Assembly (NCBI GenBank): GCA_937930825.1
Contig: CALHBL010000055.1
Location: 1 to 35,029 of the forward strand
Reading direction: 5' to 3'
DNA: 35,029 nucleotides
Origin: an uncultured Bacteriovoracaceae bacterium
GTDB lineage: Bacteria; Bdellovibrionota; Bacteriovoracia; Bacteriovoracales; Bacteriovoracaceae
Each line of letters begins with the position of its first letter. The first letter of the stretch is position 1. Shown piece after piece: positions 1 to 35,029 of this stretch. The position numbers were made by a program, and so were the translations under genes. Under the pieces are notes generated by a model. The model was not told the origin of the DNA and ran no database searches. It saw nothing but the letters and a program-made list of their open reading frames with translations.

Positions 1-118
1 TCAAGGAAAGAGATGTCTTGGAAGAACTCCCTACGAAACTTTTACTGAGGGAGTTCTAAAGTTTGGGCAAATGGTTTACGATAATAAAGAAGAAGATCAA
101 GAGATAATTTTACAGTAG
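1..118 (+). pseudogene. 3' end of an IS transposase (IS481/IS3-like), cut by the window edge
   Basis: Frame 2 is open from the left edge to a TAG at 116-118. It encodes a tail containing GKRCLGRTPYETF, which matches the conserved end of the DDE integrase domain in IS481/IS3-type transposases (QGK...GRTP...F). About 38 residues are visible, so catalytic residues and the start lie outside the window. I cannot tell whether the whole gene is intact; what is seen here is partial only because of the edge. The sequence just downstream (about 145-170) may hold the terminal inverted repeat, but the other end is not visible for comparison. Family assignment rests on this short motif alone. Confidence 0.6.
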
Positions 119-581
119 TAAATTATTTTTGACTGAGGGCGTTTTGTAAACGCAAGTCGTGACTACTGCACGTAATCGATACCCTTTACTTACAACGGAT
201 CGAATAAGCGCAGCCAAACAGGACTGGGGATATAAAAGGCGGAGAGCTCATAAAATGCCCTCAGTTGTTTATGGAGCTTTAAATGCAATGTCTTAAAGCA
301 GCAGCATTCGTTCCAACAGACTTTTCCTGAAACACTGTGTAAATTCATTTAATTTTATTTAAAACAGTACTTAAGACTAGTCATATATGGTCAATAATTC
401 TTTAAAACTCTTTCTTCAAACAGAGGGCCTGCCTTGGAATAGAAGTCCCTCTTGTCTCAGTCATTGTAAAACAAGAACTAAATATTTAAAATCAACCAAC
501 TCATCGCTTCAGGAAAAGTCTGTTGGAGCTTCTCTGCAACCTGTACTTCTTCCATTACTAAAATTTATCCGACAAACAACA
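119..581. other. Gene-free stretch downstream of the IS remnant
   Basis: No convincing gene is seen. The part nearest the transposase probably contains the IS end. A 71-codon plus-strand frame at 387-602 has no ribosome binding site or family resemblance and runs into the next gene's tail. A 12-mer CTGAAACACTGT at 327-338 is identical to part of the operator-like region at 11872-11909. Confidence 0.4.
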
Positions 582-983
582 TCATCTTCTACTCGTCAGT
601 GACGGTCCTAAAAACTCATAAATTTTTTCAAGAGCATTCGAGTTACTAACATCAAAATTTATTCTCTGCCAAACCTCGGCCTTAGAATCAATCCCCAAAT
701 GTTCAATATACTCAGCAGAGGCAATAAAGTATTGGCCTTTATAGGTCAACAAGTAACCTCCGTGCTCTTTCTGATAATCCAATGCCTCCCTATGTAAGGT
801 GAACCAATGGTTAAGAAAAGATGAGGACTTTGAGTACCAAAAAGTATCAAGAGAATTCTTATAGTCCTTCCATGTGGAAAAACCATTCTCCTTAGCAAGT
901 AGCTCTAGCGCTTGCTTCAGTTGAATACCTTTTTCTTTTGATAGAGCACGCGCCTGCTTCTTGATTTCAATAATAGATTTCAT
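582..983 (-). CDS. Hypothetical protein with an N-terminal helical 'glyoxalase-related' type motif
   Basis: This 133-aa soluble protein has no signal peptide or membrane segment. Residues about 10-45 (ARALSKEKG..LKQALELLAKENGFSTWKDY) resemble the short helical module found at the N-terminus of proteins annotated as glyoxalase-superfamily-related (pattern 'AleLlA...GF.sW..y'). The remaining ~90 residues, rich in aromatic residues, are unrecognised. The ATG is preceded by AGAAGG at a good distance, which supports the start. It stands alone near an IS remnant, so it may be accessory DNA. Function is unknown; the motif similarity is weak evidence. Confidence 0.6.
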   Translation of the reverse strand: MKSIIEIKKQARALSKEKGIQLKQALELLAKENGFSTWKDYKNSLDTFWYSKSSSFLNHWFTLHREALDYQKEHGGYLLTYKGQYFIASAEYIEHLGIDSKAEVWQRINFDVSNSNALEKIYEFLGPSLTSRR

Positions 984-1193
984 ACTAACCTTCTTACAAC
1001 CCTATTATTCGCCGTGGGTTATTTTAGAGTTAATATAAATGTCTTTTGAATCTAATGAAGTGATTATCTCTTTCGCGAATATAGGCATCTTCTTGCACCT
1101 AACCTAAAGATAATAGATAACTCGATTATTTTCAAGCTTATTAATTAGTTTTACGTATCGGTTGTTCTTTGTGGAGTACATCATAGAGTTCAT

Positions 1194-1218
1194 AAAAAAG
1201 GGGCCTAACCTAGACCCC
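1194..1218 (-). terminator. Rho-independent terminator of the glycoside-hydrolase-like gene
   Basis: On the minus strand an 8-bp stem (GGGGTCTA/TAGGCCCC, one G-U pair) with a 3-nt loop is followed directly by six T residues, about 30 bp after the stop codon at 1248. Confidence 0.85.
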
Positions 1219-1247
1219 CTCTCTATATTCTTAATTCTTTAAAGCTT

Positions 1248-4091
1248 CTACTGAAATCTCTTGCTGTATTTAACAGCTGATTTGTACCTTGGCGTATTCT
1301 TATCTGATACTGATTCGCTAAGGCCAAAAGCTCCCCACTTGTGATAACCATGGGCCATATCAAAGTTGATGAAAGTTGTACCACCAATTTCCATCCATGC
1401 ATCATAGAGTTCTTCTGTAATGCGACTCATTCTTGGATGCTCAACAGCGGTCCTAAAAATCTTGAGAAGTTTCAACTCTCTGCCTTTAGTACTCTTCATG
1501 TGAATGATCTGCTTTCTCTTAGCAAGGCTTGTTGTTAAGTGATGACCTCCCTCGTATACGAGGAGTTTAATTTTATCACTAACAGTTTTAATCATTTCTA
1601 TCTGATCTTCCATCTGCTCTTTAACTTTTCTAACACCCTTAGGGTTCTTAGGATCTTCGAGAATATCAAGTAACTGATGAGCATTTTGCACACTCATAAT
1701 CCCATGCTTTGTGCCTAAACACTCGCCAATCTCACCAGATTCAATTGAATCAATTCTTCCTAGACAGCCATAGAAGTATGCACCTGTCGCTATTCCATCA
1801 ATCATTGGAAGATACTTCATCGTATCTGCATACTCTAACATAATCTCAGTAAGACCAGGGTTAGATTGTTTTGTAGCCAGTACAGTAATGAGCCTCTCCT
1901 TTGGAAAGCCTGCTCTAATCCATATATTATGGATCTTTGCTACTTGATCAACGTAAGCAAGATTAGCAATATACTGATAAGCTCTCAAGAGTCTCTTCTT
2001 AATATGAATTTCAGCTTCTTTAACTACATCATACTTAGAAATTCCATCTTGTAGTCCTCTTGTGAAACCTTTGTTGTATAGGCCTTTAAGTCTTCTTTCA
2101 AATACCATGATCTCATCACTATTGAATTGAGAAACATGATCGGGGTTATAAGAAGGCACTGCTTTCTTAGGTATTGCTTTAAGACCCTTTGCGACTCTTG
2201 TTGCATTCTTTCTGGCACTTATGTACCCATTCCAGTAACTATCAAGGTCTGGCATTTCTTTTTCAAGCATTGGAAGAGTATAGTTCCGATAGGCCGTATA
2301 TGCTTCACGGTAGCTCTTTGCAAAGTTAGGTCTATGAGGACTGTCTTCTTTTCCAAATTTTTCCTCTTGCAGTCTCGCCTTCTTACTAACATACTTCTCA
2401 ACTTGTAATAGAGCTTGCTTTCTATAGTGAACCTTGCGTTTGTTGGCCAAGCCGATCATGTACTTCTGACCCCAGAATCCACCATTCCAAACTTCATTAC
2501 TATACTCTAATGTAATTTTCTGATTCTTTGGGTAATGTTTCGTAAAATAATCCGCCATATTTTTAATGTACTCAACGGATGCATTGTGGGGAATATTTAC
2601 CCATAGGTCTGATTTTGTTTCCTTAGCAAGGTCTACTAAGACTTCATAAGGAACTCCTCTCCAGTGCTCTAATGGAGTTAAGTATGAGTTCCCCCAAGTA
2701 AGGTCACCAAGCTTTGCTCTATTTTGCGGAGTTCGGTGAAACTTCATTAAGCATTTCCCGTACTCTGAATTCTCTTCAACAATATTCCAACTCTTTTGAG
2801 GGTCTCTAACGAAGGCATATACACATTCCCTAGGTGGGCGGGGAGAAGCGTTGATCATATTCATCACTCTTAAGACTTTGAAATCTTTAATATAGTTAAT
2901 ATACGCTGGATTAAAGACTACCTTACCTTGAAGAATGGATTTACCATTAGCAATATTAGGCATTATCATTTTTATATTTTTAAGTTCAGTTTTCTTGCGA
3001 GCAGTAAAACTGATCCTTAAACCTTCTATATCAGGCTTTTGTGGAATTCTGACATCAATACAAACTCGTTGACCATATTGTGAAAGGTTGATTGGGATTT
3101 GATTACCATTAGTATCTGGAACTATTCCAGCACTTGGATGTCCGCCCTGGCCGCTATTTCCACCCTGGTTGTTACTTCCTCCACCATTGGAGTGTCCACC
3201 TTGATGGTTATGACTATTATCTCTCTTTTCTTTTTCTAGTCTTTCTTGCTGATCTATCACTTTACAATCTGGCATTGCCTGAATTTTTTGCGTATAATTC
3301 TGTCCGAAGAGCGAAGCTAGAAATCGCTTAATCCATGCCCAAAGCCTTGCCCAAAAGCCAAGTTTCTTCTTATACACTTCTGGATATTTACAATTTCTAT
3401 CAATATCAATACCCATCTCTTTTAATCTTGCTTTTTGAGCAATATTAATTGAAGGCTTTAATCCTGCTTGACCTGTACTAACAACATCACTAACTGAAGC
3501 ATAATCTCTCACTCCGTTACATGATACGACTCGACCAATACCTGAAACATTTACTGATACATCTTTAGACACATAGAGTGAATAAACACCATTAGGAACA
3601 TCACCTTGTCTGGCCGATTCGAGTAGAGTCGTCGTAACACTTGCCCCTTTTCGGTAAAGAGTCGCTGACTTGTCATGGTGGATATTTACCCCATATTGAG
3701 GAAAGTTATTTCTATTTTGCTGAGCATAGCGATAAATATACTTATCGGCATGAAAGCCACTTAAGGGAGTGGGAAGTTGTGCATCTTCTGCATCAACTCT
3801 AAGTTTAAGCTCTCTAATCTTAGCTAGACCACCTTTTTGAATCTCTGTACGCATTTGGTGATAGAAGTGCTCAACAAAGGGACGAGAGGTTTGAAATATA
3901 TTTGCAAACATAACAGGAGCGGAAACAAGTTTCTGCTCACTCTGTGGAGCAGACATATTAAGGCCCATCGCCCTAGTTAATTTATCATTTCCTTGTTGGG
4001 AACTCGGCAGCCGATCCCCAAGGTTGGTACACGAGTAACTGACTAGTACGGTCAGCAACAACGCAAGAATATAGAACTTATTTTTCATCAT
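1248..4091 (-). CDS. Exported glycoside-hydrolase-like (clan GH-A-type) protein, probable lipoprotein
   Basis: This 947-aa protein begins with a hydrophobic signal (residues 4-20) ending SYSC, an imperfect lipobox, so lipidation at about Cys21 is possible but not certain. A Gly/Asn/His/Gln-rich linker at about residues 290-325 separates an N-terminal domain from the larger C-terminal domain. The latter carries GVPYEVLVDLA, WVNIPHNAS and YSNEVWN (Glu near 533), then LLVYEGGHH (Glu near 846). These resemble the two catalytic glutamates on strands 4 and 7 of clan GH-A barrels and occur in proteins often annotated as cellulose/carbohydrate-binding. About 150 residues between the motifs are an unusual Lys/Tyr-rich insertion. 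GGGGA stands ahead of the ATG. A role in cutting an extracellular or prey-envelope polysaccharide is inference; the substrate is unknown. Confidence 0.8.
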   Translation of the reverse strand: MMKNKFYILALLLTVLVSYSCTNLGDRLPSSQQGNDKLTRAMGLNMSAPQSEQKLVSAPVMFANIFQTSRPFVEHFYHQMRTEIQKGGLAKIRELKLRVDAEDAQLPTPLSGFHADKYIYRYAQQNRNNFPQYGVNIHHDKSATLYRKGASVTTTLLESARQGDVPNGVYSLYVSKDVSVNVSGIGRVVSCNGVRDYASVSDVVSTGQAGLKPSINIAQKARLKEMGIDIDRNCKYPEVYKKKLGFWARLWAWIKRFLASLFGQNYTQKIQAMPDCKVIDQQERLEKEKRDNSHNHQGGHSNGGGSNNQGGNSGQGGHPSAGIVPDTNGNQIPINLSQYGQRVCIDVRIPQKPDIEGLRISFTARKKTELKNIKMIMPNIANGKSILQGKVVFNPAYINYIKDFKVLRVMNMINASPRPPRECVYAFVRDPQKSWNIVEENSEYGKCLMKFHRTPQNRAKLGDLTWGNSYLTPLEHWRGVPYEVLVDLAKETKSDLWVNIPHNASVEYIKNMADYFTKHYPKNQKITLEYSNEVWNGGFWGQKYMIGLANKRKVHYRKQALLQVEKYVSKKARLQEEKFGKEDSPHRPNFAKSYREAYTAYRNYTLPMLEKEMPDLDSYWNGYISARKNATRVAKGLKAIPKKAVPSYNPDHVSQFNSDEIMVFERRLKGLYNKGFTRGLQDGISKYDVVKEAEIHIKKRLLRAYQYIANLAYVDQVAKIHNIWIRAGFPKERLITVLATKQSNPGLTEIMLEYADTMKYLPMIDGIATGAYFYGCLGRIDSIESGEIGECLGTKHGIMSVQNAHQLLDILEDPKNPKGVRKVKEQMEDQIEMIKTVSDKIKLLVYEGGHHLTTSLAKRKQIIHMKSTKGRELKLLKIFRTAVEHPRMSRITEELYDAWMEIGGTTFINFDMAHGYHKWGAFGLSESVSDKNTPRYKSAVKYSKRFQ

Positions 4092-4188
4092 AGAAATTCC
4101 CCAAGACTAAAGTCTAATAAAGATTATTATGAGCAGTATATCAATTTCTATATTTGAGTTGACCAGAGGCCAAAATTTGCCTATTGCC

Positions 4189-4216
4189 AAAAAAAAGGGA
4201 GGACATAGCCCCCCCT
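4189..4216 (-). terminator. Rho-independent terminator of the arsR / Cys-rich ORF unit
   Basis: The minus strand forms an 8-bp G/C-rich stem (AGGGGGGG with TCCTCCCT, two G-U pairs) around a 5-nt loop, followed by an eight-T run. It lies 7 bp after the stop of the 38-aa ORF, which supports that ORF as the last gene of the arsR transcript. Confidence 0.8.
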
Positions 4217-4222
4217 AATGCA

Positions 4223-4339
4223 TTAAATCTTTTTCTCAAAGAAATCTGCAATATGCCTCAAAAGACTTGCGATCACCTTGTTGTCACAACATGAGCAGCA
4301 ACTCTTATTGCAGCATTCACCATTTTCTTCCTCTTTCAT
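4223..4339 (-). CDS. 38-aa cysteine-rich protein downstream of arsR
   Basis: A short reading frame of 38 codons starts at the ATG ending at 4339. A strong AAAGGAG lies 7 nt upstream and the arsR stop is 10 bp away. The N-terminal half carries ECCNKSCCSCC, that is six Cys in eleven residues; the C-terminal half looks like an amphipathic helix (KVIASLLRHIADFFEKKI). A terminator follows 7 bp after the stop. The arrangement (RBS, tight spacing, terminator) argues that it is translated. The Cys cluster suggests binding of a soft metal or metalloid such as As(III), Cu(I) or Cd(II), by analogy with metallothioneins and copper chaperones. This is inferred, as I do not recognise a named family. Confidence 0.75.
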   Translation of the reverse strand: MKEEENGECCNKSCCSCCDNKVIASLLRHIADFFEKKI

Positions 4340-4349
4340 TTTGACTCCT

Positions 4350-4643
4350 TTAGTTACAGCATGACGAACTTTCTATTTCATCAGCAAATTCCCGTAAGAG
4401 TCTGGCCAGCTCTTCTCTTTTTAAATCGTAGTAAACTTCTTTACCCTTTTTATTGGCGCCAAGAACCCCTGCCCCCTTAAGCTTCGATAGGTGTCGACTT
4501 ACTACCGAAAAATCAATCGAACAACATTGAGATAATTGCCCTACATTTGCCTCACGGCATTTACAGAGCTCAAATACCAGGCCTAGTCGATTAGGATCAG
4601 AGAGAACTTTAAAAAGAGATGAGAACTTACTTACGTTTTTCAT
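4350..4643 (-). CDS. arsR: ArsR-family metalloid-responsive repressor
   Basis: This 97-aa winged-helix protein fits the ArsR/SmtB family: LFKVLSDPNRLGLVFEL at the N-terminus, a recognition helix with DFSVVSRHLSKLK, and a wing GKEVYYDL. ELCKC near residue 27 corresponds to the ELCxC arsenite site of ArsR; a second pair (QCC) lies near residue 40 and a third (SSCCN) ends the protein. The start codon abuts a palindromic operator with no room for a clear Shine-Dalgarno sequence, and an in-frame stop lies just upstream, so the mRNA may be leaderless or poorly translated. It is transcribed with the 38-aa Cys-rich ORF. No arsenite pump or arsenate reductase is seen nearby, so the exact inducer is uncertain. 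Confidence 0.9.
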   Translation of the reverse strand: MKNVSKFSSLFKVLSDPNRLGLVFELCKCREANVGQLSQCCSIDFSVVSRHLSKLKGAGVLGANKKGKEVYYDLKREELARLLREFADEIESSSCCN

Positions 4644-4703
4644 ACTTGCATCTTAATGCAAGTGTATATAGAGCTCAAGCTTTATTTGCATCTACAAGCA
4701 AGT
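4644..4703 (-). promoter_or_regulatory. Tandem ArsR operator sites
   Basis: A perfect inverted repeat ACTTGCAT-N4-ATGCAAGT (4644-4663) abuts the arsR start codon. A second 20-bp copy at 4684-4703, identical at 16 of 20 positions, lies exactly 40 bp upstream. Equal spacing of about four helical turns suggests cooperative binding on one face and autorepression. Operator identity is inferred from position and dyad symmetry. Confidence 0.75.
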
Positions 4704-4754
4704 AACTTTTAATATATAATAATAACGATGGGTTGAGTACTCATAAAGGCACTC

Positions 4755-5444
4755 TTACTGAAGGCTTTTTAATAAACGTGACCAGACGCTACGGCAAGAT
4801 CTCACTTTAACATTATAGAGTTTATTATTTAAAATATCATTGAGAACGCCCTCTTTTAGGCCATCAGGCTTTCTTCCCTTACCTAGACCATCTCTGATAT
4901 TAGTTGAGCTTGTTGAATAGTCAGGTGACACACTAATCCCCTTAACTCCTCCAAAGTCTTTAATTTCGCTCCCTTCCCGTGCTACTCCAATATATGTTAC
5001 ATTTTGCGCCACGATAGGTTTGTAAGTCCCATCAGCGATATTCTCAATGACATCGCTTCCAGATATGAGAAAGACGCCATTACCTCTTTTGGCCTCACTA
5101 AAGTTTTTTACAAATCCATTATAGCCATTCTTCTGATACACCTCTAATTCACTTGGAGTCATAAAACGAATTTTTTTTTCTCCTTTGAAATGCAACTCGG
5201 CCATTCTCCTACGGTGTTCTACACTAAGTTTTTTATTCTTTCTTCCTTGGTTTTCACTTACAACAATTATAACTTCATCCAGCTTTCCTCCATTGATGGC
5301 CGCCCTTATCGCCGCAGTATGACCGAGGTGAGGAGGATCAAAAGTTCCTCCATAAATTCCAATTCTTTGGGAATCAGCGCCGAGGATGCTGCTGCTAATG
5401 ATGAAAAAAGTTAAGAGTATGAAAGGAGAAAATTTTATATTCAT
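4755..5444 (-). CDS. Exported NadD-like nucleotidyltransferase
   Basis: This 229-aa protein has a clear signal peptide (residues 1-23, likely cut after ILGA) in front of a nucleotidyltransferase fold. GIYGGTFDPPHLGH (residues 29-42, with His39 and His42 of the HxGH motif) and SSTNIRDGL (179-187, the ISSTxIR motif) match NadD, which adenylates nicotinate mononucleotide to NaAD using ATP. LISGSDVIENI also fits the family. NadD is normally cytoplasmic, so an export signal is odd. The start is the ATG at 5444: AAGGAG lies 8 nt away, while the longer GTG start would abut that RBS. The ATG overlaps the upstream phosphoesterase stop by 1 nt (TAATG), so the two are translationally coupled. Substrate and location are inferred. 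Confidence 0.85.
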   Translation of the reverse strand: MNIKFSPFILLTFFIISSSILGADSQRIGIYGGTFDPPHLGHTAAIRAAINGGKLDEVIIVVSENQGRKNKKLSVEHRRRMAELHFKGEKKIRFMTPSELEVYQKNGYNGFVKNFSEAKRGNGVFLISGSDVIENIADGTYKPIVAQNVTYIGVAREGSEIKDFGGVKGISVSPDYSTSSTNIRDGLGKGRKPDGLKEGVLNDILNNKLYNVKVRSCRSVWSRLLKSLQ

Positions 5445-8400
5445 TATCGGCACTCCTTAAGTAGAATATTTACAAGTTCATTCTTCTTAGCTGAACTTAG
5501 CGATCTGTAACTAGGAATTTCATCAATAATTCTGCGGGCAATCTCCACATCAACTGGAGAGATGAGACTACCTTGACTACTCAACTTTCCTTGAGCCTTT
5601 CTAAGAGAAGGAGAAGTTTCAAGAAGTCGGTATATTTTATTCTTAGAGTCTCTATCTAGTTCATCAATTTGTTTTAATAAACCTTCTGCTGAAGTCGCTA
5701 CTGAAGAGCTCTGAGGCTTACTCTTTGCTCTGCCCTTGCTACTAACCCCATTGGTTTGCAAGTCCTTGGCCCTGTACGCTCTTGTTGTATAAATACATGA
5801 ATCGCCATTTCGGCAGGGGCCAATCGTAACAGGCCTTCCGTCCTCCAGTAAAACTGTAAAAAGACCACTATTCTTTACTTCTCCAGTTGAGTCATCAACA
5901 TATTGAGCACCTCTACCTCCCAAGTTTCCAGAAGAAACAAACGAAGATGCCTTATCTCTTCCTCCATACCAAAGATCATGTAAATGATTATCTCCACTAA
6001 TTCTAAGGTTAACATCTGAATCAATCACAGAGCCAGCATGCACACCTGTAGCAGGACTGAAGGCCTTCTCATTTTTAAATACAATAGGTAAATCTATATT
6101 AGGAGGAGGTTGGGGTAGATGAGATATTTCAGCACTTAGTCCGTCACCAAAACGCACAACTTCAGATCCATCTGGATCTTTTAATATTTGAATTCCAGGA
6201 AACCTCTTTTCAAGATAGGCAATTCGTCTTTCTAAGAATTGAGGGTCATAAATGACTTTATCCCCAACCTTTGTATATCTATAAGCATCATGATTTCCTA
6301 ACTGAAGAATTAGTTGATCGTTTCTAAGTTCTCCTTTTGCAAGGATTTTAGCAATCACATCTCCGTTCGCCTTATTAGCAACTTCTTCAACTTGATTGAA
6401 ATGAGCTTTACTACATTGAGATATAGACTTCGCTCCATTCTTACAGATAGCCTGAAGCCATTTAGTCATCTGTGAGCTATCGTAAATATCTCCTCCAACT
6501 ATAACTCTCCCATTTTGAAAAGCGTCTTGCTCCTTTTCTAAATACCTTAAAAACCTATCAAAATTTTCTTGGCTTCCTCTTTGACCTAAGTGAAGATCAC
6601 TCACTACAATAGAGTTCTTCTTAGATCCTGAGTGAAAGAGAGTTTCAATTGCCTGTTCATACTGCTGACCTGTCAGACCTTGGAGATGATTTGTGACTTC
6701 AGAAATACTCTTAAAATCTTGTTCATCTCCTAGAGCTTTGGCATAGGCCTTAGTCTTTATCTTCGTAGGTACAAAGAGAGTTGATCCGATTGAGTGCTCC
6801 CATTGAGTATTATCACTGTCAATTTTTTTCAACTCTGACAGAAGAACCATACGACGTCCCCCATTTTCTGCAACAACTTCACCATAGCGACCTTTGATTG
6901 ATCGTAGTTTAAGAGTAACATTTCTATCATTCCAAATGCCTGAAACTCCTACAAGATCCCCTAAGTTAAGATTTTCAATCTCAAGTGGCTTACCAATATT
7001 TAAAGTTTGAACAGGAATGACTTTACCTTTGAGTGGCCCATTAGTGGCCTCAACATAGACATAGCCATTTTCTATTTTTTTTATAACACCATTGGTAGCA
7101 CCTCCGCCTTGATTGAAGCTGATTTTCTTTCCAGTCACATCTACCTTTTTAGGGGTAGTAACTTTCAAGGCCTTTGCTTCTTTTGCGCTCTTTAAGGTGG
7201 AAGAAACTGCGCCACCGATATCAAGGGCCAACACACTAACAACATCAATCACAGCTCTTGCTGTTTTATTCTTTGCCTCAACTGATTGATCCAGTACCGT
7301 TTGATAGTCTTCGACATGACCAGACTTAAGAAGCCCTTCAGTGCTCGACAAAAGATCACTCTCTTTAATTGCCGACCCAATGGAATCAGCTGCTATAATG
7401 GCAGAGCCTGCAACAGAGCTGGCAACCCCACTTACGGTTCCTAAAACGGGAACCACCTGAGCAGCTGTTCCTAGCACAATCAGGCCCATTCCTACCACTC
7501 TTCTCATACTCCATTTGGATTTTTCTATGATATCTTTTCTTAAAGCTTGGCAATAAGCACTTTGCATATTTTCATTTTCATGACTACCTAGCTTCATCAC
7601 TTCATCGACCAATAAAGGAAACTGATGAAGTCCTTCTCCCAGTCCCTTGCAGACTGTTGCAGCTGATTTCGTTAGATCTGTCGTTAAGCCCTGAATACCT
7701 CTTTTCATAAGGCCATCAACCTGGCCGTCATTACTTGAAACTCTTCTTACTTCTTTAGCGTAAATATTCACAAGCTTTGCAAAATCAATATCTCTATTAT
7801 TCTTAAGTAAGTCCTTACTCTTTCTCCTCATTTTAGGATCATGAACGCCTTCAAGTATCTCCTGATAGTCATCAGGATAAGCTTTAATTACTTTTTCAAA
7901 ACCCTCTATGAGCTCCTTTGCTCTATTTGATTTTACTAAGTGACCTGCTAAAGCTGACGGACGCACTTTAGAAGTAGAGTCAACAAAGAGATTTAAGTTA
8001 TCTACTTTCTTAAAAAGTAAGGGGAACGACTTTACTCTTTTATACAGAGGAATCATTGCCCTCTTATAATTCTCGATTTTCCTCTTACTCGCCTCTTGGT
8101 GACTCTTCAACCTCTTATTCTTATTTTCTAGGCCCAGAGAACACTCACTATCTACTCGAGCATTGAGCTCAGCCTTATGCTTTGCTACGATATCAGCATC
8201 TGAAGTATCAGAAGTTCCACCCTGCTCTTTTGGGGCCTTCCTTCTAATATCGACAATGAGCTCTCGCTTCACTCTTGCCATGCATTTAAAGATATCAATA
8301 TTGGAAAGCTGCTCTAACTTCTCATTATCTACCTTTTCAATGGCCTCTTGTTTATTAAAGAAAGCACGATTTAAAAGACTATTAAAAAGACTCTCTTTTA

Positions 8401-8935
8401 ATAACTTTTCTCTATCTCTTTTACGCTGCTGAGGAGAAGTTGTTTTAGCTATTGAATTAAGTTCTTCATTCGAGGTATCAATTATTTTCTTAAGTAAGCC
8501 TTGTGAAAAATTCTTATTTTTTACACCACATCTTTTCAAACTCAAATCAGCATTTTCTGAAGACGTTCTTCTTCTGCCTTTCTTTACTCCAATATCTTTA
8601 TAAATTGACCAATATTGAGTTCTCTTACTTAAAATACTTTGAACTGCTTTTGTGGCCAGTTTTTCCTTAAAGTTTTTAATATTCTTTTCATTTCTGGCAT
8701 ATTCAATTTTGAGGTAGTTACTGGTCACCTTCCAAGCAAGTTCTTGATTATGAAAGCTCTTATAGCATTCTGGATTGATGGCAGGCCTTGGAAGCTCAAA
8801 TGTCTTCAAGGTTTCACTTACTTCTGCGATTTGCGGAAACTTTTCACAATAAAGAGGCAAACCTTCAGAGCCATGAGTAGACTCAAGACCCATTAAAGCC
8901 ATCATTAATAACAAACTGAAAAAATTTCCCTTCAT
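5444..8935 (-). CDS. Very large exported calcineurin-like metallophosphoesterase
   Basis: This 1163-aa protein has a signal peptide (residues 1-22), a long charged, mainly helical N-terminal region with several Cys, a hydrophobic Gly/Ala/Val-rich segment at about 478-520 that could insert into a membrane, and two small beta-rich modules at about 600-730. The phosphoesterase domain follows: SDLHLG (about 779), GGDIYD (813), LGNHDAY (880), GVHAG and SGDNHLH (981). These match the metal ligands of the calcineurin-like family. A Ser/Lys-rich helical tail ends it. The ATG at 8935 starts a good signal sequence; the earlier TTG at 8950 has no RBS. It is coupled to the exported NadD-like gene. The substrate is not predictable (nucleotide, phospholipid or protein phosphate). 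Confidence 0.85.
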   Translation of the reverse strand: MKGNFFSLLLMMALMGLESTHGSEGLPLYCEKFPQIAEVSETLKTFELPRPAINPECYKSFHNQELAWKVTSNYLKIEYARNEKNIKNFKEKLATKAVQSILSKRTQYWSIYKDIGVKKGRRRTSSENADLSLKRCGVKNKNFSQGLLKKIIDTSNEELNSIAKTTSPQQRKRDREKLLKESLFNSLLNRAFFNKQEAIEKVDNEKLEQLSNIDIFKCMARVKRELIVDIRRKAPKEQGGTSDTSDADIVAKHKAELNARVDSECSLGLENKNKRLKSHQEASKRKIENYKRAMIPLYKRVKSFPLLFKKVDNLNLFVDSTSKVRPSALAGHLVKSNRAKELIEGFEKVIKAYPDDYQEILEGVHDPKMRRKSKDLLKNNRDIDFAKLVNIYAKEVRRVSSNDGQVDGLMKRGIQGLTTDLTKSAATVCKGLGEGLHQFPLLVDEVMKLGSHENENMQSAYCQALRKDIIEKSKWSMRRVVGMGLIVLGTAAQVVPVLGTVSGVASSVAGSAIIAADSIGSAIKESDLLSSTEGLLKSGHVEDYQTVLDQSVEAKNKTARAVIDVVSVLALDIGGAVSSTLKSAKEAKALKVTTPKKVDVTGKKISFNQGGGATNGVIKKIENGYVYVEATNGPLKGKVIPVQTLNIGKPLEIENLNLGDLVGVSGIWNDRNVTLKLRSIKGRYGEVVAENGGRRMVLLSELKKIDSDNTQWEHSIGSTLFVPTKIKTKAYAKALGDEQDFKSISEVTNHLQGLTGQQYEQAIETLFHSGSKKNSIVVSDLHLGQRGSQENFDRFLRYLEKEQDAFQNGRVIVGGDIYDSSQMTKWLQAICKNGAKSISQCSKAHFNQVEEVANKANGDVIAKILAKGELRNDQLILQLGNHDAYRYTKVGDKVIYDPQFLERRIAYLEKRFPGIQILKDPDGSEVVRFGDGLSAEISHLPQPPPNIDLPIVFKNEKAFSPATGVHAGSVIDSDVNLRISGDNHLHDLWYGGRDKASSFVSSGNLGGRGAQYVDDSTGEVKNSGLFTVLLEDGRPVTIGPCRNGDSCIYTTRAYRAKDLQTNGVSSKGRAKSKPQSSSVATSAEGLLKQIDELDRDSKNKIYRLLETSPSLRKAQGKLSSQGSLISPVDVEIARRIIDEIPSYRSLSSAKKNELVNILLKECR

Positions 8936-9108
8936 TGAAGATATCCACAAGGATTAACTAAAGATTCATTTCTCTTAATCGATTTATCGGCCTTTTTAGG
9001 ACATTACTCAAAAGTATGAATTTACTAGGGAAGAACCGGTATACTTTGCAGCAGAGAGACGAGCTTTAAAAATCTTTTTCATCAGCTATTCTAATTACCT
9101 GAAATCAC

Positions 9109-9153
9109 TTCAAAAGAGATAAGATAGCTAGCACCAATTAAGTGCCAGCTATC
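9109..9153 (-). terminator. Terminator after the small secreted protein gene
   Basis: The minus strand forms a 12-bp stem at 9123-9153 (GATAGCTGGCAC with GTGCTAGCTATC, one G-U pair) with a 7-nt loop, followed by TTATCTCTTTT. It sits just after the stop at 9162. Confidence 0.75.
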
Positions 9154-9161
9154 AAAGAATT

Positions 9162-9677
9162 CTATATTGAGATAGTACCTTCAACACATTTATGAAATTC
9201 AGCACCAGACTCAGTAAAACAGGCATCAACTCTACCACCACCACAGGCTAAGCTAATCTCTTGATGACATGGAGCTCTTCTCCCATCAAACTTAAGTGTA
9301 TATTGTCCTTGGCTCACTCCATAACCAATATTATAGAAACGGTCTGTAAGGTAAATAACGATTTTAGTTTCATTAGATGAGTATCCTACATTTGTTGTAG
9401 TAATCATGTAACTTGATGGATCTGCACTTACTAGAGTATTGTGGCCCTCTACTATCTGCTTTAAATCTCCTTGAGGTATGCATACAAACATGGATTTTGC
9501 GTCTAAGCTATCAATAAGGTTATCAAGCATTGATCCCGTAGTACTTAGGAGATCATTATCTCTTTTACAGTTGTCTAAATTTAAGACAATCTGATTGCTA
9601 CTAGCAAAGGCCTGTAGAAAAAGAGTACTAAGGAGTGAAACTACTGTAATCATTAATTTCTTTGAGCATAATTTCAT
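9162..9677 (-). CDS. Small secreted cysteine-containing protein of unknown function
   Basis: This 171-aa protein has an N-terminal signal peptide (basic start, hydrophobic residues 8-24, likely cut after AFA). The mature part is mostly beta-like with Cys residues spread along it and a C-terminal Cys cluster (CHQEISLACGG...CFTES...CVEG), suggesting disulphides and an extracytoplasmic location. GGAGGG precedes the ATG at an ideal distance, and a good terminator follows. I recognise no family. It is monocistronic within the block of exported-protein genes. Confidence 0.75.
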   Translation of the reverse strand: MKLCSKKLMITVVSLLSTLFLQAFASSNQIVLNLDNCKRDNDLLSTTGSMLDNLIDSLDAKSMFVCIPQGDLKQIVEGHNTLVSADPSSYMITTTNVGYSSNETKIVIYLTDRFYNIGYGVSQGQYTLKFDGRRAPCHQEISLACGGGRVDACFTESGAEFHKCVEGTISI

Positions 9678-9769
9678 TTAACCCTCCAGAGGTTTTCGAG
9701 TTTTGTTATTTGATTTTGGTGTTAAATAAGCAAGAGCTATGCCAAAACTGAATCAAATTGGAGGTGTTA

Positions 9770-9796
9770 ATAGAGTCACCAAGAAGGCGACTCTAT
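9770..9796 (-). terminator. Hairpin after the HExxxEH secreted protein gene
   Basis: The minus strand has an 11-bp stem (ATAGAGTCGCC with GGTGACTCTAT, one G-U pair) and a TTCTT loop 5 bp after the stop at 9801. There is no T-run, so it could be a weak terminator or a 3'-end stabiliser. Confidence 0.5.
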
Positions 9797-9800
9797 GATC

Positions 9801-10412
9801 TTAATACCCGGGAATATTCATACCTTGCACTAGTTTCACAAAGGATGCACTTCCCTTCTTAGGCATTTCTTTCGAGAAGAAATAGCGGTTCAGTTCACGG
9901 ACATTGACCGAATGCTGTTGACCAAAGTATTTAAAGTGCTCATAGATCATTTCATGACCAAGCAGTCCGGCCCTTTGCTCTACGCTCATTTTCTCATAAA
10001 GGTCTTTATTGATATAAATAATCGTCCCTTGAGGGCCTTCTTTTTGAATTGCCGCTTGTTTTATTTCACACCCTTTAGGCACTCCCACATGAAATGAATC
10101 CTTAACATCTCTAAATTTAGTATCAGGTAGATAAACAAGCTTTCCTTTAAGTTGGGTGAGATCATTCAAATACTTCTTATGAAATGATTGAGAGACACCT
10201 GAGAGGTTTCCTAAAACCTCTTTTAAGTATTCAAGCTCATCTTTTCCTTTCTTTGTTAAAAGCGTATAAGGCATTTTCTTATTTTTATTTTCATGAAAGT
10301 CGAGAAGAACTGGAGCCTTATTTGGGCAAACAATTACATCTCCACCATTTCCAACTTCGTTACCGGCCATCGCCACTCTCATGAAAATGAGTAACATTAT
10401 TTTAAACCTCAT
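9801..10412 (-). CDS. Secreted protein with GNGGDV start and HExxxEH motif
   Basis: This 203-aa protein has a short signal peptide (residues 1-16, MRVAMA then GNEVGNGGDVIVC). The mature N-terminus and the later LLGHEMIYEHFKYFG (residues 150-164) followed by VRELNRYFF belong to a pattern I associate with exported proteins abundant in Bdellovibrio-type predators; this is memory, not a search. H153-E154 and H159 could bind a metal, but the spacing (HExxxEH) differs from the HExxH of classic zinc proteases, so catalysis is uncertain. The start overlaps the upstream lipoprotein stop by 4 nt (ATGA), with AAGGA in front, and it is the last gene of the regulator operon. Confidence 0.75.
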   Translation of the reverse strand: MRFKIMLLIFMRVAMAGNEVGNGGDVIVCPNKAPVLLDFHENKNKKMPYTLLTKKGKDELEYLKEVLGNLSGVSQSFHKKYLNDLTQLKGKLVYLPDTKFRDVKDSFHVGVPKGCEIKQAAIQKEGPQGTIIYINKDLYEKMSVEQRAGLLGHEMIYEHFKYFGQQHSVNVRELNRYFFSKEMPKKGSASFVKLVQGMNIPGY

Positions 10413-11092
10413 TTCCCCTTCCTTGCGTAATCGTCCAACTTCACTCTATAAGAAACCTTTTCACCTGAGAGGTACTCAACATCAAAATCAAGATAGGTTA
10501 ATAACTTACCTACAGGCATTTGCACCACGAGCCACTTACTTATATAGAGACCCGGAGGAATCGCAAAGGGAGTATAGAGATGCTCGGGTGGAACAAGCTT
10601 GGCCAGTTCAAGTCCATCAATTCCATCCATTAAGTTATTAAAGTCTGAAATCGTAGCGACTGTAAGAGCACTTACTGCTAAGCCCCCAGCAAGTCCATTA
10701 TTTCCGCCATTATAAGCAGCACCTGCACCGATAGCGAAGGCCCCTGCTACTGCACCAAGAACCATTTGAGTATTGTGAGCATCAATTTTTGCTCGGCGAC
10801 TAGTTCCTTTGGCCCAAGAAACCAGATCAGAACCAACGATGATGCGGGCCTCTTCACTTCCAGCTATATTAGTCACAGTGATCTTCTTTACCCTTCTCCA
10901 CTTCGTGCCCTTGTTACCAAAAGTAAAATTAATATGGGAAAAAGGCTTATAGGAGTAAGTATCCACTATATCAGCATTAATCGGAGTACTCTTAGGGTGA
11001 TCCCCTTTCATGACATCTGCATAGTTTCCCGGGTTATAAGAGGCGCAGGACACCAGCGTTAATAATACAAAACTAAAAATTACATTCTTCAC
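10409..11092 (-). CDS. Lipoprotein of unknown function
   Basis: The protein starts best at the GTG at 11092: GAGGAG lies 7 nt upstream and the product begins with a compact lipoprotein signal ending LTLVSC (Cys16). The longer ATG at 11107 overlaps the regulator stop and lacks an RBS. The 227-aa product has a central Gly/Ala-rich hydrophobic stretch (GAVAGAFAIGAGAAYNGG...) that may associate with a membrane, between two beta-rich parts. No family is recognised. It sits between a DUF4423-type regulator and a secreted protein in one operon, suggesting a conditionally expressed envelope function. Confidence 0.75.
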   Translation of the reverse strand: MKNVIFSFVLLTLVSCASYNPGNYADVMKGDHPKSTPINADIVDTYSYKPFSHINFTFGNKGTKWRRVKKITVTNIAGSEEARIIVGSDLVSWAKGTSRRAKIDAHNTQMVLGAVAGAFAIGAGAAYNGGNNGLAGGLAVSALTVATISDFNNLMDGIDGLELAKLVPPEHLYTPFAIPPGLYISKWLVVQMPVGKLLTYLDFDVEYLSGEKVSYRVKLDDYARKGK

Positions 11093-11106
11093 TTCAATTC
11101 TCCTCA

Positions 11107-11823
11107 TTATTTTAAAGGAAAGAGTTGTATCGACAATTGATAAACTTCATCCCTAGTTCCAGTTTCAAGACTATCAACAACCATATCCTTTAATTCTTTG
11201 ATAATTTCTTTAGCTTTTTTAATTTTCTTAGAGTTACCTGCGATAGTGACACAGCGAAATTCCCGCTCTTCAACAGAAAGCTCTTCTATTTTTGACTGAG
11301 CAAGTTTTAAGGTGCTCTTGTGATACTCTTGAATGGCCGCAGAGGGCACTTCATCACTTGTCACAAGGGAAGCGGCGACTTGAAAGAATGATCCATCGTC
11401 TCCAATTTCAATTATTTTTAAACGACTCAGTCGAGTCATGGCATGATTAGCCTGAGGCACAGTAATTCCGATTCTTTTAGCAATCCATCTTGGATCTGCC
11501 TTAGAACCCTTAATTTCACCTAGGCTTAAAATAGCAAAGTAATGCCAATTCCCTATTAGCTCGAAGACATCTTCCTCAAGCATTACTGTTTTCTTTTCTT
11601 TCTTAGAGACATTCAAAGCTCTCGATGATTTATTCTGATACCCAAGTTTGAGAAGTACCTTATCTTGCGTATTTCGCCCAAGGCTGCGCTTCCCTGAGAT
11701 CACCTGAGAAAGAGTAGTAGGCGAAATGCCTAAGAATCTAGCGAATGAACGCAAGGAGTAGGCTTCATTAAGCGCCTTTCTCTCATCCAACTCACTTTTA
11801 AGAATTTCTTCGATAACAACCAT
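11107..11823 (-). CDS. TIGR02147/DUF4423-family transcriptional regulator
   Basis: This 238-aa protein has an N-terminal helix-turn-helix (residues about 22-48, LRSFARFLGISPTTLSQVISGKRSL) and a C-terminal domain ending REFRCVTIAGNSKKIKKAKEIIKEL...DEVYQLSIQLFPL. That ending is the signature of the TIGR02147/DUF4423 family, expanded in Fibrobacter and Bdellovibrio-type genomes. A second winged-helix-like part lies at about 115-150 (WIAKRIGITVPQANHAMTRLSRLKII). It heads an operon with a lipoprotein and a secreted protein. Palindromic sequences 49-86 bp upstream are good candidates for its own operator. Ligand and regulon are unknown. Confidence 0.9.
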   Translation of the reverse strand: MVVIEEILKSELDERKALNEAYSLRSFARFLGISPTTLSQVISGKRSLGRNTQDKVLLKLGYQNKSSRALNVSKKEKKTVMLEEDVFELIGNWHYFAILSLGEIKGSKADPRWIAKRIGITVPQANHAMTRLSRLKIIEIGDDGSFFQVAASLVTSDEVPSAAIQEYHKSTLKLAQSKIEELSVEEREFRCVTIAGNSKKIKKAKEIIKELKDMVVDSLETGTRDEVYQLSIQLFPLK

Positions 11824-11871
11824 TTTCCGTCCTTGGAAACATTGTTATAAAATTTATACTGGGAGGTCACG

Positions 11872-11909
11872 GTGTTTCTGAAACACTGTTTCGGAAAATG
11901 AAACAGTGT
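11872..11909 (-). promoter_or_regulatory. Overlapping palindromes, candidate operator of the DUF4423-type regulator
   Basis: Two inverted repeats share a half-site: GTGTTTC-T-GAAACAC (11872-11886) and ACACTGTTTC-N7-GAAACAGTGT (11883-11909, perfect 10-bp arms). The region lies 49-86 bp upstream of the regulator start, where a repressor or activator site would be expected. Assignment to this regulator is inferred from position. Confidence 0.65.
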
Positions 11910-11951
11910 GAACTTATTACCCTAAATTTAACAAAAGTCGGCCTTAAGGCC

Positions 11952-12803
11952 TTAGTACTGCTGAATCTTAACAGACTTTGCCGGTCTACTACTGACATCT
12001 ACCTCAACCTGAAGCGCGCAGTGGTCAGATACAAACCTTCTAAAATATTCAGCTTTGGAATAAGGAAATTTCACAGACTCTCTTCGGCAAGGCCCATAGA
12101 CTTCAGCTTTTTTTACCACAAGCCCCCTACTCCAGACTCTATCGAAAATACGCTGGCCATACCCAAGATAAGTCGAAGTCTCATGAGCAGTTCTAGTAAA
12201 ACCTGTTTGACCAAAAACTCCATCCATTAAAATAACATCATCCACTTCATTCCGAGTAAGACTTGATCTGTATGTATTGAAGTCCCCTATTATTAGAGTA
12301 TTAGGGTTTTCCACAGAATCAGTAAGAGGAGAATTAATAAGACTCTCTATTTGATCCAATCTTAGATCTGTTTCTTTTGATCCGGCCTTTAAGTGTAAAC
12401 CTATAATATTAATTCCATTGTCTAGTTTGGCCGCAAAAGCTGGTCTCAATCTCTTTCCTACCGCAATATCTTCATCCACACTGAAGATTGCTTGTGAATT
12501 ATTCTTTACGCAAATACTAACATTCTGATGACCTCTCCCACCGTCTCCATATGTTTCACAAAAGTGATTAGGAAGTAAGGCAGAAATTCTCGCAGTATCA
12601 GTTAATTCTTGCAGGACAAATACATCCGATTTAGGAATTTGCTTTGTCAGAAAGTCTTTTATCTTTTCATCACGATATTCATCACTAGGCAATCCATACA
12701 TACTTCCACCACGACCGTACCACTGAATATTAAGGCTGGTTACTGTAAGGGCCTTGATAGAAAAGCTAAAAATTATACTGAGGGAAAGTGCGACCTTAAT
12801 CAT
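11952..12803 (-). CDS. Exported endonuclease/exonuclease/phosphatase (EEP) family nuclease
   Basis: This 283-aa protein has a signal peptide (residues 1-18) and the EEP/DNase I-like motifs: SLNIQW (about 23-28), LQEL (Glu66), IGLHLKAGS (catalytic His near 137), IIGDFNTYRSS (Asp and Asn near 172-174) and VSDHCALQVE (SDH near 263). AAGGAT precedes the ATG. EEP enzymes cleave DNA, RNA or phosphoesters; with the signal peptide a secreted nuclease digesting external or prey nucleic acid is plausible, but phosphatase or sphingomyelinase relatives share the fold. It is monocistronic and divergent from the methyltransferase gene. Confidence 0.85.
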   Translation of the reverse strand: MIKVALSLSIIFSFSIKALTVTSLNIQWYGRGGSMYGLPSDEYRDEKIKDFLTKQIPKSDVFVLQELTDTARISALLPNHFCETYGDGGRGHQNVSICVKNNSQAIFSVDEDIAVGKRLRPAFAAKLDNGINIIGLHLKAGSKETDLRLDQIESLINSPLTDSVENPNTLIIGDFNTYRSSLTRNEVDDVILMDGVFGQTGFTRTAHETSTYLGYGQRIFDRVWSRGLVVKKAEVYGPCRRESVKFPYSKAEYFRRFVSDHCALQVEVDVSSRPAKSVKIQQY

Positions 12804-12930
12804 GATTTCATCCTTATTGAAACTGATAAGCTTTAACGCTAACTAAGACTTGCGGCTTAGACAATTGATCTAAGATAATCTAACCATTTCCTAATAATAA
12901 CATGCCTTATGCAACACAGCAGAAAATAGA

Positions 12931-12954
12931 ATTAATGCACGGCCGTGCATTAAT
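12931..12954. promoter_or_regulatory. 24-bp perfect palindrome
   Basis: The half ATTAATGCACGG is followed immediately by its exact reverse complement, without a spacer. It lies 127 bp upstream of the nuclease start and 238 bp before the methyltransferase start. A protein-binding site is likelier than a terminator because there is no loop and no T-run. It contains CGGCCG at its centre. Confidence 0.5.
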
Positions 12955-13037
12955 AAAAGCTCGTAATAAATTCTGTTAGAGATAAAACTTTTATGAAATA
13001 CTTAAGTGTATCGCTTTAATATATAGTCATACCGTTT

Positions 13038-13150
13038 GAGTTTTCGAGTATTGAAAACTAACCTAAAGACTTGTATACCCGAATGGTACTAAGGCTCAAG
13101 CTACGCGCCGCTAGGCGTGCTGCTTGAATTCCTTTCCAGTAGCGGTATAG
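13038..13150 (+). repeat. Two-hairpin repeat, copy A (upstream of the methyltransferase)
   Basis: The first hairpin is GAGTTTTCGA-GTA-TTGAAAACTA. After an 11-nt linker a longer hairpin follows, closed by TATACC/GGTATA, with inner pairings TACT/AGTA, AAGG/CCTT, TCAAGC/GCTTGA and CGCGCC-GCTA-GGCGTG. It ends 42 bp before the methyltransferase ATG. It shares a 28-nt identical block with copies B and C. Confidence 0.9.
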
Positions 13151-13192
13151 AATTTTCAGATTGCAATAATCTTGTCATGGAGAAGAAGACAA

Positions 13193-14329
13193 ATGGCCCG
13201 GTCAAAGAAAGAGAGTTTAAACTTTATAGACCTTTTCAGTGGATGTGGTGGCCTCTCAGTAGGACTTGAGCTTGCCGGCCACACTTGTAAGCTTGGGGTT
13301 GATTTCAATAAAGATGCTATTGAAACTTTTAAGCACAATCATAAGAACAGTGAATCATACTGTGGCGATATTGAGAAGTTGACTTCAGCTAAGCTTAAGA
13401 AGCTTATTGACCCTTCGCAAATTGATATGGTTGTTGGTGGCCCACCATGCCAGGGATTCTCTACTATTGGAAAAGGGCAAGCTGGCGATCAGCGAAATAA
13501 ATTATTTAAACAATTTGTCCGTATTGTAAAAGTATGCAATCCCAAAGTAATTATTATGGAGAATGTTACTGGTTTGTTAGCGAAGAAGAATACTAAAACA
13601 TTAGAATCAATATTTAGAGAGTTTGAAAAACTAGGTTATCAAGTTGAAGCGCGAGTACTCTCCAGCGAAGAGTATGGTGTACCCGAGATACGCAGACGAA
13701 CTATTCTCATAGGGACAAAGAATTGCTCTGCACCCCTATATCCTGAAGTTACCCACGGTAAAAGAGGAGAGCATAAACTCAATACTGTAGGCCATGCCTT
13801 TAAAAGCTTTCAAAAGGGAAATGCTGAAGTTTTAAATCACAATATTGAAACAGCAAAAATTAAGAATGAACTCGATCGTAAAAGATTAGCTAAAATACCT
13901 GAAGGAAGAGGTATACGCTATGAGAAGGATGAACTCGCCTACCTTCCAAAAAGACTTCGCTTTGATATTGACTGGAATACAATTCCTGAAAAAAGATTCC
14001 GCCAAGTGAAGTATCAAAGACTTGATACATCACTTCCCTCACCCACCATACTTACCTCAAGAACGTCGTACTATCATCCAACTGAGAATCGATACCTTAC
14101 AGTCAGAGAGGCCGCAAGTTGCCAAAGCTTTCCAAGTGATTTTGAATTCAAGGGAAGCCTAACATCTCAATTTAGACAGATAGGCAATGCTGTTCCTCCT
14201 CTACTAGGATATGCCTTAGGTCTTGCTGCAACTCAAATGGTTTCGAAAAGAAAAAGCAAGAACTTGAACTCATCAAAGAAGAGCTTTATTAAAAATGCCT
14301 TCAACTACCAAAAACAGATTACGGCTTAA
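13193..14329 (+). CDS. DNA (cytosine-5) methyltransferase, apparently orphan
   Basis: This 378-aa protein has the C5-methyltransferase motifs in order: I (FIDLFSGCGGLS, 11-22), IV (VGGPPCQGFS, catalytic Cys86), VI (MENV, Glu123), VIII (IRRRT, 166-170), IX (REAASCQSFP) and X (FRQIGNAVPP). The variable region between VIII and IX should set the target sequence, which I cannot read. No restriction endonuclease gene is adjacent: the next gene downstream is a convergent radical SAM gene. It may therefore be a regulatory or protective orphan. The ATG at 13193 has GGAGAAG upstream; an in-frame TTG at 13172 has none. A structured repeat occupies the leader. Confidence 0.92.
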   Translation: MARSKKESLNFIDLFSGCGGLSVGLELAGHTCKLGVDFNKDAIETFKHNHKNSESYCGDIEKLTSAKLKKLIDPSQIDMVVGGPPCQGFSTIGKGQAGDQRNKLFKQFVRIVKVCNPKVIIMENVTGLLAKKNTKTLESIFREFEKLGYQVEARVLSSEEYGVPEIRRRTILIGTKNCSAPLYPEVTHGKRGEHKLNTVGHAFKSFQKGNAEVLNHNIETAKIKNELDRKRLAKIPEGRGIRYEKDELAYLPKRLRFDIDWNTIPEKRFRQVKYQRLDTSLPSPTILTSRTSYYHPTENRYLTVREAASCQSFPSDFEFKGSLTSQFRQIGNAVPPLLGYALGLAATQMVSKRKSKNLNSSKKSFIKNAFNYQKQITA

Positions 14330-14346
14330 GAGTTAGTACTAATATA

Positions 14347-15210
14347 TTACTTAAATCTCTTTCTAAAAGTACACTTTTGGCACATCTCTTCGACGAGTAT
14401 TCCATTCTCAAAGCCCTCTCTAATTGATCGGGCCCTGGGTGAGTTTAGAATATCCTCAACAGAGCTTTCTAATGCATTTCCTAAATTAATAGTAGCTTCT
14501 TTATCCAAACAACAGGGAACAACTGTTCCATCCGCATGAATACCAAAGTGATTTCTTAGTCCATGACACCTCCCTACCTCAGAAACAATAGGGAAATCGA
14601 GGGAAGGCCATTCAAATCGAGAGTCAAAGTGAAGGTAAACCCTAGCATTTTTTAATAGCTTCTTGCTCTTTCTAAAGGAGGGGTCGACCTGACGATTAAT
14701 TTCTATTGAAAAGAAATCCTCTAAGTAACGAAAGACTTCTTCATTCTCATCAGATTCACCCTCTTTAAGATTCCAAAGTCTAAAATTTATATAGAGATCT
14801 GGCCGCAATGAACGGGCCTTTTCAGTGAAGGACAAGACAGGGTTTAGATAATCACACAAGTTTCGATCAGGAAAATTATCTTTAAAGGCCTGCAAAGAGA
14901 AATTAATTTGCCTGACAGCACTGCCCTTAAGAATTAAGTCCTCATATCTATGAATGAGAAGACCATTTGTCGTGATCTGAAAAGAAGCTTTCTGCTCCTC
15001 TCCAATATTTAATATTTCAGTAAATTCGGGATGGGCCAGGGGCTCTCCCATCAAATGAAGGCATACGTCTTCACTAATAGGAGTTAATTGAGAAAGGATA
15101 CTAGAAAAATCCTTAAGACTCATTATATCCTTGGGCCTTTCGACAATTGGGCAAAAAGAGCACTGAACATTACAGATATTAGAAATTTCTAGGTGGGCCC
15201 TTTTATACAT
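14347..15210 (-). CDS. Radical SAM/SPASM-domain protein
   Basis: This 287-aa protein has the radical SAM [4Fe-4S] motif CNVQCSFC (Cys13, 17, 20), a GEP-type motif (MGEPLAHPEF) and a C-terminal SPASM-like region: GRCHGLRNHFGIHADGTVVPCCLDKE, then NLGN and CQKC. SPASM proteins bind an auxiliary cluster and often modify peptides or act as maturases. No precursor peptide or other pathway gene is obvious; the only partner is the 75-aa zinc-ribbon gene 14 bp upstream. The substrate is unknown. No strong RBS is seen at the ATG, which fits coupling to the upstream gene. Confidence 0.9.
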   Translation of the reverse strand: MYKRAHLEISNICNVQCSFCPIVERPKDIMSLKDFSSILSQLTPISEDVCLHLMGEPLAHPEFTEILNIGEEQKASFQITTNGLLIHRYEDLILKGSAVRQINFSLQAFKDNFPDRNLCDYLNPVLSFTEKARSLRPDLYINFRLWNLKEGESDENEEVFRYLEDFFSIEINRQVDPSFRKSKKLLKNARVYLHFDSRFEWPSLDFPIVSEVGRCHGLRNHFGIHADGTVVPCCLDKEATINLGNALESSVEDILNSPRARSIREGFENGILVEEMCQKCTFRKRFK

Positions 15211-15224
15211 AGTTTTAGCTTATT

Positions 15225-15452
15225 TTACTTCTTCTTCTTTTTCTCTTTGACCATAACATTATGATTCATTCCCTGCTCATACTTCGCAATTTCTTCAGGG
15301 CTAAGGGTGGTTGGGGCTATAGACTTTAGAGAATCTCTGGCACTAAGCATATATTCACAACGATGAAGCCCGCCATCACCTTCTACTGGTACATTCTTAC
15401 GGCCTTCTTTCATCCAAGTAATTTCCTTTTGACAGTATTTACACTTCGCCAC
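15225..15452 (-). CDS. 75-aa zinc-ribbon protein
   Basis: A 4-Cys/His-type ribbon fills the N-terminus (CKYCQKEITWMKEGRK, then PVEGDGGLHRCEY), a layout common in small proteins with C-x2-C...DG..H-x-C. The C-terminal part is charged and ends with a run of Lys. The start is the GTG at 15452: GGGGAG lies 6 nt upstream. A longer frame beginning at 15581 would use repeat copy B as coding sequence and is an artefact. It lies 14 bp ahead of the radical SAM gene and probably shares its transcript. Function is unknown; nucleic-acid or protein binding is possible. Confidence 0.75.
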   Translation of the reverse strand: MAKCKYCQKEITWMKEGRKNVPVEGDGGLHRCEYMLSARDSLKSIAPTTLSPEEIAKYEQGMNHNVMVKEKKKKK

Positions 15453-15858
15453 AATCTTCTCCCCTAATACACCGCTACTGGAAAGGAATTCAAGCAGCTC
15501 GCCTAACGGCGAGTAACTTGAGCCTTTGTACCATCCGGGTATACAAGTCTTTAGCTGAGTTTTCAATACTTGAAAACTCAAACAGCAGGACTCTATACGC
15601 TGAATTCGAAATTAACATACCGAATAAATACGAGTAATGCAAAATCACTTGCCAATAGACAGTTCGATTTTTATAAATTCATGTTACCATGCCCTTTGGC
15701 TTTAAAAGGCTTAGATTCAAATAATAGTCTCTCTCCCGTTCTTACTTATGAGAAAAGTCAATTACCAAGTAAAGAGCTCTTATAATGTCACTCTATTCCT
15801 TTTCGAGCAAGCAGAGTCAGAATGTGGCATGATAGAGTTTGGTTAAGGAGTTATTTAA
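15453..15858. other. Divergent intergenic region with repeat copy B
   Basis: Repeat copy B fills the left part. A 71-codon plus-strand frame (15570-15785) has no RBS or family and begins in the repeat, so it is not called. A perfect TATAAT at 15781-15786 lies 72 bp upstream of the yheT-like start, but a good -35 box is not evident. No other element is recognised. Confidence 0.5.
15467..15579 (-). repeat. Two-hairpin repeat, copy B (upstream of the zinc-ribbon gene)
   Basis: Read on the minus strand, the first hairpin is perfect (GAGTTTTCAA-GTA-TTGAAAACTC). The second is closed by TATACC/GGTGTA and tipped by CTCGCC-GTTA-GGCGAG, where copies A and C have CGCGCC and GGCGTG: both stem sides changed and pairing is kept. 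It ends 14 nt before the GTG start of the zinc-ribbon gene, next to the RBS. Confidence 0.9.
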
Positions 15859-16836
15859 ATGCCAATTGTTAGTAGTAAATTCGATGCACCAAGTTTTATG
15901 AAAAATGGACACTTCCAAACAATGTACCCCTTCTTTTTTAGAAAAGTAGGTTCTGTAGTATTTGAAAGGTCGAGGGTTGAACTGGACGATGGCGATTTTG
16001 TTGATGTCGATCGCCTTGAAAATGGGGAATTTGATGAATTAGTTATTCTCTCCCATGGGCTTGAAGGCAACTCCCAGACTGGCTACATAAAAGGGATGGC
16101 CAAGATTCTTCATCAAACAACTAAAATGGATATTACAGCTTGGAATATGAGGAGCTGCTCAGGAGAGCTTAATAGAAAGGGAAGATTCTATCACGCTGCT
16201 TCTTGCGATGACCTCAATCAAGTTATTAAACACTCTCTTACTCAAAAAAAATACAAGAAAGTCCACTTAATTGGCTTCAGCATGGGTGGAAACCTCACAA
16301 CTTTCTACGCGGCAAAGTACGGTAATAGCAAAATAAGCGAAGTCTCAAGTGCTGCAGTCTTCTCTAGCCCAATCCACCTTGAATCTGCCATAAATAAATT
16401 GAATGAAACTTCAATCGGAAATTTCTATGCAGAAAGTTTTCTTACTACAATGAGAAAGAAGTCACTTCAAAAGCAAAGACTAGGACTACTTGATTTAGAT
16501 CCTAAAGATATAAAGGCGTGTAAGAGCTTCATTGACTTTGACAATTTGATTACTGCTCCTACTCATGGTTTCAAAGATGCTTTCGATTATTATAATGAAG
16601 CCAGTGCCTCTCATATTATTGGGCAAGTCAAAATACCCACTCTCCTAGTTCAATCTAAAGATGACCCTTTTCTCACCAAGAAATGCTTTCCCATTAGAGA
16701 GGCCCACCGAAACCCCTATCTTCATTTAGAAATAACAAAGACAGGGGGACATATCGGCTTTATGACTCTACTTGATAAGGGACTCTACTTTTGGGGTGAA
16801 CAAAGGGCCGCCCAATTCCTAAAAGAAGTCGCTTAG
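15859..16836 (+). CDS. yheT: YheT-type alpha/beta hydrolase
   Basis: This 325-aa protein has the YheT/EMB8 family pattern: KNGHFQT near the N-terminus (16-21), SHGLEGNS (65-72, oxyanion region), GFSMGGN with nucleophile Ser141, SKDDPF (Asp near 272) and GGHIGF (His near 301). These complete a Ser-Asp-His triad. The family is cytoplasmic and of uncertain substrate (esterase-like). AAGGAG precedes the ATG. Length is typical. It converges with the serine protease gene, their stop codons overlapping by 4 bp. Confidence 0.9.
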   Translation: MPIVSSKFDAPSFMKNGHFQTMYPFFFRKVGSVVFERSRVELDDGDFVDVDRLENGEFDELVILSHGLEGNSQTGYIKGMAKILHQTTKMDITAWNMRSCSGELNRKGRFYHAASCDDLNQVIKHSLTQKKYKKVHLIGFSMGGNLTTFYAAKYGNSKISEVSSAAVFSSPIHLESAINKLNETSIGNFYAESFLTTMRKKSLQKQRLGLLDLDPKDIKACKSFIDFDNLITAPTHGFKDAFDYYNEASASHIIGQVKIPTLLVQSKDDPFLTKKCFPIREAHRNPYLHLEITKTGGHIGFMTLLDKGLYFWGEQRAAQFLKEVA

Positions 16837-17969
16837 CGAATAGTCAGAGTGTAATTTCCAGTTGCTCCTCTATAACCCTTCACTAATAAGTAGTAAGTAC
16901 CTGCCGAGAGAGTCCCTGAAATTTCTTCAATAGAGGAAACACTTTCGCTCCTACCAATTACCCCCGCTTCTTTCTTTATTAAGTAGATATCAAGGTCTGC
17001 TCTAAAACTTTCGATACTTAAATCAATTGCAACAAAGTCTGTTTGCCCAACTGTGAATTCAAAGTAATCAACATCACTAGAACTATCGATCATCCCGCGA
17101 ACTCTTTTAAAGCGCCCCATTTGCGTCGCTCCCTCCATCGTATTATTATTTCGAGACTGGTCTGCCTGAGATTGATCCGCCTGATGCCCACGTAAAGAAA
17201 CAGCTGGAAAATTGGCAAGTATATAGGGAACTATTCTTGTCATTGAAACAGCATAGTTCTCAACTCCGCGTCCATTCCCATTATTACCGAGTCCTGCGTG
17301 GTGAATCCCCACAACCTCATGTGACGAACCATTGAAAACTGGTGAACCAGATGAGCCACCCAATGTATCAGCATCGTGAGTCACTCTCTGTCCCACTAAG
17401 CTTGCCTTGCCTCGACTAATCTTCTTAGTAAAGTAGCAATCACTGTCAGAGTAGTAATCACAATTTTGTTGAATAACGTAGATACTCGTGTTGGTGGAAA
17501 AGAAATTTGTCGTCAATTTAACTGATCCATGGGTACTTCCAGGAGATCCTTCACACTTCAAAAGGGCAAAGTCTAGCTCTTGGTTATTGCCAATAAACGT
17601 TGAACAATCAAATCGTTGCTCTGAACCACTTTCAATACCTTCCACAACTTCGAAGCTTGCAGTAACTCCCTTAGCATCTCCAGCGGTTGGAATGCAGTGA
17701 TGATTGGTCATTAAAATATCATCGTTAATCATAAAACCCGTACATCTTGAACCAAAGGAAGGCAGATCAATATGGGCCACAGCTCTTGCATTCACACTCT
17801 CCCCGCTTTGATCTCCAAGACCTGTAACATCACTCCACTCAAGTCCTCCAACAATAATAGAGGAAGCTGTAACTTCTGTTCCACTCCGCAGCTCACTTGA
17901 AGAATTTCCTCTTCCACAAGAGGCAATAACTAAAATAGTAAATGTGAGGGATAATAATCTCAGATTCAT
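16833..17969 (-). CDS. Exported trypsin-like serine protease lipoprotein with C-terminal PPC-like domain
   Basis: The start at 17969 is set by AAGGAG and by a lipoprotein signal ending VIASC (Cys18); an upstream in-frame start at 18002 is unlikely. The 378-aa product has the chymotrypsin-like triad: MTNHHC (His91 region), ELDFALLK (Asp133) and GGSSGSP (Ser207), with several Cys. A Gln/Asp/Ser linker containing a short repeat (ADQSQADQS, about 264-272) leads to a C-terminal beta domain (DVDYFEFTVG...SGTLSAGTYYLLVKGYRGATGNYTLTI), typical of bacterial pre-peptidase C-terminal (PPC) domains. It is probably anchored in the envelope and degrades extracellular or prey protein (inference). Confidence 0.92.
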   Translation of the reverse strand: MNLRLLSLTFTILVIASCGRGNSSSELRSGTEVTASSIIVGGLEWSDVTGLGDQSGESVNARAVAHIDLPSFGSRCTGFMINDDILMTNHHCIPTAGDAKGVTASFEVVEGIESGSEQRFDCSTFIGNNQELDFALLKCEGSPGSTHGSVKLTTNFFSTNTSIYVIQQNCDYYSDSDCYFTKKISRGKASLVGQRVTHDADTLGGSSGSPVFNGSSHEVVGIHHAGLGNNGNGRGVENYAVSMTRIVPYILANFPAVSLRGHQADQSQADQSRNNNTMEGATQMGRFKRVRGMIDSSSDVDYFEFTVGQTDFVAIDLSIESFRADLDIYLIKKEAGVIGRSESVSSIEEISGTLSAGTYYLLVKGYRGATGNYTLTIR

Positions 17970-18301
17970 GGCCACTCCTTTTCCACGATGGGTTAAAAAC
18001 AACTCTCTTTTTTTTTAAAAGAGGTTTTTAATCCCTTTAATTAAACCCTTGTTCTAAATCATTTGCACCTCACAACTTCTCTCAAGACAGGCTTTGTTAG
18101 TTAGTCATACAAGTACCTAAAAATATTGAAAATTAATTTTAAAAAACCAAAATCTAAAGTGTGCATAATGCTACTAGGGACATTGTGATCCTGACTAAGA
18201 ATAGCGGGAAACTATCGGATCATTCTTTTTAAGTAATTCTATTTTAACTTCACTACGGCCATATTGAATTTCAAGATCAAACAAAGAACAAAGGAAAATA
18301 A
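17970..18301. other. Divergent intergenic region with a candidate structured RNA
   Basis: This region has no gene. An A/T tract lies near 18003-18018 beside the protease start. At 18187-18228 the plus strand can fold GTGATCC...GGATCAT with an inner ATAG/CTAT stem, followed by TCTTTTT, terminator-like, about 70 bp before the VOC gene. Promoters are not placed. Confidence 0.45.
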
Positions 18302-18703
18302 ATGTTAAATATAAGTCACGTTGATCATCTCAACTTAAATGTTTCAAACTTAGAAAAATCAATTCTCTTTTATCAAGAAGTATTCGGCTTTAAAATTTAT
18401 GAAGAAGGTGAAAGCAGTACTGGAAATCCCTATAAAATAATAGGCTCTCCTAGCTCACTCTTCCTATGCCTCTATGAAAGTGAGAAGGTACAACAAGCAA
18501 GGATTCTGAATCACATAGGTATTCATATTTTAAATGATTTAGAAGAAACGCTAGAAGAACTTAATAAGCGAGGAATACCAATTAGCTATGGAGACGGTAT
18601 CATTGACTACCCTCATAGCCGGTCTCTTTATATAGCTGATCCCGATGGCAACCAAATAGAGCTCTCCGAAGTTTTTGGTGGAGGCCTTGGTCAGGTCAAT
18701 TGA
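18302..18703 (+). CDS. VOC (glyoxalase/bleomycin-resistance) superfamily protein
   Basis: This 133-aa protein has the paired beta-alpha-beta-beta-beta units of the VOC fold: ISHVDHLNLNVSNLEKSILFYQEVFGFKI, then NHIGIHI, and the closing DPDGNQIELSE. His in DHLNL, His in HIGIH and Glu in IELSE are the usual metal ligands. Members include glyoxalase I, dioxygenases and fosfomycin-resistance enzymes; nothing here fixes the substrate. AAAGGA precedes the ATG. It lies 51 bp ahead of a transporter gene with a hairpin between. Confidence 0.88.
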   Translation: MLNISHVDHLNLNVSNLEKSILFYQEVFGFKIYEEGESSTGNPYKIIGSPSSLFLCLYESEKVQQARILNHIGIHILNDLEETLEELNKRGIPISYGDGIIDYPHSRSLYIADPDGNQIELSEVFGGGLGQVN

Positions 18704-18718
18704 CAAAATTTCTTCCTC

Positions 18719-18747
18719 CTCTTAGGCTGAACCTGTCGGCCTAAGGG
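18719..18747 (+). promoter_or_regulatory. Hairpin covering the ribosome binding site of the symporter gene
   Basis: CTTAGGC (18721-18727) pairs perfectly with GCCTAAG (18739-18745) across an 11-nt loop, extendable by two pairs. The right arm includes the AAGGG of the Shine-Dalgarno sequence for the GTG at 18755. No T-run follows, so translational control is more likely than termination. Confidence 0.45.
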
Positions 18748-18754
18748 AGAAATA

Positions 18755-20185
18755 GTGACTTCATTCACATCTAAACTTGTTATTAAGAATGCTTTGAACT
18801 TCTTCGACTGGATCATTTTTGGGCTTGTTCTCATTCTAACTATTTCTTCAGTTCTCTATGGCTCAAAGATTCTCAAGAAAAATACTGTCAAGCACTCACC
18901 CATTCAAAGCGCCATAGATCACTTGCTCATGGGTAGAGGCCTAACCCTCCCCCTCTTTATCGGGACTTTAGTAGCAACATGGTATGGCGGAATATTTGGA
19001 GTCACAAAAATTGCTTTTGAAAGAGGCATCTATAATTTCGTTACTCAAGGAGTATTCTGGTACCTCTCCTATATTATCTTTGCTCTCTTCTTAGTAAAGA
19101 GAATTGCAAAGTATGAGGCCATCACCTTACCTGACATGATTGAAAAAATGTTTGGAAGAAAATCAGCAAAGTTGGCCGCCATCTTCAACCTCTTCAACGT
19201 TCTTCCCATCGCCTATATCATCAGCATTGGTCTTTTCATATCCTCTTTAACGGGATGGGCGCTCACCCCTAGTATGATCTCAGGCCTTCTTATCGTTTTA
19301 AGCTACTGCCTCTGGGGAGGATTAAGAAGTGTTGTTCTGTCTGACTTAGTTCAATTCTTTACCATGTGCTTTTCAGTGGCACTCGTCCTTCTCTTCTCAC
19401 TCACCCAATTTGGTGGCCCTCAATTTCTAATTGAAAAACTTCCTGCAACTTACTTCGAGCCAACTGGCGGCCAAGGATGGGGGCTCACTTTAGTCTGGGG
19501 CTTTATTGCTCTTAGCACACTTGTTGATCCCAACTTCTATCAAAGATGCTTTGCTGCCAAGTCACCTCAAGTCGCTAAGAAAGGCATCCTTATCTCTACT
19601 GTGATTTGGCTGTGCTTTGATATATGTACAACTTTTGGAGCTATGTATGCCAAGGCCGTAATTCCAGAGGCCCAAAGCAGCACCGCATACTTGACCTATG
19701 CAATCCAGTTACTTCCCCACGGCCTAAGAGGGCTCTTTCTTGCTGGCATCCTAGCGACTATCCTCTCTACACTAGACAGCTACCTCTTTCTAGCGGCAAC
19801 TACTTTTAGTTTTGATCTCAGCAAGGATAAGACTAAACTAACGGCAAAAAAACACAGTGCAGCAATTCTCTGTGTTGCATCTCTTGCTCTATTAATGGCC
19901 TTTATTTTCTCAGGTGATATTAAGTCTGTCTGGAAGACACTCGGCAGCCTCAGTGCTGGCTGCATGCTCCTTCCCGTTCTTCTTGGCCAGGTCTACCCTA
20001 CTCGAGTCAGTGATAAAACATTCCTCTACTCAAGCCTCTGTGGGGCCATCTCCATGATCATATGGCGATTTATTGATAAACCGCAGCTGCTTCACAATAT
20101 AGATGGTCTTTATATCGGCATGCTTTCGACGACACTCATTTTCTTCATTTTCCTAAGACCAAAAAAAGATAGCACTAAAACCTAA
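18755..20185 (+). CDS. Sodium:solute symporter (SSS) family transporter
   Basis: This 476-aa integral membrane protein has about 12-13 hydrophobic helices. The first follows a short N-terminus, and the pattern GTLVATWYGGIFGVTKIAFERG, then LWGGLRSVVLSDLVQFF and the later TILSTLDSYLFLAATTFSFDL, fits the SSS/LeuT-fold family of sodium-driven carriers. LSTLDSYL is the helix that usually holds sodium ligands. Substrates in this family include proline, pantothenate, sugars, acetate and choline; I cannot choose among them. GTG start with GGGAG 5 nt upstream, inside a hairpin. It lies upstream of malic enzyme, which might suggest a carboxylate, but that is speculative. Confidence 0.9.
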   Translation: MTSFTSKLVIKNALNFFDWIIFGLVLILTISSVLYGSKILKKNTVKHSPIQSAIDHLLMGRGLTLPLFIGTLVATWYGGIFGVTKIAFERGIYNFVTQGVFWYLSYIIFALFLVKRIAKYEAITLPDMIEKMFGRKSAKLAAIFNLFNVLPIAYIISIGLFISSLTGWALTPSMISGLLIVLSYCLWGGLRSVVLSDLVQFFTMCFSVALVLLFSLTQFGGPQFLIEKLPATYFEPTGGQGWGLTLVWGFIALSTLVDPNFYQRCFAAKSPQVAKKGILISTVIWLCFDICTTFGAMYAKAVIPEAQSSTAYLTYAIQLLPHGLRGLFLAGILATILSTLDSYLFLAATTFSFDLSKDKTKLTAKKHSAAILCVASLALLMAFIFSGDIKSVWKTLGSLSAGCMLLPVLLGQVYPTRVSDKTFLYSSLCGAISMIIWRFIDKPQLLHNIDGLYIGMLSTTLIFFIFLRPKKDSTKT

Positions 20186-20269
20186 ATTTTAAGGCATTAC
20201 ATCATGGCAGTTAGGAAAGATTCAGCTATTGTTTTGAGACTTAAGAAATAAAGAAACCAAGGACATAGA

Positions 20270-22576
20270 GTGAACGACGAACGCGAAGCACAAAAACAAG
20301 CGGCACTTGAATATCATTACGGACATAGACCAGGAAAGATAGAAGTCGTTCCAACCAAGTCCACACTCTCAAGCTCAGATCTTGCTAAAGCTTATAGTCC
20401 TGGTGTTGCTTGGCCTTGCTTAGAGATTTCAAAAAATCCTGAAGACGTTTATAAATACACTGCTAAAGGGAACTTAGTTGGAGTTGTTTCTAATGGCAGT
20501 GCCGTCCTAGGCTTAGGAAATATTGGTCCCGAAGCTAGTAAGCCAGTAATGGAAGGCAAGGGCGTTTTGTTTAAGAAATTTGCCGATATCGATGTCTTTG
20601 ATATTGAGATCAATGAAACTGATGTTGAAGGTATGGTTAGAGTAATTAAATCTCTTGAGCCAACATTTGGCGGCATTAATTTAGAAGATATAAAAGCACC
20701 AGAGTGTTTTGAAGTTGAAGAACAACTCAAAGAAATAATGGATATCCCTGTCTTCCATGATGACCAGCATGGAACAGCAATCATTGCTAGTGCAGGTTTC
20801 TTAAATGCATTAGAGATCAGTAAAAAGAAAATTAAAGAAGTCAAAGTTGTCTTCAGTGGTGCTGGAGCTGCTGCCGTTGCCTGTGCAAGACTCTTTAAGA
20901 ACTTAGGTGTTAAAGCGGAAAACCTTATGATGTGTGACTCAAAAGGAGTCATCTATAAGGGCCGTAAAGAGGGCATGAATAAGTATAAAGAGGAATTTGC
21001 CATAGATACCAAGCACCGAACCCTTGCGGATGCAATGGATGGAGCTGATGCCTTTATGGGAGTGAGCGCTCGCGGTGTCCTAACAAAAGATATGGTGAAA
21101 ACAATGGCAAAGAATCCTATTATTTTTGCCATGGCCAACCCAGAGCCAGAAATTTATCCCGATGAAGTGGCCGAAGTTAGAAGTGATGCCATCATGGCCA
21201 CGGGAAGAAGTGACTTTCCTAACCAAGTGAATAATGTCCTAGGTTTTCCATTTATTTTTAGAGGCGCTCTGGATGTAAGTGCAAGAAAAATAAATGAAGA
21301 AATGAAGATCGCTGCTGTAAAAGCAATAGCAGCACTTGCTAAAGAAGAAGTTACTGAAGAGGTTAAGCTGGCCTATGGAAACGAAGACTTCACCTTTGGC
21401 CCAAACTACATCATCCCCAAACCATTTGATTCGAGAGTTTTAACAACAGTAACCCCGGCCGTAGCAAAAGCTGCAATGGACTCCGGTGTTGCAAGAAAAG
21501 AAATTAAAGATTTAAATGAGTATGCTTCAAACCTTGGCAATCGTCTGGGGACAACAGCATCATTTATGAGATCGATTCGTGATCGTCTCAAAATCTATGT
21601 TAACCAAAGTGAAAGAAAAATAAAGATGGCCTTCGCAGAAGGTGCAAACACAAGAATTCTTCAAGCCTGTAAAACTCTTCACCAAGAAGGAAGAATAGAG
21701 CCCATACTTCTTGGCAATGAAAAACAAATTAAAGATAAGATGGAGCACCTTGGTCTTACTAATGCCCTTAAAGATTTACAAATCATTCAACCTGATAAAG
21801 CACCTCAATTTGAAGAATATTACAAAAAGTATTGCTCTCACCGCCAACGAAATGGAGTGAGCCTCTATCACGCAGAAGACTTGATGGTTCAGGAAAACTT
21901 CTTTGGCTCAATGCTAGCTCGCAATGGGGAAGTGGATTCTTTTATAGGCGGCCCGACACTTGATTACGCTTCAAATCTTCTGCCTATTATCAATGTAATC
22001 GGTACTGAAGAAAGCTCCAAAGCCTCAGGTATTTATATACTAGTTTTTAAAAATAGAGTTCTCTTCTTTGCTGACTGCACCACTCAAATTGACCCTTCTT
22101 CAGAGGAATTAGCAGAGATTGCGGCCAATAGTGCTCAGCTCTTTAGAACACTCCTGCATCGTGAACCTAGAATTGCCTTCTTAAGTTATTCTAACTTCGG
22201 CTCCAACAATACACCTCAGGCCAAGAAGGTGAAGAAGGCCGTTGCTATTACAAAATCTCGCTACCCTAACATGAAAGTTGATGGTGAAATGCAAGCTGAT
22301 GTGGCAGTCAATAAGAGTATTCTTGATAAGCTCTTTGATTTTCATTCTCTTGATGAGCAGACTGATATACTTATTTTTCCAAACCTTAGTTCAGCAAATA
22401 TAAGCTATAAACTCCTCAGTCAATTAACAGAAGCTAATGCTATCGGTCCACTTCTTGTTCCTATGAAATCAACTGTTAACATCATTCAGAGAACAGCAAC
22501 TGTTTCTGAGATCGTTAATATGTGTAACTTAACAGGCTTACTATCGGCAGAAGAAAAAAAGGGGAAACTTGTATGA
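20270..22576 (+). CDS. maeB: NADP-dependent malic enzyme with phosphotransacetylase-like C-terminal domain
   Basis: This 768-aa protein has the MaeB layout: an N-terminal malic-enzyme domain ([35 protein letters not shown], then the Rossmann motif [16 protein letters not shown] and [10 protein letters not shown]) and a C-terminal phosphate acetyl/butyryltransferase-like domain from about residue 430 ([17 protein letters not shown]...). It decarboxylates malate to pyruvate, making NADPH; the C-terminal domain is thought to be regulatory in related enzymes. GTG start with AAGGA in front. The stop overlaps ridA by 4 nt, so they are translationally coupled. Confidence 0.95.
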
Positions 22577-22950
22577 ATAAGAAAATAATCTCAACTAAGC
22601 TAGCACCAGCAGCTGTTGGAACCTACTCACAAGGTGTTGAGTATCAAGGCGTTATCTACTTCTCTGGTCAAATTGGTCTTGAGCCAAAAACTATGCAAAT
22701 GGCAGAAGGTTTTAAAGGCCAAATCAAGCAAATCATGAATAATATCGACGGTCTCCTTAAGTCTCAAGATCTTAAGAGAGACAATATTATCAAAACAAGT
22801 ATCTTTGTAACTGATCTGGGTAACTTCTCTCTCGTTAATGAGGCTTATGTTGAATACTTCTCTGAGCCATACCCAGCAAGAAGCTGTGTCCAAGTTCCGG
22901 CCCTTCCTAAAGGTGCACTGGTTGAAATAGAAGTTATTGCGGGTCGCTAG
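22573..22950 (+). CDS. ridA: RidA family reactive-intermediate deaminase
   Basis: This 125-aa protein has the whole RidA/YjgF pattern: [26 protein letters not shown] at the N-terminus and [23 protein letters not shown] at the end. Arg near 105 and Glu near 120 occupy the conserved active-site positions. RidA hydrolyses enamine/imine intermediates made by PLP enzymes. The start overlaps the malic enzyme stop (ATGA), with GGGGAA upstream. Family function is well established. Confidence 0.95.
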
Positions 22951-22954
22951 ACTA

Positions 22955-23620
22955 GTGCTTCCTTCAAAGTATATTTTTGAGACTAGAGAAACAAAATCTG
23001 TGAGAAGGTTGAAGAACCTTCTCATTTACTCCTTTCTTTTAGGTTTCGTTTTTCTTATCTCTGGATACTTTTTTATAATATTTAGCCAGAACCAAAATGC
23101 TAAGGCGAAGGAGACATTCTTTAAATCTTCTCCTGATCTTATTACAATCTTTACTGGAGGTTCAGGTCGAATACCCTACGGTATAAAGCTGGCCAAAAGT
23201 TTTAAACAATCTAATATTTTTATTACTGGAGTTTATGTAAAGAATTCTGTTGATAGTCTTCTTAATTCAATTGAACTTGGCCAAGAAATCGACCCCAATC
23301 TCCTTGAAATTGATCACTTTGCTAGAAATACCGTAGAAAATTGTCTTTCCACTCTCCGTTATTTAAGAGAGAAAAAAGGATTTAAAAATATTCTTATCAT
23401 AAGCCATGACTATCACATCCCAAGAATCAAGACTATTTTTGGAAAAATTAAAAGTAGAGATGATGCTTTTAACTTGTACTATATGGGAGTGGAAAGTGAT
23501 TATACTAAGTGGAGAAATCTTAAAATACTCTACACTGAAGTGTATAAGTATGTTCGAACCTATGCTTTTTTGATGATTTGGGATCAATCAGATTCGGCTA
23601 AACCCGATCAACTGAAATAA
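22955..23620 (+). CDS. DUF218 (YdcF/SanA/ElyC-like) membrane protein
   Basis: The protein, about 221 aa from the GTG at 22955, has one membrane helix (LIYSFLLGFVFLISGYFFII) and a DUF218 domain: FTGGSGRIPYGIKLA, ARNTVENCLSTLRYL and SHDYHIPRI, the conserved TGG...G, NT.EN and S..YH..R signatures. Such proteins (SanA, ElyC, YdcF) are linked to envelope and peptidoglycan metabolism. The start is uncertain: the GTG lies 4 nt after the ridA stop, a TTG at 22937 overlaps ridA, and neither has a strong RBS. It probably belongs to the maeB-ridA transcript and converges with spoT, overlapping it by 23 bp. Confidence 0.88.
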   Translation: MLPSKYIFETRETKSVRRLKNLLIYSFLLGFVFLISGYFFIIFSQNQNAKAKETFFKSSPDLITIFTGGSGRIPYGIKLAKSFKQSNIFITGVYVKNSVDSLLNSIELGQEIDPNLLEIDHFARNTVENCLSTLRYLREKKGFKNILIISHDYHIPRIKTIFGKIKSRDDAFNLYYMGVESDYTKWRNLKILYTEVYKYVRTYAFLMIWDQSDSAKPDQLK

Positions 23621-25793
23621 CTTCTTCTCTAGATTCTATAGCAGCAGTTGTCTTTAGAAGCTCCGAATAGTCTTTTACCTCAACTTCAAATATAAACGAT
23701 CCCTTACGATCCGGCAGAGACTTGGCCAAAGCTGATCTGATATTTACGCCAATGCTGTTAATTGTTTTAGAAAGAGCTGAGAGTATTCCCGGCTTATCGT
23801 GAGTAACGACTCTAATATTAACGGGGTGCTTAAAGCTAAAGTCAGGATTCCATTCAACGAAAACCGTTCTCGTCATTTCCCCCTGCTCCATCCGAGTACA
23901 CTTTGAGGTATGAACCGTTATCCCGCGACCTCTTGTAATATAACCTACAATGGGGTCCCCTGGGATTGGGTTACAACACTTGGCTATACGAACAACAATA
24001 TCATCCAACCCATCAACTATAACTGCATTATCTCTATGAGATTTGCGGCGGGCCGCTTGGCTTACTTTTTGGGAATACTGATCTATTTTGGCCAATTCCT
24101 CAGCATCAACTTCTACTTCTTGAAATTTCTTCTTTAAAGAGGGTACAGCTTTTATGACATGCTCAATACTACTTTTCCCAGAACCAATATTGATAAACAT
24201 TTCATCCACATTTGAACAATTCATTGCTTGATAAGCTTTATTCAACTCTCCAGTCTTTTCTAGATTTTTCAATGAAGTGTCGTAGGTTCTAAATACTTTC
24301 TCCAGTATATCTTTGCCGGCCTCTTTATGAGCATCTCTTTCTATCTTAAGAAGGTATTGTTTTATTTTAGTTTTAGCTCGAGGAGATTTAACAATATTCA
24401 GCCAATCTTTACTCGGGGTTTGATTCTTGCTTGTTAGAACTTCAACAGTATCACCAGATCTTAAGCTATAGCGTAGGGGAACCATTTTACCGTTAACCTT
24501 GGCCCCAACACAGCGAGATCCAACTTCTGTATGAACTGCAAAAGCAAAATCCAAAGGCGTTGCTCCGTGCCGAAGTTCAAAGACATCCCCTGTCGGAGTA
24601 AAGATAAAAACTCCACCCATATCAAGGTCATTCTTAACAACATCCATGAACTCAGAATTATTTGGTACGTTTTGATTAAACTCTAGAAGCTGCTCTACCC
24701 AATCCAATTTTGTTAGGCCAGAGTGAATACCTTCTTTATACTTCCAGTGGGCCGCCACACCTGTTTCAGCAACCTCATCCATTTCATCGGTTCTAATTTG
24801 GATCTCGATTCTCTCGGCCTGTGGGCCAATCACCATAGAGTGCAGAGATTGATAACCATTCACCTTAGGGATAGCAATATAGTCTTTAAAACGCCCTGGA
24901 ATTGGTGTAAACGCAGAGTGAATAATCCCGAGGGCCTTATAGCATTCTGTAATATTATTAACGATAACCCTAAAAGCGAGGATGTCATGGATTTGATCAA
25001 AGTCCATATCCCTTGCCGTCATCTTCTTATAGATTGAGTAGAAGTGCTTTGGCCGCCCCTTAATCTCTGACTTCATTCCATGATCAAGAAGTTTCTCGCG
25101 AATAACTTCAATAGTATCTCCAATATAGAAGTCTCTATCAGACTTCTTCATTGCGACCTTTTCAGCTAGCCGGTAGTAAATATCAGGGTGAAGAAATCTT
25201 AAGCAAAGATCCTCAAGCTCAGACTTAACTGAATTTATCCCTAAGCGGCTGGCAAGGGGGACATAGATATCAAGAGTCTCTCTAGCAATTTTCTTTTGCT
25301 TAGTATCTGAAACATATTGAAGAGTACGCATATTATGCATTCTGTCCGCTAGCTTTACGATAACAACGCGAATATCTTTTGCCATGGCAACAACCATCTT
25401 TCGAAAGTTCTCCGCTTGGCCCTCTTCTCTTGTTTTGAAGTTAATTTTACTAATTTTCGTAAGACCGACAACAATACCCGCAACTGATGGGTTTATCTCT
25501 CGTTCTATTTCTTGTGGAGTAACATCACAGTCTTCTACAACATCATGAAGAAAACCGGCCATAATTGAATCGGCATCCATTCGCAGCTTAACTAAAGTTG
25601 CTGCAACATTTAAGGGATGAATAATATACTCTTCACCAGAGCTTCTTTTTTGATTTATATGAGACTTTTCTGCTAGATCATAAGCTTTTCTCATGAGCTC
25701 AAAGTCAGCGTCGGGGTAATAAGATTCTACTCTTCTTAGAACATCATCAACTGTTAAATCACGCTCATGGGAAAAATCCAAAGATTGAAACAA
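23598..25793 (-). CDS. spoT: Bifunctional (p)ppGpp synthetase/hydrolase
   Basis: This 731-aa protein has the full RelA/SpoT order. The HD hydrolase domain carries FLHDVVED (His83, Asp84, with the ED pair of active hydrolases) and KLADRMHNMRTL. The synthetase domain carries GRPKHFYSIYKKM, RFKDYIAIPKVNGYQSLHS (301-319) and EIQIRT. These are followed by TGS (FTPTGDVFELRHGATPLDFAFAVH), a Cys-containing RIS/CC region (RIAKCCNPIPGDPIVGYITRGRGITVH) and a C-terminal ACT domain. Both activities look intact. The start is a TTG with AGAGG 5 nt upstream, 11 bp after gmk. It is the last gene of an accA-yicC-gmk-spoT cluster; no rpoZ intervenes, unlike in E. coli. Confidence 0.95.
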   Translation of the reverse strand: MFQSLDFSHERDLTVDDVLRRVESYYPDADFELMRKAYDLAEKSHINQKRSSGEEYIIHPLNVAATLVKLRMDADSIMAGFLHDVVEDCDVTPQEIEREINPSVAGIVVGLTKISKINFKTREEGQAENFRKMVVAMAKDIRVVIVKLADRMHNMRTLQYVSDTKQKKIARETLDIYVPLASRLGINSVKSELEDLCLRFLHPDIYYRLAEKVAMKKSDRDFYIGDTIEVIREKLLDHGMKSEIKGRPKHFYSIYKKMTARDMDFDQIHDILAFRVIVNNITECYKALGIIHSAFTPIPGRFKDYIAIPKVNGYQSLHSMVIGPQAERIEIQIRTDEMDEVAETGVAAHWKYKEGIHSGLTKLDWVEQLLEFNQNVPNNSEFMDVVKNDLDMGGVFIFTPTGDVFELRHGATPLDFAFAVHTEVGSRCVGAKVNGKMVPLRYSLRSGDTVEVLTSKNQTPSKDWLNIVKSPRAKTKIKQYLLKIERDAHKEAGKDILEKVFRTYDTSLKNLEKTGELNKAYQAMNCSNVDEMFINIGSGKSSIEHVIKAVPSLKKKFQEVEVDAEELAKIDQYSQKVSQAARRKSHRDNAVIVDGLDDIVVRIAKCCNPIPGDPIVGYITRGRGITVHTSKCTRMEQGEMTRTVFVEWNPDFSFKHPVNIRVVTHDKPGILSALSKTINSIGVNIRSALAKSLPDRKGSFIFEVEVKDYSELLKTTAAIESREEVISVDRV

Positions 25794-25804
25794 AAGTACC
25801 TCTT

Positions 25805-26386
25805 TTAAGAGTCAGAAAGTATTGAGTCTACAACCTTACTTAAGTCCTGATAAGCTTTTTCAAGATCATCATTCACTACAAGAAAATCATAGTCATTCTT
25901 TCTGAGTAATTCTTTTTTAGCATTCTCTAGTCTTAAGTTTATCACATCTTGAGAGTCTGTACCTCGAGCAAGCAATCTTGCCTCTAGGCTCTCTATACTT
26001 GGAGGAGAAATGAAAACACCCTTTGCTTCATCGCCAAAGACCTCTTTCATATTATCAGTTCCCTGCACATCCAAGTCGAATAAGAGGCTTGAACCATTAT
26101 CTATCTTTGTAGATACAAAGTCTTTAGAGGTTCCATAGAAATTACCATGAACCTCGGCCCATTCTATAAATTCCCCTAAATCTCTTCTTTTTAGAAAATC
26201 TTCTTTGGAAATGAAGAAGTAATGCTTGCCATCTACTTCATTCTCTCTAATTGATCTTGTGGTATAGCTAACAGACCACTGAAGTTGCTCAAAGTCCTTC
26301 TTCAGTCTCTTGATAAGTGTCGATTTACCAGTCCCTGAAGGAGCTACTACAATTATTATTTTCCCGCGTGCTTTTTCCATGACCAT
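25805..26386 (-). CDS. gmk: Guanylate kinase
   Basis: This 193-aa protein has a P-loop APSGTGKST (15-23; the usual first residue is Gly), YTTRSIRENEVDGKHYFF (GMP-binding), EWAEVHGNFYGTS and LLFDLDVQGTDNM. It phosphorylates GMP to GDP in the cytoplasm, feeding GTP and ppGpp synthesis. The ATG overlaps the yicC stop by 1 nt (TAATG); a second Met two codons on is also possible. Length is normal. Confidence 0.95.
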   Translation of the reverse strand: MVMEKARGKIIIVVAPSGTGKSTLIKRLKKDFEQLQWSVSYTTRSIRENEVDGKHYFFISKEDFLKRRDLGEFIEWAEVHGNFYGTSKDFVSTKIDNGSSLLFDLDVQGTDNMKEVFGDEAKGVFISPPSIESLEARLLARGTDSQDVINLRLENAKKELLRKNDYDFLVVNDDLEKAYQDLSKVVDSILSDS

Positions 26387-27255
26387 TATTCCAAGTTTAG
26401 ACCTTGCTCTCTTACCTTTTCAAGTTGAACCTTCATTTGAACAACATTGTCGGATATTTCCTGCATTGATGATTTAGAACCGATTGTATTTGTCTCGCGG
26501 TTTAATTCCTGAACTAGGAAATCAATCTGTCTTCCAACTTCTGCCTTGCCACCTATAATCTCTTCAAGCTTCTCAAGATGGGCCTTAATTCTGTTAATCT
26601 CTTCATAGACATCAAGCTTTTCAAGGTAGAAAACCACTTCTTGCATAAAGCGAGGTTCTTCGACATTTAATTCAGTTTTCATCTCTTCAAAGCGCTTCTT
26701 TAATTTATTCTCTACGGTTTTTTGGAAAGTGGGAGCCTGGGCCACAACATTTTGAAAGTGCTGTTGATAAACACTAAGATGCTCTCTTATTACCTTATCG
26801 AGTTTCAGTCCTTCACTCTGGCGAGACTCTTCAAGTCTTTTACAAGCTTTAGTAAACGCGGCCCTTGTTAGCCCCAGCAATGATTCATCTTTACTCAGGT
26901 CATTCTCCATCATGAATTCACTTCTTAGAAACTCAGTTGGAGAAATTTTCATTTGCTCACGGGGTATAATAGATGAACTACTCTCTAGGAAACTTTTCAC
27001 TTTATCAAAATCAATATCTTCAAACTTAGAATTCTTATCAGCTCTTTTAAAATTGACGAAGATATCGAAACTTCCTCTTTTAAAGAAACTAAAGAGTTCC
27101 TTCTTAAGTTCTAACTCAAGGGAGTTAAATAGCGATGACATCTTAAAGCGTGTGTCTTTAAAGCGATGATTGACCGACTTAATCTCAACAGTAACATTAT
27201 ATTGACTATCTGAACTCTCACCACGGCCAAAACCAGTCATCGAATAGAGGGGCAT
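26386..27255 (-). CDS. yicC: YicC family endoribonuclease
   Basis: This 289-aa protein has the YicC N-terminus (LYSMTGFGRGES...VEIKSVNHRF) and the DUF1732 C-terminus (GRQIDFLVQELNRETNTIGSKS...VVQMKVQLEKVREQ). The E. coli family member is a manganese-dependent endoribonuclease. The gene sits immediately before gmk, an arrangement conserved in many bacteria, and 15 bp after accA. Confidence 0.95.
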   Translation of the reverse strand: MPLYSMTGFGRGESSDSQYNVTVEIKSVNHRFKDTRFKMSSLFNSLELELKKELFSFFKRGSFDIFVNFKRADKNSKFEDIDFDKVKSFLESSSSIIPREQMKISPTEFLRSEFMMENDLSKDESLLGLTRAAFTKACKRLEESRQSEGLKLDKVIREHLSVYQQHFQNVVAQAPTFQKTVENKLKKRFEEMKTELNVEEPRFMQEVVFYLEKLDVYEEINRIKAHLEKLEEIIGGKAEVGRQIDFLVQELNRETNTIGSKSSMQEISDNVVQMKVQLEKVREQGLNLE

Positions 27256-27270
27256 TTTTACTTCCTTATC

Positions 27271-28275
27271 TTATAGAAAAACATCTATGTCTGAGCCTTC
27301 TAAGACTTTAATCGTTTCGTTACCCATTCTTCTAAACTTGGTAAAACGGTTATCAAGTAACTTCTTCTTACTCATCTTAGAAAGCGATTTAACCTCTTTT
27401 AAAAGAGCACTCTTCACCATTTCAAATGTTGCCTCGGGATCTTTGTGGGCCCCTCCCCTACATTCGCTCACTATTGAATCAATCACCCCTAGCTCGAGAG
27501 CTTTCTGAGGCCCAATATCGAGGGCGTTCGCTGCAGTTTCGGCCTTCTTAGGGTCGGCCCAAAGAATCGAAGCGCATGACTCAGGTGAAATCACAGAGTA
27601 AATAGAGTACTCCATCATCAGCACTCTATCGGCAATTGCAATTCCTAATGCCCCTCCAGATCCACCTTCACCAATAACTAGGCTTATTATTGGAGTAGAG
27701 ATATCAAACATTTCAGCTAAGTTTTCAGCTATCGCACTTGACTGCCCACGCTCCTCAGCGCCAATTCCAGGGTAAGCTCCAGGAGTATCAACAAGAGTAA
27801 TTACTGGTATATCAAATCGTGCGGCCGTCTTCATGAGCCTAAGTGCTTTTCTATAGCCTTCAGGTCTAGGCATACCAAAGTTATGGACCACCTTCTCCTT
27901 AGTTTTTCTTCCCTTCTCTATTCCAATTACACAAACCTTCTGCTCTCCAAGGTAGCCAAAGCCTCCTATGATTGCCTGATCGTTTGCAAAGTAGCGATCT
28001 CCCGCAACTTCATGGAAGTCAGTAAAAAGAACATCAATATAATCGACTGTATGGGGGCGTTTTGGATGGCGGGAAAGTTGAACCCTCTCCCAAGGACTTA
28101 AGTTAGAATAAATTTCTTTTATGAGAGAATTAACCTTTTTCTGAAGGGCCTTAATCTCCCTAGAAATGTCTATCTCTGATTTCTTTTCAGCTTCTTGAAG
28201 TTCTTCAATTTGCTTTTCAAGTGCACGAACAGGTTTTTCGAAATCTAGTGTAAAGTCATTTAAAAGATCGCTCAT
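27271..28275 (-). CDS. accA: Acetyl-CoA carboxylase carboxyltransferase subunit alpha
   Basis: This 334-aa protein matches AccA throughout: an N-terminal helical part (LDFEKPVRALEKQIEELQ), LSRHPKRPHTVDYI, FGMPRPEGYRKALRLMK, FDIPVITLVDTPGAYPGIGAEERGQSSAIAENL and GEGGSGGALGIAIADRVLMMEYSIYSVISPE. With AccD it transfers carboxyl from biotin to acetyl-CoA, the first step of fatty-acid synthesis. AGGTGG precedes the ATG. Its leader holds an 8-bp inverted repeat (ATAGAGTT...AACTCTAT, 28292-28323). It heads the yicC-gmk-spoT cluster. Confidence 0.96.
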   Translation of the reverse strand: MSDLLNDFTLDFEKPVRALEKQIEELQEAEKKSEIDISREIKALQKKVNSLIKEIYSNLSPWERVQLSRHPKRPHTVDYIDVLFTDFHEVAGDRYFANDQAIIGGFGYLGEQKVCVIGIEKGRKTKEKVVHNFGMPRPEGYRKALRLMKTAARFDIPVITLVDTPGAYPGIGAEERGQSSAIAENLAEMFDISTPIISLVIGEGGSGGALGIAIADRVLMMEYSIYSVISPESCASILWADPKKAETAANALDIGPQKALELGVIDSIVSECRGGAHKDPEATFEMVKSALLKEVKSLSKMSKKKLLDNRFTKFRRMGNETIKVLEGSDIDVFL

Positions 28276-28415
28276 CGACCCACCTTTAATAGAGTTTTAA
28301 TATTTTTTAATTGAGAACTCTATAAAAGTTTATTCGAGAAAACAACGGTTTATCTCCTCTTCACGACAATCTAACCTATTGAATTTACTAGATTTGTAAA
28401 AGACAATAAGCTTTT

Positions 28416-29063
28416 CTATGGAATATCCCAGCCTTGGACAGCTCCACTTTCAAAATACACCTGACGCAACGACCCACCTTCATAGAAAGTCCACCGCTCA
28501 TTTTCATTATCTGGGTTCCCAGCAACCTCTACCTTGGCCGGTCGACCCCACTTACTTATGACATCATCCTTGCTCATTCCTAAGTTTAAAGCGCTCCTAT
28601 AAACAGGCTTGAGGGAAGCGATACCTCTTGAGGCTTGCCTAGCAGACTTAGCCTCAAAGCTACGAGAGTCCATGTAGGCCAATTTATCTTGATAATTAAG
28701 GCCAATAAAGTAAATCTTTTCAGAGGCCGTCTCTAACTCAGCTTTCATTTCTTCATAGAGCTCCCTATCCCCAGGCCGCAATTTCTTCTCTTTCATTGCC
28801 AGCTCCTTTAATATTGAGCTCGATTCTTTTCTATCACTACTTTCTCTCTCAGATGCAGGCGTTCTTTGCATGACCTCTTCCCTTGATCTATAAGGTCTTC
28901 CGCTATCACCCGAAGTATAAGAGAAGTCTTCACCAGGAATAAAGAGATCCTCAGATTGGTAGTCCATTTCATCGATAAAGGTTCTGCCTTCAAACATTCC
29001 TGCGCAGCCACTAAAGAGCAAGAATGTAATATAAAGTGAAAAAGTACGTCCTGAAAATGTCAT
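28416..29063 (-). CDS. Lipoprotein with BamE/SmpA-like C-terminal domain
   Basis: The start at 29063 gives a lipoprotein signal ending LLFSGC (Cys20), with AAGGA 7 nt upstream; an in-frame upstream start at 29087 is less likely. The 215-aa protein has a low-complexity acidic and Ser/Arg region, a helical segment (about 75-125) and a C-terminal domain LNLGMSKDDVISKWGRPAKVEVAG...ERWTFYEGGSLRQVYFESGAVQGW. That is the 'GMskdeV...G.P......g....W.Y....v.Fe.g.v' pattern of the SmpA/OmlA/BamE fold. An envelope role is likely; true BamE proteins are shorter, so membership in the BAM complex is not claimed. Confidence 0.82.
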   Translation of the reverse strand: MTFSGRTFSLYITFLLFSGCAGMFEGRTFIDEMDYQSEDLFIPGEDFSYTSGDSGRPYRSREEVMQRTPASERESSDRKESSSILKELAMKEKKLRPGDRELYEEMKAELETASEKIYFIGLNYQDKLAYMDSRSFEAKSARQASRGIASLKPVYRSALNLGMSKDDVISKWGRPAKVEVAGNPDNENERWTFYEGGSLRQVYFESGAVQGWDIP

Positions 29064-29268
29064 CTCTAAATCCTTAAATAAAATCAACTCACACAGGACT
29101 TATCGATCCTCCCTAGCAGCACATAAGAATTTATAAGAAATCAGCTGCCCTTCGGTAGAATCTACCGATCTCTAACTATCTGTAATTATGTAGAAAACTA
29201 GCTCAATTATTATGCCCAAACGACCGATACAGTTAACAAGGTATTGCCTTAGTAGCGAAGGTTAGAGG

Positions 29269-30135
29269 TTGAGCAAATTAAATAAAATTGAAAAGTCTAT
29301 TAACAGCTCTCTAGAAAAGTTGGGTATCTTATTTTCTAAAAAAATTCGCTCTTTAATACCAATTAAGCTTAAGACTTCGGTAGAGAATACAAAAAAGACC
29401 ATGGCCTTGAAAAAGGCAGGACTAAAACAAAAGTTGAAATCTAAGAAAGAAGTAGGACTACAAAAAATTGGTATCGCCAGAGCAGAAATAGGAAGAGCTA
29501 AGAAAAAAACCTCTGACGTCGTTGCGGTCGCTAAAGGGACCAGACTAAAAGACTTTAAGTTAAGTAAGGTCGTGGCCATTTTTTCCACATTTCTCTTACC
29601 TCCATTCCTAAAATTCAAAAAATGGTACCTTGCTCTTAAACCTGAAACACTTGCAGGTATCATCACAATCTCTACAGTCGCGGGACTCGCGAGTCTCAAT
29701 ATTTATGTGGAATCCAATAATATTGCAGAAAAGTCACAAGACCCTGCTGCAGAACTCGTTGAAGAAGTTGAGGATGCAACCGCCATAAGTAAAAGGCCGG
29801 CCTACTTCAAGAAACTAGAAAAGCAATTTCAAGTCAGCAATGTTGTCCTTCCTTTTTATATAGCCAAGGGAGATACTTTGAAGAATCTTGTCATTGATTT
29901 TACCTTTGAATCTTCAAATAAATATATCAAAGAGTTTCTTTGGAATAACCCTCACCTTATTCATGATACTTTAAACTCTAAAGTCGAACCTCTTTCAATA
30001 GCCTTCCCTCTAGAGACAGAGGGAAAGGTCATTGTGAAAGAGAAAATTATTAAGGAGATCAATTCGATGCTCCACGCTAGGCACATCAAGGGCGGAATCA
30101 CAGAAGTCTATATCCACTCCATTATCGGTGGCTAA
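29269..30135 (+). CDS. FliL-like membrane protein with long basic N-terminal extension
   Basis: This 288-aa protein has a Lys-rich, probably helical N-terminus of about 125 residues, one membrane helix (126-148, LAGIITISTVAGLASLNIYV) and a C-terminal domain of about 100 residues. In the latter, VVLPFYIAKGDTLKNLVIDFTFE, NNPHLIHDTLNSKV and EKIIKEINSMLHARHIKGGITEVYIHSII follow the FliL pattern (strand, helices, IN.ll....v..Vyf). FliL binds the flagellar motor stator. The long extension is unlike ordinary FliL. TTG start with AAGG 7 nt upstream. It is not in a flagellar operon here. FliL assignment is by eye and moderate. Confidence 0.65.
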   Translation: MSKLNKIEKSINSSLEKLGILFSKKIRSLIPIKLKTSVENTKKTMALKKAGLKQKLKSKKEVGLQKIGIARAEIGRAKKKTSDVVAVAKGTRLKDFKLSKVVAIFSTFLLPPFLKFKKWYLALKPETLAGIITISTVAGLASLNIYVESNNIAEKSQDPAAELVEEVEDATAISKRPAYFKKLEKQFQVSNVVLPFYIAKGDTLKNLVIDFTFESSNKYIKEFLWNNPHLIHDTLNSKVEPLSIAFPLETEGKVIVKEKIIKEINSMLHARHIKGGITEVYIHSIIGG

Positions 30136-31367
30136 CTTGCCAAAATCCTTCTTAAGGTGGTTTGGGCAATATTTAACCTCTTAGCAGCTAAAGGTATTGA
30201 GCCGTAAGAACTTAAATAAATTTTTTCACAATGTTCATGTTTAACTTTTTTAAGATCAATGACTTTACTCTCTCCTCTTCCTATCAGGTCACTATTAAAG
30301 CGTTTGAGTTCTTCATCTTCCTTAGATACGCAGATCATCCGTGAAGAATTACCTGAGTAATACTTCCTCCATAGATGCGACTTAAGTTGGCGAATATTTC
30401 CTGGCCACTTTGATTTACCATAAAGCTCAATACACTCTTTAGAGAAACTGACTCCATTGTCTTCTTCAAACTGTTCAATTATAGATTTAAGAAGCGAAGA
30501 ATTATCCCTTAAAGGCTTTAACTTAACCTTTAGCCCACTTTGTATTCTAAAAAATAAGTCCATTCTAAACTTTCTATCCTCCACAAGAGTCTCAATCCTA
30601 CTCCCAGAAGCAAAAATAACTCTACACTGTGCTTCTCTTTGTTTCTCAGCTCCTACTGCTCTAAACTTCTTATCATCTAAGAAGTTTAAAACCTTCACTT
30701 GAAGATCTAGCGGCAGACTATCAATCTCATCGATAAAGAGTGTTCCCCTACCTGCAAGCTCAAAAGCCCCTCTCTTTTCTCGGTGCGCCCCAGTGAAAGC
30801 TCCTCGCTCATGGCCAAAGAGCTCACTTTCAATAAGTGATGGATTAAACGCCGATAGATTAACACTCACAAAGGGCTGATTCGATGCATGGAGTTCATCG
30901 TGAATCCTCTTGGCCATCGTAGTCTTTCCTGTGCCTGTCTCACCTTCTAAGAATATACTTAAGTGATCAGGCCAGGACTGTATTGGTAAGGAGTCATCAA
31001 CCTTATTTGATGAAGCAAGGGGAACCTCTAACCTGTTATAGTCAAAGTCAAAGGTATCCCCTTGGCATATTATTCCATGAAAGCAATAGTTACGATTATG
31101 CAAGAAGGGAACTCCATCAAGACTTGTAACTTCATAGTGACCCTTCTGCTCATTTCCAATGAGTTCCAAGAGGAAATCTCCTTCATCATAGAGGGACGGA
31201 AGAGTTATCAGACAAGGCTCAAAGCTAGTTTTAGCATTCTTTCTCACTCTTATGGTCACCCGTGTCCTTCGTATACTCAACTTTCGCTTATTCCCTTCTA
31301 GAGGACTCCACAGGATACTTCCTCCAAAACGGCAGGCACTTCTATCAATTGTCTTCTTCCAGTTCAT
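30132..31367 (-). CDS. Sigma-54-dependent activator with FHA-like N-terminal domain
   Basis: This 411-aa protein has an AAA+ sigma-54 activator core: Walker A GETGTGKTT (142-150), GAFTGAH (189-195, the sigma-54 contact loop), Walker B LFIDEID (210-216), and a C-terminal Fis-type helix-turn-helix (GSIPLAAKRLNIAQTTLRRIL). Instead of a receiver domain the N-terminus (about 25-115) has beta-strand patterning (YEVTSLDGVPFLHNRNYCFHGIICQGDTFDFDYNRLEV) resembling a forkhead-associated domain, so it may respond to a phosphothreonine signal. The ATG at 31367 has AAGGAG 7 nt upstream; an upstream start at 31439 would read through repeat copy C. It converges with the FliL-like gene, stops overlapping by 4 bp. 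Confidence 0.9.
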   Translation of the reverse strand: MNWKKTIDRSACRFGGSILWSPLEGNKRKLSIRRTRVTIRVRKNAKTSFEPCLITLPSLYDEGDFLLELIGNEQKGHYEVTSLDGVPFLHNRNYCFHGIICQGDTFDFDYNRLEVPLASSNKVDDSLPIQSWPDHLSIFLEGETGTGKTTMAKRIHDELHASNQPFVSVNLSAFNPSLIESELFGHERGAFTGAHREKRGAFELAGRGTLFIDEIDSLPLDLQVKVLNFLDDKKFRAVGAEKQREAQCRVIFASGSRIETLVEDRKFRMDLFFRIQSGLKVKLKPLRDNSSLLKSIIEQFEEDNGVSFSKECIELYGKSKWPGNIRQLKSHLWRKYYSGNSSRMICVSKEDEELKRFNSDLIGRGESKVIDLKKVKHEHCEKIYLSSYGSIPLAAKRLNIAQTTLRRILAS

Positions 31368-31411
31368 TATGACTCCTTCTCTATTTTCAATTAGATATGG
31401 TCTTCCAGTAA

Positions 31412-31526
31412 GAGTTTTCAAGTATTCAAAACTCCCCAAAAGGCTTGTATGCCCGGATGGTACTAAGGCCCAAGCTACGCGCCTTTAGGCGTGCTGCTTG
31501 AATTCCTTTCCAGTAGCGGTATAGAA
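31412..31526 (+). repeat. Two-hairpin repeat, copy C (upstream of engB)
   Basis: It has the same length as copy A and no indels. The first hairpin is GAGTTTTCAA-GTA-TTCAAAACTC (one mismatch). The second is closed by TATGCC/GGTATA (G-U kept) and tipped by CGCGCC-TTTA-GGCGTG. It begins 45 bp upstream of the sigma-54 activator start and ends 93 bp before engB. Confidence 0.9.
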
Positions 31527-31618
31527 CAGGAATATTCCTTCGGTTATTCCTAATAGAAATTATTTCTAATTTTCACACTCTCACTTGTAGCTGGGGGTAA
31601 ATTGAAGTAGAACAGGGC

Positions 31619-32281
31619 ATGGAAATCATAAGAGGCAGCACTCACTTTCAATTAGGTCTAGACAAGCTCGAGCAGGTCGAGCACCTCTTTGAGATGAACC
31701 CTGAAATGATTGGTGTCGCCTTTGTTGGCAGATCAAACGTCGGTAAAAGCAGTCTTATCAATAGTCTCTTTGGTAGAAAAACAGCACGAATATCCAAAAC
31801 GCCAGGAAGAACAAGAGAAATCAATGTCTTTACTTTTTTAATCGATAGAGGAGATAGTGCTGAACCACTTCCTTTCTTCCTCTTTGATTTGCCAGGTTAC
31901 GGGCATGCTCAAGTCTCAAAACAAATGATTAAAAACTGGCAACTCATGATGGGAACATTCTTTGAAGGGCTACCAAACTCTGTGGCCATCATCAATATTC
32001 AAGATGCAAGGCACCCTGATCAAAAAGTAGACCAGCAATTCCACAAATTTCTTGAAGGCTCTTCTCTGTTCACAGCAGTGGCCTTTAATAAAGTAGATAA
32101 ATTCAAGAAGCAAAAGGACAAAGCTGCACTTGAAAAAAAGAAGAAAGAACTCTTTGCACGCTATACTTGGGTTAAGCAAGTTCATTTTGTATCTGCTGAG
32201 AATTCAATCGGTCTTCCTCAGCTAGAGCAGGCCATTTCGGCATACTGCCTAGAGCAATATAGTTTTCAAACTAACTCTTAG
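31619..32281 (+). CDS. engB: Ribosome-biogenesis GTP-binding protein EngB (YihA/YsxC)
   Basis: This 220-aa GTPase has FVGRSNVGKSSLINSLFG (P-loop, 36-53), KTPGRTREINVF (G2), FDLPGYGHA (G3) and FNKVDK (G4, near 146), with SAENSIG as G5. EngB assists late assembly of the large ribosomal subunit. Length is typical. The ATG has only a weak upstream CAGGG, so the start is moderately sure. Repeat copy C lies in its leader region. It converges with the 104-aa gene, overlapping by 11 bp. Confidence 0.95.
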   Translation: MEIIRGSTHFQLGLDKLEQVEHLFEMNPEMIGVAFVGRSNVGKSSLINSLFGRKTARISKTPGRTREINVFTFLIDRGDSAEPLPFFLFDLPGYGHAQVSKQMIKNWQLMMGTFFEGLPNSVAIINIQDARHPDQKVDQQFHKFLEGSSLFTAVAFNKVDKFKKQKDKAALEKKKKELFARYTWVKQVHFVSAENSIGLPQLEQAISAYCLEQYSFQTNS

Positions 32282-32585
32282 GATCTTCTTCGCTTTCAGA
32301 AAATCTTATCTTATTAACTTCTTCTTCAATATTTTCTAGATCTGACTCGCATCCATCAATTTTCTTAATGAGATTTTCCACTTCTTCATTTTCCCAAATA
32401 AGCTCTTTACTCTTTAGCGCTTCTACAAGTAGAACACCAAGTTCTTTATATGTTTCTTGTAAATTAGAGTTGGCCTTAGAAGCACTAAGCATCTTCTTTC
32501 CAATCTCAGTGGTTTTCTTAAGCTCACCTTGGCAAGCCTGAAATACCTCTTGCATTTTTGCGCGCCACTCAGCACTCTTATCCAT
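32271..32585 (-). CDS. Small acidic helical protein of unknown function
   Basis: This 104-aa protein is almost entirely predicted helix (WRAKMQEVFQACQGELKKTTEIGKKML, then VENLIKKIDGCESDLENIEEEVNKI) and may form a coiled coil. It has no signal peptide or membrane segment. A strong AAAAGGAAG precedes the ATG, which supports translation. No family is recognised. It is monocistronic and convergent with engB. Confidence 0.7.
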   Translation of the reverse strand: MDKSAEWRAKMQEVFQACQGELKKTTEIGKKMLSASKANSNLQETYKELGVLLVEALKSKELIWENEEVENLIKKIDGCESDLENIEEEVNKIRFSESEEDPKS

Positions 32586-32830
32586 TTAAACTTCCTTTTA
32601 AGGTCAAAATACTACTTCTTGAAAGATTCATGCGACGCATCTGGCTTGAACCTTTTAACTAGTAAAGTATACAAGACTTTGTTCTAACTTTCTCTCATGG
32701 AAAACTCAACCTATATACTCAACTTCCTCTATAAAAGACTTTATAGCTTATTTTTGAGAAGAAGGCTTCTTCTGCTAGAATAACGTAAATAAGATTAACT
32801 AGTGACCGAGTATAACTCTTGGAATTATAA

Positions 32831-33670
32831 TTGAACCTACTAAATAGATACGGCCCCTCTAACCTTTCAGCACCAAAAGAACTCTTCGATGAAGTCTTTG
32901 CCGAACTAGAGAAGCAATATTGCCAAGGAGAGGACCCTTGGGGCCTAAATCTTAATAAAGCTAGAAAGACTCTCGAAACTCTATGGCCATTTTATAAGAA
33001 CTATTTTCAAGTAAGAGTTATTGGAAAAGAAAAAGTTTTAGATGAGCCCTATATGGTTATCTCTAACCACTCTGGCCAAATTGCAATCGATGGCATGTTA
33101 ATCACAACTGCTTTTGCCACAGAGATTCGACCTTCAAGAGTTCTACGCTCAATGGTTGAGCGCTTTTTTACTGCACTTCCATGGGTAGGGAATTTGGCAG
33201 CTGAAGCTGGGGCAGTGCTAGGAGATCGTCAAAACTGTCTTAACCTTCTCAATAGAGGTGAATCGGTTCTCGTTTTTCCGGAAGGGGTTCAAGGGGTTGC
33301 CAAGAGTACTTTTGATTTTTATAAACTCCAACGCTTCACTCGAGGCTTCTTTAGAATGGCCCTTTCTTCGAATGTAAAAATCTTACCTGTTTCTGTTGTC
33401 GGTGCAGAAGAAATATTTCCATGGGTCTATCAGGCAAAAGGCCTGGCAAAGAAACTTGGCCTACCGGCCCTTCCCATCAGCCCACTCTACTTTCCACTCC
33501 CAAGTCCTGTTGATATTCATATTGGTGATCCCTACACTATTCCAGATATATCACCTGAAGCTCCAGATATTGAGATAGATTTTCACGTAAATAAAATCAG
33601 GGCCAAGATCAGAGATTTAACCCAAGAAGGATTAAGAAACCGAAGGCCCTTCTTCGCTAATAAGAATTAA
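32831..33670 (+). CDS. PlsC-like acyltransferase
   Basis: This 279-aa protein has acyltransferase motifs: NHSGQIAIDG (His80, Asp87; spacing HX6D rather than the usual HX4D, as in the subgroup with NHSG..(P/A)(F/I)DG), AGAVLGDRQN, VFPEG (149-153) and LPVSVVGAEE. Such enzymes transfer fatty acyl groups to lysophospholipids, glycerides or other alcohols; the subgroup's substrate is unclear. No signal peptide; peripheral membrane association is likely. TTG start with GGA 8 nt upstream. The stop is immediately followed by the ATG of the next gene, so the two form an operon. Confidence 0.85.
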   Translation: MNLLNRYGPSNLSAPKELFDEVFAELEKQYCQGEDPWGLNLNKARKTLETLWPFYKNYFQVRVIGKEKVLDEPYMVISNHSGQIAIDGMLITTAFATEIRPSRVLRSMVERFFTALPWVGNLAAEAGAVLGDRQNCLNLLNRGESVLVFPEGVQGVAKSTFDFYKLQRFTRGFFRMALSSNVKILPVSVVGAEEIFPWVYQAKGLAKKLGLPALPISPLYFPLPSPVDIHIGDPYTIPDISPEAPDIEIDFHVNKIRAKIRDLTQEGLRNRRPFFANKN

Positions 33671-34636
33671 ATGGAAAATAGTAATGTAAAATCTATTCTT
33701 ATTATTGGTATGGCCGGAGGTCTGGCAAAGATTACGGCTCAGCTGATCGTCAAGAAATACCCTAATGCTAAAATCATAGGAGTTGATTCCAGGGATATTA
33801 CTGAATCTATAGAAACCAAGAATATTCAATACTGGAAAATGCGCTATACCAGAGGAAATTTCGAAAAGCTTTTTCGTGATGAAGAATTTGATATCGTTTA
33901 TCACCTTGGAAGAATGAGCCATGCAGACAACTCTGCTCTTGCAACGTTGGAACAAAGACTTGACTTGAATCTTATGGGAACAAAGAGAATCTTAGACCTC
34001 TCTCTCAAGTTCCATATTAAAAAAGTTATTATCCTTAGCACTTATCATGTCTATGGTGCTCTTTCAGATAACCCTGTCTTTATCAATGAAGATCAGCCTC
34101 TAAGGGCCTCTATTAAGTACCCTGAATTAAGAGATGTTGTAGAAATGGATCAGATAGCGACAAATTGGATGTGGAAGAATCAAGGAGAAATCGAAACTCT
34201 CGTACTTAGACCTTCGACAATTGTTGGCCCCCAAATCAACAATACAATGACGAGATACCTAGTCTCACCTCACAGCCCCGTTTGCTCAGACTACAACCCC
34301 ATGTTTCAATTCATTCATGAATTTGATATGGCAAAAATTCTTCTAAGAAGCTTGGAAGAGCTCCCGACGGGAATATATAATATATCCTCTGATGAATGTA
34401 TTTCCTTAAAGAGCGCTAAATCTACTCTCAACTGTCCTATTATCCCTGTCCCTAGCTTTGTTCTCTCCGCTGGACTAAAGTTACTCTCAGCAAGTCCTTG
34501 GCGTTTTCCAAGCTACTTACTGGAATATATAAAATTTGCCTGCATAACAGACAACTCTCTTATCAAAATGCATCTCGGAAAAAACCTCTTTCGCTACAAT
34601 ACAAAAGAGGCCTTACTTCTGTCTAAGCTTGATTAA
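33671..34636 (+). CDS. NAD-dependent epimerase/extended SDR-like protein with altered active site
   Basis: This 321-aa protein has an extended short-chain dehydrogenase fold: nucleotide-binding IIGMAGGLAK (11-20, GxxGxxA), an acidic end of strand 2 (VDSRD), VYHLGRMSH, NLMGTKRIL, LSTYHVYG (123-129) and LRPSTIVGP. The active-site YxxxK is replaced by YPELR (Tyr150, Arg154), so ordinary epimerase/dehydrogenase catalysis may be changed or lost. It starts right at the acyltransferase stop codon with no gap. A lipid or surface-sugar role is inferred only from that pairing. Converges with the partial gene at the right edge. Confidence 0.85.
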   Translation: MENSNVKSILIIGMAGGLAKITAQLIVKKYPNAKIIGVDSRDITESIETKNIQYWKMRYTRGNFEKLFRDEEFDIVYHLGRMSHADNSALATLEQRLDLNLMGTKRILDLSLKFHIKKVIILSTYHVYGALSDNPVFINEDQPLRASIKYPELRDVVEMDQIATNWMWKNQGEIETLVLRPSTIVGPQINNTMTRYLVSPHSPVCSDYNPMFQFIHEFDMAKILLRSLEELPTGIYNISSDECISLKSAKSTLNCPIIPVPSFVLSAGLKLLSASPWRFPSYLLEYIKFACITDNSLIKMHLGKNLFRYNTKEALLLSKLD

Positions 34637-34762
34637 ATAACCAGAAATAAGGTTCCGTCGCAAAAAATACCCAGCATCTTAAATTTATAATCCCGAGTAA
34701 AATAAGCTAATTATTTTCAAAGGTGAATTAAATGAACTTCAAAAGGAAGTTTACTTCTAACT

Positions 34763-34784
34763 AAAAAAATAAAGAGATTTATTT
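34763..34784 (-). terminator. AT-only hairpin, possible terminator of the right-edge gene
   Basis: The minus strand can pair AAATAAA with TTTATTT around a TCTC loop, followed by more T residues, 21 bp after the stop at 34805. The stem contains no G-C pair, so it is weak. Confidence 0.35.
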
Positions 34785-34804
34785 CAGCAACTTACAATAT
34801 TTTT

Positions 34805-35029
34805 TTAGCGATCAATTTCTATCATAACCATGTTATGTTTTAAAAGCAGACGGTGAAAAATAGCTGTCATTAATTCAATGATGAGAGTCGAGAAGTGTCG
34901 GGGCCAACGAGAGAATGGATTCATCGTATCACCAAGATAGTAACGACAACATGGGCTTAAAGAGAAGGCCAGAATTCCCATGCCGAACGCTGCAAATGAT
35001 GAGTTGAATACATCACGATAGAAGAAATA
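34805..35029 (-). CDS. 3' end of an unidentified gene truncated by the right window edge
   Basis: On the minus strand a frame is open from the edge (35029) to a TAA at 34805-34807, giving 74 residues. It begins YFFYRDVFNSSFAAFGMGILAF and ends LLLKHNMVMIEIDR, with aromatic and hydrophobic patches that may include a membrane segment (FAAFGMGILAFSLSP). No start is visible because it lies outside the window. Support: an open frame of 75 codons in AT-rich DNA, no competing gene, and convergent placement behind the epimerase gene. I do not recognise the family, and chance openness cannot be excluded. Confidence 0.5.
   Translation of the reverse strand, partial: YFFYRDVFNSSFAAFGMGILAFSLSPCCRYYLGDTMNPFSRWPRHFSTLIIELMTAIFHRLLLKHNMVMIEIDR

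What the first reader, a model, noticed from the sequence alone, without database searches (positions are those of the whole stretch)
4755..8935. Exported NadD-like adenylyltransferase translationally coupled to a giant exported phosphoesterase
The NadD-type gene keeps HxGH and ISSTxIR-type motifs but begins with a clear signal peptide, whereas NaMN/NMN adenylyltransferases normally work in the cytoplasm. Its start overlaps by 1 nt the stop of a signal-peptide-bearing 1163-aa protein with a complete calcineurin-like phosphoesterase motif set. Two nucleotide-type enzymes exported as a pair suggest chemistry on NAD-like or other nucleotides in the periplasm or in a prey cell. That role is inference.
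Basis: partly seen in the sequence, partly recalled or inferred. Interest (0 to 1): 0.72.

Follow-up and report, generated by a model that had tools for sequence, protein, structure and literature searches.

The report
Exported NadD-fold adenylyltransferases of predatory bacteria
A predator-family bacterium carries an exported copy of an enzyme that normally makes NAD inside cells; it belongs to a scattered family of exported relatives that keep the ATP-using half of the active site but have lost the nicotinate-binding half, so they probably modify something else, perhaps inside a victim cell.

Summary
The genes are real and as described: an exported 229-aa NadD-fold protein (P0001) coupled by TAATG to an exported 1163-aa protein (P0002). 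Two readings change.

P0002 is not simply a giant phosphoesterase. Its first ~615 residues are a carrier module found in 17 of 129 genomes of the family. The C-termini differ almost completely (ART-like, phosphoesterase-like, unknown). The phosphoesterase is the variable tip with no close relative in the phylum, so the pairing is not conserved.

P0001 is not the housekeeping NadD (a cytosolic gene on contig C330). It belongs to a patchy group of exported NadD-like proteins in at least 31 genomes, often fused to or beside ParB-like, SelO/kinase-like or SLOG domains. All 29 examined keep the ATP site; none keeps the acceptor-site Trp (64/65 in ordinary NadDs) or the xDT Thr, so NaMN/NMN is an unlikely substrate. 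Where such a protein has one mature cysteine it lies at a terminus (17/17, about 1.8 expected).

Best reading: an accessory exported ATP-dependent adenylyltransferase with a changed acceptor, beside a polymorphic-toxin-like carrier, probably acting where ATP exists (prey or host cell). Substrate and delivery are inferred.

The parts
4755..5444 (-). P0001: exported NadD-fold adenylyltransferase, 229 aa
   Evidence: ORF; Pfam 3.8e-14; PDB NadD 1.4e-10; fold match to NadD 7e-13
5379..5444 (-). signal peptide of P0001 (MNIKFSPFILLTFFIISSSILGA), inferred
   Evidence: sequence; hydrophobic core 2.80 mean KD over 10 residues; no predictor run
5319..5351 (-). ATP-site motif GGTFDPPHLGH
   Evidence: 29/29 exported proteins keep the second His
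5028..5137 (-). acceptor-site stretch in which the NadD Thr (SYTxDT) and Trp (W139 position) are lost (G in P0001)
   Evidence: Trp 64/65 canonical vs 0/29 exported; xDT Thr 60/65 vs 0/29; part of it modelled at low confidence
4893..4910 (-). SSTNIR ATP-phosphate motif
   Evidence: SS 29/29 exported
4758..4805 (-). C-terminal helix with the only cysteine (C217, SCRSVWSRLLKSLQ)
   Evidence: helix 214-228 in the model; solitary terminal Cys in 17/17 single-Cys exported NadD proteins
5442..5446 (-). TAATG overlap of the P0002 stop and the P0001 start
   Evidence: sequence
5453..5458 (-). Shine-Dalgarno AAGGAG for P0001, inside the end of P0002
   Evidence: sequence
5444..8935 (-). P0002: exported 1163-aa carrier with a variable C-terminal domain
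   Evidence: ORF; carrier family
7091..8935 (-). P0002 N-terminal carrier module, residues 1-615: signal peptide, LPxYCxxFP, conserved Cys 30/136/429/462, glycine-rich hydrophobic hairpin
   Evidence: alignment A2; found in 17/129 genomes
6701..7018 (-). linker with SH3/KOW-like repeats (about residues 640-745), by eye
   Evidence: sequence; similar repeats seen by eye in L060
5816..6622 (-). calcineurin-like phosphoesterase-type domain (about residues 772-1040)
   Evidence: motifs SDLHLG, GGDIYD, GNHD, GDNHLH; Pfam Metallophos 19.5 bits, below cut-off
5447..5683 (-). C-terminal helical tail of P0002 ending LLKECR (terminal Cys 1162)
   Evidence: sequence; Cys positions

Best explanation
The locus encodes two exported effector-like proteins made as one translation unit. 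P0002 is a modular exported carrier: a conserved N-terminal module holds whatever C-terminal domain has been recombined onto it, here a calcineurin-like phosphoesterase. P0001 is an accessory NadD-fold adenylyltransferase that still binds ATP and can transfer AMP, but whose acceptor pocket no longer fits nicotinate mononucleotide. By analogy with NadR, HldE, FAD synthetase and CoA synthase, where a kinase adds or provides a phosphate and a NadD-fold enzyme caps it with a nucleotide, the recurrent fusion of exported NadD to SelO/kinase-like and ParB/sulfiredoxin-fold domains suggests that these proteins adenylylate a phosphorylated metabolite or macromolecule. ATP is not expected in the bacterium's own periplasm, so they most likely act after leaving the cell, in prey or host cytoplasm. 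Shown by computation: genes, coupling, homology, intact ATP site, altered acceptor site, distribution, fusions, variable C-termini, solitary terminal cysteine. Inferred: activity, substrate, secretion beyond the periplasm, target cell, any joint role of P0001 and P0002.
For: Own housekeeping NadD elsewhere and in 23/23 family genomes, own genome included. Exported NadD-like proteins in 16/129 family genomes and in at least 15 more genomes of the phylum. ATP-site residues 29/29; acceptor Trp 0/29 and xDT Thr 0/29 against 64/65 and 60/65 in canonical NadDs. Partners: SelO+NadD (L063; L197; L198 by similarity), ParB-like+NadD in about a dozen genomes, ParB+NadD+kinase-like (L201, L205, by eye). 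In G136 the same set is split into adjacent exported genes: ParB-like, NadD+kinase-like, DUF2252, the last pair joined by TAATG. Carrier module with only 2 homologous C-terminal pairs among 17 tested. A T2SS secretin is present in the genome.
Against: No activity, secretion or expression data. Export rests on N-terminal sequence features without a predictor. The P0002 phosphoesterase call is below the Pfam cut-off and unmodelled. P0001 lies on a long branch; its place in the exported group has moderate support (85/94) and two non-exported NadDs fall in the same branch. Carrier genes mostly lack a neighbouring immunity-like gene, unlike classic polymorphic toxins. Exported NadDs are absent from most family genomes, including the probable Halobacteriovorax marinus genome G008, so they are not needed for predation.
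Confidence: 0.55

Rival explanations
1. P0001 is a periplasmic NaMN/NMN adenylyltransferase used for NAD salvage from prey or from outside, with P0002 hydrolysing dinucleotides.
Against: The acceptor Trp and Thr are lost in all 29 exported proteins; ATP is not expected in the periplasm; the phosphoesterase is not conserved with exported NadD.
Confidence: 0.12
2. P0001 is the immunity or chaperone protein of the toxin-like P0002, recruited from an old NadD.
For: Immediately downstream, coupled and co-exported, which is where polymorphic-toxin immunity genes commonly sit (PMC3482391).
Against: All ATP-site residues are kept in P0001 and in relatives that have no carrier next door; relatives are fused to enzymes; other carriers have no equivalent gene downstream.
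Confidence: 0.1
3. P0001 is a degenerate exported relic, drifting under weak constraint.
For: Long branch (1.94); below every NadD equivalog cut-off; patchy distribution.
Against: Conservation is selective: ATP site 29/29 while the acceptor site is replaced; intact ORF, good Shine-Dalgarno, retained terminal Cys.
Confidence: 0.1
4. The exported proteins remain in the periplasm or on the outer surface and use ATP released from lysed prey, as digestive or salvage enzymes.
For: Exported EEP and PLD-type hydrolases near several loci; intraperiplasmic predators live inside prey (PMC11656739).
Against: SelO-, ART- and kinase-like partners are signalling or modifying enzymes rather than digestive ones.
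Confidence: 0.13

Closest known systems
NadD (nicotinate-nucleotide adenylyltransferase; TIGR00482, PRK00071), HxGH nucleotidyltransferase superfamily
   Same: Fold, HxGH, GxD, SSTxIR and the overall core; best structural matches 5deo, 3e27, 1kaq.
   Different: Exported; acceptor Trp and SYTxDT lost; scores 59.7 bits against a TIGR00482 cut-off of 112 and below all other equivalog cut-offs; housekeeping NadD is a separate gene.
NadR, HldE, FAD synthetase and CoA synthase (kinase plus NadD-fold nucleotidyltransferase); analogy from general knowledge
   Same: A NadD-fold domain joined to a phosphate-adding domain, as in the exported SelO/kinase-like and ParB-like fusions.
   Different: Those are cytosolic biosynthetic enzymes; here the kinase-like domains are of other families and the proteins are exported. 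P0001 itself has no fused kinase.
Polymorphic toxin systems (PMC3482391)
   Same: Conserved exported N-terminal module with varied C-terminal domains, one resembling an ADP-ribosyltransferase (L056).
   Different: No recognised trafficking repeats or pre-toxin Pfam domain, and no immunity gene beside most carriers. A text search of the 2012 census found no NMNAT or calcineurin term.
Polyvalent proteins of phages and conjugative elements (PMC5512222)
   Same: Multi-domain proteins combining protein-modifying and nucleotide enzymes thought to enter another cell.
   Different: Here chromosomal with signal peptides; no NMNAT or calcineurin term found in that paper; phage tblastn found only distant NadD-like hits.
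SelO protein adenylyltransferase (PF02696)
   Same: Fused to the exported NadD domain in G028 and G345.
   Different: Partial SelO matches; exported context; absent from the window locus.

Membership tests
NadD (NaMN adenylyltransferase) | HxGH-superfamily fold and ATP motifs | tested here: met
NadD (NaMN adenylyltransferase) | acceptor-site Trp and SYTxDT Thr conserved in NadD | tested here: not met
   P0001 has G and F at these positions; 0/29 exported against 64/65 and 60/65 canonical
NadD (NaMN adenylyltransferase) | equivalog score above the curated cut-off | tested here: not met
   Best 66.8 bits against 150; TIGR00482 59.7 against 112
NadD (NaMN adenylyltransferase) | makes NaAD from NaMN and ATP | not testable with these tools
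   Needs purified protein
Calcineurin-like phosphoesterase (PF00149) | metal-binding motif set | tested here: met
   SDLHLG, GGDIYD, GNHD, GDNHLH read in residues 772-1040
Calcineurin-like phosphoesterase (PF00149) | profile score above gathering cut-off or fold match | tested here: inconclusive
   19.5 against 21.5 bits; fold model failed
Polymorphic toxin | conserved exported N-terminus with unrelated C-terminal domains | tested here: met
   17 C-termini of 60 aa or more compared, 2 homologous pairs
Polymorphic toxin | adjacent immunity gene | tested here: inconclusive
   Most carriers end at a convergent or distant gene; P0001 and the gene after L052 are coupled but not immunity-like
Polymorphic toxin | C-terminal domain is toxic | not testable with these tools
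   Needs expression tests
NAD salvage bifunctional enzymes (NadR type) | kinase and adenylyltransferase in one protein or pair | tested here: not met
   Not in the window locus; seen for relatives only

The most novel reading that the evidence does not exclude
Bdellovibrionota carry an unrecognised class of exported ATP-dependent enzymes (NadD-fold adenylyltransferases with replaced acceptor pockets, ParB/sulfiredoxin-fold proteins, SelO/kinase-like proteins), recombined as fusions or coupled genes and marked by one solitary terminal cysteine, often as C-x2-hh-x2-h-[LF], that may serve as a sorting or coupling tag for delivery into prey or host cells.
Probability: 0.35. Interest if true: 0.85.

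Novelty: new variant of a known kind. Interest (0 to 1): 0.66.

Why it matters
Which molecules predatory bacteria send into prey is largely open. A family of exported enzymes that need ATP makes a sharp, testable prediction (they must work inside another cell) and gives a named substrate question: what does a NadD-fold enzyme adenylylate once its nicotinate pocket is gone? The NadD fold was not found, by text search, in the polymorphic-toxin and polyvalent-protein surveys read here. The carrier module gives a handle for listing other effectors in this group.

Tried and rejected
P0001 as the housekeeping NadD: rejected, a cytosolic NadD is present and core in the family. Conserved NadD-phosphoesterase pair: rejected; only L054 has a weakly similar phosphoesterase-type C-terminus (E 6e-4, reading frame interrupted) and no exported NadD beside it. 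Phage origin: the phosphoesterase domain has no phage match; P0001 only distant ones. Named relatives in genome contigs: the first scan with P0001 found nothing; the alignment scan returned mostly ordinary NadDs of other phyla plus one exported-looking case, L126 from a Riflebacteria MAG. The genus name was not obtained; the family is inferred from G008 (3,435,933-bp contig, matching the 3.436 Mb H. marinus SJ of PMC11656739). Terminal Cys as a general habit of exported proteins: rejected for one genome (0/12 single-Cys exported non-lipoproteins in 800 kb of G136). The tight Cys motif as first written matched only some members, so the solitary-Cys position is the stronger statement. Fold of the P0002 C-terminus: single-sequence model failed.
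Full report
Observation. P0001 runs 5444-4755 on the minus strand (229 aa) and P0002 8935-5444 (1163 aa). The P0002 stop and the P0001 start overlap by one base (TAATG), with AAGGAG eight bases upstream. P0001 is a NadD-fold protein by Pfam, NCBIfam, PDB sequence search and predicted fold. Its N-terminus and that of P0002 look like signal peptides by sequence; no predictor was available.

Not the housekeeping enzyme. The same genome (443 contigs, 88% complete) has four other CTP_transf_like genes. One, L005 on contig C330, lacks a signal-like N-terminus, keeps the acceptor Trp, and has orthologues in all 23 family genomes of the set searched, its own included. P0001 is therefore an additional gene. 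The family is probably that of Halobacteriovorax: relative G008 has a 3,435,933-bp contig, and PMC11656739 gives 3.436 Mb for H. marinus SJ. That is inference from length only.

P0002 is a carrier. Its first ~615 residues match large exported proteins in relatives. A profile of this module finds 17 of 129 genomes and 11 of 48 genera. It has invariant or nearly invariant cysteines (30, 136, 429, 462) and a glycine-rich hydrophobic hairpin. The C-termini differ: of 17 long enough to compare, only two pairs are homologous. L056 resembles ADP-ribosyltransferases (DUF3990 3.3e-5, PARP 3.3e-4, below cut-offs); L054 has a weakly similar phosphoesterase-type end. The P0002 phosphoesterase domain itself found nothing convincing in 369 genomes of the phylum or in phages. 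So the phosphoesterase is the exchangeable tip, and the NadD-phosphoesterase pair is not a conserved unit.

P0001 belongs to an exported group. A profile from exported relatives finds 16 of 129 genomes in the family at E<=1e-12; those read have a hydrophobic N-terminus or lipobox wherever the start is present. More occur elsewhere in the phylum, at least 31 genomes in all by my reading. Domain contexts: standalone (P0001, L065, L202, L203); ParB-like+NadD (L067, L068, L089-L091, L189-L195, L199); ParB-like+NadD+kinase-like (L201, L205; the kinase part by eye); SelO+NadD (L063 and L197 by Pfam; L198 by resemblance); NadD+kinase-like (L098); SLOG+NadD (L064); tandem NadD (L096). The ParB-like assignment is by eye from the NAHHR-type motif; no Pfam ParB match was obtained. 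In G136 the parts are split into neighbouring exported genes, ParB-like, NadD+kinase-like and DUF2252, with a TAATG junction between the last two. Fused in some genomes and adjacent in another, these parts are probably functionally linked. Three ParB-NadD loci also have an EEP-type hydrolase next door. The tree puts P0001 in a branch holding all exported proteins (85/94) plus two ordinary NadDs; one origin is neither shown nor rejected.

Active site. In an alignment of 29 exported and 65 canonical NadDs, the exported proteins keep the ATP side: second His of HxGH, Arg78, GxD, Arg156 and SS are 29/29. On the acceptor side the Trp present in 64/65 canonical proteins is absent from all 29, the xDT Thr goes from 60/65 to 0/29, and the SYT Thr/Ser from 60/65 to 3/29. 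Residues of this region lie by the NaMN site: B. anthracis Trp117 and M. tuberculosis Thr86 are cited as site residues in PMC8562812; E. coli Asp109 and His19, on the ATP side, in PMC1249556. The natural reading is a working adenylyltransferase with another acceptor, not a NaMN enzyme. That is inference until assayed.

Terminal cysteine. Among 26 less redundant exported NadD proteins, 17 have exactly one cysteine in the mature part, and in all 17 it lies within 20 residues of an end; about 1.8 would be expected. It is at the C-terminus in most, after whatever domain comes last, and just after the signal peptide in ParB-NadD fusions. Canonical single-Cys NadDs show 1 of 17. In 800 kb of G136, 12 single-Cys exported non-lipoproteins show none at either end. 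Relatedness makes the nominal probability (5e-18) too small, and four entries are truncated at the start. Neighbouring exported genes in G136 and G107 also show it. A tag for sorting, dimerisation or coupling is possible; nothing here tests it.

Mechanism. SelO-, kinase- and NadD-type enzymes need ATP, which the bacterium's own periplasm is not expected to supply. Exported ATP-dependent enzymes in a family with intraperiplasmic predators therefore most likely work in another cell, or on ATP released from prey. NadD-fold domains joined to kinases elsewhere (NadR, HldE, FAD synthetase, CoA synthase; general knowledge) cap a phosphate with a nucleotide; I take that as the best guess. A type II secretin gene is present, which would allow export beyond the periplasm but shows nothing about these proteins. 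The organism's lifestyle was not established.

Known or new. The fold is known and the carrier resembles polymorphic toxins in architecture. Text searches of the 2012 toxin census and of the polyvalent-protein survey found no NMNAT or calcineurin term, and my other literature searches found no exported NadD effector; the library holds open-licence papers only. I file it as a new variant of a known kind.

Noticed in passing
17 exported NadD-like proteins incl. P0001 (window 4794-4796, C217): Exactly one cysteine in the mature protein, always within 20 residues of an end; 12 single-Cys exported non-lipoproteins in 800 kb of G136 show none.
   Followed up: partly
window 11952-12803 (-): Exported EEP-family hydrolase (Pfam 2.3e-7), of the family that also neighbours three ParB-NadD genes in relatives.
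   Followed up: partly
L098 3421-6703 (G136): Row of exported genes: ParB-like, NadD+kinase-like, DUF2252, the last two joined by TAATG; the ParB-like and DUF2252 genes each have one cysteine near the N-terminus.
   Followed up: partly
L063 6687-9032, L197, L198: Exported or exported-looking SelO-type domain fused to a NadD domain, in three genomes.
   Followed up: partly
L052 3-2575 (G079): Another carrier whose end overlaps the start of an exported 456-aa gene of unknown family by 4 nt, as P0002 does with P0001 by 1 nt.
   Followed up: no
L089 3004-4281 and L098 9136-10404: Exported PLD-type proteins with a lone mature cysteine near the C-terminus, close to exported NadD genes.
   Followed up: no
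window 1248-4091 (-): 947-aa lipoprotein-like ORF without a Pfam family; contains an EYSNEVWN stretch that recalls glycoside-hydrolase-type proteins (memory only).
   Followed up: no
L126 4848-5693 (Candidatus Riflebacteria MAG): Exported-looking NadD without the acceptor Trp outside the phylum, suggesting transfer.
   Followed up: no
L054 6929-7319 (G003): Carrier with a phosphoesterase-type C-terminus whose reading frame is interrupted.
   Followed up: no
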